Positions 1-64,000 of a stretch of DNA of 64,000 bases are shown in pieces. The stretch lies in assembly GCA_031082155.1 (NCBI GenBank), contig JAVHLL010000008.1, positions 1 through 64,000 on the forward strand, in the 5' to 3' direction. The stretch's first letter is position 1. Each line of letters opens with the position of its first letter. A program made the translations under genes and the position numbers. Origin of the DNA: Thermodesulfovibrionales bacterium. GTDB taxonomy: Bacteria; Nitrospirota; Thermodesulfovibrionia; Thermodesulfovibrionales; SM23-35. The notes beneath the pieces are model-generated. The model was not told the origin of the DNA, did no database searches, and worked only from the letters and a program-made list of their open reading frames with translations.

Positions 1-186
1 AGCTCCGGGGTCCTCGTCCGGGAAACATTTCTTGAGAAGGACTTTCAGCGGGAACATCCCCCCAAGAATCCTGGAATTGGAGGGATTTACCCATATGTCC
101 TTATCCATTCCCAAGCCATGAATAAAGAGAATGGCAGGCTTACCGGCTTCACCCTGATATGCGACGATATCCAATTCCACAGGCAA
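1..186 (-). CDS. alpha/beta-hydrolase, N-terminal fragment (runs off left edge)
   Basis: This reading frame is not in the ORF track because it is cut by the window edge. On the minus strand an in-frame TAA is followed by AAGGGAG and then a TTG start at 186, giving a protein that begins MPVELDIVAYQGEAG. The segment ILFIHGLGMDKDIW matches the oxyanion-hole strand (HG-x-G-x-D) of alpha/beta-hydrolases, so an esterase or lipase-like hydrolase is likely; the nucleophile elbow and His lie outside the window. It follows nagZ by about 90 bp on the same strand and may be co-transcribed. Substrate cannot be inferred. Confidence 0.65.
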   Translation of the reverse strand, partial: MPVELDIVAYQGEAGKPAILFIHGLGMDKDIWVNPSNSRILGGMFPLKVLLKKCFPDEDPGA

Positions 187-277
187 TGGCTTTCTCCCTT
201 CCCCTTAACCCAAAACCACATTTCTTAAATGCAGATGGTGTAAAATAATTTCAGAACAATCTCTGCATCAATCGGAA

Positions 278-1807
278 TTATTGACCAAAAATGAGCCTGA
301 TCGGAAGTCTTCCCTGAAATCCTCTTCTCCCTTCGAGACACCTGATGACCGCATGCTGAGCTTGCGCTGAAACATCATATGCAGCGATGAGGATATCTGC
401 CTCCTTGAAATGCCTGAGCACATAAGGACTCCCGAACGAGAGAACGACAGAATGCCTTGCTTGCGCTGAGAGCTTGCGAATAAGGGACAGTTCTTCCTCA
501 GAAATACCGGAACTTCCTTTCCAGGCAGCGACACTGGTGAAGATGGCGAATACTGCCACTTCGTTGTGAACATGGCCCTGCAGCTCATCTGTCCGGGAGA
601 GAACCGAAGCTTTGCCACAAAAATTCCGCAGAGGAGATTCCGGGAAAAACGATGCATCTCCGCAGAATAGAACGGAAACCTTGTCTTTCTGTGAGAGCGG
701 AAGCACCCCTGGCGTGTCTTTCACAAGAGTGATCGACATCTCGAATATCCGCGTTGCAAACTCCTCATTGCCGCTATACTCAACATCCGGTTCGGCGTGC
801 TCCTTAATTCTTTTCTTGTGCCTGAGAATACGGCTTACCGCGTTGTCTATCTGCCGCTCCGAAATATCCCCGGCCTCGATCGCACGGACGACCTCCCCGA
901 CAGTCAGATCAGGATCCGGGGGATGCAGCAGGATATCAACCCCTGCATTGAGACACTGCACAGGCACATCGCCATATCCTTTGAGGGCGTGCATATTCAG
1001 GGCATCTGTCATAATGAGCCCTTCAAACCCCAGTTTTCCCCTTAACAACCCAGTAACAACCGTCCTTGAAAGACTTGCAGGTCTGTCATCAAAAACCGGC
1101 GCACTGAGATGTCCGATCATGATACTGCTGACATCGGCGCTGACCGCATGCTGAAAAGGCAGAAGATCAACAGCCATGAATTCTTCCGGAGATTTCCTGA
1201 TCTCCGGAAGACTGATATGCGAGTCTACAGCGGTGTCTCCATGCCCCGGGAAATGTTTTGCGCAGCTGAAAAGGCCTTCCCTTTCAAGGATCTTTATCGC
1301 GCACGAACCGAACAACGCGACTGTTTCAGGGTTATCAGAGAAAGCCCGCGTGCAGATGATGGGATTGTCAGGATTCTGATTGACATCGAGCACCGGTATG
1401 AGCGGCATATTAATCCCCACAGTTTTTGATTCCCGGGCAATCTCTTTCACCGCACGATCAAAGAGTATTTCTCCTTCGGGGTTACGGATATCAAATGCTG
1501 CAGCCATAGCCATTTGAGAGGGGAATAGTGTAGTACCCCGAATCTGCTGGCCCAGACCTCTCTCAATGTCTGCGGCAATAAACAACGGGATATCTGCTCC
1601 TGGACGGAGAGTAAGGAGAAAGCTCCTGACTGCCTCTCTTGTTCCACCGAAAATGATGAATCCTCCAATCCCCTTCTGTACAAAAGCCCGGATTTTCTCC
1701 TCATATGAAGGGTCTCCGATATTGTCACCATCAAGCCTGCCGATGACAAGCTGGTAAATCTTCCTTCTTACTGTACCCGGCGCAGTGCTCATATTTGTAT
1801 CATGCAA
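278..1807 (-). CDS. nagZ: beta-N-acetylhexosaminidase (glycoside hydrolase family 3)
   Basis: GH3 family enzyme expected to remove N-acetylglucosamine from muropeptides during peptidoglycan recycling. The family signature KHFPGHGD followed by DSH is clear (about residues 194-207 of the track ORF), and MTDALNM carries the probable nucleophile Asp. At about 500 aa it is longer than the roughly 340-aa cytosolic NagZ; the extra C-terminal part resembles a GH3 C-terminal domain. No signal peptide is evident, so cytoplasmic action is likely. The start is uncertain: the track uses TTG at 1837 without an SD, whereas TTG at 1807 has AGGAG seven bases upstream and ATG lies at 1792. Confidence 0.88.
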   Translation of the reverse strand: MHDTNMSTAPGTVRRKIYQLVIGRLDGDNIGDPSYEEKIRAFVQKGIGGFIIFGGTREAVRSFLLTLRPGADIPLFIAADIERGLGQQIRGTTLFPSQMAMAAAFDIRNPEGEILFDRAVKEIARESKTVGINMPLIPVLDVNQNPDNPIICTRAFSDNPETVALFGSCAIKILEREGLFSCAKHFPGHGDTAVDSHISLPEIRKSPEEFMAVDLLPFQHAVSADVSSIMIGHLSAPVFDDRPASLSRTVVTGLLRGKLGFEGLIMTDALNMHALKGYGDVPVQCLNAGVDILLHPPDPDLTVGEVVRAIEAGDISERQIDNAVSRILRHKKRIKEHAEPDVEYSGNEEFATRIFEMSITLVKDTPGVLPLSQKDKVSVLFCGDASFFPESPLRNFCGKASVLSRTDELQGHVHNEVAVFAIFTSVAAWKGSSGISEEELSLIRKLSAQARHSVVLSFGSPYVLRHFKEADILIAAYDVSAQAQHAVIRCLEGRRGFQGRLPIRLIFGQ

Positions 1808-1954
1808 CTCCTGTCTCCTGTACCCCGTTCTCGACAAATCAGCTGAGATTCAATTATGATTATAATATGTTTTCGCTTGCAATTTATTGATATCCGGGTA
1901 TAAATTTAATGACTTGTTCCATAAAACGATTTTCTGAATAGGGGCATTTCATTT

Positions 1955-2884
1955 ATGAAGGGGAACAGAATCCTCCTGGTAGAAGACGATAAACTGCAGG
2001 CAAAAATCACAAGAGAGTATCTGGAATCAGCAGGGTACGAAGTCATCCTCGCAGACAACGGCAAAACAGCAATCAAATCCGTGAAAACAGGATCCGTCGA
2101 CCTCGTTATTCTCGACCTCATTTTACCGGATATGAACGGGAACGAAGTCTGCCGCTGGCTGAAGTTAAATGAAGACACCCGCGGCATCCCGATTATCATG
2201 CTCACGGCAAAAGGATCCACCATGGATAAGGTTCAGGGGTTGCATGCGGGCGCCGACGACTATCTGTTAAAACCCTATAATGAAACTGAACTTAATGCAC
2301 GGATATATGCCTCTCTGCGGACTAAAGCACTGCAGGACGAATTGAGAGAAAAAAACCGTCAGCTTGAAGAAGTCCTGTCAAAGGTTGAAGTTCTTGCGAG
2401 CACCGACCCACTGACCGGACTTTACAACAGGAGGCATTTTGAGAAAATCATGGAAATTGAATTCGCAAAAACGATACGGTACAATTCTCCCATTTCCTGC
2501 ATTATGGTCGATGTCGATCATTTCAAAAAGATTAACGATACCTATGGTCATCGCACCGGGGATATTGTTTTAAAGGAAGTCACCCGGATCATTCAGGACT
2601 GTATCAGAAAAGTTGATACCGCAGCACGCTGGGGCGGCGAGGAATTTGTTGCCCTCTTGCCCCGAACCGGCAAGGAACAGGCATTCTATGCCGCATCCAG
2701 AATATGGGAATCAATTGCAGGGTATCCCTTCCCGACGATAGAGACTCAAATAACCGTCAGTATAGGCATAGCCAGTGTTCCGGATCCTTCAATAGACTCG
2801 GCAGAAAAACTTATTGATGCTTCCGATATTGCAATGTACAGGGCAAAAACCCTGGGGAGAAACAGGATAGAAACTGCATCATAA
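1955..2884 (+). CDS. response regulator with GGDEF output (PleD-like diguanylate cyclase)
   Basis: Receiver domain at residues 1-120 with the acidic pocket VEDD, phospho-acceptor Asp54 (ILDLILPD), Thr84 and Lys107 (LLKPY). A short coiled linker leads to a GGDEF domain (about 145-305) with the active-site loop GGEEF at 227-231. An RxxD inhibition site (RKVD, 218-221) sits exactly five residues before GGEEF, so a catalytically active, product-inhibited c-di-GMP synthase is expected. There is only one receiver domain. No histidine kinase is adjacent, so the cognate kinase must be encoded elsewhere. Confidence 0.93.
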   Translation: MKGNRILLVEDDKLQAKITREYLESAGYEVILADNGKTAIKSVKTGSVDLVILDLILPDMNGNEVCRWLKLNEDTRGIPIIMLTAKGSTMDKVQGLHAGADDYLLKPYNETELNARIYASLRTKALQDELREKNRQLEEVLSKVEVLASTDPLTGLYNRRHFEKIMEIEFAKTIRYNSPISCIMVDVDHFKKINDTYGHRTGDIVLKEVTRIIQDCIRKVDTAARWGGEEFVALLPRTGKEQAFYAASRIWESIAGYPFPTIETQITVSIGIASVPDPSIDSAEKLIDASDIAMYRAKTLGRNRIETAS

Positions 2885-2954
2885 GTATGCCTCTCAACTT
2901 AATCTTTGCTAAAATAATATAAATATATATTTTTGTTTACAAAAACAGAAAGTT

Positions 2955-3611
2955 ATGATATCTTTATATAAGAATATGTTTCATGACAATCCAACCAGAG
3001 AGCGTATCCTTCTTCTCCTGAAAAGGAGGGGCACAATGTCTATAGATGAACTCAGTAAAGAGTTGGACATCACATCCATGGGCATCCGGCAGCATCTTCT
3101 GTCTCTGGAACGAAGAGCTCTCATAGATTTTGTCACAAAACGGCAGGGAATAGGCAGACCTGCTTTTCTCTATAAACTTACGGAAAAGGCCAACGAAATA
3201 TTCCCCAGGAATTACTGCGAATTCACTATCGATATGCTAAAAGATATTGAAAAAAACAATGGACCGGAGAAGATAAACGAAATTTTCAAATGGCGGAAAA
3301 CGAGAATCCTGAAAGAAACCAAAGACGCCATTTCCGATAAAAGAACCTTTCAGGACAAAGTATACGCGCTACGCGATCTTCTTGAATCTAAAGGCTATTT
3401 TGCAGACCTCGCCCCTGTCAATAACCATTATGTACTGAAACAGTATAATTGTCCTATTATGAAACTGGCTTCTGAATACAGGGAAGCCTGTCAGTACGAG
3501 CTGCAGATGTACAGGGAACTCCTCGGGAAAGAAGTGACCCGCCAAGAGTGCATTGCTGAAGGGAATCTGTCCTGCGCATATTTTATTCCCAAAGCTTTAC
3601 CCAGAATATAA
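2955..3611 (+). CDS. HTH transcriptional regulator with C-terminal cysteine cluster (SufR/COG2345-like)
   Basis: An N-terminal winged helix-turn-helix (about residues 12-75: TSMGIRQHLLSLERRALI, then GIGRPAFLY wing) is followed by a ligand-type domain. Four cysteines near the C-terminus (C166, C179, C199, C207) have spacing C-x12-C-x19-C-x7-C. SufR-like regulators begin with the same C-x12-C and bind an Fe-S cluster, so redox or Fe-S sensing is plausible but not shown. The start at 2955 has only a weak SD; Met8 is an alternative. It is monocistronic, with 6S RNA downstream. Confidence 0.8.
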   Translation: MISLYKNMFHDNPTRERILLLLKRRGTMSIDELSKELDITSMGIRQHLLSLERRALIDFVTKRQGIGRPAFLYKLTEKANEIFPRNYCEFTIDMLKDIEKNNGPEKINEIFKWRKTRILKETKDAISDKRTFQDKVYALRDLLESKGYFADLAPVNNHYVLKQYNCPIMKLASEYREACQYELQMYRELLGKEVTRQECIAEGNLSCAYFIPKALPRI

Positions 3612-3757
3612 TCTCAGTATATTCTTAAATTTACCCGCATAACATATTTAAAAATAACCTTTTTGGCCATATTTTCCCAAAATATTTCCCTTGCCATAAT
3701 CATCGGGTTTGTTTTATTCTAAACTTGAAGAATGAAATACCTGAAGGAGGCAATAAG

Positions 3758-3765
3758 TATATATT
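3758..3765 (+). promoter_or_regulatory. candidate -10 element of 6S RNA
   Basis: A TATATATT run lies about seven bases upstream of the predicted 5' end of the 6S RNA. No convincing -35 was found at the matching distance. An upstream TTGCCA...TATTCT pair (about 3690-3720) is an alternative that would give a precursor with a longer leader. Confidence 0.3.
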
Positions 3766-3774
3766 CAGGGTGTT

Positions 3775-3960
3775 TGCCTGCCCTGTTGGTGATAAGGTGA
3801 ATATGTTGATCCGGCAAATTAGATCTTTTGGGAGCCTTAGTAAAGCACCGGTGTGCACGCCCTCCGGCCTGACCGCGGGGAAGCCTGAAGGTTCTTTCAG
3901 GGCACCCACCTATACTCTAGGCGGATCTAATATCGCCTTACACGGCAGGGTGGGCTTTTT
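3775..3960 (+). ncRNA. ssrS: 6S RNA
   Basis: A ~185-nt non-coding element with the architecture of 6S RNA, the RNA-polymerase-sigma70 mimic. The 5' segment GCCTGCCCTGTTGGTGATAAGG pairs almost completely with the 3' segment CCTTACACGGCAGGGTGGGC as a closing stem. Inside, TTAGATC pairs with GATCTAA, and the central part carries a GGGAGCC...CCGGTGTGC...GGGCACCCACC arrangement typical of the open bubble and central hairpins. A T-tract follows at the 3' end. The position directly upstream of rny-ymdB is the same as for 6S RNA in Geobacter-type genomes, which supports the call. The ORF 3725..4105 across it is a chance frame. Confidence 0.82.
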
Positions 3961-3963
3961 ATT
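3941..3963 (+). terminator. 3' end/terminator of 6S RNA
   Basis: The closing-stem strand GGCAGGGTGGGC is followed directly by CTTTTTATT, so the closing stem of the 6S RNA can double as an intrinsic terminator. The remaining sequence to rny (3964-4197) has no gene; it holds overlapping TATAAT hexamers at 4058-4068 that could be the rny -10. Confidence 0.5.
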
Positions 3964-4197
3964 CACCCTTATGGCAGGACTGGTTTCTATGATAAACATG
4001 CGTCTGTGGAGGACAGCATTTAGTATCTTTAAAATAGAGAGTAATGGAAAAATTACTTATAATATAATCCGGTTTTCACCTCCAGGGATGTCTTTACAGT
4101 CATAATCCAGCCTCTGCAGTAAAAATCAAAGAAAGAACAGCAACCAATTCCTTATCCCTCAACAGGGGAATATCTTGAAAGGGGGTTTTCTATAGAT

Positions 4198-5760
4198 ATG
4201 GATATCGCATTGTATGTACTCGCTGGCATTCTCGCTGGTATTCTTGCAGGCAGTATTGTCGTCCTTATTTCCCAGACAAAACTCAAAAACTCAAAAACCG
4301 CCATCGACAAGGAGAAAGAAAAGATCTTTGGAGAGGCCAATCGGGATGCGGAAAGAATCAAAAAAGAGGCACTGGTAGAGGCAAAGGATGTGGTCTATCA
4401 GGCCAAAGCAGAAGTCGACAAAGAGATACGGGAACGGCGTTCAGAATTAAACCATCTTGACAAAAGGCTCAGGCAGAAAGAAGAAAGCCTCGACAAAAAA
4501 TATGAGCAAATCGAAAAACGTGAGCAGGAACTCACAAAAAGGGAGAAAGATTACTCGATCAAGGAAAGAATCATCGGGGAAAAAGAAACAACATATGACA
4601 AGTTGATAAAAGATCAGACAGACTTGCTCGAAAAGACCTCCGGTTTAAGCTCACAAGACGCGAGGGATGAACTCTTCAGGAAAATTGAGGAAGAATCCAA
4701 GTTTGAGGCGGCAAAACTCGCCAAGCGTATCGAGGATGAAGCACGGGAGAATACAGAAAAGAAGGTAAAAGAGATAATCGGCTCTGCCATACAAAGATAT
4801 GCAAGCGACTATGTCACTGATGCAACGGTTTCCTCGGTAAGCCTCCCAAATGACGAAATGAAGGGCAGGATAATAGGAAGAGAAGGCAGAAACATCAGGG
4901 CTCTCGAGGCAGCTACCGGCGTTGATCTTATTGTCGACGACACTCCGGAGACAGTAACCCTGTCGGCCTTCGATCCGGTAAGAAGGGAAATTGCCCGGCT
5001 TTCTCTTGAACGGTTGATTACCGACGGAAGGATTCACCCCACCCGCATTGAAGAGATCGTTGAAAAGGTGAAAAAGGAAGTAGACTCCTATATCCGTGAG
5101 GAAGGAGAAAAAGCAGTATTTGATTTCGGGCTCTCAGGGATTCACCCGGATCTGATAAAACTCATCGGAAGATTGAGATACCGCTCTTCCTATGGCCAGA
5201 ACGTCCTTCAGCACTCACGCGAAGTTGCATACCTTGCCGGCCTCATGGCCGGTGAGATGAGGATCGATGTAAAGCTTGCAAAGCGCGCAGGCATTCTCCA
5301 TGACATCGGCAAGGCTGTAGACCACGAGATTGAGGGTTCTCATCAGGAAATTGGAGCAAATATTGCACGGAAACTCGGTGAAAACCATAAAGTCATTAAT
5401 GCAATCCTGGTCCATCACGGCGAAGGGGAACCGACAACTGTCGAGGCGGCGCTCGTCGCAGCTGCAGATGCCCTCTCTGCAGCACGGCCCGGGGTGAGAA
5501 AAGAAAGCATCGAAAACTACCTCAAACGTCTCGAAAAACTTGAGCAGATGGCCATGTCTTTCAGAGGGGTTGAAAAGTGTTACGCGATACAGGCAGGAAG
5601 GGAGATCCGCATCATCGTGAAACCTGAAGATGTGAGCGATGAGACATCGTCGTTTATTTCCAGAGATCTTGCGAAAAAAATTGAATCAGAAATGACCTAT
5701 CCCGGACAGATCAAAGTCACGGTGATACGGGAATCACGCTATGTAGAATATGCAAAGTAG
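4198..5760 (+). CDS. rny: ribonuclease Y
   Basis: Membrane-anchored endoribonuclease that starts mRNA decay. Residues 2-24 form one transmembrane helix ([20 protein letters not shown]), followed by a long Lys/Glu-rich coiled coil (about 30-185), a KH RNA-binding domain ([14 protein letters not shown], about 225) and an HD phosphohydrolase domain with [10 protein letters not shown] at about 367 and VHHGEGEP. The length of 520 aa is typical. The start is ATG at 4198 with GAAAGGGGG about 11 bases upstream. The stop is five bases before ymdB, so the two genes form one operon behind 6S RNA. Confidence 0.97.
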
Positions 5761-5765
5761 CACAT

Positions 5766-6548
5766 ATGAAAATCTTATTCATTGGTGACATCGTGGGCAA
5801 GGTCGGCAGGGTCGCAACAAAAGCCCTGCTCCCTTCAATAGTAAGCAAGTATAAAATAGACTTTGTCATTGCAAACGGGGAAAATGCTGCCGGTGGATTC
5901 GGCATCACCGACAAGATAGCGACAGAACTCTTCAACTACGGTATTCACGCCATCACTACCGGCAACCACGTATGGGACAAGAAGGAGTTCGTTCCCCAGA
6001 TCGCAAAGATGGACCGGGTTTTGAGGCCATTGAATTACCCTCCCGGCGTACCCGGCTTCGGGAGCCTTCTCTATACACTTCCCAACGAATTAAAAGTCGC
6101 GGTTATCAATCTCTCCGGTCGTGTATTCATGTCGAATTTCGATTGTCCTTTCAGAGTGGGGAAAGAAGAAGTAGAGAAAATGAGACATGAAACGAAAATC
6201 ATTCTTATCGACTTCCACGGAGAGGCTACGTCAGAAAAGATCGCTTTCGGATATTATATGGACGGCAAGGTAAGCGCAGTTGTCGGAACCCATACCCATG
6301 TGCAGACAGCCGATGAAAAAATACTGCCCGGAGGGACCGCCTACATAACTGATGTGGGAATGACCGGTCCCAGTCATTCCGTTATCGGCATAGAAGTGGA
6401 ACAAATTATCGAGCGCTTTCTTACCAGCATGCCTATGCGGTTCGAAACTGCGAAAGGTGAAGCCATTTTTTCGGCTCTCGTAATTGAGGTTGCTGATAAA
6501 TCAGGCGCGTCCAGCGCCGTACAGAGACTCCAGCTTACCTATCCCTGA
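5766..6548 (+). CDS. ymdB: YmdB family metallophosphoesterase (TIGR00282)
   Basis: A 260-aa calcineurin-like phosphoesterase of the YmdB family. Metal-binding motifs are visible in order: GDIVGKVGR near the N-terminus, NGENAAGG, TTGNHVWDKKE, DFHGEATSEK and VGTHTHVQT, with TDVGMTGP. Characterised members hydrolyse cyclic nucleotides (2',3'-cAMP) and affect biofilm and RNA turnover. Coupling to rny is conserved in many bacteria, which fits a shared RNA-metabolism role. It converges on secG with an 18-bp gap. Confidence 0.94.
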   Translation: MKILFIGDIVGKVGRVATKALLPSIVSKYKIDFVIANGENAAGGFGITDKIATELFNYGIHAITTGNHVWDKKEFVPQIAKMDRVLRPLNYPPGVPGFGSLLYTLPNELKVAVINLSGRVFMSNFDCPFRVGKEEVEKMRHETKIILIDFHGEATSEKIAFGYYMDGKVSAVVGTHTHVQTADEKILPGGTAYITDVGMTGPSHSVIGIEVEQIIERFLTSMPMRFETAKGEAIFSALVIEVADKSGASSAVQRLQLTYP

Positions 6549-6565
6549 CCTATTTTAAAATTGTA

Positions 6566-6940
6566 TTATTTGCCCTGTGGTTGAGCAGGGGCCGGTATTC
6601 CTGGCGGTAAGGGTTGAGCAGGTACGCTCCCTGATCCCTGTACCGGACCGGACGAAGAGGGAACCGATGGCTGTTGCCCGCTCATCGGAGTTTCCTTTTT
6701 TATTACAGAGCTGCCTTTTGTTGTCACAACTGCCAGGGTGAATGAAGTAAGCATAAAGAGAACCGCAGCAACCGTTGTCATTTTGCTCATAAATGTGGCA
6801 GCCCCCCTTCCGCCGAAGAGGGTCTGGCTTGATCCTCCGAATGCTGCACCGAGTTCTGCCCCTTTACCGCTCTGAAGGAGAACAACCGCGATAAGGAAAA
6901 AACAGACGATAACATGGATGATAATAAGAAGTATTGTCAT
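6566..6940 (-). CDS. secG: preprotein translocase subunit SecG
   Basis: Inner-membrane subunit of SecYEG. Two membrane segments (about residues 3-22 and 55-73) flank the conserved LLQSGKGAELGAAFGG and LFGGRGAATFMSKMT region. The C-terminal tail is Pro/Gln/Ser-rich, as is common for SecG. The start codon overlaps the tpiA stop (ATGA), indicating translational coupling. Confidence 0.95.
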   Translation of the reverse strand: MTILLIIIHVIVCFFLIAVVLLQSGKGAELGAAFGGSSQTLFGGRGAATFMSKMTTVAAVLFMLTSFTLAVVTTKGSSVIKKETPMSGQQPSVPSSSGPVQGSGSVPAQPLPPGIPAPAQPQGK

Positions 6941-7686
6941 TGCACCTTCCTGAATTTTACGATTCTGGAAAAACTCTCTGCCTTAAGGCTTGCGCCGCCG
7001 ACAAGCGCGCCGTCAACGTCTCTGCATGCCATAAGAGAATCGACATTTTCCGGCGTAACACTGCCGCCATATATTATACTGAATTTCTCGGCATTATTTC
7101 CATAGAAAATACTTAACCGTTCCCGAATAAACGCATGCACCTCCTGTGCCTGTTCAGGCGTTGCCGTCTTTCCGGTGCCGATCGCCCAAATAGGTTCATA
7201 TGCAACGACGATATTCTGGTATTCAATGCCGTTCAACCCGATTTCCAGTTGCCTTGACAGCACAGCAAAGGTCTTCTCAACTTCCCTCTCCGCTAAAGAT
7301 TCACCAATACAGAGTATCACTCCCAATCCTGTCTGCTTTGCTATCATTATTTTTTTGTTCACCATCTCATCGGTTTCGTGAAAATACTGTCTGCGCTCGG
7401 AATGTCCGATAATGCTATATCTGCAGCCGATATCAACAAGCATACGAGGCGAGATTTCACCAGTAAATGCACCCTTCTCCTCATGAAATACATTCTGGGC
7501 TGCGAGTATGATATTCGTTCCCTGAATCCCGGCGGCTGCTGTTGCAAGGGAGGTGAATGGGGGTGCAATCACAATATCAACACCGGAGACATCCCTGACC
7601 AGGGGGATAAACTGAGCGAGAAAATCCTTTGTCTCTCCGACAGTCTTGTTCATCTTCCAGTTTGCCGCAAGAAACGGTGGTCGCAT
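6937..7686 (-). CDS. tpiA: triosephosphate isomerase
   Basis: A 249-aa TIM-barrel enzyme that interconverts dihydroxyacetone phosphate and glyceraldehyde 3-phosphate. The catalytic Lys lies in AANWKMNK, the His in GHSERR and the Glu in AYEPIWAIGTGK; YGGSVTPEN forms the phosphate grip. It is the first gene of the tpiA-secG pair, a common bacterial arrangement, although pgk/gap are not next to it here. Confidence 0.97.
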   Translation of the reverse strand: MRPPFLAANWKMNKTVGETKDFLAQFIPLVRDVSGVDIVIAPPFTSLATAAAGIQGTNIILAAQNVFHEEKGAFTGEISPRMLVDIGCRYSIIGHSERRQYFHETDEMVNKKIMIAKQTGLGVILCIGESLAEREVEKTFAVLSRQLEIGLNGIEYQNIVVAYEPIWAIGTGKTATPEQAQEVHAFIRERLSIFYGNNAEKFSIIYGGSVTPENVDSLMACRDVDGALVGGASLKAESFSRIVKFRKVQ

Positions 7687-7808
7687 GGGGATACTTTACT
7701 GTACGGGTTGTGTATTGTCAAGCGAGGGTGAAGATACTTTCAAAAAATATGATTAATCAGTAAAATACCATACTATTCGTTACATCGACCAAAATAAAGG
7801 AGGCTTCT

Positions 7809-9170
7809 GTGAACAGAAAAATTGATTTGAATGAGAAGGACATTCCGAAACAATGGTACAACATCCAGGCAGACCTGCCGCATCCCCTTCCCCCGCCGCT
7901 CAATCCCGGAACCGGCGAACCAATAACGCCTGACATGCTCGCCCCCGTATTCCCTATGAACCTGATTGAACAGGAGGTCAGCACAGAGAGGTGGATTGAT
8001 ATCCCGGATCAGGTTCTTGAAAAATATCTCATATGGAGACCGACACCTCTCTACAGGGCACGGTTTCTGGAAAATTTTCTGAAGACACCAGCCCGCATTT
8101 ATTTCAAAAATGAAGGAGTGAGCCCTCCCGGCAGCCATAAACCGAACACAGCAATTGCGCAGGCCTATTATAACAAGGTATTCGGTATTAAACGCCTCGC
8201 CACAGAGACCGGCGCCGGTCAGTGGGGAAGCGCACTCGCGTTTGCCTGTAACCAGTTCGGCCTTGAATTAAAGGTATACATGGTAAGAATCAGTTTCAAC
8301 CAGAAACCCTACAGAAGGATACTCATGGAAACATGGGGTGCAAAGTGTGTCCCAAGTCCCAGTCCCGATACCAATGCGGGAAGAAAGTTCCTCGAACAGA
8401 ATCCCGAACATCCCGGAAGTCTGGGCATATCTATCAGTGAAGCAATAGAAGATGCGGTTACCACGAAAGATTCGCGATACTCCCTGGGGAGTGTGTTGAA
8501 CCATGTCCTTTTGCACCAGACCATTATCGGGCTCGAGACACAAAAACAGCTTGCTTCGATCGGTGAATATCCCGACATTGTGATCGGTTGTGCCGGCGGA
8601 GGGAGTAATTTCGCAGGATTGTCGCTTCCATTTGTAAGAGACAAAGTCAACGGGAAGAATGTCCGGATTATCGCATGTGAACCTACCTCATGCCCGACCA
8701 TGACCAAAGGTCCGTATGTGTATGACTTTGGAGACACTGCAGAGACTACCCCCCTGCTCGCCATGCATTCTCTCGGTCATTCGTTTATCCCAGCCCCGAT
8801 CCATGCCGGCGGACTGAGATACCATGGAATGGCCCCGATTGTAAGCCGGATACTCAAAGACGGACTCATCGAGGCAAGGGCATATACGCAGCTTGAAACA
8901 TTCGCTGCGGGCATTTCTTTTGCCCGTACCGAAGGATTTATTCCCGCCCCTGAAACAAACCATGCGATTGCAGGGGTTATAGAAGAAGCGAAAAAAGCAA
9001 AGGAAGAAGGCAAGGAAAAGGTAATCCTCATGAACTGGAGTGGTCATGGAATTATAGACCTGGCCGCATACGACGCATACTTATCCGGGAAACTCGATGA
9101 TTACGTGCTCCCTGATGAAGATATTCAGAAACTTGTGAAAGATCTGGAAAAATTCCCGAAACCCAAATAA
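7809..9170 (+). CDS. trpB: tryptophan synthase beta chain, TrpB2 type
   Basis: PLP-dependent enzyme condensing indole and serine to tryptophan. At 453 aa it is the longer TrpB2-type chain (TIGR01415-like), with an N-terminal extension ([11 protein letters not shown]) and RPTPLYRA before the PLP-lysine motif (GSHKPN, Lys111). GGGSN near residue 263 binds the PLP phosphate. The start is GTG at 7809 behind AAAGGAGG. TrpB2 often acts as an indole-salvage enzyme without a tightly bound alpha chain; no trpA is nearby, which is consistent with this. Confidence 0.93.
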
Positions 9171-9213
9171 AATGAAGAGTGATGAACCCCCTTCCTCAGA
9201 AGGGCGGAGTACC

Positions 9214-9435
9214 ATGACAATATATTGCATCCAGATGGGAATGTTGCTGGAACTTGCGTATTGCACAGAAGCCAATGCAGGTCTTCCGTGCAGAAATATT
9301 ATCGGCTGCTGGAGGGGGAGAATAGACATTCTCTCCTTCCTGCAGGAACGATTCTCACCAGAACAGCTGAAACAAATATTTGGCGGTCCGCCCAAATCCA
9401 GGATTGACCGTATCATAGAGGGAATCCGGAATTGA
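9214..9435 (+). CDS. small conserved four-cysteine protein, function unknown
   Basis: A 73-aa protein beginning MTIYCIQMGMLLELAYC. The ATG at 9214 has GGCGGAG five bases upstream, a better start than the track's ATG at 9172, which lacks an SD. The N-terminal half has four Cys (C5, C17, C26, C32; ending GLPCRNIIGCW), enough for a metal or Fe-S site; the C-terminal half is helical and polar. The stop overlaps the next gene's TTG start (TTGA), so it is translated as part of the trpB2-LDT operon. I do not recognise a named family. Confidence 0.7.
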   Translation: MTIYCIQMGMLLELAYCTEANAGLPCRNIIGCWRGRIDILSFLQERFSPEQLKQIFGGPPKSRIDRIIEGIRN

Positions 9436-10337
9436 GATATCTCTTCAGGGCATATTGCAGGATTCCCCTGTTCTTCTTCTCTCTTTTCCTTATTCTCTTT
9501 CCGTCACACTCAGCAGAGGGCTACCACCAGTATAACGAGAACGCGACGATAATCGGCAACCTGAGAATATATACGATCAAAAAGAATGAATCCCTGATTG
9601 AGATTGCAAGAAAATTCGGAATCGGTTATAACGAAATCGTCGATGCGAATCCGGGACTGGATCCGTTTGTCCCCAGCGCCGGGGAAACTGTTTCAATTCC
9701 TTCCGTATGGATTCTCCCGGAAATGTCTGATTATGAAGGCATTGTTATCAATCTTTCAGAGATGAGGCTTTATTATTTTCCGAAAAAAAATCCTTCGCTC
9801 AAGGTCTGGACTTTTCCGATCGGGATCGGCGATGAGGGAACCGATACCCCCATCGGTACCTTCAGGGTAGTGGAAAAAATAGTAGATCCCCCGTGGAATG
9901 TCCCGGCATCCATCAGCCAGGAAAGACCGGAGTTGCCGAAGATCATGCCTCCGGGCCCGGAGAATCCCCTTGGTTCCCACGCTCTTCGGCTTTCCTCGAT
10001 GAGTATCCTTATCCACGGTACAAACCGTCCATATGCTGTAGGGCGACGGGCAAGCCACGGATGCATCCGGATGTATCCTGAGGATATTCCCTCGCTCTTC
10101 AGGATAGTACCGAATAAAACCAACGTGTCTATCGTGAAACAGCCGATAAAAATCGGCCTGCTCAACCAGAAAATCTACATAGAGGTTCATAAGGACATCA
10201 GCCTGAAAGATTTCAATTATTTTGACGAGGCAGTACGGTTGTTGCGGAAAAATAATCTGTACGAGAAAATAGACAAGGGAAAAATGCTCTCTGCGTTAAG
10301 GGACAAGCGGGGGATACCTGTCGTCATCTCGCCATAG
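9432..10337 (+). CDS. LysM and L,D-transpeptidase (YkuD) domain protein
   Basis: Exported cell-wall enzyme of 301 aa. An N-terminal signal peptide (FFFSLFLILFPSHSAEG) is followed by a LysM peptidoglycan-binding domain (about residues 46-93, IYTIKKNESLIEIARKF) and a YkuD catalytic domain (about 100-240) with the HGT...ASHGCIRM active-site motif, catalytic Cys near 211. It should form 3-3 peptidoglycan crosslinks or attach lipoprotein in the periplasm. The start is TTG at 9432, overlapping the preceding small gene. An alanine-rich lipoprotein lies convergently downstream. Confidence 0.92.
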   Translation: MRYLFRAYCRIPLFFFSLFLILFPSHSAEGYHQYNENATIIGNLRIYTIKKNESLIEIARKFGIGYNEIVDANPGLDPFVPSAGETVSIPSVWILPEMSDYEGIVINLSEMRLYYFPKKNPSLKVWTFPIGIGDEGTDTPIGTFRVVEKIVDPPWNVPASISQERPELPKIMPPGPENPLGSHALRLSSMSILIHGTNRPYAVGRRASHGCIRMYPEDIPSLFRIVPNKTNVSIVKQPIKIGLLNQKIYIEVHKDISLKDFNYFDEAVRLLRKNNLYEKIDKGKMLSALRDKRGIPVVISP

Positions 10338-10342
10338 GAAAT

Positions 10343-10386
10343 AACAGAAGGGGCTAAGAACCCCTTGATTCTTAGCCCCTTCTGTT
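10343..10386. terminator. bidirectional hairpin terminator
   Basis: A perfect 18-bp stem (AACAGAAGGGGCTAAGAA and its complement) closes an 8-nt loop between the convergent LDT and lipoprotein genes. T-tracts are short on both strands, so it may act as terminator for either gene or as a 3' stabilising hairpin. Confidence 0.75.
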
Positions 10387-10397
10387 GTTCTGGTCTG

Positions 10398-10781
10398 TTA
10401 TTTCTTTTGTTGTAATTCGAACGATTTCGCGCATTTTGCCGCAGCATTCTCGGCTCTCTCTGCTGAGTCTTCAGCTCTCTTTGCGGCAGCTTCAGCCTTT
10501 TTCATAGCCATATCTGCTTTGTCACAGCATTCTTTGGCAGTTCTGATCGCGTCCTGGGCCAGAGCTTTCGCTTCGCGAGCTTCCTGTTTAGCAGCGTCGA
10601 TTTCCGGCATTTTGGCTTCGAGGGCGCTCACCCTCGATTCAACAGCTGATACCCTCGCTTCGAGCCTACTGATTCTGTCTATAAGCGGGTCTATCTGCTG
10701 CTTCACATAGTCCTTCGTTGCGCACCCAAATAAAAGGAGTAAAGAAACTAAGGAAATAACTATTAGTGTTACTTTTCTCAA
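10398..10781 (-). CDS. alanine-rich coiled-coil lipoprotein (Lpp-like)
   Basis: A 127-aa lipoprotein. The signal sequence ends in LLLFGC (Cys20 lipobox), and the mature part is a heptad-type coiled coil (ISRLEARVSAVESRVSALEA) followed by an Ala-zipper rich in AKAAAKRAEDSAERAENAA. The start is TTG behind AGGAGGT with 7-nt spacing. Lpp-like proteins trimerise in the outer membrane and can be attached to peptidoglycan by L,D-transpeptidases; the adjacent convergent LDT makes this pairing attractive, but it is inference. The C-terminus is QQKK, so a terminal Lys is available. Confidence 0.82.
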   Translation of the reverse strand: MRKVTLIVISLVSLLLLFGCATKDYVKQQIDPLIDRISRLEARVSAVESRVSALEAKMPEIDAAKQEAREAKALAQDAIRTAKECCDKADMAMKKAEAAAKRAEDSAERAENAAAKCAKSFELQQKK

Positions 10782-10940
10782 TTTTGCACCTCCTTCCTAA
10801 ATTTATTCATTGTTAAAATCCTAAAGTAAAATCTATAAAATGTCAAGCAAATAATTGATTAACCGCTGAAATTTATCTGTCAAAAAGAATTGCTTCCTGA
10901 CATTCTGAAAAATACCCTCACGCTGTGTTAGTATTTTGCT

Positions 10941-11567
10941 GTGAAACTCCGGGAAAATAACCGGCAGGCTCTCGTCTCAGCAATAAGAATATTAGAAAAA
11001 GGCGGGATCATTGCATATCCGACAGAGACATTTTATGCTCTCGGAGTTAAATTTGATCTCCCGGGCTCTTTGCAAAACCTTTACGAAATCAAGAAAAGAC
11101 CCCGTGAGAAAGCATTGCCACTGATTATCGGCGACAGAAGAATGATCGGGCTTGTTGCGGCTCCGGTCAGCAAAAAAACTCTCTCCCTTATGGACAGGTT
11201 TTGGCCGGGGCCTCTTACTCTTTTACTGACTGCAAAAGAAAATCTTTCAGAATACCTGACGGCAGGAACACATACCGTCGCAGTGAGGATTCCCGGGCGG
11301 TCTTTTGCGCTCGATCTTGCCCAGGCAGTCGACTTTCCCATAACCGCAACAAGTGCAAATATATCGGGAATGCCCCCTGCGCAGGATGCCGCGACCGTTG
11401 TTCGGTATTTCGGGGACACTATCGACCTTGTTGTTGATGGGGGAAAAACACCCGGGGGTAATCCATCGACAATTGCAGACGTTACCGGAAAAGATTTCCA
11501 GATACTAAGAGAAGGCGCAATAGAAAAAGAAGTACTCTACGGATTCGTCGGAGAATCCGGAAATTGA
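10941..11567 (+). CDS. tsaC: L-threonylcarbamoyladenylate synthase (Sua5/YrdC/YciO)
   Basis: A 208-aa enzyme for the first step of t6A37 tRNA modification, using threonine, bicarbonate and ATP. Conserved stretches include GGIIAYPTETFYALG, KKRPREKALPL, WPGPLTLLL, AVRIPG and TATSANISG. The start is GTG at 10941. It lacks the C-terminal Sua5 domain, as expected for the TsaC/YwlC short form. The last 31 bp overlap the convergent lapA-like gene. Confidence 0.92.
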   Translation: MKLRENNRQALVSAIRILEKGGIIAYPTETFYALGVKFDLPGSLQNLYEIKKRPREKALPLIIGDRRMIGLVAAPVSKKTLSLMDRFWPGPLTLLLTAKENLSEYLTAGTHTVAVRIPGRSFALDLAQAVDFPITATSANISGMPPAQDAATVVRYFGDTIDLVVDGGKTPGGNPSTIADVTGKDFQILREGAIEKEVLYGFVGESGN

Positions 11568-11788
11568 ATCTGACTTCCCGCTTCTTTCTGACCTTTTGAT
11601 TTCTTCCGTATCAGCATCGCTATGATCATTCCTGCAATCAACCCGCATATCGCCGAGAGGAACACTATGATTGCCAGTGAGGCTTCGAATCTCCAGAAAA
11701 AGAAGGTGATAGAGACAGGCACCGCATTCTGAACAGAAAATATCGCAACAAGAAAAATCAGGATGAGCAGTACAATAACCTTTGTCAT
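11537..11788 (-). CDS. LapA domain (DUF1049) inner-membrane protein
   Basis: An 83-aa protein with two transmembrane helices (about residues 3-21 and 38-62) and the typical FSVQNAVPVSITFFFWRFE linker of LapA/DUF1049 proteins, followed by a basic tail. In enterobacteria LapA helps lipopolysaccharide assembly; here only the domain is recognised. Its 3' end overlaps tsaC on the opposite strand. Confidence 0.82.
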   Translation of the reverse strand: MTKVIVLLILIFLVAIFSVQNAVPVSITFFFWRFEASLAIIVFLSAICGLIAGMIIAMLIRKKSKGQKEAGSQIQFPDSPTNP

Positions 11789-11809
11789 GCTTCCCTCCCG
11801 TTTACAGGT

Positions 11810-12169
11810 TTATCTGCCTTGTGCTTTCCGTATGCGTTTACGGGACTTCGTTTTCGCACTGACCGTGGGCTTTCCCTCCAGTTTTGCAATCTGCATCTCC
11901 AGTTTCTTTATTTTCCCTACGGTACTTTTTACCTTTTTATCCTGCATAGGATTTTTGTTTTTCGAGACCAGGGCATAAACCCTGCCACCGAGTTCGGACA
12001 TCTCTTTCTGCACTTTTGTGTTTCTGTCGAAAATTTTAAGCCTTTTCTTCCCCTCTTCGGTAAGTTCTTCTGCCTTTTCTTTTACGACAGCGACCCCCTC
12101 CCTGACAAAAACAAGTCCTTCTTTGAATCCCTTCTGAACATCTCTTTTGACTTTTTCCCAGAAATCCAT
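11810..12169 (-). CDS. hypothetical coiled-coil protein
   Basis: A 119-aa, strongly basic, predicted helical protein (MDFWEKVKRDVQKGFKEGL...). The N-terminal amphipathic segment and the KKLEMQIAKLEG heptads suggest a coiled coil; the C-terminus is a Lys/Arg-rich tail. There is no signal peptide or membrane segment. It sits just upstream of the lapA-like gene on the same strand, with a 21-bp gap, so they may be co-transcribed. No family is recognised with confidence. Confidence 0.6.
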   Translation of the reverse strand: MDFWEKVKRDVQKGFKEGLVFVREGVAVVKEKAEELTEEGKKRLKIFDRNTKVQKEMSELGGRVYALVSKNKNPMQDKKVKSTVGKIKKLEMQIAKLEGKPTVSAKTKSRKRIRKAQGR

Positions 12170-12242
12170 AATTCACCTCTTGATCAAATATACAGTTTTC
12201 CCTGCTTCGGAAGCGATAACGCTTCCTTTTCCTGTCACGGTA

Positions 12243-13466
12243 TTATCGGGAACCCCTGATCAGTTTTCCTCCTTTTGGTACGATCGCAATCCCTGAAGAG
12301 TCTATATGGCAGCGGAAGCGGTCTTTCTCGGTCTCGAATCCAATCTGTGCATTCTCTTCAATCACATTCAGTTTGTCAACGATGACCTTTTTCAGCCTGC
12401 ACCCCTTTTTCAAGACTGTCTGATCCATTATTATGCAGTCCTCAAGGTTCACATTCTCTTCGATAACCACCCCGCTCCTGATGAAAGAGTTCCGAATTTT
12501 GGCCTTATGAATAACGCAGCCTTCTCCAATAATACTGTTTCTTATATCAGCTTTCATGATCTTTGAGGCCGATCCTTCGTATCCGGATGGATGGACAGGC
12601 CAGTATCTGTTCTCCATCTCGAAAAGCGGCGATTGTCCGAGCATTTCCCTGTGCGCCTCAAAAAATGCCGGAATGGTTCCCACATCACGCCAATACCCGT
12701 TTTCCTCATAGGACATCGTTCCCGGAATCACATTTGTTGCAAAGTCGTACGCAAATACCTTGCCGGTTTTCACAAGTTCCGGGATGACATGGGCTCCGAA
12801 ATCATGCTGCTTTTTCCTTTGTGCTTTTGCGAGAGATTCAAGGAGCACTTCTTTGTTGAATATGTAATTCCCCATGGAAACGTACGCACGTGAAGGATCA
12901 TCAGGCATCGGGAGAGGCTTTTTGGGTTTTTCCTGAAAACCCGTAATGCGCTTTTCATTGTCAACCACAATGACACCGAATGAAGAAGCCTGTTCAAGCG
13001 GTACAGGACGCGCAGCGACAGTCACCGATGCATTGTTCCCGACATGGAAATCAATCATTTGACGGATATCCATCCGGTAAATATGGTCTGCCCCGAAAAT
13101 GATCACGAGTTTCGGATCATGCTGCTGGACGAGAGCGAGATTCTGAAAGACTGCATCAGCAGTCCCCTGGAACCACTCAGGTCCCATGCGCATCTGGGGA
13201 GGGACGACAGTGACAAAATGGTCCTTGATCACTGAAGAAAAGTTCCAGTTTATCCTCACATGTTCAATAAGCGACTGTGATTTATACTGCACAAGGAGAT
13301 AGATCGAATAAATATGTGAGTTGACAAGGTTGCTCAGAACGAAATCCACTATCCGGTACCTTCCTCCGAAAGGAACAGACGGTTTCGAACGGAATGCGGT
13401 CAGGGGGAAAAGCCGTTCACCCTTGCCACCGGCGAGCACTAAGGCAAGAACCTTTGGGTGAGCCAT
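12243..13466 (-). CDS. glgC: glucose-1-phosphate adenylyltransferase
   Basis: ADP-glucose pyrophosphorylase, the committed step of glycogen synthesis. The N-terminal nucleotide-binding signature LVLAGGKGERLFPLTAFRSK and RYRIVDFVLSN are intact; the C-terminal beta-helix (about 290-400) is present with hexapeptide-like repeats. The length of 407 aa is normal. The ATG at 13466 follows GGAGGT. malQ is next upstream on the same strand, making a small glycogen/alpha-glucan unit. Confidence 0.95.
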   Translation of the reverse strand: MAHPKVLALVLAGGKGERLFPLTAFRSKPSVPFGGRYRIVDFVLSNLVNSHIYSIYLLVQYKSQSLIEHVRINWNFSSVIKDHFVTVVPPQMRMGPEWFQGTADAVFQNLALVQQHDPKLVIIFGADHIYRMDIRQMIDFHVGNNASVTVAARPVPLEQASSFGVIVVDNEKRITGFQEKPKKPLPMPDDPSRAYVSMGNYIFNKEVLLESLAKAQRKKQHDFGAHVIPELVKTGKVFAYDFATNVIPGTMSYEENGYWRDVGTIPAFFEAHREMLGQSPLFEMENRYWPVHPSGYEGSASKIMKADIRNSIIGEGCVIHKAKIRNSFIRSGVVIEENVNLEDCIIMDQTVLKKGCRLKKVIVDKLNVIEENAQIGFETEKDRFRCHIDSSGIAIVPKGGKLIRGSR

Positions 13467-13540
13467 GATACCTCCGGGAAACAGAGTTTATCCATTTTAA
13501 CCAATATGCCGGAAAAAAAATAGAGCCTTATCCGGGACTG

Positions 13541-15832
13541 CTACAGTGAATCTTCCGGCAAGGGAAATTTGTCCCTGAGCACTGCGGCGAGACCAGGAAA
13601 CCGTCTGTCCTTCATCGCATCTTCAAGAAGGACGGGGATTTTCTGAACCCAGTTCGGATGTTCATCAACAGTTCCCGGAAGGTTCTGCTGGTCCAGAGTG
13701 CCGAGAATATCATCGAAATTCACAACCACCATCCTGCAAGGGGTCAGGGAAAGATATTGATAGACAGCACTGCAGAGTTCGTCAGTCATCCCGCTTTGAA
13801 GGGGATAATTTTTTCGTAATACCCCTTTGGCTTTCAGTGCGGAGATCAGGAGCCGTTTATCCCTTTCCCGTTCTTCCCTCTTTTTGTTGAACAGAGTTTC
13901 GTCCGGATATTTTCCCACCCTTTTCGAAACCTCCATATCCCTTCCCTGCCAGTATCCTGAAAGGGTCGGAAGGTCATGGGTTGTTACCGCACATAAAGCC
14001 GCTGAAGAATATTTGTCCGGATCTGAAAACGAAGGGTCAGGATAATCCCGCTCGAAATAGAGAAGCCGGTAGGAGAGCATCTTGAACCTCCTGAGCGTCT
14101 CCCTCACATTATCCCCGACCGTACCGAGGTCTTCAGCAATCACCACGGTTTTATTTCTCACGCTTTCCAGCGCGATAATTCTGATCAGGTCTTCAAAGGG
14201 ATAGTTCACATATGCACCGTCCTTCGGGTACTTACCCCGTGGAATCCAGAACAACCGGAACATACCGAGGGCATGGTCTATCCTCAAGGCGCCGCCCCGT
14301 TTCATGTTCTTTCTCATTGTCTGGACGAACAACTCGTATCCGGTTTCTCTCTCCGCTTCAGGGATCAGGGGGGGGAACCCCCATTTCTGTCCATCAGGGC
14401 TGAAATCGTCGGGAGGCGCGCCTACTTCTGCTTCATAGGCAAATGCGCTCTGGTTGCTCCACGCATCGCTACCTCCGCCTAGAGAGCCGATTGCAAGGTC
14501 CTGATAAAGACCAAGGAGCATCCCCTTCTTTTTTACCTCTTGCTCGATAGATTCCAGCTGTTGATCAATAAGCCATTGCATATACTGATAGAAGAGCACA
14601 TCTTTCTCATGGCTCATTGCAAATTTTCTAACTTCGCTGCCTGAACGATCATGATACTCTTCAGGCCATTCCTGCCATGAATACGTCCCTTTTTTCTTCA
14701 TATGCTCATGAATGACCATGAAAAGCGCGAAGGATTCCAGAGGATGGCCTTCAAGAGACAGGTATTCCCTGAATTTTCTGCACCGGGGCGTATCCTCGTT
14801 GTAATGGTTTTTGTAAAAGACCTCAAAGCAGTTCCTGAGAACCGTCTCTTTCAGATGCGCAATCTCCTCATACCCGACGAACTGTGTCTGCCTGAGTTCC
14901 TGTATCGTACTTCCGATGTCCGGGGCTGATATGACACTTTTCAGCTCTTGCGATTCCGCGTACTCAGGCACTGCCTCGATATCCAGGTAGAGATAATTTT
15001 TGTATAACCTGGTGATTGGCGAATAGGGGCTGATGCCAAACGGAAGCGTGTTCGGAATGGCATGGAGAGGGTTAATCCCCACAAATCCACCCTGCAATCC
15101 TGCAATCCATGCAACGAGTTTTTTCAGATCAGTGAAATCACCGATCCCCCAATTGCGCAGTGACCGGACAGCATAAAGGCTTACGAAGAGGCCCCATGAT
15201 TTCCGTGCCGAGAATTCTTCGGGCAGATAGCAGGCATCGGGGGCAATAATAATTCTTGCAGTCTTCTCTCTCTCATTGGTCTCTGTCGGAAAGACTTTCT
15301 CGGGATGCAGACATCGGACAGTCATGCGATAGTAGCCTGTTTCACGGTTTCCTGTATCTGCAAGAGAAACCTTGAGAAATCGTTTTCCGTCAAACCACTG
15401 CTCTTCTGATATCGGGAGGCGATCCCCTGAGATTGTCTGCATGTCGTTCCTGTGCGGGAGTTCCGTCGCTCCCTCATCTCCGCCAGTACGGGAAGGTATA
15501 TTCTCTTCATTCTCAATAAACCATGAAATCAGGATATTTTTTTCTTCTCCCTCTTTGGCCTGAATATATACAGGGACTGAAATTGGCTGATCGTTGACAG
15601 ACCGCACATGGACGGGATCGAGGAATTCTCCCCAAGTCCCCCATTTTCTCTGCTGAATCTCCCGAACAACGTCTGCGGAGGAATCAATCCTGCACTTCAT
15701 TGCCCTGAGAATGCCTTCCATGGTTTCCGGTGACGTCTCATGCCTGTTGCCGAAAATATCCCAGTATTCGGGGATAATTCCGCAAAGGCCGGAAAGCTCA
15801 CGGATCAGCTCTCCATAAGGTTGCTCAGTCAT
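13541..15832 (-). CDS. malQ: 4-alpha-glucanotransferase (amylomaltase, GH77)
   Basis: Transfers alpha-1,4-glucan segments between maltodextrins. GH77 motifs are seen: YQDLAIGSLGGGSDAW, APPDDFSPDGQKWGFPP, LRIDHALGMFRLFW and VIAEDLGTVGD (acid/base Glu). The protein is long (about 760-780 aa) because of an N-terminal domain like that of enterobacterial MalQ. The track starts at a TTG (15889) that lacks a good SD; ATG at 15832 (MTEQPYGELIRELSG) is closer to the usual N-terminus, so I chose it. It is divergent from the B12 uptake genes. Confidence 0.94.
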   Translation of the reverse strand: MTEQPYGELIRELSGLCGIIPEYWDIFGNRHETSPETMEGILRAMKCRIDSSADVVREIQQRKWGTWGEFLDPVHVRSVNDQPISVPVYIQAKEGEEKNILISWFIENEENIPSRTGGDEGATELPHRNDMQTISGDRLPISEEQWFDGKRFLKVSLADTGNRETGYYRMTVRCLHPEKVFPTETNEREKTARIIIAPDACYLPEEFSARKSWGLFVSLYAVRSLRNWGIGDFTDLKKLVAWIAGLQGGFVGINPLHAIPNTLPFGISPYSPITRLYKNYLYLDIEAVPEYAESQELKSVISAPDIGSTIQELRQTQFVGYEEIAHLKETVLRNCFEVFYKNHYNEDTPRCRKFREYLSLEGHPLESFALFMVIHEHMKKKGTYSWQEWPEEYHDRSGSEVRKFAMSHEKDVLFYQYMQWLIDQQLESIEQEVKKKGMLLGLYQDLAIGSLGGGSDAWSNQSAFAYEAEVGAPPDDFSPDGQKWGFPPLIPEAERETGYELFVQTMRKNMKRGGALRIDHALGMFRLFWIPRGKYPKDGAYVNYPFEDLIRIIALESVRNKTVVIAEDLGTVGDNVRETLRRFKMLSYRLLYFERDYPDPSFSDPDKYSSAALCAVTTHDLPTLSGYWQGRDMEVSKRVGKYPDETLFNKKREERERDKRLLISALKAKGVLRKNYPLQSGMTDELCSAVYQYLSLTPCRMVVVNFDDILGTLDQQNLPGTVDEHPNWVQKIPVLLEDAMKDRRFPGLAAVLRDKFPLPEDSL

Positions 15833-15943
15833 AGTATCTATTATACCCCATGCGTTTTCCCTGAGGCGTCCATAGAGAAGGTTTTTCAATTCGCCTGTTT
15901 TTCATTGCATGCAACGTATAAGGAAAGTCTGGTACAATGCAGA

Positions 15944-16810
15944 ATGCACAGTTCAGGGAGTTCGTCCGTTTTTTTCAGAATGATATCGTTCCTTCTCTTT
16001 TCCGTATTTTTAACCACCCTCTCTCTTTGCTCGCCGTCTCCCCTGTTGGCCGCGCCTCCTGAACGCATCATATCCCTTGCCCCGAATGTCACAGAAATTT
16101 TATTCGCCATCGGTCTTGGCGACAGACTCACGGGCGTCACTCAGTTCTGCGACTATCCTGAGGAGGCAAAGAAAAAACCGAAAGTCGGCGGCATGTCCAA
16201 TCCCTCTCTCGAGGCAGTCATCTCCCTAAAGCCGGACATCGTGATTCTTACTACCGACGGGAATCCGAAAGAGTTTGAGGAGAGACTCCGTTCCCTGAAG
16301 ATCAGGACTTCCATATTCAGGGCAAGGAGACTTCAGGAACTCCCCGCAGGGATCAGGGAACTTGGCGCCGAGCTTCGCGTTCAGGACAAAGCAGATGCGC
16401 TCGCGAAAAAAATAGAGGATGCGCTTACCCGCGTGTCATTTCACCAAAAACGATTTCCGGACAGAAAAAAAATCCTTTTTGTCATCTGGCCTGAACCGTT
16501 AATCATTGCGGGACGCGGGACAGTAATCGACGATGTCATAGCACTCTTTGGTCAGGAAAACGTAGCCGCGCAGGCAAAAACATCGTATCCAAAATATTCT
16601 GTGGAAGAAGTTCTCCGTCAGTCGCCTGATATTATCTTCATCGGCAAAGGACATACTGAAATCAGGGAAATGTCGGAGGGGTTTCTCAATAAAATTTCGC
16701 TGGCGCCTGCGGTAAAGAAGGGAAAAGTTTTCTTCCTGAGTGACAACCTCTACCGCATGGGGCCGAGGATCCTTATGGGGATAGAAGAGATGGCTGCATG
16801 CCTTCAGTGA
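15944..16810 (+). CDS. btuF: periplasmic cobalamin-binding protein of ABC transporter
   Basis: Substrate-binding protein with the BtuF/TroA-like fold. A signal sequence (MISFLLFSVFLTTLSLC...LLAAPP) precedes ERIISLAPNVTEILFAIG and GVTQFCDYPEEAKKKPKVGG, which are characteristic of vitamin B12-binding BtuF proteins. The track ORF begins at 15740, inside malQ; ATG at 15944 leaves a normal signal peptide. Cleavage may follow LLA, or Cys in TLSLC may be a lipobox. It overlaps btuC by 13 bp. No cobalamin riboswitch fits in the short upstream gap. Confidence 0.9.
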   Translation: MHSSGSSSVFFRMISFLLFSVFLTTLSLCSPSPLLAAPPERIISLAPNVTEILFAIGLGDRLTGVTQFCDYPEEAKKKPKVGGMSNPSLEAVISLKPDIVILTTDGNPKEFEERLRSLKIRTSIFRARRLQELPAGIRELGAELRVQDKADALAKKIEDALTRVSFHQKRFPDRKKILFVIWPEPLIIAGRGTVIDDVIALFGQENVAAQAKTSYPKYSVEEVLRQSPDIIFIGKGHTEIREMSEGFLNKISLAPAVKKGKVFFLSDNLYRMGPRILMGIEEMAACLQ

Positions 16811-17763
16811 AAATTACCCTGCTCATTGTTGTTTCTCTCGGCATCTTTTTTGTTTCTCTTTTCCTCGGGCCGACGCTCATCAGTCCGTTCAGTCCCGACC
16901 CGATCGAAAAAGAGATCCTGTTCTCGATAAGGATGCCCCGCGTGATAATCGCATTCCTCATAGGGATCGCTCTCGGCACGTCAGGCGCCGTCCTTCAGGG
17001 TATCCTGAGAAACCCCCTTGCAGACCCTTATGTTCTTGGCATATCAAGCGGGGCTGCATTCACTGCGGCGTTAAGTCTTCTCTCGGGTTTTTACATCCTC
17101 GGGAAATTTACGCTTCCCCTTTCCGCATTTGCCGGAGCATGCACTGCAAGTATCATGGTCGGGATATTCGGATGGAAAAGAGGCAATCTTCTTCCGGAAA
17201 GGCTGCTCCTCGCAGGGATCGGCCTGGGATTTCTCTTCTACTCCGCTATGATGCTTCTTGTAAGCATTTCGACCAGCGAAGGGATGCGGAGGACTGTGCT
17301 CTGGATCTTCGGCGACCTCTCGATGGCTGACTGGTCAGTAATCCCCTACGGGCTAGTATTCATCGCATCGGGTCTCGGCATTTCGCTTCTGAGGGCAAAG
17401 GCACTGAATGCGCTCATACTGGGAGATGAAATGGCGCACAGTCTCGGCTTTTCAGTACAGAAGGAGAGACTGCTGCTCTTTATCTCCGTCGCACTCATGA
17501 CCGGCGCTTCTGTATCGCTCGGCGGCACCATAGGTTTCATCGGACTCATCATTCCCCATATGGTAAGGTTCTTTGTAGGAGCAAACAGCAGGTATGTCAT
17601 CCCAGTCTCTGCACTTTGTGGCGGAGGCTTTCTCTCCATTTCAGACCTCATCGGGAAAACGCTCCTTTCCCCTATGGAAATCCCGGCAGGTATTATCACT
17701 GCACTCATAGGATCACCGTATTTTCTCTATCTTCTGAGGAGGCGCGATGTCTTCCAGGGCTGA
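16798..17763 (+). CDS. btuC: ABC transporter permease, FecCD/BtuC family
   Basis: A 321-aa multi-spanning permease with about nine to ten hydrophobic helices. FecCD family stretches are clear: RMPRVIIAFLIGIALGTSGAVLQGILRNPLADPYVLGIS and GFIGLIIPHMVRFFVG. It pairs with BtuF and BtuD and overlaps both, so it is translationally coupled in a B12 uptake operon. A siderophore role cannot be ruled out from the permease alone; the BtuF-type binding protein argues for cobamide. Confidence 0.92.
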   Translation: MPSVKITLLIVVSLGIFFVSLFLGPTLISPFSPDPIEKEILFSIRMPRVIIAFLIGIALGTSGAVLQGILRNPLADPYVLGISSGAAFTAALSLLSGFYILGKFTLPLSAFAGACTASIMVGIFGWKRGNLLPERLLLAGIGLGFLFYSAMMLLVSISTSEGMRRTVLWIFGDLSMADWSVIPYGLVFIASGLGISLLRAKALNALILGDEMAHSLGFSVQKERLLLFISVALMTGASVSLGGTIGFIGLIIPHMVRFFVGANSRYVIPVSALCGGGFLSISDLIGKTLLSPMEIPAGIITALIGSPYFLYLLRRRDVFQG

Positions 17764-18541
17764 CCTTCCCATACTTGAACTCTCGGAAGTGGGCTTCGGA
17801 TATGACAGGAATGCATCTTTCATTTCCAGCCTTTCTTGCTCAATACTTAATGGCCAGTTCATTGGACTTCTCGGCGCAAACGGGTCCGGCAAGTCCACCA
17901 TCCTGAAGCTCGCGAGCGGCATCCTGAAACCATCAACCGGTCAGGTCACTCTCTGGGGAAAATCACTGCATCAATACAGGCAAAAAGACCGGGCAAAGCT
18001 CATCTCGTATCTCCCCCAGTTTCTTGATATGCATATACCGTTTACAGTCAGGGAACTTGTCTCTATGGGCCTTTATCCCTATGATATCCTCCCGGATATG
18101 ACCGCGGAAGAAGCGATGGAACTCGTAGGCCTGAGGAGGAAAGCCGACATCCCTATCGCACAGCTCAGCGGAGGGGAGAGGAGACGGGCGTTTATTGCGA
18201 TGACGCTTCTTCAGGGTTCAGGACTTGTCCTCCTCGATGAACCATTGGTAAACCTCGATATAAAATTTCAGCTTGAAATTTACAGACTCTTAAAGGAGCT
18301 GCAGAAGCAGAAGAATATTTCGATCCTGATGGCGCTCCATGACATGAATTTTGCGATGCAATTCGAGGCAGTAATGCTCATCAAACAAGGATCAATCCTC
18401 GGCGCCGGAACCCCTGAAGAGGTCCTCACGAAAGATACGATCAGGGATGCATTCGATGTCGACGTTACCGTCAGGAAACAGGATTCCGGTGAGATGATTA
18501 TCAGCTATACAAGAAACACCGGTGAGCGTCTGCAGGATTAA
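17747..18541 (+). CDS. btuD: ABC transporter ATP-binding protein, BtuD/FecE family
   Basis: A 264-aa ATPase energising the BtuC permease. Walker A GANGSGKST, Q-loop YLPQ, signature LSGGERRR and Walker B LVLLDEP are intact, with the H-loop in LMALHDMNFA. The gene overlaps btuC by 17 bp at the 5' end and the convergent 18538 gene by 4 bp at the 3' end. Confidence 0.93.
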   Translation: MSSRADLPILELSEVGFGYDRNASFISSLSCSILNGQFIGLLGANGSGKSTILKLASGILKPSTGQVTLWGKSLHQYRQKDRAKLISYLPQFLDMHIPFTVRELVSMGLYPYDILPDMTAEEAMELVGLRRKADIPIAQLSGGERRRAFIAMTLLQGSGLVLLDEPLVNLDIKFQLEIYRLLKELQKQKNISILMALHDMNFAMQFEAVMLIKQGSILGAGTPEEVLTKDTIRDAFDVDVTVRKQDSGEMIISYTRNTGERLQD

Positions 18542-18948
18542 AAACAGGTAACATCTTCGACAGAGGTCGAGACGACAAACACCTTATGGTTGTTGCTCCT
18601 GCTGTCTACAGGCTTGAGGGAGAACCCGCCTTTTTTCGTTTCGAGAAAAAATCCTTTTTCCCATGGTACATTTCCTTCGAGATATCCGACCAGAGTTTCC
18701 CCGTCCTTGAACCGGACAAGGACCCTTTTCCCTGATGCGGTACCGGCAAAGGATTTTGATTCTTTATGAATTTTATTTCCCTCAAACGTTTTGACAAAAA
18801 ATACCGCCTTCAGTTCATTCAGGGGTATTGTATGCGTTTGAGATGATTGATCGAGGAGAATAATACGGTTGTCCTGCGGAGAAAAATCTTCCATATGTCC
18901 TTTCATTATTCTCCGGTCCAGGAAATTAAGGACAACTTTCTGTTTCTC
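18538..18948 (-). CDS. conserved hypothetical protein with two internal repeats
   Basis: About 136 aa starting MEKQKVVLNFLDRR (ATG at 18948, inside the track ORF). Two similar beta-rich units are visible: VVLNFLDRRIMKGHMEDFSP and RVLVRFKDGETLVGYLEGN, each a short strand-turn-strand pattern ending in hydrophobic residues. This suggests a duplicated small barrel of the kind found in PilZ-adjacent domains, but I do not recognise a function. There is no signal peptide. It is convergent with btuD. Confidence 0.6.
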   Translation of the reverse strand, partial: EKQKVVLNFLDRRIMKGHMEDFSPQDNRIILLDQSSQTHTIPLNELKAVFFVKTFEGNKIHKESKSFAGTASGKRVLVRFKDGETLVGYLEGNVPWEKGFFLETKKGGFSLKPVDSRSNNHKVFVVSTSVEDVTCF

Positions 18949-19052
18949 CATTATGGATAGAATTGTAGCACAAATAAGGATTCCCAGGGAAGTTGACGAG
19001 GAGATCAAATCAAAAAATACTGAGATGCTGAAAGACCACGGGTCGTTCCGGG

Positions 19053-19649
19053 CTATCTTAACCCGGCGAGTGTTCTGAAAATATCGGACGACTGCTTTTC
19101 TATCTCTTCATGGAGGCTTTTGCTGCAAGCGTCCATGGTCAGAATAGCAGGGAAATCCACGACATCGAGTAACCACATTGCCTCGGTCATACCAAACTCT
19201 TCAAGTTTCCATACATCTATGACTTTTTTTATCCTTTTCGAGAGATATACCGCAGCGCCGCCGATTGCCTGAAAATAGACACAACCGTGGGCTTTCATCG
19301 CTTCCAGGGTTGCGCTGCCCATTCCACCCTTTCCCATAACGCCCCTCAGACCGTATGCTGAGATTACCTGCGACTCGTACATCTCAAGACGCATGCTCGT
19401 TGTCGGTCCTCCTGCAACGCATTCAAATCCACCCGCTGTTTTCTTCATGATAGGGCCACAGTGATACAGGACTGTTCCCTTGAGGTTAAAAGGGACCTCT
19501 TGTCTCGCCTTTGTATCGCTGCACAATAATTTATGGATTTTATCCCTTCCTGTTACAATCTTCCCGTTTAAAAAAACTATGTCTCCAACACGCAGGGAAA
19601 GGACATCCCGTTCGGTCATCGGTAGTTGTATGTGCTTTTTCTCCTGCAT
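19053..19649 (-). CDS. fumarate hydratase class I, beta subunit (C-terminal domain)
   Basis: The second half of the two-subunit Fe-S hydro-lyase. RLEMYESQVISAYGLRGVMGKGGMG and CVYFQAIGGAAVYLS are typical of the FumA C-terminal domain. ATG at 19649 (MQEKKHIQLPMTERD) is preferred, because the track's extension translates a short intergenic repeat. Together with the alpha subunit it interconverts fumarate and malate; L-tartrate dehydratase is a related alternative that sequence alone does not exclude. Confidence 0.88.
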   Translation of the reverse strand: MQEKKHIQLPMTERDVLSLRVGDIVFLNGKIVTGRDKIHKLLCSDTKARQEVPFNLKGTVLYHCGPIMKKTAGGFECVAGGPTTSMRLEMYESQVISAYGLRGVMGKGGMGSATLEAMKAHGCVYFQAIGGAAVYLSKRIKKVIDVWKLEEFGMTEAMWLLDVVDFPAILTMDACSKSLHEEIEKQSSDIFRTLAGLR

Positions 19650-19685
19650 TGTCAATTGTGAATTGTAAATTGTGAATTGTGAAAT
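19650..19685. repeat. short AATTGTGAATTGTAAATTG repeat
   Basis: A low-complexity tract built from AATTGTGA/AATTGTAA units lies exactly between the fumarase beta start and the alpha stop. The last ten or so residues of the alpha subunit (FHNSQFTIHN) are encoded by it. Confidence 0.8.
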
Positions 19686-20530
19686 GAAAAAACGAGTCTT
19701 GCCCTTCTGTCCGCCCAGCACATGAACGATACGTCGACAAAATACGATGCCGGATGCCTGTGGTTCACGCCTATCTTCACCGCAAGAGCGGTCGTCTTGC
19801 CGCCAAGGCCCATGGGACCGATACCCAGCTGGTTGATGTCATGCACTATCCTCTTTTCCCGCGTGGAGAGCACAACACTCCCGGCAGTATCGTCGAGATG
19901 TCGCAGGAACTGCGCCTTTGCGCTCATGGTCACCTGGTCCTTTGAGGCGCCAATCCCGACACCAATTATGTAGGGAGGGCAGCCCTTTCCCTGTGCCCTG
20001 ACTACAGCGTCAAGCACGCATTTTCTCACTCCTTCCAGATCGCGTTCCGCCTTGAGCCCCGCGTCCGGAAGTTTGTATAGCTGACCGATATTTTCACTTC
20101 CAGCGCCTTTCAGGATAAGATCCATGACCAGTTTTTCCCCTCCTGTCTCTTCGAAATACAGAATCGGGAAATTGATGCCGGTATTCTCTCCTGAGTTCTT
20201 CTCGGTGAGAACATCCACGGCATTCGGCCGCAGTGGTACTCTCCGTGTAGCGGCGCGGGTTGCGCTGATGATCTCCTGTCTGATCTTACGGTGACTTTGC
20301 CCAACAGGTATTTTTACAAAAAATACAGGGACCCCGGTATCCTGGCAGAGTGGTCTCCCGGTTTCCCTGGCAAGGGACGTGTTTTCGAGAACTACCGAAA
20401 GCACCGCCCGTGCACTGGAGTTTTTTTTCTCTTTTTCGAGGGAACGACGCAATCCCTCTTCTATATCCTGAGGCAGGGATGTGGCTGCTTTTCTATAAAG
20501 TTCAACAATCGCATTTCTCAATTCACGCAT
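19652..20530 (-). CDS. fumarate hydratase class I, alpha subunit
   Basis: A 292-aa N-terminal half of the [4Fe-4S] fumarase. The three cluster-ligand cysteines are visible in GRPLCQDTG, GKGCPPYI and SFMCWADRR. GAGSENIGQLYKL, GVGIGASKDQV and GPMGLGGKTTAL are family hallmarks. The C-terminus runs into a short AT-rich repeat, so the final ten residues look acquired and unlike normal family ends. It is coupled to the beta subunit downstream. The enzyme serves the TCA cycle or its reductive branch and is oxygen-sensitive. Confidence 0.93.
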   Translation of the reverse strand: MRELRNAIVELYRKAATSLPQDIEEGLRRSLEKEKKNSSARAVLSVVLENTSLARETGRPLCQDTGVPVFFVKIPVGQSHRKIRQEIISATRAATRRVPLRPNAVDVLTEKNSGENTGINFPILYFEETGGEKLVMDLILKGAGSENIGQLYKLPDAGLKAERDLEGVRKCVLDAVVRAQGKGCPPYIIGVGIGASKDQVTMSAKAQFLRHLDDTAGSVVLSTREKRIVHDINQLGIGPMGLGGKTTALAVKIGVNHRHPASYFVDVSFMCWADRRARLVFSFHNSQFTIHN

Positions 20531-20577
20531 GGTCTATTATCTCAAAATCTACCGCCAAAGGGAAGCACGGCATGATG

Positions 20578-21276
20578 TCATGAAAATATTTTGAATAAAA
20601 GGAAAGTAACCGATGCGCCCATGAGGCTTCCGAGGACAACCTCCCATATGGTGTGGGCCTTTGCGACAATCCTGCTCTGTGCTATGAGCACCGCGATAAC
20701 AAAAGACAGTAACGATGCGGTGAAATGCTCCGTCATATAGGTTGTTGCGACCCAAGCTGCAAATGCGAGTGCTGCATGGCCGCTCGGCATCCCACCCCGG
20801 AGGGGAAGGCCTTTTCCGAGATATACTTTGGTGATCAAAACAAGAATAACTACCAGAATAAACGCTATGAGGGCAATTTCTTCGTTTGAATGTTTTGCAA
20901 CAGTTACTCCTGTGTGGAATGAACCTTTCAGATAGGGGAACAGGATGATATAGCCGATGACCGCAACACCAAAAGCAGTTATGAGTACCGCACCTGCTGC
21001 GATATCCTTTGCGATACGGGCCTTCTCGGTTTTTTCAGGTGAGACGATGTCCACAATTACTTCCAGAGCAGTATTGAACATTTCCGCAAGAAGCACTGCG
21101 ATCACGGAGAGGGCGATGATCAGAAATTCTGTCCGCGAAACTCCCAGGACAAAACTCAACAGAAGAATAAAAGCAGCGGTAAAAAAATGATACCTGAGGT
21201 GCCGCTGTGTCTTCGCAGCCTGGAGTATCCCTTCAATCGCACAATTGGCACTCCTCAGCCATTGCCTGAACGGCAT
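20578..21276 (-). CDS. diacylglycerol/undecaprenol kinase fused to PAP2-type phosphatase
   Basis: A 232-aa membrane protein. Residues 1-120 form a DgkA-type kinase (AEMFNTALEVIVD...RIAKDIAAGAV), which phosphorylates undecaprenol or diacylglycerol. Residues about 130-232 form a PAP2-like phosphatase with GGMPSGH and SRIVAKAHTIWE; the last motif has Glu where PAP2 enzymes usually have Asp, and the first KxxxxxxRP motif is degenerate. The two activities are opposite (lipid phosphorylation and dephosphorylation), suggesting undecaprenyl-phosphate homeostasis. It lies 6 bp downstream of the aminotransferase-like gene. Confidence 0.87.
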   Translation of the reverse strand: MPFRQWLRSANCAIEGILQAAKTQRHLRYHFFTAAFILLLSFVLGVSRTEFLIIALSVIAVLLAEMFNTALEVIVDIVSPEKTEKARIAKDIAAGAVLITAFGVAVIGYIILFPYLKGSFHTGVTVAKHSNEEIALIAFILVVILVLITKVYLGKGLPLRGGMPSGHAALAFAAWVATTYMTEHFTASLLSFVIAVLIAQSRIVAKAHTIWEVVLGSLMGASVTFLLFKIFS

Positions 21277-21282
21277 AGCGTC

Positions 21283-22467
21283 CTATCCTTCCTTGCCTGT
21301 GAGTTTCGTCAGTTCTCTACTCAGCACTGCATTCTCTTTATGCGACTTTACGGCGATACGGAGGTAGGTATCGTCGAGTCCACGGAAACCGGAGCAATCT
21401 CCAACCAGAATGCCTTTTGTTTTTAACCGGGACAGAATCTTCTGCGCGTCATCCATTTTGATAAGATAGAAATTCGCATCTGAGGGGAAATATTCTATCC
21501 CAAGTTTAGTGAACTTTTTTTCGAGGAATCTCTTTTCGTTCTGAACAAGAGCGTATGTTTCGTTCAGGTATGCCCTGTCTTTCAGGGCAATCGCAGCAGC
21601 TCTCTGCGCAAGGGAATTGATTGTCCATGGCTCCCTGTATTTTTCCATCTCCCGTACAAGTTCTCGCGCGCACACTCCATACCCTATCCTGAGACCTGCA
21701 AGTGCATGGAAATACGTCATAGTCCTCAAGAGAATGAGATAGGGATTCTCTGCGCCATCTGCAAGAACCGATTCACCCGGACAGAAATCCATAAAAGCCT
21801 CATCAAGTACAAGATAACATTTGTTCTCTTTTGCCGTTTCTGCGATCTTCCTCAACTCGTCTTTCCTAATCACCCTTCCTGTGGGACTGTTCGGATTACA
21901 AAGAAATGCCATACAGACAGACTGCGAAGAGCACTGTGCATGGGGTGGAGAGACAGCCATATTTTTTATCGCCTGGATATATGTCTTTGCAGAGATACGG
22001 AAACCATCTGCTTTTTCCAGCTGATAATAGGCAAAAACAGCGCCTTCACCCTCATCGATCTTCTGTATCCTGGAAACAGCTTTTTCATATCCCTGATGTG
22101 TCGGCGCCGGAAGAAGTATTCTCCGCGGTCTTAATACCCTTACGAGAAGATGGAGAAGTTCTGAACTTCCGTTCCCGCACAAAATCCTTTCAGGATCAAT
22201 GCCATGATACTGTGACAATCTTTTTCTTAATCGCTTCGCGTCAGGGTCCGGATATATATTCAGATATTTCAGATGTTGCCGGAGTTCCGCCTTAATCCTC
22301 TTCGAGACTCCGAGAGGGTTAACCGGGAGACTAAAATCCATGATTTTTCTCTCCTGCATATGCAATTCCTCAGCAGCACGGTAAATGTTTTCCTCTTTTC
22401 CCGGGAGTGCACAGTGTGCGCTTCTTTCTTCTTCCCTGTTATGCGATGATATCATAGTTATACACAT
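21283..22467 (-). CDS. class I/II aminotransferase-like protein lacking the PLP lysine (HisC/CobD-related)
   Basis: A 394-aa fold-type I aminotransferase related to histidinol-phosphate aminotransferase and threonine-phosphate decarboxylase. GNGSSELLHLL, FLCNPNSPTG, LVLDEAFMDF and ALAGLRIGYG are in the expected order. The Schiff-base lysine expected in [ST]-K-x-[FY]-x-x-x-GLR is Tyr (RTMTYFHALAGLR, codon TAT). The change needs two base substitutions, so a sequencing slip is unlikely. The start is uncertain; the first 40 residues are a poorly conserved extension. It may be a pseudoenzyme or have a changed chemistry. Confidence 0.85.
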   Translation of the reverse strand: MCITMISSHNREEERSAHCALPGKEENIYRAAEELHMQERKIMDFSLPVNPLGVSKRIKAELRQHLKYLNIYPDPDAKRLRKRLSQYHGIDPERILCGNGSSELLHLLVRVLRPRRILLPAPTHQGYEKAVSRIQKIDEGEGAVFAYYQLEKADGFRISAKTYIQAIKNMAVSPPHAQCSSQSVCMAFLCNPNSPTGRVIRKDELRKIAETAKENKCYLVLDEAFMDFCPGESVLADGAENPYLILLRTMTYFHALAGLRIGYGVCARELVREMEKYREPWTINSLAQRAAAIALKDRAYLNETYALVQNEKRFLEKKFTKLGIEYFPSDANFYLIKMDDAQKILSRLKTKGILVGDCSGFRGLDDTYLRIAVKSHKENAVLSRELTKLTGKEG

Positions 22468-22553
22468 TCCTCTCTTCTGACATACTTATCATTGTACTAT
22501 ACACAATATGCTCTTCACCAATAAGACGTCCTCCGTGATACACTATTGCTACG

Positions 22554-23216
22554 ATGAGAGCGCGCAATCCGCTACACCATGCCGAACCTTTGAAAAATAT
22601 TTATCGCAGGAAAAAGCAGGATATTGCTGCGCGGTTAGCAGAGTTCGGAGAAATATGGAATACGGGCTCTGACCAGAATATCTTCTGTGAACTCGCATTT
22701 TGTATCCTCACCCCTCAGTCAAAAGCAAAAGCCTGCTGGGCATCCATAACCAGACTCTCCCGTGAGGACCTTCTCTTCAGGGGAACGCCTGATCAGATCA
22801 AGAGGGACCTCCATGGTGTGAGATTCCATAACAAAAAGGCTGAATATCTTGTGAACGCACGCGACCTTTTTTTGCGCGACGGGACAGGATCAGTGAAGCA
22901 GGTGATTAGGGCCTTCTCAGATATACTTGCCTGCAGGGACTGGCTGGTGAAAAATATTAAAGGTTTCGGGTATAAGGAGGCGAGTCACTTCCTGAGAAAT
23001 ATCGGATTGGGCAGGGAGCTTGCAATCCTTGACCGGCATATCCTCAGGAATCTTCTGAAACTCGGGGTAATAGAGAATATCCCGGAATCAATAAGCAGGG
23101 CACGCTATTTTCAGATAGAAAGAGCAATGCAGGTATTTGCAAAAGAAATCCGGATTCCAGTCTCTCACCTTGACCTTCTGCTCTGGTATAAGGAGACAGG
23201 GGAGATTTTCAAATGA
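22554..23216 (+). CDS. ogg: N-glycosylase/DNA lyase, Ogg2 type (8-oxoguanine repair)
   Basis: A 220-aa HhH-GPD base-excision enzyme. LAFCILTPQSKAKACW resembles the N-terminal region of archaeal/bacterial Ogg2; the helix-hairpin-helix (IKGFGYKEASHFLRNIG) carries the catalytic Lys, and ILDRHI the catalytic Asp. There is no Fe-S cysteine cluster, as expected for Ogg2. It removes 8-oxoguanine and cleaves the abasic site. It is divergent from the aminotransferase gene and convergent with the hydrogenase genes. Confidence 0.88.
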   Translation: MRARNPLHHAEPLKNIYRRKKQDIAARLAEFGEIWNTGSDQNIFCELAFCILTPQSKAKACWASITRLSREDLLFRGTPDQIKRDLHGVRFHNKKAEYLVNARDLFLRDGTGSVKQVIRAFSDILACRDWLVKNIKGFGYKEASHFLRNIGLGRELAILDRHILRNLLKLGVIENIPESISRARYFQIERAMQVFAKEIRIPVSHLDLLLWYKETGEIFK

Positions 23217-23220
23217 TTCC

Positions 23221-23255
23221 CCTCTCCCTCCCCCGAAAGCAGGAAAAGGGAGAGG
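23221..23255. terminator. hairpin between convergent ogg and hydrogenase large-subunit genes
   Basis: CCTCTCCCT pairs perfectly with AGGGAGAGG across a 17-nt loop. No T-tract follows, so terminator function is uncertain, but it is the only structure in the 58-bp gap. Confidence 0.4.
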
Positions 23256-23274
23256 AGAATGCTTATCATAAATA

Positions 23275-24714
23275 CTAAAGCGGGCAGGATTCAGAAACAA
23301 CCCACTGTGTGCCTTCGTTCAGAGAAACTACATGCACTGCGCATGAGAGGCAGGGATCGAAGGAATGAATTACCCGCATCACCTCAACGGGTTCATTGAC
23401 ATTTTCGACCGGAGTTCCGATAAGGGCCTGCTCTATCGGACCTAACATCCCGGTTTTATCGCGCGGAGACGCATTCCAGCATGTAGGGGTAATAATCTGA
23501 TAGCGGGAAAGTTTGCCGCCGTTGATTTCCACCCAATGCCCTAATGCACCTCTCGGAGCCTCGGTAAGACCGGTGGCCTCTGCGACAGGAGGAATAGAGA
23601 ACTGATTGAAGACCGGCTTGCCGACCACTATCTGGTTCACCCAGGTCTGCATTGCCGTTGCAACTTTCTTCGTTTCATAGGCCCTCGCCCTGTGCCTGTC
23701 GAGCGCAGATATGCCACGTCGGTAGTCGCCGTTTACCCACATCCTGGCGAGAGGGCCGACCTCAACTGCATTCCCCAGGTATCTCGGCGCCTTCAACCAG
23801 GAATATGCACCGGTCTTGGGATACTGGGCCGTGGTTACACCAGCATCAGGATTAAGACCGTCCGTACCGTCGGCATACCATGAATATTTCACATGTTCGC
23901 TTATATAGCTCACATCCACAGGCTGAATGGATGGAGAGCCATTCATTGCCATGCCTCTTTTCAGAAGCCTGGTTTTTCCTGCAGCATCGAGATCAAATAC
24001 ACCATACGCAAGCAGGTTCTTCGGTCCTGTTCCAATCTGATAGTAGTCGCTGTAGAGTGCGGCTATCTTCTCAATATCAGGTAGATACACAGTGTTGATG
24101 AAGTTGATAATCTCGCTGAGATATGTCTTGAATTTGCTGATTTGCGCAGATGAGGGAACTTCTGTGAAGCCTCCGGGAAGATAGGTAGGCGGATGGGGCA
24201 TGCGGCCGCCGAAGATGGCGCCCATTTCATGAGCCTTTCTTCTGATGTCCAGAGCCTTCAGATAATTGTTCACAAGCGTTGTGGTAGCGCCTGCATCGAA
24301 CCTCCTGTCCGTTGCCCAGCTGGGCTGCCAGGGCGGCATGTTCGGCCCCTTCACAAAGTCGGGAAGTGTAAGGTGATAGAAGTGAAGTACGTGAGACTGG
24401 ATATAGTTGGATCCGAGCACCAGGTTTCTCATAATTCTGGCGTTGTCCGGCACCCCGACCCCGAATGCCTTGTCAAGGGCCATAACCGCAGCCAGGCTGT
24501 GTGAGACAGGACAGACTCCGCAGATTCTCTGCGTCACATGCTGCGAATCAAGCGGATGCCGCCCGACAAGGAGTTTTTCAAATCCCCGGTAGAGTGTGCC
24601 CGAAACTTTTGCGTCTATTACCTGCTGACTGCCCCCTTTGAGGTCCACAGAGACCTCGACCTTCAGGTGGCCTTCCAGTCTGGTTACAGGGTCTATTACA
24701 ATTTTATTCGCCAT
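23275..24714 (-). CDS. hyaB: [NiFe] hydrogenase large subunit (group 1, periplasmic)
   Basis: A 479-aa catalytic subunit. The two nickel-binding CxxC pairs are present: RICGVCPVSH (N-terminal) and DPCLSCAVH (C-terminal). After the last His is a ~16-residue tail (VVSLNEG...) expected to be removed by a maturation endopeptidase. The start ATG follows AAGGAGG. It is the second gene of a small-large pair with a 14-bp gap. No cytochrome b subunit or hyp/maturation genes are next to it, so these must be elsewhere. It oxidises H2 or links to a periplasmic cytochrome c pool. Confidence 0.95.
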   Translation of the reverse strand: MANKIVIDPVTRLEGHLKVEVSVDLKGGSQQVIDAKVSGTLYRGFEKLLVGRHPLDSQHVTQRICGVCPVSHSLAAVMALDKAFGVGVPDNARIMRNLVLGSNYIQSHVLHFYHLTLPDFVKGPNMPPWQPSWATDRRFDAGATTTLVNNYLKALDIRRKAHEMGAIFGGRMPHPPTYLPGGFTEVPSSAQISKFKTYLSEIINFINTVYLPDIEKIAALYSDYYQIGTGPKNLLAYGVFDLDAAGKTRLLKRGMAMNGSPSIQPVDVSYISEHVKYSWYADGTDGLNPDAGVTTAQYPKTGAYSWLKAPRYLGNAVEVGPLARMWVNGDYRRGISALDRHRARAYETKKVATAMQTWVNQIVVGKPVFNQFSIPPVAEATGLTEAPRGALGHWVEINGGKLSRYQIITPTCWNASPRDKTGMLGPIEQALIGTPVENVNEPVEVMRVIHSFDPCLSCAVHVVSLNEGTQWVVSESCPL

Positions 24715-24728
24715 TGCAATCCTCCTTG

Positions 24729-25643
24729 TTAATCATCATTTTCGCTACCCGATCCTTCTCCCACCTTCATGAGCGGAGTTCTGGGGAAGTCCGGGCTTGT
24801 ACATCCGATACACGGCACATTCGCATCAATACACCAGCTGATTTTATTGTTCCATTTTACTGCAGGACAATTTGCTCTCGTCTGCGGGCCTCTGCACCCC
24901 AGCTCTTTGAGGCAGCCTCCTTCCACTCCGTAATTCTTTCTTTCATCAGTCCCTTTGCGTGGACACATATCATGCACCGATTTGCCGAAGAGAGCGGCAG
25001 GTCTGCCGCTGGAATCAAGAGAGAACGGCTTGTTCAAAAGTAGTTGAACTACAGCCCATACAAACCAATCCGGATGGGGCGGACAGCCTGCGATATTAAT
25101 CGTTGTCTTGCCAGTGACTGCCGCTACGCTCTTTACCCCTGTCTCATTGGGATATGCCGCCGGGACACCCCCGTAAGCGGAGCAGTTTCCTATACAGATG
25201 ATTTTCGATGCCTTTGAAGCGAGTCTTTTTACTGCATCCTGGAACGTAACATCCTTTCCATTGTACGTCCATGCGATACAGGCGCCTCCGCCGAATGCTG
25301 TCGGCACCCCGCCCTCAACGACAAGGATATAGCCGCCACTGACCGCAGCCTTTTCAGCGATAGCAGCAGCGTCCTGTCCCGCAGTCGCCATAAGAGAAGG
25401 ATGATAGGTAAGATTGATTTTGTTCACGAGAATATCTGCTGCTGATGTGGGAGAGGTAGTCGAAATATAGTTGAGGAATGAGACAGAACATCCTGTGCAG
25501 GAACTTCCCACCAGCCAGAGAACCTGTGGACCCGATGTGCTTGCAAGCAATTCACCCAGCTTCATCAGGTCCGTACCGGTTAGCCCGAGGGCAGCGGCTG
25601 AGATGCCGCAGTACCTCAGAAAGTCACGCCGTGATATATGCAT
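24729..25643 (-). CDS. hyaA: [NiFe] hydrogenase small subunit, Tat-exported
   Basis: About 304 aa carrying the electron-transfer Fe-S clusters. A Tat signal SRRDFLRYCGISAAALG opens the protein; WLVGSSCTGCSVSFLNY begins the proximal-cluster site, and GCLKELGCRGPQTRANC and CIDANVPCIGC supply distal and medial ligands. No C-terminal membrane anchor is seen (the protein ends SGSENDD), so the enzyme is probably soluble in the periplasm. ATG at 25643 follows AAGGAGGA, seven bases away; the track start at 25694 adds a non-conserved leader. The large subunit has no signal and would be co-exported with it. Confidence 0.94.
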   Translation of the reverse strand: MHISRRDFLRYCGISAAALGLTGTDLMKLGELLASTSGPQVLWLVGSSCTGCSVSFLNYISTTSPTSAADILVNKINLTYHPSLMATAGQDAAAIAEKAAVSGGYILVVEGGVPTAFGGGACIAWTYNGKDVTFQDAVKRLASKASKIICIGNCSAYGGVPAAYPNETGVKSVAAVTGKTTINIAGCPPHPDWFVWAVVQLLLNKPFSLDSSGRPAALFGKSVHDMCPRKGTDERKNYGVEGGCLKELGCRGPQTRANCPAVKWNNKISWCIDANVPCIGCTSPDFPRTPLMKVGEGSGSENDD

Positions 25644-25744
25644 TGTGTTCCTCCTTTTCTGCCTCACCAAAGATTGTTCGCACATGAGAGGCATTATTTA
25701 TAATTGTTTGTAATTATATTATTTATAAATTATTTATTATTTTA

Positions 25745-25760
25745 TGTGATTAATATCACA
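25745..25760. promoter_or_regulatory. CRP/FNR-family binding site upstream of hydrogenase operon
   Basis: TGTGATTAATATCACA is a perfect TGTGA-N6-TCACA inverted repeat of the CRP/FNR-type consensus, about 100 bp upstream of the hydrogenase small-subunit start in an AT-rich gap. A regulator sensing oxygen, cAMP or nitrosative stress could activate transcription. The rest of the 337-bp gap (25644-25980) has no gene; it includes TATTATGAATT repeated twice at about 25900-25930. Confidence 0.6.
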
Positions 25761-25980
25761 GAGACCGAAATTCCGACAGTCCCTAACAATGCAATTGAAG
25801 AAGGGATACGACTCACTGCTGAAGCAGAGCAAACTGCCTTTCGGCAGAATCAAAGTTTATTTTGAACTACAGAATTAAGGATAAATAAAAATTGTGGGGA
25901 TATTATGAATTTATTATGAATTTATTATGCAATATATAAATATTATGTCTGAAGCTTGGTGAGGTGAGCAATTTGAACAC

Positions 25981-28965
25981 TCAGATCGTTACGGTCAATT
26001 CGAGCGGTTTGTATCCAAAGAGGAATTTTTTTCTTAAGACAGTGAGTTTAATTGTATCACCGCGCTGCTTGTCAGACATAAAAATCCTGACGTCCTCTAT
26101 TTCTGCGATCTTCCAGTCATCCAAAGCAACGAGGATATCTCCTTCTTCAATTCCGGCTGCTGCTGCAATACTCCTGGGAACAATCTGGTCAATCTTGAGG
26201 CCTGTTTCCGTTTTGTTGGCCATGATGCCCAGTTTCAGGGTAAGCGGGGGCTCCTGTTGTTCAGCAAAAAGGACGAAGTTGCCGGCATCCCTGTCGATGC
26301 CTGCTTCATCAGGCACAACCACCGTATACTGTTTTCCGTTGAGACGGAAAGCTCTTTTAGGTATCCCCGAACCGTATATGACATGACCTGCTCCGGCGAG
26401 GATGACCATCTGATGTCCGGGATTCTCTTCCATGAATTGAGCGATCGCATGTGCCATGGTCTCGTCCCAGAGTATCTGTGACTGATAAAAGTTTTCGAAG
26501 CTTCTGTTTCCCTGGTGTCTGTGATTTTCAAAAATTTGTTCGAGTCTTGCCCGGTATTCCCAGTCCGACATGTCCATACTCCCGGGAATCTCCTTCCACT
26601 CCGAATCACTGAGTGAATCCATCCCTGTCGCCGCCACCTTCTGGACAATTTCCGAACGGATGTTCAGCGCTTTCAGAGGAACATGCCTGGCCTTTGCATA
26701 TTCGACTATCTCCCGATAGTTGTTGTATTCATACTGCCATCGTTTGTAATACCCGGTTGCCCGCAGGAACTCCCGTTCGTTGAGCGTGCCGTCCAGGTAC
26801 TCATCAATGGACTTCTGGAAAGGCTGTTGGAACATCTCCATCCCAATCGCAAATTTCCTGCCTTTTTCATGCAGGTACTGGATGACCTCGAGTTGTACTT
26901 TATGGTCCTCGTAACTGGTATGCCGTTCTCCCAGGTAAATGATTGGGACATGAAGCAGTGAAGGCAGGATATCCTTAAGCATCTCGGCTTTTTGCGGCTG
27001 GAATACCAGAACGGACTCATCGAAACTGAACGCAATACCATTTTCCGAATCGTCTGTTTTTTTCTCCCGCGCACTCCCTTGCTCAAAATGAACAAAAGAA
27101 TATTCTCCGTAACGGTACATATCCTGAATGAAACGGTCAGAATCATCCACCGGGCCACCAGACGCCACTGCAATGACTTTGTCCGGATTGAGAGGATTTT
27201 TTTGCACAGAAAGAATTAAACCTGACTTCGGTTTCTGAACACCTCCGAAAAGACGATGGAGTACAGGGCTGTCATGCCCCAGCACAAGGAGAGACGAGGT
27301 TCTGATATCTTCATCTTTGATATCCTGATCTTCCTTTATCACGAATCCGGCCTTTGCGAGGGCATCTGCTGTTTTCCTGGAGCGCTGCCGTTCGTCCCGG
27401 GACATGACAAATATCCTTTTCTCGCTGCCGAGGAATGTAGCAATGACCGGAGGAAATTCCTCGGGAGCTATCTTCCTCATCACCTCATACTCGTCGTCAA
27501 AGCTTATCTCAACAGGAGTGCCATTCACCGGAATCTCGAAATGCTCCAGTGCTTGCTTCAGTGTCAGCACTTCGCTTTTCCCCTCGCTTTCAGTGCTTAT
27601 CCTGACCGGCAGTGTGAGCCGGTAGGGCTCCCCTTGCTGTCTGAGATCGAATGTCACTGTAGGCACACCTTTCTTCATAATCACCTTAAGATCACTTACC
27701 TCAACAGAGGGCACTCCTTTTCTCGTAATCCACTGCTGGAAAAACCATGACAAGTCATCTCCCGAAATCTGCTCGAATACTGTCCTGAAATTGTCCCATG
27801 AGAGTACCTGAAATTGCCGCTCCTGCGTAATTGTCTGTAACACCTGGGAAAAAACATCCTTTCCTGCCAATTTTTCAAGCATAGAGAAGAACATCGATCC
27901 TTTTCCATACCCTGTTACTCCGGATGCAAGATCAACGGCTCCCTGATAATCCTTCAGGGCATGTTCCCTGACCGGATCGACATAACTTGCGTAGTTGATG
28001 AGGATCTGCTTTCTGTAATTCTTGCCCTTCCCTCTTTGCTCCTCTGCTCTCTGGTCCGCAAGATACGCAGTCAGTCCATCAGCCCAATTGCCCTTTCCGG
28101 CTTCAACATAAATGCTGCCTCCAAACCATTGGCGCAGAATAACACGGCTGAAGGACGAATCCGTAAGAAAGGAGAAAGTGATCTGTTCCCTGCCGATTAC
28201 CGCAACAGTCGGCGCTGCATAGTCTGCCGGCTGAAACCCCTCGACGACAGAAATCCTTTTATAGGGATACGGAGAAAGCAGTTTCTCATATTCATCAAGA
28301 TATTTTTTTGTATATTCAATATATGACTGAGCAAGGTATGTATTTTCGGAAAAGAAATAGGCATGGATATTCACCCCTTTCCAGTTTTCTTTTTTCTCTC
28401 TGTAATGCCCTGCGATCAGGGATATCTGCTGTACGGGATAAGGGAAAATGAAAGAATATTCAGTTTCCTGTCCCTTGTTCGATACGATTACTTCTTCGGC
28501 TGAGGAGATTGCGAGAAACCCGGACGGTACTGTGGCAGAGACGCGATAGTGAGCCAGAGAGCTGATTTCAGGATACCATCGGTCTGCAAGCAATATACCG
28601 GCGGAAGACACAATATTATAGGGGATGGCATTCACGAAATTCTGTCCGGACTCTCCCTTGAAGACCGCTTCAAATTCGATCTCCAGAGTTCCTTTGCCCT
28701 CAAATGCAACTGCTCCGTTCTTTCCCTGAAACTCAACCGGCTTGCCATTCACCCTTGCCGAAAGAATTTTCAGATCACCCTGGGAAATGTCCGTCTTTGT
28801 CTGCGCCGGGAATGTTATTTTCGCAGAACCTCTCAGAAGATTGTTGCCTGTGTCGAACGACACAGCCAAATCGTACTGGGGCAACAGTTGGTCTGCTTCA
28901 GCGTACCCTGTGAGGAAAAGAGTGATGAGAAAGGCAACTACGATAAGGAGTTTTGTGATACTCAT
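25981..28965 (-). CDS. exported M1-peptidase-like (inactive) + ChaN/TIKI + PDZ protein
   Basis: A 994-aa protein with an N-terminal signal (about 1-24). Residues 25-510 resemble M1 aminopeptidase, but the zinc site HExxH is RVILR (274-278, in SRVILRQWFGG) and the distal Glu motif WLNEG is NWADG; the GxMEN motif is also lost, so this part is a pseudopeptidase. A linker domain (about 520-650) follows. Residues about 660-890 form a ChaN/TIKI (DUF399) domain with GERHTSYEDH, GMEMFQQP and GAGHVIYG; its acidic/His residues are intact. A PDZ domain (about 895-985, PRSIAAAAGIEEGDILVALDD) ends it. It is 290 bp upstream of the hydrogenase start. The overall function is unknown; an envelope heme/iron or proteolysis role is suggested by ChaN. 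Confidence 0.88.
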   Translation of the reverse strand: MSITKLLIVVAFLITLFLTGYAEADQLLPQYDLAVSFDTGNNLLRGSAKITFPAQTKTDISQGDLKILSARVNGKPVEFQGKNGAVAFEGKGTLEIEFEAVFKGESGQNFVNAIPYNIVSSAGILLADRWYPEISSLAHYRVSATVPSGFLAISSAEEVIVSNKGQETEYSFIFPYPVQQISLIAGHYREKKENWKGVNIHAYFFSENTYLAQSYIEYTKKYLDEYEKLLSPYPYKRISVVEGFQPADYAAPTVAVIGREQITFSFLTDSSFSRVILRQWFGGSIYVEAGKGNWADGLTAYLADQRAEEQRGKGKNYRKQILINYASYVDPVREHALKDYQGAVDLASGVTGYGKGSMFFSMLEKLAGKDVFSQVLQTITQERQFQVLSWDNFRTVFEQISGDDLSWFFQQWITRKGVPSVEVSDLKVIMKKGVPTVTFDLRQQGEPYRLTLPVRISTESEGKSEVLTLKQALEHFEIPVNGTPVEISFDDEYEVMRKIAPEEFPPVIATFLGSEKRIFVMSRDERQRSRKTADALAKAGFVIKEDQDIKDEDIRTSSLLVLGHDSPVLHRLFGGVQKPKSGLILSVQKNPLNPDKVIAVASGGPVDDSDRFIQDMYRYGEYSFVHFEQGSAREKKTDDSENGIAFSFDESVLVFQPQKAEMLKDILPSLLHVPIIYLGERHTSYEDHKVQLEVIQYLHEKGRKFAIGMEMFQQPFQKSIDEYLDGTLNEREFLRATGYYKRWQYEYNNYREIVEYAKARHVPLKALNIRSEIVQKVAATGMDSLSDSEWKEIPGSMDMSDWEYRARLEQIFENHRHQGNRSFENFYQSQILWDETMAHAIAQFMEENPGHQMVILAGAGHVIYGSGIPKRAFRLNGKQYTVVVPDEAGIDRDAGNFVLFAEQQEPPLTLKLGIMANKTETGLKIDQIVPRSIAAAAGIEEGDILVALDDWKIAEIEDVRIFMSDKQRGDTIKLTVLRKKFLFGYKPLELTVTI

Positions 28966-29281
28966 TCATGAAATTATAGCACGTTTAGAGAATCCCGTTC
29001 AGGATTCAGAAGACTTTACAACGAAAGTTCCCCTGTCACTGCGTTCATCTTAGGCATCTAACCCCAAACTTTTCATCTTTCCCCTTTGGGAATGAACACC
29101 CTGAAACCGCAGGCGGCACCCCCGCTTACTCTGTCCTGAACTACTTCTGTGCAGCATGCGGAAGCTGCATACCGATGCGGCTTCTGCTGGCTTGGATTAT
29201 CTTTCCCTGGAAAACTCAGGAGACTTAAGTTATATGTGATGATTGATTGACAAGAGAGAGACTGCTAAACTATAGAGGTAT
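28966..29281. other. intergenic region, no gene seen
   Basis: This 316-bp divergent gap holds no convincing ORF. Its only recognised element is the promoter at its right end, listed separately. A GCGGAAGC...GGCTTCTGC imperfect hairpin at about 29157-29190 was seen; its role is unknown. Confidence 0.5.
29247..29276 (+). promoter_or_regulatory. sigma70-type promoter upstream of DUF202 gene
   Basis: TTGACA at 29247-29252 and TATAGA at 29271-29276 are spaced by 18 bp, a close match to the housekeeping consensus. The predicted transcription start falls almost on the ATG of the next gene, so the mRNA would be near-leaderless. Confidence 0.6.
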
Positions 29282-29743
29282 ATGGGACTCTTTTCTATAA
29301 TACGCCAATATTTGGCACAGTGTTCGCCGAAGATCTCGGAAGACAGAAGGATAGCAAGGGTCCGAAACCGCCGGGTACACATGGCAAATGAGAGGACATT
29401 TCTCTCTTGGATAAGGACAAGTATCGGTATCATGGCATTCGGTTTTGTTGTTGAGAAGTTTGGCATTTTCATCAAACAGTTTTCCTATTTCATAAGTAAG
29501 GAACCCGGCAAGATGATTGTATTCGGTCACCCTCCGAGCCCAGGGTACTCGTCAGTATTAGGAATACTTCTTATCGGTCTTGGCGCTGTGATGGGTGCCC
29601 TTGCCTTTATACGGTACAGAAAGGTCGAATGTCAGATCGATGCAGACACCTATCAGCCGTCATTAATACTCGATATCCTGCTTACCTTATCACTCTTCTC
29701 TATCGGGATCTTCCTGATCATATACCTTGTCCACAGCATTTAA
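29282..29743 (+). CDS. YidH/DUF202 family membrane protein
   Basis: A 153-aa protein with three predicted transmembrane helices (about 48-68, 84-105, 125-150). The motif NRRVHMANERTFLSWIRTSIGIMAFGFVVEKFG is the DUF202 signature. The function of this family is not established. ATG at 29282 is chosen because the conserved motif begins before the internal Met34. It is monocistronic. A 396-bp AT-rich gap follows. Confidence 0.82.
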   Translation: MGLFSIIRQYLAQCSPKISEDRRIARVRNRRVHMANERTFLSWIRTSIGIMAFGFVVEKFGIFIKQFSYFISKEPGKMIVFGHPPSPGYSSVLGILLIGLGAVMGALAFIRYRKVECQIDADTYQPSLILDILLTLSLFSIGIFLIIYLVHSI

Positions 29744-30139
29744 CGTAACTCATTTTCATATAGTTCAAGAAATAATCGATAGAAGATAACTTTCCAACGG
29801 TCAAATATTTCTATAGGTTCGATACATGTTGTTATTTTGGGTAGACCGGAAATAATTTATTCGCTACTTCATCCAATACATAGTCTGGGGAATTTTACAT
29901 AACTTCAAAAACAATCACTAAGGAAACCAGGGTCAAAAGAGTTAGCCCGGCTAAAAAAATAAAGTCTGCAATCTTTTCATAAAGCTCAGAAAACCTGATT
30001 CTCTAAAAATACTTTTTCAGCTTTTTTATCATTTGCAAACTTGGTATCTTATGTCCTGGAAAGGTTTTTGTTGAATTATTGTTTTCTACGATATTGAGAT
30101 TCAATATTTTCTTTATTTTTCCTGAGACAATAAGATATG
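29744..30139. other. AT-rich intergenic region, no gene seen
   Basis: The sequence is visibly richer in A and T than its neighbours and has stops in all frames. Together with the downstream DedA remnant it looks like decaying DNA. Confidence 0.5.
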
Positions 30140-30373
30140 TCAAAAAATAAAATAAATTACAATTGATATAAACATATAAATCAGAATATGTTCGATACGT
30201 ACAATATCCTCCCTAATGATTTGCAGAGTATGTCCTCCCACGTAGCCTAATCCAATCCATATAACAACAGTGAATAAAGATGACAGCGCATCAATTAGGA
30301 TAAATTTCCAACGTGGCATCTTAAGAATACCAGCCACAAGAAATATTTCACCAATGAGGCGACCTCCGATTTG
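30140..30373 (-). pseudogene. DedA/SNARE-associated family remnant (C-terminal part only)
   Basis: The frame reads GGRLIGEIFLVAGILKMPRWKF and then two hydrophobic stretches ending LGYVGGHTL...YMFISIVIYFIF, which resembles the C-terminal half of DedA-family membrane proteins. A TGA lies directly upstream of this region and the N-terminal half is missing, so it is a broken gene. The 65-aa track ORF is only part of it. Confidence 0.6.
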
Positions 30374-30499
30374 TCAATGCTTTGTTACTTCAGGATAAAA
30401 GTTAGAAGAAGATCATCAGAGACAAGAACCCTTCTGAGGGTAAATGGTATAACTAGTTTTTTAAAAGTACGGTCCTTGTAGAATGGCTTCAAATCTAAT

Positions 30500-30525
30500 A
30501 AAAAAGGCTTGCATCTCTGCAAACC
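30500..30525 (-). terminator. rho-independent terminator of tRNA-Asn
   Basis: On the minus strand GGTTTGCA-GAGA-TGCAAGCC forms an 8-bp hairpin with a four-base loop followed by TTTTTT, 12 bases past the tRNA 3' end. Confidence 0.8.
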
Positions 30526-30536
30526 ATTGATTTAAT

Positions 30537-30612
30537 TGGCTCCCGGGGAGGGATTCGAACCCCCGACAGGGTGGTTAACAGCCACCTGCTCTGCCGACTG
30601 AGCTACCCGGGA
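30537..30612 (-). tRNA. tRNA-Asn (anticodon GTT)
   Basis: A 76-nt cloverleaf on the minus strand: acceptor stem TCCCGGG/CCCGGGA, D-arm GCTC...GAGC, anticodon stem GGTGG/CCACC with loop CTGTTAA, T-arm with GGTTCGAATCC, discriminator G and encoded CCA. It starts about 50 bp downstream of leuB and is followed by its own terminator. Confidence 0.97.
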
Positions 30613-30658
30613 ACAAGCATAAGTGAATATTTTTTATATCAAATTATACTGCTTTTTG

Positions 30659-31732
30659 TCAATCAGGGTCGAGTTCGTTCACCAGTCTGACGACAAGGTC
30701 TCCCACCTCGGAGGTGGAGCAGCCCATTTTACCCGCGGCGAGGCTCTTGAGATGTTTTCCGGTCACTTCCATCGCAGCCTTCTCCAGAAGCCAGGCAGCC
30801 TTATCTTCTCCAAGCTGTTCGAGCATCATCCCTCCGGCGCATATTGCAGCGAGGGGGTTCACAACATTCTTTCCGGTATACTTCGGCGCCGACCCGCCTA
30901 TCGGCTCAAACATGGAGACACCCTCAGGATTTATGTTGCCACCTGCAGCGATCCCCATGCCACCCTGGATCATTGCGCCGAGATCAGTAATGATATCGCC
31001 GAACATATTATCCGTAACGATCACATCAAACCATTCAGGGTTCTTCACAAACCACATAGTCACGGCATCCACATGGGCGTAGTCAGTAGTAATGTCCGGA
31101 TATTCTTTCGCTACTTCATGGAATGTCCTTTCCCAGAGGTCAAAGGCATAGGTAAGAACATTCGTTTTGCCGCAGAGGGTAAGTTTCTTCGCCCTGTTCC
31201 TCTTCTTGCAGTATTCAAACGCGAACCGCACACAGCGCTCTACGCCTTTCCGTGTGTTGATCGATTCCTGTGTTGCAACTTCGTCCGGCGTGCCTTTTTT
31301 CAGTACACCCCCCGCACCGGTATAGAGCCCCTCTGTGTTCTCCCGGACAACTACGAAATCGATGTCTTCAGGCTTTTTATCTTTAATCGGACAATTTACC
31401 CCTGGATATAATTTGACCGGCCTCAGGTTGATATACTGGTCAAGTTCAAACCGGAGCCTCAGGAGTATTCCTCTTTCAAGTATCCCCGGTTTTACATCGG
31501 GATGTCCGATTGCACCGAGATAAATCGCATCAAATTTTTTCAGTTCTTCGAGCGTACCGTCGGGCAGGGTTTCTCCTGTCCGCAGATACCGCTCGCCTCC
31601 AAAATCGAAATGCTGGAAATTGAATTTGATCCCGAATTTCCCTGACAGTGCATCAAGGACTTTCATCCCCTCACGGATAACTTCAGGGCCTGTCCCGTCG
31701 CCAGGGATAACTGCTATCGTATATGATTTCAT
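30659..31732 (-). CDS. leuB: 3-isopropylmalate dehydrogenase
   Basis: A 357-aa NAD-dependent beta-decarboxylating dehydrogenase for leucine biosynthesis. IPGDGTGPEV, GAIGHPDVKPGILERGILLRLRFELDQYINLRPVK, VVRENTEGLYTGAGG and TDNMFGDIITDLGAMIQGG are family motifs. Isocitrate/isopropylmalate-type relatives are similar, but the neighbour leuD supports LeuB. A repeat-rich 75-bp gap separates it from leuD; leuA and leuC are not in the window. Confidence 0.92.
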   Translation of the reverse strand: MKSYTIAVIPGDGTGPEVIREGMKVLDALSGKFGIKFNFQHFDFGGERYLRTGETLPDGTLEELKKFDAIYLGAIGHPDVKPGILERGILLRLRFELDQYINLRPVKLYPGVNCPIKDKKPEDIDFVVVRENTEGLYTGAGGVLKKGTPDEVATQESINTRKGVERCVRFAFEYCKKRNRAKKLTLCGKTNVLTYAFDLWERTFHEVAKEYPDITTDYAHVDAVTMWFVKNPEWFDVIVTDNMFGDIITDLGAMIQGGMGIAAGGNINPEGVSMFEPIGGSAPKYTGKNVVNPLAAICAGGMMLEQLGEDKAAWLLEKAAMEVTGKHLKSLAAGKMGCSTSEVGDLVVRLVNELDPD

Positions 31733-31744
31733 AAGTAATTCTCC

Positions 31745-31812
31745 CTTGTTAGCTCATAGCTTTTAGTTTTTACTATGAGCTATGAACTATCAGCTATATG
31801 CTATGTGTTAAG
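31745..31812. repeat. AGCTCATAG-type intergenic repeat, copy 1
   Basis: The leuD-leuB gap consists of variants of GCTCATAG/CTATGAGC (AGCTCATAGC..CTATGAGCTATGAAC..TATGTGTTAAGTGTTATG). The same family recurs at five other gene borders in this window. Confidence 0.7.
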
Positions 31813-32311
31813 TGTTATGTGTTATGAGCTTTCTTCTCGTCCACTCGACTAATCCCCCTGCAGCGATAAGCTCCTGCATAAAGTCGGGTATCGGGTTTGC
31901 TTTATATGTCTCAGCAGTTGTCCTGTTTCTGATGGTCCCGCGGTCCGCATCAACCTCAATCTCGTCACCCTCCCTGATCTTTTCCGATGCCTCAGACGAT
32001 TCGAAGATGGGAAGCCCGATATTAAAGGCATTCCGGTAGAAAATCCGCGCAAAACTCTTTGCGATCACGGCCTGTATCCCTGCTGCCTTGATCGCAATCG
32101 GTGCATGTTCCCTCGACGAGCCACACCCGAAATTCTTCCCTGCGACAAGAATGTCCCCCGGTTTCACTTTGTTGGAGAATTCCCTGTCCGCATCCTCCAT
32201 CACATGCTTTGCAAGCTCGACAGGGTCAGAAGTGTTCAGGTATCGCGCCGGGATGATCGCATCCGTATCGACATCATTCCCAAACCGCCATGTCCTGCCT
32301 TTGATCAGCAT
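31808..32311 (-). CDS. leuD: 3-isopropylmalate dehydratase small subunit
   Basis: A 167-aa small subunit of isopropylmalate isomerase. [27 protein letters not shown] and [14 protein letters not shown] are diagnostic. ATG at 32311 has GGAGG upstream and is preferred to the track start at 32335. The large subunit leuC is not adjacent. The last bases overlap a low-complexity repeat. Confidence 0.94.
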
Positions 32312-32338
32312 AATTCCTCCAGACTTCGAAAACATTGG

Positions 32339-32360
32339 TTCCGAACAAGCCGGAATGATA
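32339..32360. repeat. partial dispersed palindromic repeat (half copy)
   Basis: TTCCGAACAAGCCGGAATGA matches the right arm of the two longer repeats at 61415 and 62716, but the left arm is absent, so only a half copy remains upstream of leuD. Confidence 0.6.
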
Positions 32361-32445
32361 GTCAGACTTTACGCCTTCAGAAGTAATTCAGATTAGTATT
32401 ATAGGCAATTTCACTCTTTCGAAACAAGTCATGGTAATATGAGAA

Positions 32446-33117
32446 ATGCAGGTATTGTCCGATATCTACCGTAGATTGTTCTCTTTCTTCGGCCCCCAGC
32501 ACTGGTGGCCCGGCGACACACCCTTTGAGATAGCTGTCGGGGCCATACTGACCCAGAATACCAACTGGGGCAACGTCGAGAAGGCCATACAGAATCTCAG
32601 GCAATATCAGGCCCTTACCCCGCAGACACTTCACGCCATGTCCCTGCAGAAACTTGCTGAACTGATCCGACCCGCCGGATATTATAATATCAAGGCAAAA
32701 CGACTGAAGTCCTTCATGCACTGCCTTATGAACAACTTCCACGGAAGCCTTGAGAAGATGAAACACAGGGACACTGCATCCCTCAGGGAAATGCTGCTCT
32801 CGGTAAACGGCATCGGCCCCGAAACCGCAGATTCGATCCTCCTTTACGCACTTGGGAAACCGGTATTTGTCATCGATGCGTATACGAAGAGAGTTCTCGC
32901 GAGGCATGGTATCTCGGAATACAAGAGGCCATATGAAGAATATCAGGCGCTTTTTCATGGAGTACTGAGAAAAGAGGTCGCCTTCTATAACGAATACCAT
33001 GCGCTCTTTGTGAAGGTCGGAAAAACATATTGCAATAAACAGAAGCCACAATGTGAAGGTTGTCCTTTAGAGATATTGCTCCCTCGATCTGGAGCACATT
33101 TGTCCAAACTAAATTGA
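32446..33117 (+). CDS. endonuclease III-related HhH-GPD DNA glycosylase (COG2231)
   Basis: A 223-aa base-excision protein. DTPFEIAVGAILTQNTNWGNVEKAI and LLSVNGIGPETADSILLYAL (HhH) with FVIDAYTKRVLARHG (catalytic Asp) match the endonuclease III-like family. The C-terminal Cys cluster reads C-x6-C-x2-C, but the fourth Cys of the usual [4Fe-4S] motif is missing. Specificity is unknown. ATG at 32446 has no obvious strong SD. Confidence 0.87.
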   Translation: MQVLSDIYRRLFSFFGPQHWWPGDTPFEIAVGAILTQNTNWGNVEKAIQNLRQYQALTPQTLHAMSLQKLAELIRPAGYYNIKAKRLKSFMHCLMNNFHGSLEKMKHRDTASLREMLLSVNGIGPETADSILLYALGKPVFVIDAYTKRVLARHGISEYKRPYEEYQALFHGVLRKEVAFYNEYHALFVKVGKTYCNKQKPQCEGCPLEILLPRSGAHLSKLN

Positions 33118-33137
33118 GTGCCATACGAGAAATCAAG

Positions 33138-33296
33138 GGATACAGCTCAATTTCTGAAGAGAAATCACGGATAATCCCGATGAGGCTGAAGACGGAGAGG
33201 AAGCCGCACGTATGAATTGTAAAAACATTATAATCAGAGAAAGTTACGTATAAAAACAAAGATAGTTTAGCTCTCTTCAGAAATTGAGCTGTATCC
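33138..33296. repeat. 159-bp element with 25-bp perfect inverted terminal repeats
   Basis: A 25-base arm at 33138-33162 (starting GGATACAGCTCAATTTCTG) is an exact reverse complement of 33272-33296. The 109-bp interior has no convincing ORF. It sits in the gap between the COG2231 gene and uvrB, and looks like a MITE or a long-hairpin regulatory element. No target duplication is obvious. Confidence 0.75.
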
Positions 33297-33339
33297 TGAA
33301 TGCCTGAATATTTTCTCCCACAATGGTTAAATATATAAT

Positions 33340-35334
33340 ATGAATACTTTTCACCTCAGAACCTCCTTCACCCCGAAGGGCGATCAGCCGAATGCCATCA
33401 GGGAACTCACCTCGGGGCTGGAAAGCGGCAAGAAACACCAGGTGCTCCTCGGCGTCACCGGCTCAGGGAAGACCTTCACTATCGCGAATGTAATCGCACA
33501 CATCAATAAGCCGGCGCTGGTTATCGCGCACAACAAGACGCTCGCCGCACAGTTATACGGAGAATTCAGAGAGCTGTTCCCGGAAAACGCCGTCGAATTT
33601 TTTGTTAGCTATTACGATTATTATCAACCGGAGGCTTATCTCCCTGCATCAGACACCTATATTGAAAAAGACGCCCTTATCAACGAAGATATAGACAGGA
33701 TGAGGCATTCTGCCACAAAGGCGGTCCTCGAACGGAACGACACGATCGTCGTTGCATCGGTTTCCTGCATCTACGGCATCGGTTCTCCCCGGGACTACAT
33801 GGATATGCATGTGGTTATCGAAGAAGGGATGCGGATAGAACGCAACGAACTTTTAAAAAAACTTATTGATGTGCAGTATGCACGATCCGACAGTGATTTC
33901 AAACGCGGCACGTTCAGGGTCAGGGGCGACAGTGTGGACGTATATCCATCCTTTTCGCTGGACAAGGGGATCCGTATCGAATTCTTTGGAAACGATATCG
34001 ATGCCCTCCATGAGTTCGACCCGTTGACCGGCGAAAGACTGCGGAAACTCGAAAAGACCGCCGTCTTCCCGAACAGCCATTGGATAACCCCTAAGGAGAG
34101 ACTTGAGCCTGCCCTTGTGAATATCGAACAGGAGATGCATGAGCAGGTTGAATACTTTTTCAAGGAGGGCAACACCTTTGAAGCACAGAGGATTGAACAG
34201 AGGACAAGGTTCGACCTGGAGATGCTCAGGGAATTCGGATATTGTCATGGGATAGAAAATTATTCCCGTCATCTGAGCGGGAGGGAGCCCGGAGAACCCC
34301 CGTATACGCTGATCGATTATTTCCCCGAAGACTTTCTCGTCATTCTTGACGAGTCTCACGCATCTGTTCCCCAGATCGGCGGGATGTACGAAGGGGACCG
34401 TTCCCGGAAACGGACACTGGTTCAATTCGGGTTCAGACTTCCGTCCGCGCTTGATAACCGTCCCCTGAAATTCGCGGAATTCGAACAGAGGGTCAAGCAG
34501 GCGATCTATGTATCCGCAACTCCGGGGCCATATGAAATCCAGAAATCGAAAGGACATGTCGTAGAGCAGATCATCCGTCCGACCGGCCTCCTGGACCCGT
34601 TGCTGAACGTCCGTCCTGTCTCAGGACAGGTTGATAATCTGCTCGGTGAAATAAGGAGAAGGGCAGCGCAGGGGGAAAGGGTACTGGTAACAACCCTCAC
34701 CAAAAAGATGGCCGAGGACCTGACTGATCATTATACCGGCCTGAATATACGGGCACGGTATCTCCATTCCGGCATCGACACACTTGAACGTGTCGAGATA
34801 TTGAGAGACCTGCGATTGGGTAACTTTGACGTGCTCATCGGGGTAAACCTTCTGCGCGAAGGACTCGACCTGCCCGAGGTTTCTCTTGTCGCAATCCTTG
34901 ACGCCGATAAAGAGGGATTCCTCCGTTCAGAACGCTCCCTGATTCAGACGTCAGGAAGGGCTGCACGGAACGTAAACGGTGAAGTATTCCTGTATGCAGA
35001 TACGATAACGGGTTCAATGCAGCGGGCGCTCGACGAGACAACAAGGAGGCGGAAGATACAGGAGGAATATAACAGGACGATGGGGATTACTCCCGAAACC
35101 GTTCAGTCGAATATCAAAAATGTTCTGAGTTCCATTTATGAATCTGATTACTGGACGGTCCCACTGGCAGCAGAACCGTCGGCCGGATACGGGTATGATG
35201 ATGAGACCCTGCAGAAACTCGAAGCTGAGATGAAAGAAGCTGCACGGCTCCTCGAATTCGAACGCGCGGCGAAGATACGTGACAGGATAAAAGAGATCAA
35301 GGGGAAAATGATCGAAATGGGAATACGGCAATAA
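33340..35334 (+). CDS. uvrB: excinuclease ABC subunit B
   Basis: A 664-aa damage-verifying helicase of nucleotide excision repair. Walker A is [10 protein letters not shown], the beta-hairpin region [12 protein letters not shown] is intact, and DEAD-like [17 protein letters not shown] and [11 protein letters not shown] follow. The C-terminal UvrC-interaction motif ([24 protein letters not shown]) is complete. It is monocistronic; the AGCTCATGG repeat lies just downstream. Confidence 0.98.
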
Positions 35335-35340
35335 GAATAG

Positions 35341-35400
35341 ATGATAGCTCATGGCTCATGGTTTATTGTTCATATTTATTATTTGCTATCAGCCATGAAC
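35341..35400. repeat. AGCTCATGG-type intergenic repeat, copy 2
   Basis: GATAGCTCATGGCTCATGG followed by an AT-rich loop and GCTATCAGCCATGAAC forms an imperfect inverted repeat directly after uvrB. Confidence 0.65.
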
Positions 35401-35483
35401 TTACAAAAGGAATGCTATAATAAATTGGATCGTCCGGAGCGCAGCACTTGGAAACCACCCGTCTCATAACTAAGGAGGTTAGT

Positions 35484-36269
35484 ATGATTGCAGTTGCCGA
35501 CAATCTCAATGCAAGGAACAGTCTCTACATGGAGGCATTAGTCAGGAAAGACAGGGAGACAGTAGTTGATCTTGCGCGAAGGATCACGGGTGCAGGGGCA
35601 GACATCATCAATATTCAATGTTCCCTTGATGGAGCAGGTGATGAAAACACGCTGCCGTGGGTAACGGACATAGTCAGCGCAGAAACAGACATCCTGCTTT
35701 CGCTCGATTCAAGGAATGTGGATGCCCTGAAATTGAGCATACCGAAGTGCAAGAAACCTCCTCTTGTCAATTTTCTCTCGGAGGCCGAACCGGAAGATCA
35801 CAACACACTTCTTTCCCTGGTTGCAGGTTCAGGCGCCTCACTGGTGGTCAGAGCATCGAAAAGCATCATACCGAACTCACTTGAGGCAAAGCTCCAGATA
35901 CTCGAAGAACTTGTCGAGATAGCAAACGAAGCGGATATCCCAAATTCGAGGCTCTATGCAGACCCTTCGATTATCCATATCGTGGGAGGAATGGGCCAGA
36001 AAAATCTGGCGAATTCCTACGCGTGCATTAGAGTACTGACCGACCTCATCGACCCGCCGATCAATACCATCGCATGGATCGGGAATATCTCGATCGGGAT
36101 ACAGGAACCACTGAAAAAATCTGTCGAAGCGTCCCTGCTCCTCTATCTCGCCGGTGCAGGCCTCGATGCTGCCATAGTTGACATTCTCGACGATTCAGTA
36201 AAGGGCGCCATCTATCTGATAAAATCCTTCCGGGACGAGATCGTATTTTCCGGAGCTGACCTGATGTAA
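35484..36269 (+). CDS. pterin-binding (DHPS/AcsE-like) TIM-barrel protein
   Basis: About 261 aa, starting MIAVADNLNARN with AAGGAGGT upstream (the track start at 35448 is less likely). The pattern of residues (GADIINIQCS, DILLSLDSRN, VNFLSEAEPED, RLYADPSIIHI) resembles the methyltetrahydrofolate-binding barrel of corrinoid methyltransferases such as AcsE and MtgA. The usual AcsE context (CODH/acetyl-CoA synthase) is not present; it forms a pair with the following radical-SAM gene, six bases away. Methyl transfer from a folate is a reasonable guess. Confidence 0.75.
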   Translation: MIAVADNLNARNSLYMEALVRKDRETVVDLARRITGAGADIINIQCSLDGAGDENTLPWVTDIVSAETDILLSLDSRNVDALKLSIPKCKKPPLVNFLSEAEPEDHNTLLSLVAGSGASLVVRASKSIIPNSLEAKLQILEELVEIANEADIPNSRLYADPSIIHIVGGMGQKNLANSYACIRVLTDLIDPPINTIAWIGNISIGIQEPLKKSVEASLLLYLAGAGLDAAIVDILDDSVKGAIYLIKSFRDEIVFSGADLM

Positions 36270-36275
36270 GTTCTG

Positions 36276-37520
36276 ATGAAGGTTCTCCTGATCAACCCGA
36301 ACCGGTTCCAGTCGCCGCCTGTCCCCCCGATCGGGATCGAATACGTGGCCTCTTCACTCGAAGAGAAGGGGCATGAGACAGCGATCCTTGATCTCTGTTT
36401 TTCAGGTGAGGTAATTGGAGCTGTAGACAAGGGAATCGATGCATTCAGGCCAGACATTGTCGGGATTACCGTGAGGAATATCGACACCGTTCTCTTCCAT
36501 ACAAATGAATTTTTCCTGGACGACATACGTGCGGTCATCGGTCATATAAAAAATACGCATAGACTGAGCGTAATTGTCGGAGGCGCGGGCATTGCCACTT
36601 TCCCTGAAGGAATCTGCGAATATCTCGATGCCGACTATACTGTCAGCGGCCCCGGTGAATATGTGGTCCATGAGGTGCTCAGGCATTTCGAAAACGGTAT
36701 GGAGAAGAAAAAAGTATTCCATGGAAGATATCCCGCCGCTGTTCCCTGCCGCCGGAGACCATTTGACCTGTCCTACGCTGAGTATTGCAGGAATGGGGGC
36801 GTTATAGGGTTCGAGACACACAAGGGATGCAGTTCTTCCTGCATCTACTGCCTTGAGGCCAGTTCGGGTGTCGCATTCAAGGAGCCTGCTGACGTGATCG
36901 GCGAGATAAAGACATTCGTCGATGCCGGGTTCAACCATTTTCACCTCTGCGATTCCGAGTTTAACGAGAGCCTCGAATATGCAGTTGACTTCTGCGTTGC
37001 CCTGAAAAAGACCGGGATTGATATAAAATGGGCCGTATATATGAAGCCGTCGAATTTCAATGCAAAACTCTTCCGTCTCATGAAGGAGACCGGCGTTTAT
37101 CTCGTTACCGTAACCGTGGACTCCTGGAAGAAATGCCCAATGTACTGGGTTGACGTTCAAAAATTTCTCTTCGGTGCAAAATCTTGCGGACTGAAAGTAG
37201 CCGTCGATTTCCTTACCGGTTTCCCCTATGAGAAGGAATCTGAAATTTTCGAATACCTCGATATACTGCGGAGACCCCTGCCGGACAGCGTGGGAGTGAA
37301 TACGTATATCAGACTCTACAAGTCGCTCCAGATTACGGATATTGTGACCGGCGACAGCGCATTGCATGCTCACCTCATAAATGAACACAAAGATCCGGCA
37401 TTCATAAAACCGGTTTTTTACAATCAGATTCCGTCAGACAGGCTGAAAGACATGCTGCGGGATGATCCCCTCTTCCGGATTGAGGGAATCGAGCAGTCAG
37501 TGAACTACGGCAGAATCTAA
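36276..37520 (+). CDS. B12-binding-like/radical SAM protein
   Basis: A 414-aa protein with an N-terminal B12-binding-like Rossmann domain (MKVLLINPNRFQSPPVPPIGIEYVASSLEEKGHE) but no visible DxHxxG cobalamin motif, followed by a radical-SAM core with CxxxCxxC in KGCSSSCIYC (about residues 185-192). It is translated with the pterin-binding protein. Members of this class are often methyltransferases or methylthiotransferases; the substrate here is unknown. The long antisense ORF (36402..37388) is a shadow. Confidence 0.83.
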   Translation: MKVLLINPNRFQSPPVPPIGIEYVASSLEEKGHETAILDLCFSGEVIGAVDKGIDAFRPDIVGITVRNIDTVLFHTNEFFLDDIRAVIGHIKNTHRLSVIVGGAGIATFPEGICEYLDADYTVSGPGEYVVHEVLRHFENGMEKKKVFHGRYPAAVPCRRRPFDLSYAEYCRNGGVIGFETHKGCSSSCIYCLEASSGVAFKEPADVIGEIKTFVDAGFNHFHLCDSEFNESLEYAVDFCVALKKTGIDIKWAVYMKPSNFNAKLFRLMKETGVYLVTVTVDSWKKCPMYWVDVQKFLFGAKSCGLKVAVDFLTGFPYEKESEIFEYLDILRRPLPDSVGVNTYIRLYKSLQITDIVTGDSALHAHLINEHKDPAFIKPVFYNQIPSDRLKDMLRDDPLFRIEGIEQSVNYGRI

Positions 37521-37637
37521 AGTGGCGATGAGTGAAGAATACAAGTCAAGAATTACCCTCTGAGTTCTGTAGCGATTCGCCGATACACCGATTCTGATTT
37601 TTCTGGATTCCTGGCGGGATATCTGCTAAATTGATAT

Positions 37638-38753
37638 ATGGCTACGTTGTATGACAAAATGCAGGATGCAGGGTTCAGAGTTCTGAGGCGTCCTCTCGGC
37701 CAGATACTGCTTGACGGTGAATTCATTACACCGGAAGACCTTCAGAATGCCCTCTACGAGCAGATGCATACCAATGAACTCCTTGGCGACATTCTTGTCA
37801 GGATGGGCGTTCTCGACCCTCATGACCTCAGGGCTGTCCTCTCAATCAGCGGGGATTTGTCGTCTCCCGAGCAGGCAGTCCAACTTGCAGCCGGCGTCCG
37901 ACGGCTCCTTGGCGAACTGCTGCTTCTCGGAAAACGGATCACTGGCCAACAGCTCGATGAAGCATTGGAGATTCAGCATCAGACAGAAGAAACACTCGGT
38001 GACGTATTCCTTCGTCTCGGGTTGATCAGCGACAAAGAACTGAGAGCGCTTCTGAGATTCCAGAGATATCAGATCGACAGGGAAAAGGCATCGAACCGGC
38101 TCAGGCTGGGTGAAATCATGGTGATGACGAACCAGATAACGCGGAGGCAGCTTGAGCATGCCCTCGCAAAGCAGCAGCGAACCCGTCAGAACATTGGGAA
38201 CGCTCTGATTAGCGCAGGGTTTCTCAGGCCTGAACAATTGTCACGGGGAGTCAGGCTTCAGAAAAAACTCCTCACTTGCGCGCTGATCGCAATCCTTTCA
38301 TTCGGTCCTCTGTCAGCGACGCAGTCTGCAGAACCTGTGTCAACTGCCCCGCGTTCCGGTAAAAACGCCATGACCTCTCTCTCAGTCGGAGAGACCCTTT
38401 CAGCGCTCAGGATCCTGTCACATCATTCCGAGGTCGTGGTAACCTATGCCGACATCCTCAAGGGGTATGTAGATGTCCCAGGTGCCGCCCGCCTGGAAAT
38501 ACGGAACACCAATCTTTCAGGGTACATGGTTATATTTCATGGTCTCACAACCCCCTTTCACAAGGTGATCGTGAAAGGCTTCGACAAGGATATTGTCGTC
38601 GACACCTATGGAGGCTCCGTTATTCAGCCCTATCACGGGAGGGACCCTCTTCTGCTGGAACTGAGCTACCGGGTGGTGCTCTCCAAAAAAATAAGACCAG
38701 GCACATACGCCTGGCCTCTCACAATTGCAATAAGCCCTGTTATACCGGTTTAA
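37638..38753 (+). CDS. triple MshEN-like membrane protein with C-terminal extracytoplasmic domain
   Basis: A 371-aa protein. Residues 15-210 hold three tandem units, each of two LG-x2-[hydrophobic]-x-[G]-x5-L-x3-L-x2-Q halves (LGQILLDGEFITPEDLQNAL / LGDILVRMGVLDPHDLRAVL; LGELLLLGKRIT / LGDVFLRLGLISDKELRALL; LGEIMVMTNQIT / IGNALISAGFLRPEQLSRGV). This matches MshEN (GspE/PilB N-terminal), a c-di-GMP-binding fold. Residues about 212-232 are a membrane segment, then a beta-rich domain of about 130 residues outside. No ATPase is present. It could be a membrane c-di-GMP sensor linked to the nearby polysaccharide genes. Confidence 0.78.
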   Translation: MATLYDKMQDAGFRVLRRPLGQILLDGEFITPEDLQNALYEQMHTNELLGDILVRMGVLDPHDLRAVLSISGDLSSPEQAVQLAAGVRRLLGELLLLGKRITGQQLDEALEIQHQTEETLGDVFLRLGLISDKELRALLRFQRYQIDREKASNRLRLGEIMVMTNQITRRQLEHALAKQQRTRQNIGNALISAGFLRPEQLSRGVRLQKKLLTCALIAILSFGPLSATQSAEPVSTAPRSGKNAMTSLSVGETLSALRILSHHSEVVVTYADILKGYVDVPGAARLEIRNTNLSGYMVIFHGLTTPFHKVIVKGFDKDIVVDTYGGSVIQPYHGRDPLLLELSYRVVLSKKIRPGTYAWPLTIAISPVIPV

Positions 38754-39187
38754 GAGATACGGCTCGCCCTTTCACCTTTTCTCATCGACAGTATTCCCAG
38801 CGCACAGAGCACACCAATAGCATCGATGAGCCAGTCGTATGGGGAGCCCGTTCTGGCTGCAATCATACTCTGCAGGAATTCATCGAACGCCGCATACCCC
38901 AGAGAAATTATCCCGGCCCCAAGCGCCCAGCCAGTTCTCCAGTTTCTCCTGCCAGCCCGGAACGCTCTGAAGAGAAGCAAGACAAGAAACGCATATTCAA
39001 GAAAATGAGCGGTCTTCCGTATTGCAGTATGGTACAGGGCTATTGTTTCGCTGCTCGCATTCGGCATAACCCACATAAGAAAAGGGATGATAAAACCGGA
39101 CGTACTTTCAGCAGTCAATAATCCATTCAGGGGATTGATAAAAACCATCCATGCAATGACCGGAAACCAGTAAGAGAGCAATTTCAT
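38750..39187 (-). CDS. VanZ family membrane protein
   Basis: A 145-aa integral membrane protein with VanZ-like motifs (RKTAHFLEYAFLVLLLFRAF and YAAFDEFLQSMIAARTGSPYDWLIDAIG). VanZ-like proteins are common in exopolysaccharide clusters, where they are often linked to EpsI/exosortase systems; a role cannot be assigned. It is the last gene of the minus-strand cluster running from 41793. Confidence 0.85.
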   Translation of the reverse strand: MKLLSYWFPVIAWMVFINPLNGLLTAESTSGFIIPFLMWVMPNASSETIALYHTAIRKTAHFLEYAFLVLLLFRAFRAGRRNWRTGWALGAGIISLGYAAFDEFLQSMIAARTGSPYDWLIDAIGVLCALGILSMRKGERASRIS

Positions 39188-39204
39188 AGATTAAGAAATA
39201 TCAG

Positions 39205-39232
39205 ATACAGCTTATAGCTCATGGCTTTTTAC
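39205..39232. repeat. AGCTCATGG-type intergenic repeat, copy 3
   Basis: ACAGCTTATAGCTCATGGC at the border between VanZ and the GT2 gene, a further degenerate member of the same family. Confidence 0.6.
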
Positions 39233-40009
39233 TTTGCCGTGTTTTCTGAGAAACCTGAGATAGCTTTTTATATGGTACATCGAATACTTGCTGAAAAATC
39301 CTTTTAATACAAGCGGCGAAGTACTTTTCTTGCTTATCTTGTACTCTACCAGCAGTTCGGGGAAATATACTACCTTATATCCGTGATTCCAGAATCTCTT
39401 GCACCAATCCATATCTTCAACATACAGGAAGTACTTGTCGTCCATCAGCCCAACCCGTTGTATGGCTTCACTCTTTACCATCATGAACCCTCCAACAACC
39501 CAGTCAACAGGCTGTATCTTCTCATAATCGAATCCGGGCCGCAACACAACATCCTGCTGAAAAAGCACCCGTTTCAGGAAACGGGCAGCAAACCTTCTCG
39601 GAGTCATGAACCTACGGCAGCAGTCCTGGATATTGCCTTTTGCATCAACTATTTTCGGGCCGATGACTCCGACGTCCGGGTGGCGCATCAGATACTGATA
39701 TGCGGAGGAAAGACTCCCGTTTCTAAAGACCACGTCCGCATTCGCAATCACCATGCATGACCCGGATGCATTCGATATGCCGGCGTTCACAGCCCCTGCA
39801 AACCCAAGGTTCTCCTTGTTGAACAGCCATTTCACCCCGGGGAATGCTGCAGCGACAGAGCCCTGCTTTTCCGCCGGATAGAGAGAATTCGAGGAAACGA
39901 TGATCTCATACGTAAGATCTGAAATTGTCTCCTGCAGGGAATCAACAAACCTCCGTACATCGGCAACGGCGTGGTATTCGACAATAATGAAGGAAAGGTT
40001 ATAGCTCAT
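39212..40009 (-). CDS. glycosyltransferase family 2 (rhamnosyltransferase-like)
   Basis: About 265 aa starting MSYNLSFIIVEYHA; the track's longer start translates the AGCTCATAG repeat. GT-A motifs: NLGFAGAVNAGISNASG, VIANADVVF (DxD-like), VGGFMMVKSEAI and DMDWCKRFWNHGYKVVYFPE (acceptor/catalytic region). It is probably cytoplasmic-face, adding a sugar to a lipid-linked polysaccharide precursor. It lies between the initiating sugar transferase and VanZ. Confidence 0.88.
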   Translation of the reverse strand: MSYNLSFIIVEYHAVADVRRFVDSLQETISDLTYEIIVSSNSLYPAEKQGSVAAAFPGVKWLFNKENLGFAGAVNAGISNASGSCMVIANADVVFRNGSLSSAYQYLMRHPDVGVIGPKIVDAKGNIQDCCRRFMTPRRFAARFLKRVLFQQDVVLRPGFDYEKIQPVDWVVGGFMMVKSEAIQRVGLMDDKYFLYVEDMDWCKRFWNHGYKVVYFPELLVEYKISKKSTSPLVLKGFFSKYSMYHIKSYLRFLRKHGKVKSHEL

Positions 40010-40032
40010 AGATGATAGCTCATGGCTCATAG
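39998..40032. repeat. AGCTCATGG-type repeat, copy 4
   Basis: TATAGCTCATAGATGATAG and GCTCATGGCTCATAGCAAAG lie at the GT2 start region; the start codons of this gene are within the repeat. Confidence 0.65.
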
Positions 40033-40055
40033 CAAAGACGATTATCAAAGAGTGA

Positions 40056-40658
40056 TTAGACTTTCTTCTCCCTTGATTCCCATTTCCCCCTGAAGGTTAT
40101 CCAGAACGAGAGGAAGATAAGTTTGAGGTCAAGGAGGAAGGACTGATTGTTGATATAACGGATATCATATTCGAACTTTTTCCACCGTGGCGCGTCCGAG
40201 GGGAGATAGACCTGTGCGATGCCGGTCAGCCCGGGGCGTATTTTCAGGCGGTCATAATATCCGGGCACATCTTCAATATTTATCTGCTCATCGGTACCGT
40301 GCACCTCCTTCTCTTTTGGCCGGAGGGCCCGGGGACCCACAAAACTCATGTCTCCCCTGAAGATGTTCCAGAGCTGGGGAAGCTCGTCCATAGCGGTTTT
40401 CCTCATGATCCTGCCTATTTTTGTTACGCGGGGATCATTCTCAACCGCCTGGACAGGACCGGTTTCTTTCTCCGCGTTCTTTATCATCGAGCGGAACTTG
40501 AGCGCCTTGAATATTATCCCTCCCTTCCCTACCCGTTCCTGGCCGTAAAAGACCGGCCCTCCATCCTGTAATTTTATCGCCAGCGAAAAAAGCAGCCAAA
40601 GGGGAGAGGAACCGATGAGGCCGATGCCGGATAAACAAATGTCGAAAAGACGCTTCAC
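40056..40658 (-). CDS. initiating sugar transferase (undecaprenyl-phosphate glycosyl-1-phosphate transferase)
   Basis: A 200-aa protein of the bacterial sugar transferase (WcaJ/PglC) type. One N-terminal hydrophobic helix (GIGLIGSSPLWLLFSLAI), then the conserved region GPVFYGQERVGKGGIIFKALKFRSM and RKTAMDELPQLWNIFRGDMSFVGPR (catalytic Asp-Glu). It starts polysaccharide assembly by attaching a sugar-1-phosphate to undecaprenyl phosphate. It is in the same transcription unit as the GT2, nucleotidyltransferase and VanZ. Confidence 0.93.
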   Translation of the reverse strand: MKRLFDICLSGIGLIGSSPLWLLFSLAIKLQDGGPVFYGQERVGKGGIIFKALKFRSMIKNAEKETGPVQAVENDPRVTKIGRIMRKTAMDELPQLWNIFRGDMSFVGPRALRPKEKEVHGTDEQINIEDVPGYYDRLKIRPGLTGIAQVYLPSDAPRWKKFEYDIRYINNQSFLLDLKLIFLSFWITFRGKWESREKKV

Positions 40659-40662
40659 CTTT

Positions 40663-41793
40663 TCACCGTTTTTTCAAGAATACCAGTATCGGATTCATGA
40701 GATAGTATGCATAGACTTTTTTTGAATTTGAAGGCAGTCCATAGCGGAGCCGGATTTCTCCCATGCCGGGGAAAAATCGCCTGGCAGTGACTTTTGCAAA
40801 GTCCGCGGGTGAGTCGAGAAGCAAGGTATAGAGGAACATGATGAGGTGGGGCCTTTCGGTTTTAACGAATATCCCTTCAAGTATCCTCCTGCTGAAATAT
40901 TCGTGTCCACGAACATGTATGCTCAGGATATCTCCATGTACCGGTGCCCCGAACAGTTCATGGAGAAGGGTAAGCGTGAAGACCGTGACCCTTTCCATTC
41001 TATAGGTCCGGGAAAAGCGAAGGAACTTATCCCAGTCTATTTCATTGGTATATTTCCGAATAAACTCTGAGATGAAAATGATAAACTTCAGAGGACTGAA
41101 GCCGTGGTCGAAGAGACGGAATATCGCATACAAAAGATATCGCTCCGGCGACAAGGTATTTAGCCGAATGCCGGAATATTCAACAGCGCCGGCCTCCTCC
41201 CACCAGAATCCGGGAGGCGACTGGAAGTAACGTTTCACAAGATTCCAGTGGAGTTCAAGGAAATAATTGTCTTTTCTGTAGACGAAGTGGTAATGATTCG
41301 ACAGCATATCCTCTTCACTGAGTCCTTCGAGCTTGCCATATCCCGCTTCAGCAAGGATTTCCTCAGCTTTTGATAGATCTTCCATTTTGACAAGTATGTC
41401 GATATCGGTGGCAGGATAGAGGCCGGGATTGCCGAAAATTATCTCGGATGCAAGCGAACCCTTAAGGGGTATTGCATCCACGCCGCCCTTTTCAAAGAAG
41501 CGAAGTACCCTGATCATCTCCTCCGCATTCAGGACATTGTTTCTGACTGAGTAGAGATAGGCATTCCTGAACCGTTCAATGGTTTCTCCGGGAATATTCT
41601 CAAAAACCCTCAGGTTTTCGTAAATAACCGGTGCCACCTCGTTCATCGCCGCGCATTCAAAAATCCGGTCAAAGTCGACGGGATGTATTTTATCCGTCAA
41701 AAGTGCACCGATCCCCCGTAAAACATCAGCGGATGGATTTAAGACAGACAGAGACAGGAGAAGCTTTTCTTCAGGTGATAAATTATAGTTCAT
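40663..41793 (-). CDS. nucleotidyltransferase family protein (NTP_transf_5)
   Basis: A 376-aa protein with a nucleotidyltransferase-like core: IPLKGSLASEIIFGNPGLYPATDIDILVK contains the G[ST]-type and D-x-D motif. HFVYRKDNYFLELHW follows. Such proteins are common in exopolysaccharide clusters, but their substrate is not established. It is upstream of the sugar transferase, separated by 4 bp. The repeat at 41788 lies at its start. Confidence 0.83.
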   Translation of the reverse strand: MNYNLSPEEKLLLSLSVLNPSADVLRGIGALLTDKIHPVDFDRIFECAAMNEVAPVIYENLRVFENIPGETIERFRNAYLYSVRNNVLNAEEMIRVLRFFEKGGVDAIPLKGSLASEIIFGNPGLYPATDIDILVKMEDLSKAEEILAEAGYGKLEGLSEEDMLSNHYHFVYRKDNYFLELHWNLVKRYFQSPPGFWWEEAGAVEYSGIRLNTLSPERYLLYAIFRLFDHGFSPLKFIIFISEFIRKYTNEIDWDKFLRFSRTYRMERVTVFTLTLLHELFGAPVHGDILSIHVRGHEYFSRRILEGIFVKTERPHLIMFLYTLLLDSPADFAKVTARRFFPGMGEIRLRYGLPSNSKKVYAYYLMNPILVFLKKR

Positions 41794-41820
41794 AGCTCAT
41801 GGCTCATAGTTCATGGCGAT
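41788..41820. repeat. AGCTCATGG-type repeat, copy 5
   Basis: TATAGTTCATAGCTCATGG and CTCATAGTTCATGGCG, upstream of the nucleotidyltransferase start. Confidence 0.65.
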
Positions 41821-41936
41821 CATCTCTTTGCTGCTTGCAGTATTTCCTTTTTGTTTTTTTTACCGTTTTTCATGACTTGCCAGCTTGAACGCTCGTTAGC
41901 CATTTCTCTATTTCCCTTCTTCAGGGGGCAACGTGA

Positions 41937-41942
41937 TATAAT
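41937..41942 (+). promoter_or_regulatory. candidate -10 element of galE
   Basis: GATATAATC gives a perfect TATAAT about 40 bp upstream of the galE start. No good -35 hexamer was found at the usual distance. Confidence 0.4.
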
Positions 41943-41957
41943 CTATTGTAAAAATAA

Positions 41958-42962
<1,005 letters not shown>

Positions 42963-43030
42963 CCCGGTTTAAACCCTCTGGGGTTACAATAAAGCAAGAC
43001 CTGTCCCAAAGTGCGACTACACCAAGTTGC

Positions 43031-43075
43031 CCTGACCAAATACTTACACCTCGGAGGTGTAAGTATTTGGTCAGG
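43031..43075. repeat. REP-type palindrome 1 (45 bp, perfect)
   Basis: Two 22-base arms (left arm starting CCTGACCAAATACTTACAC) are perfectly complementary around a single central G. The right arm contains the stop codon of the RAYT gene. The core ACACCTCGGAGGTGT is shared with the two palindromes at 43748 and 44856. Confidence 0.85.
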
Positions 43076-43727
43076 ATTCCAGGGACAACTCTTTTAAACT
43101 CGCTAACTCGCGCTGGTAATCTTTTCTCGAAGAAACAAACTTTTTATACTCTTCAGGGACTATATGCAAAAGATTTGCATAATTACATATAGGTTTATCC
43201 GCCTGTTTTTCGCCAAGATATTCGTTAGAAGAAGAAAAACTCCATTCATGGGGATCTTCGACGAGATTAGTGGTCACAGGATTTAAATGCAGATAGCGGG
43301 TTAAATGAAGCAACTGTTCATCTGTTCCAACTTCAACATTTTTGAATTTGCTTTCCCACAAGGGACCTTTTCTTTTGTTTTTAACGTTAAAATAACGTGT
43401 ATAGCTGTTCAGGACCTTGCCCATAAAAATTGAAATGCCGTCTTTTTTCACCTGCTTTAAAATCAGATGGATATGAGTAGGCATAAAACAATAGGCAATA
43501 ATTTCAACTATATTGTCTTTCGAACTAAAATACCTTTGATAAAAACTTTCCTTATTTTTAATGTCAGAATAAATTGAGAACCTTACCGGCGGATTTTCAA
43601 CCTTGTAATAGCTCAGCATACTGCTCATCCTCTGATAGTCTGTCTCATTTTTAAATACCTCAAACCTTGCGATGCTTTTCGTAAATGTATGATAAACCCT
43701 GCCGTCCAGTAAAGGATATTTCCGCAT
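43071..43727 (-). mobile_element. REP-associated tyrosine transposase (RAYT, IS200/IS605-like Y1)
   Basis: A 218-aa Y1-type transposase: the HUH motif is in MPTHIHLILK, and the catalytic Tyr is likely in the KVLNSYTRYFN helix. LHLTRYLHLNPVTTNLVEDPHEWSFSS is typical of the TnpREP/RAYT family. The gene is flanked by REP palindromes with the core ACACCTCGGAGGTGT at its 3' end (43031-43075) and 5' side (43748-43764), and a third copy lies one gene away. RAYTs are thought to mobilise or maintain REP elements; this one looks intact. Confidence 0.92.
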
Positions 43728-43747
43728 AGTCTGTATTTTACCTTACC

Positions 43748-43764
43748 TACACCTCGGAGGTGTA
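43748..43764. repeat. REP-type palindrome 2
   Basis: TACACCTCGGAGGTGTA, 8-bp arms around a central G, preceded by CTTACC. It lies just past the stop codon of the DUF1972 glycosyltransferase and upstream of the RAYT start. Confidence 0.8.
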
Positions 43765-43765
43765 T

Positions 43766-44839
43766 TTAGTGAAGCAGGGATTCGTATTTGCTGATCACAA
43801 TAGCCCAATTGTATTTTTCCTGTAATATTTTCTCATAGTATTTGAATATTTTTTCTTTGTCGATCTCTTCAAAGTCTTTTTCCATAAAATCGATCTGCTT
43901 GCTCAATTCCTTCTTATCTTTATAGTAATATCCATATTCCCTTAAGACCTCGCGATTATAGGGGACGTCATATGCCAGCACGATGTTCCTGCTTGAAATT
44001 GCCTCCAGGAGTGAAGGGTTTGTTCCTCCAACACTGTGTCCGTGGATATATGCAAACGCATTTGCTCTCAGAGCATAAAGCTTAGGCCTGTCATAAATGG
44101 GCCCTGTGAATATAACCCGTTCTGACGGGGATTCTTCCGTCTCTTTCAGGTTGCTCACAATAATTAATTTTTTTTGACTCTTTGATTGCAGAAACCCCTG
44201 AGTACTTATATCAAAATTATTCTCCGGGACATGTCTGCCGACAATCAGGTAGTAGCCGTTTTTTTCAAGCTGATATTTCTCCTTGAGCTGCTGCCAATCC
44301 TGCGGTTGATAGGAACACACATCCACGCCATAGGGGATGAACTCATATTTCTTGTTGTATTCCGATACAACATATTCACCGATTGCAACAGCATCCGCAA
44401 CTACAACATCAGCCCATTTGACCGCCATGCGTTCAAGAGACTTTAACGCAAACTTTATGAACCCTCCCCAGCGTGAACGCTTCCATTCCAGCCCGTCAAC
44501 ATTGACAAGAGTCCTCATCCCACGGATTTTAGGGAGCCACATCAGCAGACCGCCGGAAACACCAAGAAAAATAATTGCATCGTTTTTCTCGCTGAACGTA
44601 CTGCGGAGAATCGAAAGACTGCTCATCGAGACTTTTTCGAGGGAGGACAATTTTGAAGCTTTAATGAAGATCCGTTTTATCTTCGGGGCTGAAAACGGGA
44701 TGTCCTGAAACTCCGGGAGAGAATATACAAAAACTTCGTGGCCATATTCCACAAGTCCCTCCGCCAGTACTTCCGCAAAGGTTTCAAACCCCCCGTATCT
44801 GGCAGGGATACCACGGGAACCGATGATGGCTACTTTCAT
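43766..44839 (-). CDS. GT4 glycosyltransferase with DUF1972 N-terminal domain
   Basis: A 357-aa GT-B protein. The N-terminus VAIIGSRGIPARYGGFETFAE is typical of DUF1972 rhamnosyltransferases. IPYGVDVCSY and HGHSVGGTNPSLLEAISS give the C-terminal GT4 part with the sugar-nucleotide loop. It is the first of several GTs in this block and lies between REP palindromes 2 and 3. Confidence 0.9.
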   Translation of the reverse strand: MKVAIIGSRGIPARYGGFETFAEVLAEGLVEYGHEVFVYSLPEFQDIPFSAPKIKRIFIKASKLSSLEKVSMSSLSILRSTFSEKNDAIIFLGVSGGLLMWLPKIRGMRTLVNVDGLEWKRSRWGGFIKFALKSLERMAVKWADVVVADAVAIGEYVVSEYNKKYEFIPYGVDVCSYQPQDWQQLKEKYQLEKNGYYLIVGRHVPENNFDISTQGFLQSKSQKKLIIVSNLKETEESPSERVIFTGPIYDRPKLYALRANAFAYIHGHSVGGTNPSLLEAISSRNIVLAYDVPYNREVLREYGYYYKDKKELSKQIDFMEKDFEEIDKEKIFKYYEKILQEKYNWAIVISKYESLLH

Positions 44840-44855
44840 GTTGCTTTTGAGACTT

Positions 44856-44878
44856 ACCTACACCTCCGAGGTGTAGGT
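44856..44878. repeat. REP-type palindrome 3
   Basis: ACCTACACCTCCGAGGTGTAGG, 11-bp arms around a central C; the same CTTACCTACACCTC lead as copy 2. It overlaps the stop codon of the next gene. Confidence 0.8.
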
Positions 44879-46069
44879 TTTATGGGGGGTTTTTTCAATG
44901 ACTTCCCGATATATATCCATCAGCATCTCATAATTCTTATCCGGAGTATATTTTTCCTCGTATTCCCTCCGTGCATTCTGGCCCATCCGTTTGCATTCCT
45001 CTGGATTAGTCCAAAGCCATCTAACCTTTTCGGTAAGCTCCTGGGTATTCATCGGAGTAAATAAAAGTCCGGTAACCTTATCCTTTACGATATCAGCCAT
45101 GGCGCCGAGATTGGATGCGATCACCGGTTTGCAGTGCGAAAATGCCTCTATGATTGTAAGACCAAACGTTTCATACCAGATAGAAGGCATTATGAGAAAT
45201 CTGGCATTGTTGAGAATCTTTCTGCATTCAAGATATGGCTTATATCCAATGAAATCTATATTCTTTATATTCAGATCATTCACGAGGGACTTAAAATCCT
45301 TTGCGTCCGGTCCATCTCCGACGATCTTCAACGGGATATCAGGCAGGTTTTTCCATGCACCGATTAGAGTCCGCACCCCTTTTTCTTCGCCGAGTCTTCC
45401 AATAAAAACAGCATAATCACCATATTGGTATTTTTCCTTTTCATACGTATCATCGACAAAATTCGGCTTTATAAAAAGCTTCGTCTCATCAAAGCCTGCT
45501 TCAAGATATATTTTTCTCTGTGATTCAGTAAGGCAGATATACCCGTCAATTTTTTTTTTGAAAGTCTTTAAATACCAGTGTAATTTAAGCATGAATGCGA
45601 CAGGAATCGACTGAAGATTTGAACCCTTGAAGCACCCATATTCAACACTCTTGAAAAAAGCCCCGCCTTTGCATTCGTTACAAATCTTTCCACTTCTCAT
45701 CAGGAAAGCCATCGGGCACAAATACCTGAAATCGTGAAGAGTTTGAATGATAGGTATGCCTGCTGAATCCGCTGCGTAAAAGACCGAGGGGGAAATGAAA
45801 GGAAAGAAATTATGGAGATGAATAATATCCGGGTTTTCTTTAAGAAGAAGCTGTTTGATTTTTTTGTAGTAAATGAAAGACCATGGAACCTGGAGAATAG
45901 TGGAAAGTTTTTTCAGAGGACTTGCGTTATCGAACTCGTCATTCGAAGGATTTATTTTAAAAACAACGTTTTCATATTGCTCTAAAAGTTTTGATTCTTT
46001 GCTGAATACTATATCATCCCCACTGGAAGAACCAGAACGGTGTGAGTTATGAATCAGGAGTGCCTTCAT
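44858..46069 (-). CDS. GT4 glycosyltransferase
   Basis: About 403 aa starting MKALLIHNSHRSGSSSGDD (ATG at 46069 preferred to the track start). GGDGPDAKDF-type phosphate-binding loop (IVGDGPDAKDF) and PSIWYETFGLTIIEAFSHCKPVIAS identify the GT4 C-terminal domain. A Cys cluster (CPMAF...CNECKGG) in the middle is typical of some heptose/rhamnose transferases. It overlaps the acetyltransferase gene. Confidence 0.9.
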   Translation of the reverse strand: MKALLIHNSHRSGSSSGDDIVFSKESKLLEQYENVVFKINPSNDEFDNASPLKKLSTILQVPWSFIYYKKIKQLLLKENPDIIHLHNFFPFISPSVFYAADSAGIPIIQTLHDFRYLCPMAFLMRSGKICNECKGGAFFKSVEYGCFKGSNLQSIPVAFMLKLHWYLKTFKKKIDGYICLTESQRKIYLEAGFDETKLFIKPNFVDDTYEKEKYQYGDYAVFIGRLGEEKGVRTLIGAWKNLPDIPLKIVGDGPDAKDFKSLVNDLNIKNIDFIGYKPYLECRKILNNARFLIMPSIWYETFGLTIIEAFSHCKPVIASNLGAMADIVKDKVTGLLFTPMNTQELTEKVRWLWTNPEECKRMGQNARREYEEKYTPDKNYEMLMDIYREVIEKTPHKTYTSEV

Positions 46070-46739
46070 CCCTCTTCTTAATAAGCCTGGCTGGATTTCC
46101 AGCAACAATCTCTTTACTATTTACGGATTTATTTATGATACTTCCGGCTCCAATGATGGCACCTTCTTTTATTACCACTCCTCCCAGAACTACAACATTT
46201 GCACCTATCCAAACATTATTTTCAATGGTTACAGGAATTTGTAATATACCTTGTTCTTTTATAACCGCGTCTATGTCCTCATAATTATGTTTCTCGGTTA
46301 TTATTGTTACATTAGGACCTATAAGCACATTTTCACCTATTTCAAGTCCTCCGGTAGCTCCCAGGAAACAATTGTTATTACAGGAACTTCTTGTTCTCAT
46401 AATAAAATAACCTTGATATGAAGATACATTACCAGTTCTTAAATAGGTATTCCTTCCCAATGTGCAATAATCCTCTATTATGATTCCCTTTTGAGAACTT
46501 GCATCAATATAAGAACCGTCATGAATAGTTGCGAATTTCCCAAGCTTTATTCTTTTCTTGCATTTAACACAAACGTTCTTTCCGATAAAACAAAATCTTC
46601 CAAATCGAAAGAACCCCCTCAAGAGCATTATTCCTCGTTCGAGGATATATTCATAAAATACATCATCAGGCAATTGCTGTAGATTATTAATCTCAGGCAA
46701 TTTTTCCTTAAATAAACTAACAATTATTTTTTTAAGCAT
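46047..46739 (-). CDS. hexapeptide-repeat acyltransferase (left-handed beta-helix)
   Basis: A 230-aa WbbJ/NodL-like O-acetyltransferase. Imperfect hexapeptide repeats (IENNVWIGANVVVLGGVVIKEGAIIGAGSII) form the beta-helix, ending with VAGNPARLIKK. It would acetylate a polysaccharide sugar. Overlaps both neighbouring genes by short stretches, so translation is coupled. The sequence here is already AT-rich. Confidence 0.9.
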   Translation of the reverse strand: MLKKIIVSLFKEKLPEINNLQQLPDDVFYEYILERGIMLLRGFFRFGRFCFIGKNVCVKCKKRIKLGKFATIHDGSYIDASSQKGIIIEDYCTLGRNTYLRTGNVSSYQGYFIMRTRSSCNNNCFLGATGGLEIGENVLIGPNVTIITEKHNYEDIDAVIKEQGILQIPVTIENNVWIGANVVVLGGVVIKEGAIIGAGSIINKSVNSKEIVAGNPARLIKKRDEGTPDS

Positions 46740-47889
46740 TAAATCCTTTGAGATTTTTCTCTATTAAATATTCGAGTAATTTTATCATTGACGCCCATAC
46801 CTTATTGGGGCGCTCCTCTGTGTTTTCCCATCTTGCCCAGAGGTCACCTATTGTAATCATATCCAAGAGGTATAATGGCAGAAGTTTTTCAATGAGACTC
46901 CTATCGATACATACCTTATCAGTATATTCAATAAAGAAATTCTCGTTCTGCCGAAAATATCTAAAAGCATTTAATGGAGAAACATCATATTTAAGCGTAA
47001 AAAAAGTAAATAGAATATATGCATATGCATCCCACAATGGCAATCCGTTCTCTTCCATTAATTCCCAATCAACCAATAAAACAGCATTCGTTGTGCAATT
47101 CGTAATTAAATTCCACGGCTTAAAATCATAATGCACTAAGCATAATGGTATTCTCACATCATTCATTGTGTCATATAAATTTATTGTTCTAATACACAAG
47201 TCCCTTATATTTTGATCCTGTATTTTGAATATTTTCGATTTTATATTTAAATAAATCTTTGTTTCATTCAGTCTTTCCTCTTCAGACCTAGTTACTCTAA
47301 ACAATTCAATCAATATTTCCAGGATACTGCTGTTTCTCTTTTTTACATCAAATGGTCTATATTGAGATGGACAGTTCATTACAAAGTAGTACATTCTGCT
47401 TTTCTCTGCTGACTTCATAATTTTGGGAATTTCAAGATTCTTAAATTCGATATTTGCAATTTTGTTTAAGTTAATTATTTCTTTTCCTATGCTTTTCTTG
47501 CCAAAATCATCAAGAGCCAGTTTGATAATGCCTTCACACTCACCATTATTATTTAATACTTGTATGATGATTTTTTGATAAGAAGGGACATATAAATTGA
47601 ATTTTTTATTAGCCATTCCTATTTCGTTAATAAATTCAGGTACAGATATCATATTTTCATCGTTAACATTTCTATTTATTAGATATTGTGTTTTTTTAAG
47701 CAAATTATATGAATGGCTAAGGAAAGCTTTTTTAACTTTACTCCTAAAAGTTAACGCAGGATAGAAATTCAACCCAGCTAAAAATATCCGTTTATTTTCT
47801 AGCGAAAGAAGATATTTAGGTGGAGTCTGTGAAGGCAAGGCAATATAATTTGACCAATAATCAGATTTCGATTTCACTGTATAAGTCAA
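46732..47889 (-). CDS. APH/choline-kinase-like phosphotransferase
   Basis: A 385-aa protein with a kinase-like C-terminal half: VHYDFKPWNLI (catalytic-loop equivalent of HGDxxxxN) and LLVDWELMEENGLPLWDAYAY (DFG-equivalent Asp). The N-terminal half has no clear motif. This suggests an aminoglycoside-phosphotransferase-fold enzyme acting on a sugar or an amino-alcohol; none has been assigned. The 5' end overlaps the next GT by 29 bp. Confidence 0.75.
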   Translation of the reverse strand: MTYTVKSKSDYWSNYIALPSQTPPKYLLSLENKRIFLAGLNFYPALTFRSKVKKAFLSHSYNLLKKTQYLINRNVNDENMISVPEFINEIGMANKKFNLYVPSYQKIIIQVLNNNGECEGIIKLALDDFGKKSIGKEIINLNKIANIEFKNLEIPKIMKSAEKSRMYYFVMNCPSQYRPFDVKKRNSSILEILIELFRVTRSEEERLNETKIYLNIKSKIFKIQDQNIRDLCIRTINLYDTMNDVRIPLCLVHYDFKPWNLITNCTTNAVLLVDWELMEENGLPLWDAYAYILFTFFTLKYDVSPLNAFRYFRQNENFFIEYTDKVCIDRSLIEKLLPLYLLDMITIGDLWARWENTEERPNKVWASMIKLLEYLIEKNLKGFNA

Positions 47890-49099
47890 CCATTTTCTTG
47901 CCGAGTTTCTCCCATGTATATGATTCTAAGAGGGCTTCTTTTGCTTTCAAGGCAATTCTATTTCTCAACTCTTTATCGTTAGCAAGCATAAGTAAACTAT
48001 CAGATAGATCTTCTATGACCTGTTGAGGGGCTTCAACATTAATTTTCAGACCATTGTCATCACTTAAGATTATATCTTGCCCCCCTTTTTTTAAACATAC
48101 TATAGGAATTTCCATCATAATAGCTTCAAATATAGCCCATGAACCTCCCTCTTTAAAGCTCGTTGAAAGATATATGTCACTTCGTGACAATTGTTGAAAT
48201 ACCTCCTTTCGCTCCAGCCACCCAGTAAAATGGATATATTCATTAAGTTCATTTTCTTTACAGTATGATATTAATTTTGCTTTCTCACTGCCATCGCCTA
48301 TTATCATCATCTTAAAGGGCAAATGATATTTTTTGCTAAATTGTCCGATAGTCTTCAATGTAATTAAATTTATCTTTGAATGTATGAATCTTCCAACAGT
48401 AATGATTCTCAATTCTTTGTTTTGCTCCTTTGATTTGTTTTCTGTTTTTCGAAATTCGACCAACTCTGGAGGTACGCCAGTTTCTAAAAACATCTTTGTT
48501 TTATCCCTAAATAATTTCGGGATCATTGCAAAGGTTTCTTTATCACGCACCAGTACAAGATCAGCTTTTGCAATCCCCACGTAAAGCAATGGATTAAGAA
48601 TATAAATTGCCTGTACCGTATGCCTTACCAATTCCTTGAATTTTCCTCTGAGAGATAATTCACCCCAAAAATTTACAGGCACATTTCCCCCACCACCGAT
48701 AGGCCCAAAAATAAATTTAGTTGGCACTGCAAAAATAAAAGTTGGCAATAATATACTTCCGAAAGTAATATAATGCACCAGATCGAATTTAATTCTTCTA
48801 TGCCATTTTAAAGCTACAAATAGAGAGGCGAATTGCCACAGTGTATAATAAATATAAAGTCCTTTCTCACCTTTTTTCCAAAGTCTCATCCATTTCGGCA
48901 AATCAAAATAGATAAAATGTAAATTGTTATATTTTTCTTTCTCTATTTCTTTCTCTATAAGTTTTTTATTAGATAATCTTGTTAAAACCCAAACATCATG
49001 GTACTTTGAAATTTGCAGGGACCAATTCCATCCAACACCTCGTTCTGAACTAAATCCAGGCTCACAAGAATAAGCAGATAATAGTATTTTTAATTTCAT
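47861..49099 (-). CDS. GT4 glycosyltransferase
   Basis: A 412-aa GT-B protein: ILLSAYSCEPGFSSERGVGWNW at the N-terminus, IGDGSEKAKLI and LSTSFKEGGSWAIFEAIMMEIPIV in the C-terminal GT4 domain. The role in the polysaccharide repeat unit is unknown. The coding sequence is AT-rich, with strong A/T use at third codon positions. Confidence 0.9.
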   Translation of the reverse strand: MKLKILLSAYSCEPGFSSERGVGWNWSLQISKYHDVWVLTRLSNKKLIEKEIEKEKYNNLHFIYFDLPKWMRLWKKGEKGLYIYYTLWQFASLFVALKWHRRIKFDLVHYITFGSILLPTFIFAVPTKFIFGPIGGGGNVPVNFWGELSLRGKFKELVRHTVQAIYILNPLLYVGIAKADLVLVRDKETFAMIPKLFRDKTKMFLETGVPPELVEFRKTENKSKEQNKELRIITVGRFIHSKINLITLKTIGQFSKKYHLPFKMMIIGDGSEKAKLISYCKENELNEYIHFTGWLERKEVFQQLSRSDIYLSTSFKEGGSWAIFEAIMMEIPIVCLKKGGQDIILSDDNGLKINVEAPQQVIEDLSDSLLMLANDKELRNRIALKAKEALLESYTWEKLGKKMVDLYSEIEI

Positions 49100-49134
49100 C
49101 TTTGATATTTCTTGTAATAAAAGGATTTTGAACG

Positions 49135-50562
49135 TTATGTTAATTCTCTTCGAGGATAAGTCTTCCTACTGATATCATATTTAGAAACAATGGATATAAT
49201 TATCGAATATACAATAATAACCGGTGTATTTAAACCACCAATGCCATAATCTATGAAGCAATCAAACATTATAATAATTAATATTGCTACCATTTCTAAA
49301 AAATAATATCTATTAAAATTATCTTCTAACAAATAGTTTTTAAATATTTTATTAAATAAGAAAAATAGTGATAGTAATAGTATTAATAGTCCAAATAGCC
49401 CCAATCCTATTAATACCTGAATAAATGAATTATGTGCCATCGTTATTGTAAAACCTTCAGATGTCTTGAAAATAATTCCATCGGTATCCATCATTTGATA
49501 ACCGACGCCAATCAAAGGACTTTTAGGAAATACAAACTGCAATAAATCTTTCCAGACGGTTAATCTTCCAGTCAATGAAACAACACTATCAATAGAATCT
49601 CCTTTCAGTGCAAACTCAAATATTGAAGCCCAGTATAAGGAACCAATAAGAAAAACTAACGGAGCTAATATACATAATAAACTGAAGATTCTGATAGCTT
49701 TCTTCTCTCTACTGCCCAAAAATATAAATATACTAGCGAATAAAGTACCGAGTATTGCTCCTCTACCTGCCGTTTTGAATAATGTAAATGATAATATTAT
49801 TGCAAATCCATAATAATATATTATGTTCTGCCTTATTGTTTTTCTTTTATTTAAAATTGTATTAACAACTGGGATAAATAATATGCCTGCAATTACAGCA
49901 AGCATATTTGGATCAATTATCTTTCCCCCTAAAGCATGAAAAGTGGGGCCTTGAGGACCATAGCGAGGTTTTAATACATAACTTGGTTCAATTAAATAGA
50001 TAACCCAAATAATTACTATTAATAATGACAATGCAAAATACAGTAAAGATAATCCCTCTTGAATATAATTGGTTTTTTTCACTATGACAATACTCATAAT
50101 AATAAAGGACAATAATTCAACTCCACGCGAGAGAGAATAAACCGGCATATGAGAATAAATTGCTGAAATGCACGCTAAAAATGCAAATAATAAAAAATAA
50201 AATGTTGGTTTATCATATAACATTTTCTTTTCTTTCATTTTTACAAGTAAGATGATAAAAACTATCAATATAAAACCTCGAATAGACATTTTTATCCAAG
50301 TTATTGGGTCAGCAGTTACAAAAGAAGTAAAAAGGGTTTTTTGTTGAACGTTTAGAAATACAACAAAACTTAAATAGAACAGCAGAGATGTAAAATCAAA
50401 TTTCACTTGAAATCTTTTTTTAATAAATATTATGAGAGTGATACAGGTCAAGAATGCTATAAAAATATTTACTGCTAACCATCGCTCATTAAACAATACA
50501 TTTAATACGATAAGCCCTGTTATTACAGCAAGCAGGACACTATATAGCTCTTTTTTTTGCAT
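49135..50562 (-). CDS. O-antigen polymerase/ligase family membrane protein (Wzy-like)
   Basis: A 475-aa polytopic protein with about eleven hydrophobic helices and a large periplasmic loop near the C-terminal half (KTSEGFTITMAHNSFIQVLIG). HNSFIQVLIGLGLFGLLIL is the Wzy/WaaL (PF04932-type) motif. It would polymerise or ligate undecaprenyl-linked repeat units. Extreme AT content is visible throughout. Confidence 0.85.
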   Translation of the reverse strand: MQKKELYSVLLAVITGLIVLNVLFNERWLAVNIFIAFLTCITLIIFIKKRFQVKFDFTSLLFYLSFVVFLNVQQKTLFTSFVTADPITWIKMSIRGFILIVFIILLVKMKEKKMLYDKPTFYFLLFAFLACISAIYSHMPVYSLSRGVELLSFIIMSIVIVKKTNYIQEGLSLLYFALSLLIVIIWVIYLIEPSYVLKPRYGPQGPTFHALGGKIIDPNMLAVIAGILFIPVVNTILNKRKTIRQNIIYYYGFAIILSFTLFKTAGRGAILGTLFASIFIFLGSREKKAIRIFSLLCILAPLVFLIGSLYWASIFEFALKGDSIDSVVSLTGRLTVWKDLLQFVFPKSPLIGVGYQMMDTDGIIFKTSEGFTITMAHNSFIQVLIGLGLFGLLILLLSLFFLFNKIFKNYLLEDNFNRYYFLEMVAILIIIMFDCFIDYGIGGLNTPVIIVYSIIISIVSKYDISRKTYPRRELT

Positions 50563-50601
50563 GTAATTTTCTAATTGATAGCTGTTATGTCACTGCTTTT
50601 A

Positions 50602-51954
50602 CTATTGAGTAATATTTAAAGGACTAGTAATTCTTTTTACAAACTCACAAGCAATTTCTTTGGCTATTTCTGATACAGCTTTACTCGAATCAACTTTATA
50701 GAAGCATGAATACTTGTATGTTAAGTTGTTATATTCCACAAGTTGTCTTGATATTTCTTCTATAGGAAGTTCTTGCTTTCTTTTATAAATAATTTCAGCC
50801 TTATTATCGAGGAAAATTACTATAGCTGGCATAGGCAATAATTTCATTAATGTTATCGGTATTATTTTGGGCAGCTTTATTCTTGCACGTGCCGGATCAA
50901 CAATGAAATCATAGTAATACCTATCAAAAATTACTATTTTATTTCTAGCAAATAATGGCTTTACCTTAATCAGATAACCTATTGTGTAATCGATGAAATA
51001 ATATAGTAATCTGAAAATTGATAAAATTACCCCTGATGGTTTAGCCCTATGTGGTTTAGTAAAATCTTCTTCTATGCCTTTATGTCTACCTAAACTGAAA
51101 AGTTTTTTAAGATTAGGCAATAATAATGGTCGAAAATGGAAAACACATATATTTGAATGTTTCGTCTTAAATACGTCTACAAACAAGTCTGTTAGTGCAT
51201 TGATAATAGTAGTCTTACCAGTTCCATCAGGACCTATAATAGACAAGAAATAGCGTGTGGCAAATAATCTCAACTTAATTTCATGCAGGTAAAATAATGC
51301 TAAATTTGATAAAAACTTAATTGTTCTTTTTTTTACATTATTCAAGTAAAGAGAAAATATAATTTTTTTTCTAAACTTTACCGTTTCATCTAACTTTCCT
51401 GATTCGAAAAAGGGAGTTAACTGTTGCGTTAATTTCTCTCCAAATGCATTAATGCAAAGTTTGCTAAAGGTTTCCATTCCTTTTTGTGCATTAGAAAGGA
51501 TCGCATATCTATATTTATCCTTGATAAGTCCACCACTTAAAAGAGGTGAAAGCCAGGAAATAAATGCTTCTTGTGTTGGAGACGGGATATAAAAATTCTT
51601 AAATTGTCTTTCCCCCGATAGAATCTCTTCACCACAAAGATATATTGCTCCTTTCCATTCTTCATCCTGATGAAAATCAAGTGCCAATGAAAATATATTA
51701 TTGTCCTTAAATTTAAATAAAAAATATCTGGTCATATATTGTCTCTTTATTACGTTTATGTAATGAAAATTGTAATGTGTCGCCATTTTAAGAATAATTT
51801 CATAATTCATCTTAAACGCTTTTCGTTCAATCAGCATATCTATATCTGCTCCAATATTTTCTTCTGGCAGTTTTTCATAATTTCTCAAAATACAATATTG
51901 GACACCAAGCCTTTCATATTCTCTAAATAAATAATTAAGGCAATCGCGTAATAG
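50602..51954 (-). CDS. nucleotidyltransferase-like domain fused to thymidylate-kinase-like P-loop domain
   Basis: About 450 aa. The N-terminal third (VQYCILRNYEKLPEENIGADIDMLI) looks like an uncharacterised nucleotidyltransferase core, and the C-terminal half has a P-loop kinase GPDGTGKTT (about residue 257 of the track ORF) with IVIFDRYYYDFI and the KP-x-I-like LID helix of dTMP kinase. Such kinase-like proteins are found in surface-polysaccharide clusters with unknown function. The start is uncertain: M20 of the track ORF (51954) or the track start at 52011. Confidence 0.78.
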   Translation of the reverse strand, partial: LLRDCLNYLFREYERLGVQYCILRNYEKLPEENIGADIDMLIERKAFKMNYEIILKMATHYNFHYINVIKRQYMTRYFLFKFKDNNIFSLALDFHQDEEWKGAIYLCGEEILSGERQFKNFYIPSPTQEAFISWLSPLLSGGLIKDKYRYAILSNAQKGMETFSKLCINAFGEKLTQQLTPFFESGKLDETVKFRKKIIFSLYLNNVKKRTIKFLSNLALFYLHEIKLRLFATRYFLSIIGPDGTGKTTIINALTDLFVDVFKTKHSNICVFHFRPLLLPNLKKLFSLGRHKGIEEDFTKPHRAKPSGVILSIFRLLYYFIDYTIGYLIKVKPLFARNKIVIFDRYYYDFIVDPARARIKLPKIIPITLMKLLPMPAIVIFLDNKAEIIYKRKQELPIEEISRQLVEYNNLTYKYSCFYKVDSSKAVSEIAKEIACEFVKRITSPLNITQ

Positions 51955-53098
51955 CATCAGAAGCCCTTTTATATATCTCGCAAAATTTATTTGATATTTC
52001 AGACCATGCAAATTCCCGCTCTATCATTTTTCTTCCATTTCGTCCCATACCAGACAAGTTAATATTATTTGAGAATGCCTCTATTATCTTTTCTGATATG
52101 TCAATCGGATCCAAATCAACTATGAATCCCGCATTATATTCCCTTATCTTATCTCCTAAATTGGTTTCATTAGAAACTATACAAGGCTTAGAGCAAGCAA
52201 GTGCTTCGAGAATACCTATTGGCATTCCTTCCCAACGTGAACTCTGTATGAAAATATCTGAATCTGCAAGAAGCCCATATTTTCGTTCACCGTACATAGG
52301 TTCAAATACATGTACTTTACCATGTAAATCCAAAGTTTGTATGAGATTCATAACTATTTGAAGTCCGCCCCTGTGGTCTGGTCCAACAATTATTAGCTTA
52401 AGATCATGCACTTTCTGAGCAGCTTTTGAAAATCCTTTCAAAAGCAGATCTAACCCTTTATGTTTTGGATCAATTCTACCAATGAAAATCAGTATTTTGT
52501 ATCTTTCAGCCCCAGGGACTATCGTGCTTAATTCTCCAGTTAGAGGCTTTGTTGGGATAGATGCCAAATCAACACCATTTGGAATAATAAAGATTTTTTC
52601 TCTTTTTACTCCATACTCAATTATATCTTTTGTTTCTTGAGGACCAAGTGAGTGTATAGCAGCAGCATGCGAAACTATATTTAGTTCGAATATATATTTA
52701 TAGACAGTCTTTATTAAATAATTTCTCGAAAGACCTTCTGGCGAAAGAATCCCGTGACTTGATACAATATATGGTATCCCTTTTCTTAATAATGTTCGAG
52801 TAGCAAATACATGTTCCGGTATATAATGTCCATGGAAATGAAAAATAATGTTTTTATAATTTAATTTCTCAAATACCTTCCTTAAATCTTTACTAAGAAT
52901 AAATCTTGTTCTAGTTTTAGGAAAATATTTATTCAAAATATTTTCTTTTTCTTCTTCTCCTAAACGATCAGTAATAGACCAAACTTCTACATTATGACCT
53001 GCCGCGCTTTGATTTTTCCCAAGATTGTAAACAACCTTTACAATTCCATTCTTACTCTCCGGTTTAGCTTTACCTATAAGAAAGTGAATTATTTTCAT
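51935..53098 (-). CDS. GT4 glycosyltransferase
   Basis: A 387-aa GT-B protein. IPNGVDLASIPTKPLTG, FIGRIDPKHKGLDLLLKGF and IQSSRWEGMPIGILEALACSKPCIVS are standard GT4 features. It overlaps the next gene (ATGA with the flippase) and the kinase-like gene. Acceptor unknown. Confidence 0.91.
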   Translation of the reverse strand: MKIIHFLIGKAKPESKNGIVKVVYNLGKNQSAAGHNVEVWSITDRLGEEEKENILNKYFPKTRTRFILSKDLRKVFEKLNYKNIIFHFHGHYIPEHVFATRTLLRKGIPYIVSSHGILSPEGLSRNYLIKTVYKYIFELNIVSHAAAIHSLGPQETKDIIEYGVKREKIFIIPNGVDLASIPTKPLTGELSTIVPGAERYKILIFIGRIDPKHKGLDLLLKGFSKAAQKVHDLKLIIVGPDHRGGLQIVMNLIQTLDLHGKVHVFEPMYGERKYGLLADSDIFIQSSRWEGMPIGILEALACSKPCIVSNETNLGDKIREYNAGFIVDLDPIDISEKIIEAFSNNINLSGMGRNGRKMIEREFAWSEISNKFCEIYKRASDAITRLP

Positions 53099-54354
53099 CT
53101 TGTCATTTCTTTTGAGAATAGTTTCATACCCATATAGCTATAAAATAAAACAAATAATCCAGCTAATAAAATACCAATCACTGCTCCTTCTAATTTCAAA
53201 TAGTGAATTAAAGGAATAGATACAAATGCAGTAATTATACTTGACCCTATGTACGCATTAAAAATTACTCGAGTCTTTTGAATGACCCTAAGCCCATAAT
53301 TTAAAACTAGTGATATAGTATTTACTATGTAACTAATAGCAAATATTATTAAGAGATAACCATATCCAGCGTAGCGATCCTTATAGAATAAATTTAGTAT
53401 ATACTCTGGCATTGAACAAATAATAATTCCATAAAAAGCTATTAAAGCTACCAAAACAAAAGCCATTTTACCAAGGAATTCCTTTAATTTTGAGAACCCA
53501 CCAGAAATGTATCTATTTGTAGCAATTTGAGGCACAAAATTCGTGAATCCACTAAGGAATATATGTGTTGGTCCAAATACATTTTGCACAGCTCTTAAAG
53601 CTCCTGAAGCAGAAGGACCGAGCATAAGAGCTGAGATAAACAGATATGCTTGACTTGATGTATAGGTTGCCAAATTTGATGCGAGAAGCCATTTGCCGTA
53701 AATCCAATTTTTTTTAGCTACATTTCTTAAATCTAATGACTGCATATTCCAAATCCCTTTAATTTGATAAAGGCCGAATAATAAAGCTATTCCTGAAGTA
53801 ATTCCAATAGTTAAAAAAGCGGATTCCCATGATAATTTATTGAATTTAAATAAAATTACAATTCCTATCATTTGTGTCCCATAACATATAAAATCATTAA
53901 GTAGTGCCTTGCTATTTTCTAAAACAGCAAAAAGATTTCTTCTAATATACTCCTGTCCCATGTACATGAATATGATAAGAGACATAACAATGATCATTTT
54001 CCCAATCATAAAATTGTTAAATAGAATCCCTATTGACAGCATTATAATCGTAAGAATCAGACCAAGATATACTTGAAGAATTGCTAACGAACTAAAGTAT
54101 GCTTGTTTGTTCTGCCCTTCAAGTGGTGCACTGAGAACCATCATTGGACTAGTAATAATACTGTATTGAATACTGTTCACGAAAATCATGATTGCATATC
54201 CAAGAGAAAATATTCCAAATTCATACTGACTAATATTTCTTGCGAGAAAAAAAGCAACAAAAAAATTAGAAATTGATACAATAGCCTGATCGATAATAGC
54301 CCAATAACCTGTTTTTGCAGTTTTTCCAGTGATTATTTTTTTGATTTCTTGCAA
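53095..54354 (-). CDS. polysaccharide flippase (Wzx-like, MOP superfamily)
   Basis: A 419-aa membrane protein with about twelve helices. ISQYEFGIFSLGYAIMIFVNS and GPSASGALRAVQNVFGP fit the oligosaccharide-flippase family (PF01943/PF13440-like). It would flip undecaprenyl-linked repeat units to the periplasm, upstream of the Wzy-like polymerase. It is the first gene of the AT-rich block. A 250-bp gap follows upstream before the TA island. Confidence 0.9.
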   Translation of the reverse strand: MQEIKKIITGKTAKTGYWAIIDQAIVSISNFFVAFFLARNISQYEFGIFSLGYAIMIFVNSIQYSIITSPMMVLSAPLEGQNKQAYFSSLAILQVYLGLILTIIMLSIGILFNNFMIGKMIIVMSLIIFMYMGQEYIRRNLFAVLENSKALLNDFICYGTQMIGIVILFKFNKLSWESAFLTIGITSGIALLFGLYQIKGIWNMQSLDLRNVAKKNWIYGKWLLASNLATYTSSQAYLFISALMLGPSASGALRAVQNVFGPTHIFLSGFTNFVPQIATNRYISGGFSKLKEFLGKMAFVLVALIAFYGIIICSMPEYILNLFYKDRYAGYGYLLIIFAISYIVNTISLVLNYGLRVIQKTRVIFNAYIGSSIITAFVSIPLIHYLKLEGAVIGILLAGLFVLFYSYMGMKLFSKEMTR

Positions 54355-54527
54355 AGAAACAACCTTTCAAAGAGCATTGACGGCATTAACAGCATGGGGG
54401 AATTTCTTTACTATTGATAACGCTTGTAAGCACTGTCAAGTCTTTTCTGTAAATTCTCATCAGGGCTTTATTCTCAACGGTTTTCATGAATCCGATTATG
54501 CGGCAATCCTCTGAATTCTTGATGCAT

Positions 54528-54575
54528 GGGTCAGTCTTATGGGTCAGTCTTATGGGGTCAGCCCTTGAATGGTGA
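54528..54575. repeat. tandem GGGTCAGTCTTAT copies
   Basis: ATGGGTCAGTCTTATGGGTC and a third GGGTCAGCCCTTGAATGG form a three-copy head-to-tail array. The GGGTCAG core recurs six or so times in the TA island. Confidence 0.7.
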
Positions 54576-54607
54576 CAAACATGAGAACCGAGGATCGAGA
54601 AATGAGG

Positions 54608-54997
54608 TTAGCGTAACCATGGGATTTCCATCTCATGTTCAATTTGCCTATTTAAGCACCGGATTCTGTCATGCGCTATCCGCACGACGCAACCTATCCT
54701 CTTTGTTTTTGTATTGAAATGAGTATGTCTAAGAATCCTACGGATAAAGCTTGCAACTTCAAATTGTTCTACTTCAAAAATCATCAGACAATAATGAGGA
54801 TGGCAATTCTTTTGTTTGTAGAAACCAAGGTCTCTGGTGAAAAATGTTGCAGGTTTACTCTTATGGAGAAAAGAAACGATTGAAGTGTCGGACATCCCCT
54901 GTTTTCCGATTTCATGCCCTATTTGCCGACAGTGAATTCTCCAGGAACGTAAAAGCAGTCTCTGACTCTCAGGAATATTCTCATCAAGGATATACAT
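54608..54997 (-). CDS. DUF5615/Mut7-C PIN-like toxin
   Basis: A 129-aa protein. MYILDENIPESQRLLLRSW (first Asp) and FFTRDLGFY (second Asp pair) match the PIN-like Mut7-C/DUF5615 fold, expected to be a ribonuclease toxin. Its stop lies past a Trp-Leu-Arg tail. It pairs with the DUF433 gene 4 bp upstream. Confidence 0.72.
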   Translation of the reverse strand: MYILDENIPESQRLLLRSWRIHCRQIGHEIGKQGMSDTSIVSFLHKSKPATFFTRDLGFYKQKNCHPHYCLMIFEVEQFEVASFIRRILRHTHFNTKTKRIGCVVRIAHDRIRCLNRQIEHEMEIPWLR

Positions 54998-55001
54998 TCT
55001 T

Positions 55002-55244
55002 TCAGGCTACGGCAAGTTCAGGAGCACGGCTTATGAGCGCTTTCCTTGCAAGCTTTATCGCTTCAGCAATAGCTTCCCTGGACAACGATCCCCTCCATTC
55101 TTCGATAATTGCATCCCATGACATGCCGTTTGCTACCTGTTCGAGTACATCAGCGACTAAAATGCGTGTGCCCCGAAAAACCGGGCTTCCATGACAAATT
55201 CTCGAATCAGTTACTATATATCTTCCTATCGTTTTTGCAGCCAT
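55002..55244 (-). CDS. DUF433 antitoxin
   Basis: An 80-aa DUF433 protein (SRICHGSPVFRGTRILVADVLEQVANG). DUF433 proteins bind DNA and are the usual partners of DUF5615-like PIN toxins. Antitoxin first, toxin second, as expected. This is TA pair 1 of the island. Confidence 0.82.
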   Translation of the reverse strand: MAAKTIGRYIVTDSRICHGSPVFRGTRILVADVLEQVANGMSWDAIIEEWRGSLSREAIAEAIKLARKALISRAPELAVA

Positions 55245-55393
55245 ATCTCCACCTCCATTTGTATTATGACTTTTCCCGAATTACATTACAAGCTACCAGA
55301 TGGGAAGACGAAAAGCTGATTGTTTAAACGGCAAAAACTGCTTCTCACAGGGTCAGCTCTCCACTTTGCACATTTAATAACCGTAAAGCGTGA

Positions 55394-55503
55394 AGCGTTC
55401 ATAGCGTTCGTTGAGTTCATAGCGTTCGTTGAGTTCATAGCGTTCGTTGAGTTTATTGCGTTTGTTGGGTTTATTGTGTTTATAGAGTTCTTTGCGTTTA
55501 TAG
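55394..55503. repeat. minisatellite 1 (18-bp unit GCGTTCGTTGAGTTCATA)
   Basis: Three near-perfect copies of an 18-bp unit are followed by diverged copies down to GTTTATAGG. The 9-bp half units (TTCGTTGAG, TTCATAGCG) alternate. The translated ORF (55320..55535) is an artefact of the repeat. Confidence 0.8.
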
Positions 55504-55514
55504 GGTCAAGTCAG

Positions 55515-55545
55515 TTGATAGTTCATAGCTCATAGCAAGTAAAAC
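55515..55545. repeat. AGCTCATAG-type repeat, copy 6
   Basis: TGATAGTTCATAGCTCATAGC lies next to HigA; the last copy of the family in this window. Confidence 0.6.
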
Positions 55546-55560
55546 CGTAAAAAGCACATC

Positions 55561-55875
55561 TTATGCAATCTTTCTGTGCAGTTCCTTGTAAGGCCTGATT
55601 TTTTGGAGCACAGTCTGCTTTCTCTTTCTTGCGGTATAGAGATCATGCTGATTCTGAAGATTCAGCCAAAGCTCTGGCGTTGTTCCGAAGTACCGGGAGA
55701 GCTTAATCGCCATTTCAGGGCTAATGTTTCTCTTTTCATTCACAATCTCATTGATAGTCCTGAATGTTGTACTTAGTTCTTGCGCCAGTTGCGATTGTGA
55801 CAGTCCGAGTGGCTCCAGAAATTCTTCCTTTAATATTTCACCCGGATGTGTCGGTTTCCTTCTCACGCTCGACAT
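55561..55875 (-). CDS. higA: HigA-type antitoxin (XRE family)
   Basis: A 104-aa HTH protein. KPTHPGEILKEEFLEPLGLSQSQLAQEL is the HigA signature, followed by the XRE helix-turn-helix. It forms TA pair 2 with HigB 17 bp upstream. It binds its own promoter and neutralises HigB. Confidence 0.9.
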   Translation of the reverse strand: MSSVRRKPTHPGEILKEEFLEPLGLSQSQLAQELSTTFRTINEIVNEKRNISPEMAIKLSRYFGTTPELWLNLQNQHDLYTARKRKQTVLQKIRPYKELHRKIA

Positions 55876-55892
55876 CTTGTTATCACTCCTCT

Positions 55893-56174
55893 CTAATGAT
55901 AATCGGTAATTTTTACTTCATACGCATCAGATTCCTTGAATCGGAATATTATCCGGTACTGATCATTAATTCTGATGCTATATTTCCCTTTATATTTGCC
56001 TTTCAGTGCTTCAAGCCGGTTGCCGGGAGGTGCTTTTAAATCCTCCAACGTCCTTGCCGCATTCAAATAATCCAGTTTTCTTATGCCTATACTGCAAACA
56101 GCTTTTGAGAATTTCCGGCTTTGGCCTGTTAGAAATAACTCTTCAGTATCCTTATCTGTAAAAGATCGAATCAC
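55893..56174 (-). CDS. higB: HigB/RelE-type toxin
   Basis: A 93-aa RelE/HigB-fold mRNA interferase (MIRSFTDKDTEELFLTGQSRKF...YSIRINDQYRIIFRFKE). It is in the normal higB-higA order, toxin first. The GGGTCAG motif and the TTTAAATTTAA tract are immediately upstream. Confidence 0.9.
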   Translation of the reverse strand: MIRSFTDKDTEELFLTGQSRKFSKAVCSIGIRKLDYLNAARTLEDLKAPPGNRLEALKGKYKGKYSIRINDQYRIIFRFKESDAYEVKITDYH

Positions 56175-56290
56175 TAATATATTACATTATAACACATAAC
56201 GGTTTAAATTTAACCAGGGTCAGGTCTCCACATTGGCACATTTAGCAGAGTCTCATGGGGTCAGCCCTTGAAAGTTGAAAGCATATAAAA

Positions 56291-56426
56291 ACGTTTATTG
56301 CGTTCTTTGCATTTGTTGAGTTTGTAGCGTTAATTGGGTTCATTGCGTTCATTGCGTTCGTTGAGTTTATTGCGTTCGTTGAGTTTATTGCGTTTATAGC
56401 GTTCATTGGGTTTGTTGGGTTTATTT
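56291..56426. repeat. minisatellite 2 (GCGTTCGTTGAGTTTATT type)
   Basis: A second tract of the same repeat family as 55394-55503, with units such as GCGTTCGTTGAGTTTATT. It lies between HigB and the four-helix protein and overlaps the latter's stop codon. Confidence 0.8.
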
Positions 56427-56789
56427 TAGGGTTGTGTTGAGGTATTTGATGAAGTTGGAGATTTTTCGCTGAACCTTGTCAATGTCTTCGTACAGAGTAT
56501 CAAATTGTTCTTGCTGTATGTACCCCTGATCAAGGGCAACATACAGATGGCTCTGGAGTTCAGCGGCAGAAGATTTCGCTATGAACAAAAACTGCATAAA
56601 TTCTTTATTGCCTTTCCGTGAGAATCCTTCGGCTATGTTCGCCATTATTGAAATCGCCGCCCTTTTTACCTGATCTATGAGGCTGAAATCTTTTTTAAAT
56701 CCATCAACGCGACAAACGCCATAAACGCTATTCACAATATCCCTTGCTTCTTTCCACGCCTCGATATCCTCAAATCGCTCGATTTTCAT
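56421..56789 (-). CDS. four-helix bundle protein (S23/IVP type)
   Basis: A 122-aa protein of the family encoded in 23S rRNA intervening sequences (TIGR02436): FEDIEAWKEARDIVNSVYG, LIDQVKRAAISIMANIAEGF and FLFIAKSSAAELQSHLYVA. Such proteins are also found dispersed; the function is not known. It lies between TA pairs and directly against minisatellite 2. The 56790-57095 gap carries two GGGTCAG motifs and no gene. Confidence 0.88.
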   Translation of the reverse strand: MKIERFEDIEAWKEARDIVNSVYGVCRVDGFKKDFSLIDQVKRAAISIMANIAEGFSRKGNKEFMQFLFIAKSSAAELQSHLYVALDQGYIQQEQFDTLYEDIDKVQRKISNFIKYLNTTLK

Positions 56790-56874
56790 GCTAGAAACTG
56801 TTTAGGTTGTTCTGGGTCAATTTTGCGCATTAAAGTGGGCAAGTATTAAGGGACGTTGTTGAATAAAAGTTTTA

Positions 56875-57042
56875 GGGGTCAGACTTGTTTATTGCGTTAC
56901 ATCAGCCTTCAAGTTATTAAGCCATTCATATCATTTCATGTTTTTTATATATTCAGGGAACTGTATTGAAGAGATGGAATCAAATAGGTAATAGCGCAAT
57001 CAGTACTGAATTTCATTTGATGGGGCGAAGAATCAGGGTCAG
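56875..57042. repeat. GGGTCAG boundary motifs
   Basis: GGGGTCAGACTTGTTTATTG (56875) and CAGGGTCAGGTCTCCACATT (57034) occur in the gap upstream of the four-helix gene. The second is close to the copies at 56215 and 55348. No other feature was seen here. Confidence 0.6.
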
Positions 57043-57095
57043 GTCTCCACATTGCATATTGAAAGCTGTAAAACGTGAAGCGTGAGAGGCATTTC

Positions 57096-57305
57096 TTAAA
57101 CCTTCTCTTTTACGCCCGCCTGCTTTAATATCGACAGCAGTGTTCCTCTTGGAAGTTCTCTTTTATGATAGGGTACTGTAACTCTCTTTTTTGTTGTTTT
57201 GTTATAGTACACCCTGTGACTGCCTGTTTGATGATCAAGCTCAAATCCATTCTGCAGTAATAATCTAATGACTTTTTCAGCAGTGAGCGAAGGAATCTTA
57301 GGCAT
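57096..57305 (-). CDS. hicA: HicA toxin
   Basis: A 69-aa double-stranded-RNA-binding-like toxin. VIRLLLQNGFELDHQTGSHRVY contains the catalytic His in GSHRVY, and VTVPYHKRELPRGTL follows. HicA cleaves mRNA. It overlaps HicB by 8 bp. TA pair 3. Confidence 0.92.
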   Translation of the reverse strand: MPKIPSLTAEKVIRLLLQNGFELDHQTGSHRVYYNKTTKKRVTVPYHKRELPRGTLLSILKQAGVKEKV

Positions 57306-57534
57306 ATTTCAGCGTTAGGACACCTTCAAAAGTATTCGAGTCGTCGAGAATCTCCTCCCCGTGCTTTTCAACACTTTTCAGGTATGCTTCGATTGCGTCC
57401 TTAGCCATTTCTTTTGCTTCGTCAATTGTTTCTCCGAAGGTTATGCAACCTGGCAGAGAAGGCACTATAACGGTATAGCCTCCTTCCGGTTCAGGCCTTA
57501 AAACAATCCGGTATGATAATTCTTTAATATTCAT
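57298..57534 (-). CDS. hicB: HicB antitoxin
   Basis: A 78-aa antitoxin with the RNase-H-like HicB fold: PEPEGGYTVIVPSLPGCITFGETIDEAKEMAKDAIEAYL. The start ATG (57534) follows GAGGTG. It is upstream of hicA here (antitoxin first), which is the less common order but known. It lacks a C-terminal HTH, as many short HicB proteins do. Confidence 0.92.
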   Translation of the reverse strand: MNIKELSYRIVLRPEPEGGYTVIVPSLPGCITFGETIDEAKEMAKDAIEAYLKSVEKHGEEILDDSNTFEGVLTLKYA

Positions 57535-57683
57535 ATGCACCTCGCAAATTTATTATACCATGCAGAAGCGAACAGAATAGAATCATTCGGGGATAATCAT
57601 GTCCAAGGTCAGACTTGTTTAAGGATTCATTCTGATAAAAAGCCCCTTTGGATAACGGCCGTGAAGCGTTAGACGGATAATTG

Positions 57684-57986
57684 TTACCGTGGATGTTTGT
57701 ACAAATCGTCATGATCAAGAATACGGAGCAAAAACATATCAGCTGACCAATCAGGACTTCCCGAAGACAATAATCGTGCAGGATCAAAGGATATCCTGTA
57801 TCTTTTGTCAACTCTTATTGACCAAGCTGTCGGATCATTGACAATCCGCTCAAGATTCAGTCCGGGATGGAAAGGATTTTTTTCAAGCAATGCCAAGGCT
57901 TTCGCTATTTTCTTTCTTGTTATCGCATTGGAACGGAACACTTCAATGTCATCGAGAAACTTCCTACTCGGGATGAGTTCCGGCAT
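57684..57986 (-). CDS. RelE/YafQ-like toxin
   Basis: A 100-aa toxin of the RelE/ParE superfamily: RSNAITRKKIAKALALLEKNPFHPGLNLERI and WSIRVDKRYRISFDP. The start ATG follows GGAGAC and lies inside the antitoxin gene (23-bp overlap). TA pair 4. Confidence 0.82.
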   Translation of the reverse strand: MPELIPSRKFLDDIEVFRSNAITRKKIAKALALLEKNPFHPGLNLERIVNDPTAWSIRVDKRYRISFDPARLLSSGSPDWSADMFLLRILDHDDLYKHPR

Positions 57987-58227
57987 TCTCTATGTCTCCG
58001 ACCATCCATTCCGGCAGTTTCCCCTTGCCACTCTTTCGTGCCTCCCCAAGCTTGGCAAGTCCTTTCTCGTTGAGCCTGATTGACGGATACACAGATACCG
58101 GCTGGAGCACAATGGCCCCTCCTTCCTCAACTTCCAGGTTCAAATATGATCCGCTTTCTATTCCAAGTTCTTTTCGAAGCGTCTTGGGTATATTGATACT
58201 TCCCCTCTTATCTACAGTTATAAGCAT
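57964..58227 (-). CDS. AbrB/MazE-type antitoxin
   Basis: An 87-aa SpoVT/AbrB-fold DNA-binding protein (ITVDKRGSINIPKTLRKELGIESGSYLNLEVE). The start ATG follows AAGGAGA. Its partner is a RelE-type toxin rather than the usual MazF or PIN protein, a less common combination. Confidence 0.84.
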   Translation of the reverse strand: MLITVDKRGSINIPKTLRKELGIESGSYLNLEVEEGGAIVLQPVSVYPSIRLNEKGLAKLGEARKSGKGKLPEWMVGDIENAGTHPE

Positions 58228-58295
58228 CCCTGTCTCCTTGATTGTCCTTTATTTATATTATATGCATATAATGACATATTGTCAATTTGACATTT

Positions 58296-59330
58296 TCACA
58301 TTTCTTCGATATGATAATACACCCTGTACCATTCAACGAATTTTTTGATGCCTTCCTCAATGCTTGTTGACGGTTTAAACCCGACATCTTTTTCCAGATC
58401 GTCTACGTCAGCATAGGTCGCCGGCACATCACCCGGCTGTATCGGCAGGAAGTTTTTTTCGGCTTTTTTTCCGATGTTCATTTCCAGCACTTCGATATAT
58501 TTCATGAGTTCGACAGGATTGTTATTGCCGATATTGTAAAGCTTGTACGGAGCGCAGCTTGCTGCCGGGTCAGGATGGTCTCCGCTCCACCGGGTTTCCG
58601 GTTTCGGGATATGGGCGAGGACCTTCACTACCCCTTCGACAATGTCATCGATATAGGTAAAATCCCTCTTCATCTTTCCGAAATTGAACACATCAATCGG
58701 TTTTCCCTCAAGAATAGCCCTGGTGAAGAGAAACAGAGCCATATCAGGTCTGCCCCACGGACCGTATACGGTGAAGAACCGCAAACCGGTTGTCGGTATT
58801 CCATACAGATAACTGTAGGTATGCGCCATCAGCTCATTCGACTTTTTTGTGGCGGCGTACAGAGAGATGGGGTGATCGACATTGTGATGCGTCGAAAAAG
58901 GCATTGTTGTATTCAGCCCGTATACAGAGCTTGAAGAGGCAAACACGAGATGCTTTACCCTATGATGCCTGCAGCCCTCCAGGATATTGAGGAAACCATA
59001 GATGTTGCTCTCGATATAGGCATAAGGGTTGATCAGGGAATATCTTACCCCTGCCTGCGCGGCGAGGTTGACCACAGAATCGAATTTTTCCTCCTGAAAA
59101 AGACCGAGGATTTTTTCCTTCTCCTCGAGTGGCAGCTTGATAAAATGAAAATTGGCATCGCCCTGCAACTGGGCCAGACGCGCCTCTTTCAGGCTTACGT
59201 CGTAATAGTTGTTGAGATTGTCTATGCCGACTACATGATGCTTTGCTTTCAGAAGTTTCCTGCATAAATGGAACCCGATAAACCCAGCGGCCCCTGTGAC
59301 AAGTATTTTTGAGGATTTGTCTTCCCGCAT
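58296..59330 (-). CDS. NAD-dependent nucleotide-sugar epimerase (UDP-glucuronate 4-epimerase type)
   Basis: About 344 aa starting [21 protein letters not shown] (ATG at 59330; the track start lies within the neighbouring gene). [30 protein letters not shown] (Tyr-x-x-x-Lys) and [14 protein letters not shown] match UDP-glucuronate epimerases (CapI/LspL/GalE-like). It converts UDP-GlcA to UDP-GalA, supplying acidic sugar. The preceding gene is its sugar-dehydrogenase partner. Confidence 0.88.
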
Positions 59331-59349
59331 AATTAACCCCCGGCCTTTC

Positions 59350-60657
59350 TCATGCTCTGAAGATTTTGCTGCTCTCAATCCCGTGCTGCCTGAAGGCATT
59401 ACGGGTGTCGACAATGCATCGGGCATTTTTTTCTATGAACGCGTAGTCAAACGCAGAGTGGTCTGTAATGAGGAGGACAAGGTCGGATTTCTTGAGGACT
59501 TCCCCTGTCAGTTTCGCTGATTTTACATCGATGCCAGGGTAGCTCCTGTGGGACCTGCAGACAGGTACATGGGGGTCGTAATACTGCACCCGCGCCCCGA
59601 AGTTTCTCAGAATCTGCATAATACGGAGCGCCGGAGATTCCCTCAGGTCATCTACATCCTTTTTGTAGGCCACCCCCAGGATGAATATTCTCGCTCCGTT
59701 CAGTGATTTTTTGGACCTGTTCAGGACCGCTTCCACGGTCTGCACCACATGATATGGCATATTCGTGTTGATTTCGCCGGCAAGCTCAATAAAGCGTGTG
59801 ATGAAATCGTATTCCCTCGCCTTCCAGGTGAGATAAAACGGATCGATGGGTATGCAGTGGCCTCCGAGCCCGGGGCCTGGATAGAAGGCCTGAAAACCGA
59901 AGGGTTTGGTCTTCGATGCCTCGATGACTTCCCAGACGTCGATCCCCATCCTCTCAAAGAGCATCTTGAGTTCGTTCACCATCGCAATATTTACAGACCG
60001 GTAGATATTTTCGAGGAGCTTTGCGGCTTCAGCCACTTTTGTGGATGAGACAGGCACGGTCTTCTCCACAATCGAATCATAGAGTCTTTTCACCACAGAG
60101 AGACATTTCTTCGAATATCCGCCGACGATCTTGGGTATCGTACTTACGGAAAAGTCCCTGTTGTTGGGGTCTTCCCGTTCGGGTGAATACGCAAGGAAGA
60201 AATCTTTCCCCGCCCTGAGACCTTTCCTCTCAAGGATCGCCCGCATGTCCTCATCGGTCGTGCCCGGATATGTGGTGGACTCAAGCACGACAAGCTGCCC
60301 CTTCCGGAGGTATTGGGCCACCGTTTCCGTGGTTTTGAATACATAGGTCATATCGGGCTCCCTGTTCTTGTCGAGGGGCGTCGGCACACAGAGTATGATG
60401 CAGTCCATTTTCTGTAACAGAGAAAAGTCAGCGGTCGGCGTAAAACAGCCCCGCTGTTCTTTGATGCGTGCTGCGGGGATATGTTTGATATAACTCCTGC
60501 CTTCTCTGAGCAGTTCGACCTTTCGCTGGTCGACATCGAAACCGGAAACCTGAAAACCGGCCCGGCAGAACGCAAGGGAAAGGGGCAGCCCGACATATCC
60601 GAGACCGATGATGCCGATCCGGGCATCCTTTGTTTTGATCTTCTGCATTAAATCCAT
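59350..60657 (-). CDS. UDP-sugar dehydrogenase (WbpA/UDP-GlcNAc 6-dehydrogenase type)
   Basis: A 435-aa three-domain dehydrogenase: [21 protein letters not shown] (NAD), [14 protein letters not shown], and the Cys motif [20 protein letters not shown]. It oxidises a UDP-hexose or UDP-HexNAc to the uronic acid. The WbpA-like C-terminus distinguishes it from UDP-Glc dehydrogenase, but this is not certain. It is next to the epimerase. Confidence 0.88.
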
Positions 60658-60718
60658 TTTTTACCTCCAGTTCGCAAGAGAAGAGATACGACGATAGCGG
60701 TTCGATTTTCTCTCGCTG

Positions 60719-61324
60719 TCAGAACGATAGTTTTATAAAATTATTCTTCTCAAGAAATTCGAGTACATGCCGGACAGAGGTTGCTATATCATCTTTTTCT
60801 GTATCCAGGACTAGGTCCGGATTTTCCGGTTCTTCATACGGCGATGAGATGCCGGTATATTCTTTAATAATCCCTGCCCGTGCCTTCTCGTACTGTCCTT
60901 TCGGGTCGCGCCGTTCGCATTCTTCGACACGGCACTTGACATAAACCTCGATAAAATCACCTTCGAGACGGTTCCTGATATAAGCCCTGTCTTCATGGTA
61001 TGGCGAAATAAAGGCAGCCAGGACGACCATGCCTGCATCGACCAGCAGTTTCGAAAGCTCCGCTATCCTGCGGAGGTTCTCTTTCCTGTCCTCCCGGCCA
61101 AAACCGAGATTGCTATTGATGCCGTGACGGACATTGTCGCCGTCGAGCACATAGGTGTGGACGCCTTTCCTGAAGAGCTCCCGCTCGACAAGATGCGCAA
61201 TGGTTGATTTGCCGGAAGCGGAAAGACCTGTCAACCAGACGAGGCCGCTCCTGTGATTGTTCAGGCGGTTTCTCTCGCTCCGCTTGACAAACCGGTCATC
61301 CCAGACTACATGATTTTTTTCCAT
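60719..61324 (-). CDS. cysC: adenylyl-sulfate kinase
   Basis: A 201-aa P-loop kinase phosphorylating APS to PAPS. Walker A GLSASGKST, DGDNVRHGINSNLGF and YEKARAGIIKEYTGI are CysC features. No cysN, cysD or sulfotransferase is near, so its role may be to supply PAPS for a sulfated polysaccharide or for assimilation elsewhere. It lies within the polysaccharide locus. Confidence 0.94.
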   Translation of the reverse strand: MEKNHVVWDDRFVKRSERNRLNNHRSGLVWLTGLSASGKSTIAHLVERELFRKGVHTYVLDGDNVRHGINSNLGFGREDRKENLRRIAELSKLLVDAGMVVLAAFISPYHEDRAYIRNRLEGDFIEVYVKCRVEECERRDPKGQYEKARAGIIKEYTGISSPYEEPENPDLVLDTEKDDIATSVRHVLEFLEKNNFIKLSF

Positions 61325-61339
61325 TCCAATACCTTCTCC

Positions 61340-61380
61340 TTAAATAAGCTAGCAGGCTAGCAAGCGGGGAAGCATGCAAG
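61340..61380. repeat. GCTAGC-type short repeat
   Basis: AAGCTAGCAGGCTAGCAAGC and, at 61532-61555, GCCGGTTAGCTGGCTAGC flank the palindromic repeat between cysC and fcl. They look like a tract of low-complexity GCTAGC units. Confidence 0.6.
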
Positions 61381-61414
61381 CCTGCTATACAAAACATTAT
61401 CAATAGTAAAGAAT

Positions 61415-61489
61415 GTCATTCTCGCAAGTGAAGCGCGTCGGGAATCCTCCTTTAAAAACCGGGGAAGATGCCGGACAAGCCGGAATGAC
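61415..61489. repeat. dispersed palindromic repeat, copy A
   Basis: A ~75-bp element starting GTCATTCTCGCAAGTGAAGC and ending ACAAGCCGGAATGAC. The ends are inverted (GTCATTC...GAATGAC). A second copy is at 62716 and a half copy at 32339. Confidence 0.85.
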
Positions 61490-61539
61490 AGCTTATACAA
61501 GAATATTATACGCAAAGATTTCAACTGTCGTTTAGCCGG

Positions 61540-62646
61540 TTAGCTGGCTAGCTGGTTTTTCACATACCATTCATACGTCTTCCTGATGCCGTCTTCAAGC
61601 GTTGTTTCCGGTTCCCATCCGAGTTTCCGGATTCTGTCCGTATCAAGGAGTTTTCGCGGCGTCCCGTCAGGTTTTGAGTGGTCGAATTCCAGAGCGCCGT
61701 CGAACCCCACAATCTGCATTATCATTCCGGCGAGGTCTCTTATCGTAATGTCTTTGCTGGTACCAATATTCACGAACTCTCCGATTTCGCGGTAATCGTA
61801 CTGTTCCATAAGGAAGATACAGGCATCTGCAAGGTCATCGACAAAAAGGAATTCCCGGAAAGCATTTCCGGTACCCCAAAGTGTCACGACAGGTTTCCGT
61901 GAAGCGTGATTCGTAAGATGTATTCCGAATAATTCCAGAATATTTACGATATCCGCTTCCGGAGTATCTTCTTGCATAACGAATCTCGAATTACCCATGC
62001 CGATTTCACAATTACCGTATCTCTGAAAATCTTTTCTTATCGACTCAAAATCGCCATGTTGCAGACACTTCGCGAAATGGAACTTCCTTATGAGCGCAGG
62101 AAGCACATGCGAGGTTTCGAGGTTGAAGTTATCATTCGGGCCATAAAGGTTCGTCGGCATTACAGAAATAAAGTTGGCGCCGTACTGTTCATTGTAATAT
62201 CTGCAGAGCTTGATCGCTGATATCTTGGCAATAGCATACGCTTCGTTGGTCGGCTCCAGGGTATCGGTCAGAAGATATTCTTCCTTCATGGGCTGGGGTG
62301 CGAATTTCGGATAGATGCAGGATGATCCGAGATTGAGCAGCTTCTTCACCCCGGACCGGCTTGCGGCATCGATTGCGTTGGCTGCAATCATGATATTGTC
62401 ATAAATAAATTGAGCCCTGTAGGTATTATTCGCGAGTATTCCCCCGACTCGTGCTGCGGCAAGGAACACATATTCGGGACGTTCCCTTTCAAAAAAACGT
62501 TCTGTTTCCTTCTGGCGGCGGAGGTCAAGCGATTTGCTCGTTTTCGTCAGAAGATTGCGGTACCCCTTCTTTTTCAATCGTCTGACTATTGCAGAACCAA
62601 CGAGACCACGGTGCCCGGCTATAAATATTTTGGAGTGTTTATCCAT
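61540..62646 (-). CDS. fcl: GDP-L-fucose synthase (with ~50-residue insertion)
   Basis: A 368-aa SDR enzyme: FIAGHRGLVGSAIVRRL, LNLGSSCIYPKFAPQP, and YAIAKISAIKLC (Tyr-x-x-x-Lys). ALIRKFHFAK and VTLWGTGNAFREFLFVDDLADA are separated by a block of about 50 residues that is not in typical ~320-aa Fcl. It converts the keto intermediate made by GMD to GDP-L-fucose. gmd lies directly upstream on the same strand. Confidence 0.92.
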   Translation of the reverse strand: MDKHSKIFIAGHRGLVGSAIVRRLKKKGYRNLLTKTSKSLDLRRQKETERFFERERPEYVFLAAARVGGILANNTYRAQFIYDNIMIAANAIDAASRSGVKKLLNLGSSCIYPKFAPQPMKEEYLLTDTLEPTNEAYAIAKISAIKLCRYYNEQYGANFISVMPTNLYGPNDNFNLETSHVLPALIRKFHFAKCLQHGDFESIRKDFQRYGNCEIGMGNSRFVMQEDTPEADIVNILELFGIHLTNHASRKPVVTLWGTGNAFREFLFVDDLADACIFLMEQYDYREIGEFVNIGTSKDITIRDLAGMIMQIVGFDGALEFDHSKPDGTPRKLLDTDRIRKLGWEPETTLEDGIRKTYEWYVKNQLAS

Positions 62647-62715
62647 TTTTAAGAACTGAAATTGTTAACCCGTAATTAGAGTCTGTTTATAAACTATCAA
62701 GAAAATCAAAAAACT

Positions 62716-62791
62716 GTCATTCCCGCAAGTGAAGCGCGTCAGGAATCCTTCCTGAAAGCCATCAGAAAGATTCCGGACAAGCCGGAATGAC
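62716..62791. repeat. dispersed palindromic repeat, copy B
   Basis: GTCATTCCCGCAAGTGAAGC at the left and CGGACAAGCCGGAATGAC at the right; the same ~76-bp element as copy A. It lies in the fcl-gmd gap (62647-62900), which has no other feature. Confidence 0.85.
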
Positions 62792-62900
62792 AACAAAAAG
62801 ACATTACTTTTGCAATTTGCAATATCTCCAAGCCAGGCAATTGCATTAAGATATATTTCTTCTTTCTGACCACGGTTTACGGTTCACGAATTACAGTCTC

Positions 62901-64000
62901 TCAGCATCTTTCCCGTATTTTCTCGTATTTTGCCAGGTCGTGCCTTGTATAGGTGAAGCCTTTCTTCTCACAAATCTTTACCCCCTCGCCGACCGGCGTC
63001 AATCCGATAAGCTTCATGTCGTAGTCGACCATGATTTTGACCAGTTCTTCGAACGTAGTACGTGGCTTCCATCCGAGCTTTTTTCTCGCTTTCGCAATAT
63101 CCGCCTTGAGAAAATCGACTTCTGTCGGCCTAAAATATTTCGGGTCTATTTCGATAATCGGGTCTCCGACCCTCAAGATAGAGGCCAAGGTCGAGGGTAA
63201 GGACTGAATGATTCCTTTTGTCTTCACGCCCTTGCCTTTCCATCCTATTTCTATCCCGACATACGCGAATGCATGCTCAAGGAATTCACGTACTGAATGG
63301 CTTTCGCCTGTTCCTACGACATAATCCTCCGGACGCTTCTGCTGGAGCATAAGCCACATCATCTCTACATATTCGGGCGCAAAACCCCAGTCTCTTTTGG
63401 CTTCAATGTTTCCGAGATAAATTTTCCGCTGTTTTCCTGCAATCATGTTTGCAAGCGCACGGGTAATCTTTCTTGTTACGAAAGTCTCGCCTCTGCGCGG
63501 AGACTCGTGGTTGAAAAGGATGCCGTTGCAGGCAAACATGTTGTAGCCTTCCCGGTAATTGACAACAATCCAGTAAGCATATACCTTTGCGGCAGAATAC
63601 GGGCTGCGCGGATAGAACGGAGTGTCTTCATTCTGGGGAGGAGGGACTGAGCCGAACATTTCTGAAGATGACGCCTGATAGAAGCGGGACTTTATCCCGC
63701 TCCGTCTCACTGCATCGAGCAGCCTTGTTGTACCGATGCCGACGACGTCCCCAGTATATTCAGGCATGTCGAAACTCACCTTGACATGACTCTGTGCAGC
63801 GAGGTTATAAATCTCGTCCGGCCTGATATTGTAAATGAGATTGGCAAGCTGTCCAGCGTCTGACAGATCACCATAATGCAGGAACAACCGCGTCCCGGGG
63901 AGATGCGGGTCCCTGTAGATATGGTCGATTCTTCCTGTATTGAAGGCACTGGACCTCCTGATCAGCCCATGCACTTCATATCCCTTCGAGAGGAGCAGTT
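62901..64000 (-). CDS. gmd: GDP-mannose 4,6-dehydratase (5' end beyond window)
   Basis: The track ORF begins at 63974 with a GTG that encodes Val in the family ([19 protein letters not shown]); the frame stays open to 64000, so the gene starts outside the window. [29 protein letters not shown] and [20 protein letters not shown] are diagnostic. It makes GDP-4-keto-6-deoxymannose for Fcl (GDP-fucose) or related sugars. Confidence 0.95.

Follow-up and report, generated by a model that had tools for sequence, protein, structure and literature searches.

Enzymes of the TIKI and Ere type hydrolyse peptide or ester bonds. In a TIKI-fold endopeptidase the residues of a 2His/2Glu set are essential (PMC6254334), and proteins in which a ChaN domain is combined with a PDZ domain have been assigned to a class designated "Haem-binding uptake, Tiki superfamily", which is uncharacterised (PMC6411480). 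In the literature searched, this ChaN-PDZ class is all that was found, no description of an M1-ChaN-PDZ fusion being present, and the text of a review on metallopeptidase pseudoenzymes contains no mention of "M1 family", TAF2 or "aminopeptidase N".

The gene analysed here lies in a window of 64,000 nucleotides (the whole stretch of DNA under study) and its product is best read as a ChaN/TIKI-type hydrolase, or else a ligand binder, of the cell envelope, provided with a PDZ domain and resting on an M1-derived scaffold. It represents a real case of pseudopeptidase inside an unstudied, widespread exported family.

Domain layout and predicted fold

The open reading frame at 25981-28965 was confirmed as encoding 994 amino acids; it lies on the minus strand, translation of the plus strand meeting 11 stops. 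The features of the gene, all on the minus strand, are the following.

25981..28965 (-): M1-ChaN-PDZ gene, 994 aa (open reading frame, Pfam, full-length homologues in the order and 80 fetched loci)
28894..28965 (-): N-terminal hydrophobic helix of signal type, residues 1-24 (sequence, zero Cys, modelled helix spanning 3-25)
28351..28878 (-): M1 N-terminal beta domain, residues 30-205 (AF2 model, Foldseek)
27721..28350 (-): M1 thermolysin-like catalytic domain, residues 206-415, with dead zinc site and with Tyr353 and QWFG retained (Pfam, alignment, AF2, Foldseek)
28132..28146 (-): degenerate HExxH, R274-V-I-L-R278 (80-homologue alignment; HExxH in 78)
28078..28080 (-): degenerate distal zinc Glu, D296 of NWADG (Glu in 78/80 homologues)
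27496..27708 (-): beta-sandwich domain, residues 420-490 (AF2 model)
27058..27420 (-): alpha/beta linker domain, residues 516-636 (AF2 models)
26353..26952 (-): ChaN/TIKI domain, residues 672-871 (PF04187, E 2e-63; 2g5g by profile and fold)
26920..26931 (-): GERH motif, contributing two of the four 2His/2Glu residues, E680 and H682 (E and H invariant, 80/80)
26836..26838 (-): E710 of GMEMFQ, 2His/2Glu set (invariant, 80/80)
26383..26385 (-): H861 of GAGH, 2His/2Glu set (invariant, 80/80)
26026..26232 (-): PDZ domain, residues 912-980 (PF13180, E 1.5e-8; DegQ/DegP PDZ fold matches)

Since a hydrophobic helix opens the protein and there is no cysteine among its 994 residues, the product is most likely exported to the periplasm and not a lipoprotein. 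The ChaN/Cofac_haem_bdg profile PF04187 scores 214.7 bits (curated cut-off 27.7) and the PDZ profile PF13180 35.2 bits (cut-off 27); the Peptidase_M1 match, covering residues 280-412 with an E-value of 2.8e-6, reaches 27.6 bits, slightly below its cut-off of 27.7. The linker domain (27058-27420) is conserved across the M1-ChaN-PDZ family, despite the fact that the Pfam search of the window protein returned no match for residues 516-636.

An AF2 model of the full protein, built with 61 homologues, has a mean pLDDT of 87.5 and a pTM of 0.79. When it was compared with the PDB by Foldseek, the best 50 matches listed were M1 enzymes throughout (top E 4e-27), and both the N-terminal beta domain and the thermolysin-like catalytic domain of the M1 fold are recognised; the M1-like character attributed earlier to the N-terminal part is thus borne out by the structure prediction that had been proposed as a check.

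Loss of the M1 zinc site

The zinc site was examined in an alignment with 80 homologous loci, fetched from genome contigs and having the same three domains. At the positions where the homologues read HEI(L/A/T)H ... E, the window protein carries the substitutions H274R, E275V, H278R and E296D; a destroyed zinc site (RVILR for HExxH, D296) within a domain that keeps its QWFG fold signature, as the preliminary description had it, is therefore confirmed. The catalytic-type Tyr353 is likewise retained, as in 79 of the 80 homologues. An alternative HExxH was sought over the full sequence and none occurs, and a sequencing error or frameshift is rejected because a sister locus (L023), 87% identical, has the identical substitutions and an open reading frame.

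On the other hand, the HExxH ... E signature of active M1 peptidases, lacking in the window protein, is intact at the same position in 78 of the 80 loci, the exceptions being the sister and locus L033; among the intact loci the distal Glu follows HExxH after 17 residues in 77 cases and after 16 in one, as compared with 18 in classical M1 enzymes. The idea that loss of HExxH characterises the three-domain architecture is contradicted by these homologues: the phylogenetic profile indicates that the architecture is widespread and that the loss is not conserved with it. Indeed, three-domain proteins are widespread in Thermodesulfovibrionia/Nitrospirota, and members are found also under record titles naming Deltaproteobacteria, Desulfobacteraceae, Schekmanbacteria and Proteobacteria; of the 177 genomes of the order, 136 give a match of some kind and, by row count, about 78 one that is essentially full-length.

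The GxMEN exopeptidase motif, noted earlier as gone, is in fact absent from the window protein, though not through a loss of its own: the corresponding stretch reads G-Y-S-M-P-T or similar, with Pro replacing Glu in all 80 loci. Because this absence extends throughout the family, members with an intact zinc site are probably not standard M1 aminopeptidases either.

Among the loci examined, loss of the M1 site is restricted to the bacterial family of the window, where it takes different forms: R-A-F-L-R with G296 in the orthologue of genome G003, R-Q-I-V-S with D296 in that of G006 and P-A-V-L-R with G296 in L033 (genome G010). In the orthologues of G004 and G008 (L111:6297-8486 and L112:5846-8206) most of the M1 part is deleted or unrecognisable, ChaN and PDZ being intact. 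That the degenerate genes are true orthologues can be deduced from the gene order leuB - M1-ChaN-PDZ gene - nth - hisC - pap2/dgk - fumA - fumB (names that, like hydS/hydL below, we assign from the translated sequences), which recurs around members with destroyed and with intact sites.

A gene tree was computed on an alignment restricted to the linker, ChaN and PDZ, the M1 columns being left out so that the trait could not shape the tree. Site loss requires three changes on the careful tree and four on a larger, quick one, the exact number being uncertain because some of the inner branches around the window are weakly supported. In AU tests, the grouping of the five degenerate rows as one clade was rejected (p 0.0018), as was that of the degenerate and truncated rows together (p 1.6e-8), and a single ancestral loss is accordingly rejected. 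These tests, the lineage-specific residues at the zinc site and the two relatives with an eroded M1 part lead to the conclusion that the site has been destroyed in parallel in several lineages of the window's bacterial family.

When the window gene is compared with its sister (87% identity), dN/dS amounts to 0.23 for the entire gene, 0.34 for the M1 core (bootstrap 0.23-0.57) and 0.16 for ChaN (0.09-0.27), the latter two intervals overlapping slightly. Identity to intact relatives is 46-50% in the M1 core of the degenerate forms vs. 60-66% among the intact forms themselves, the corresponding values for ChaN being 56-67% and 65-68%. Judging from these figures, the M1 part has diverged further than ChaN and is under looser constraint than before, and yet still constrained.

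The greater divergence of the M1 core in the degenerate lineages, the near-deletion of M1 in two relatives (G004, G008) and the existence of linker-ChaN-PDZ proteins entirely devoid of it (L115-L118) are what would be expected if the domain were merely decaying, relaxed selection leading it toward deletion with no scaffold role in between. Such an outcome is possible, if on the unlikely side, in view of the reading frame remaining open in two species that share the loss, of an M1-core dN/dS well below 1 and of the intact predicted fold. The M1 part of the window protein is probably either a scaffold or a domain in slow decay, the data being compatible with both. As for the "binding platform" that the peptidase part had been supposed to have become, it survives as a putative, lineage-specific fate of the M1 part and not as a property of the architecture.

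Immediately downstream of the window gene and on the same strand lie the NiFe hydrogenase genes hydS/hydL (23275-25694, minus strand), whose small subunit has a Tat-type RRDFLRY signal. This adjacency had been thought potentially meaningful, and with it a partnership between the M1 part, as binding platform, and the periplasmic hydrogenase could be envisaged. However, only in the window do these genes stand between the M1-ChaN-PDZ gene and nth; they are absent from the locus in the sister, where a gap of about 45 bases occupies their position, and in every other syntenic relative. Furthermore, the closest large-subunit homologue within the bacterial family is 51% identical and, in the family search, the sister genome yielded only more distant ones. 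The pair is most simply explained as a recent insertion, and on both gene order and family search the partnership is rejected as highly improbable.

The ChaN/TIKI domain and its apparent exchange with M28

The same genome encodes a paralogue (L119:2857-6459, G000:C7) consisting of M1, linker, M28 peptidase and PDZ. It has in common with the window protein the M1/linker scaffold and the C-terminal PDZ; it differs in that an M28 peptidase takes the place of ChaN and in that the M1 zinc site is intact (HEILH...NWSEG). The site is intact also in 12 of 12 copies of this paralogue from other genomes (a few of which end at a contig edge or are without the M28/PDZ part), including every genome whose ChaN-type protein has lost it. 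ChaN and M28 appear to be interchangeable on one scaffold. Within the bacterial family the M28 paralogue is present in 7 of 7 genomes with a lost or eroded site vs. 3 of 6 with an intact one, a comparison confounded by kinship; a link between redundancy and site loss is suggestive only, being a correlation within one family.

The modularity of these parts is seen also in L115-L118, of 614-651 aa, which consist of linker, ChaN and PDZ, and in L122, of 720 aa, which has M1 and no ChaN. Two stand-alone ChaN-domain genes are found elsewhere in the window's genome (L120:2217-3074, G000:C16; L121:2300-3073, G000:C55).

The 2His/2Glu residues expected of a TIKI hydrolase (E680, H682, E710 and H861) are invariant in 80/80 loci and, together with the PF04187 and PF13180 matches, they substantiate the earlier description of an intact ChaN/TIKI domain followed by a PDZ. 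For a second AF2 model, limited to residues 521-994, the top fold match is heme-bound ChaN 2g5g (E 1.3e-11, TM 0.76 of target), followed by erythromycin esterases and by the PDZ domains of DegQ/DegP; 2g5g is also the sole match of the ChaN part in a profile search of PDB sequences (E 1.7e-13). With a heme-bound protein as nearest solved relative, and a Pfam family named for heme binding, the domain might be a binder of heme or an iron cofactor like Campylobacter ChaN, in which case the protein would serve envelope heme/iron handling with M1 as a dispensable docking arm. This is a tentative alternative that we consider doubtful: the 2His/2Glu set is of hydrolase type and never varies, an M28 peptidase occupies the ChaN slot in the sister architecture, and erythromycin esterases rank next among the fold matches. 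Invariance by itself cannot tell an enzyme from a heme carrier, since 2g5g binds heme and yet seems, in the alignment, to retain the same residues; it is the invariance taken with the exchange for M28 on the same scaffold that makes it more likely that the ChaN/TIKI domain is a functional site of hydrolase and not of heme-carrier type. Polypeptide ends are the probable ligands of the PDZ domain.

The heme-binding annotation of ChaN/DUF399 derives largely from one structure, and here the domain is found in a peptidase-type scaffold with hydrolase-type residues that never vary. Its location in a slot filled by M28 in the sibling renders the question "heme carrier or enzyme?" directly testable.

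Proposed role and comparison with known systems

The preferred reading, to which we assign a probability of roughly 0.7, is that of a periplasmic multidomain protein of a conserved family in which the M1 site has been lost in parallel, the ChaN site is working and the M1 part is now a scaffold. The usual form consists of M1-type peptidase domains with an intact zinc site, an alpha/beta linker, ChaN/TIKI and PDZ; in the window lineage the M1 zinc site has been destroyed and the ChaN 2His/2Glu set and the PDZ retained. The work would be done by ChaN, whose most likely reaction is the hydrolysis of peptide or ester bonds, as in TIKI/Ere, and the PDZ may present or select polypeptide ends, while the M1 part, which is still predicted to fold and is subject to purifying selection, would act as a scaffold or a substrate-holding arm. 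A dead M1 domain may be tolerated insofar as the M1-M28-PDZ paralogue, with its intact site, does the M1 peptidase work. A more elaborate version, in which a two-enzyme protein has seen its M1 half repeatedly turned into a substrate-holding arm for the ChaN enzyme, enabled by the sibling with M28 in place of ChaN, is speculative and rather improbable. The series of intact, point-dead, eroded and absent M1 parts offers natural material for studying the origins of bacterial pseudopeptidases.

Among described proteins, the ChaN-PDZ class, e.g., Desulfovibrio vulgaris DVU_3254 (PMC6411480), has the ChaN and PDZ combination in common with the window protein, the likeness being one of domain content; the window protein adds the M1 and alpha/beta domains upstream. 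With Campylobacter jejuni ChaN (2g5g) it shares the ChaN fold and the GE(K/R)H ... E ... AGxxH residues, the Campylobacter protein differing in being a stand-alone lipoprotein about 18% identical to the window ChaN. Finally, the M1 fold over ~500 residues, the QWFG signature and the catalytic-type Tyr are shared with the M1 aminopeptidases (PepN, ERAP, tricorn factor F3); unlike these, the window protein is devoid of the zinc site, its entire family is devoid of GxMEN, and other domains replace the M1 C-terminal domain.
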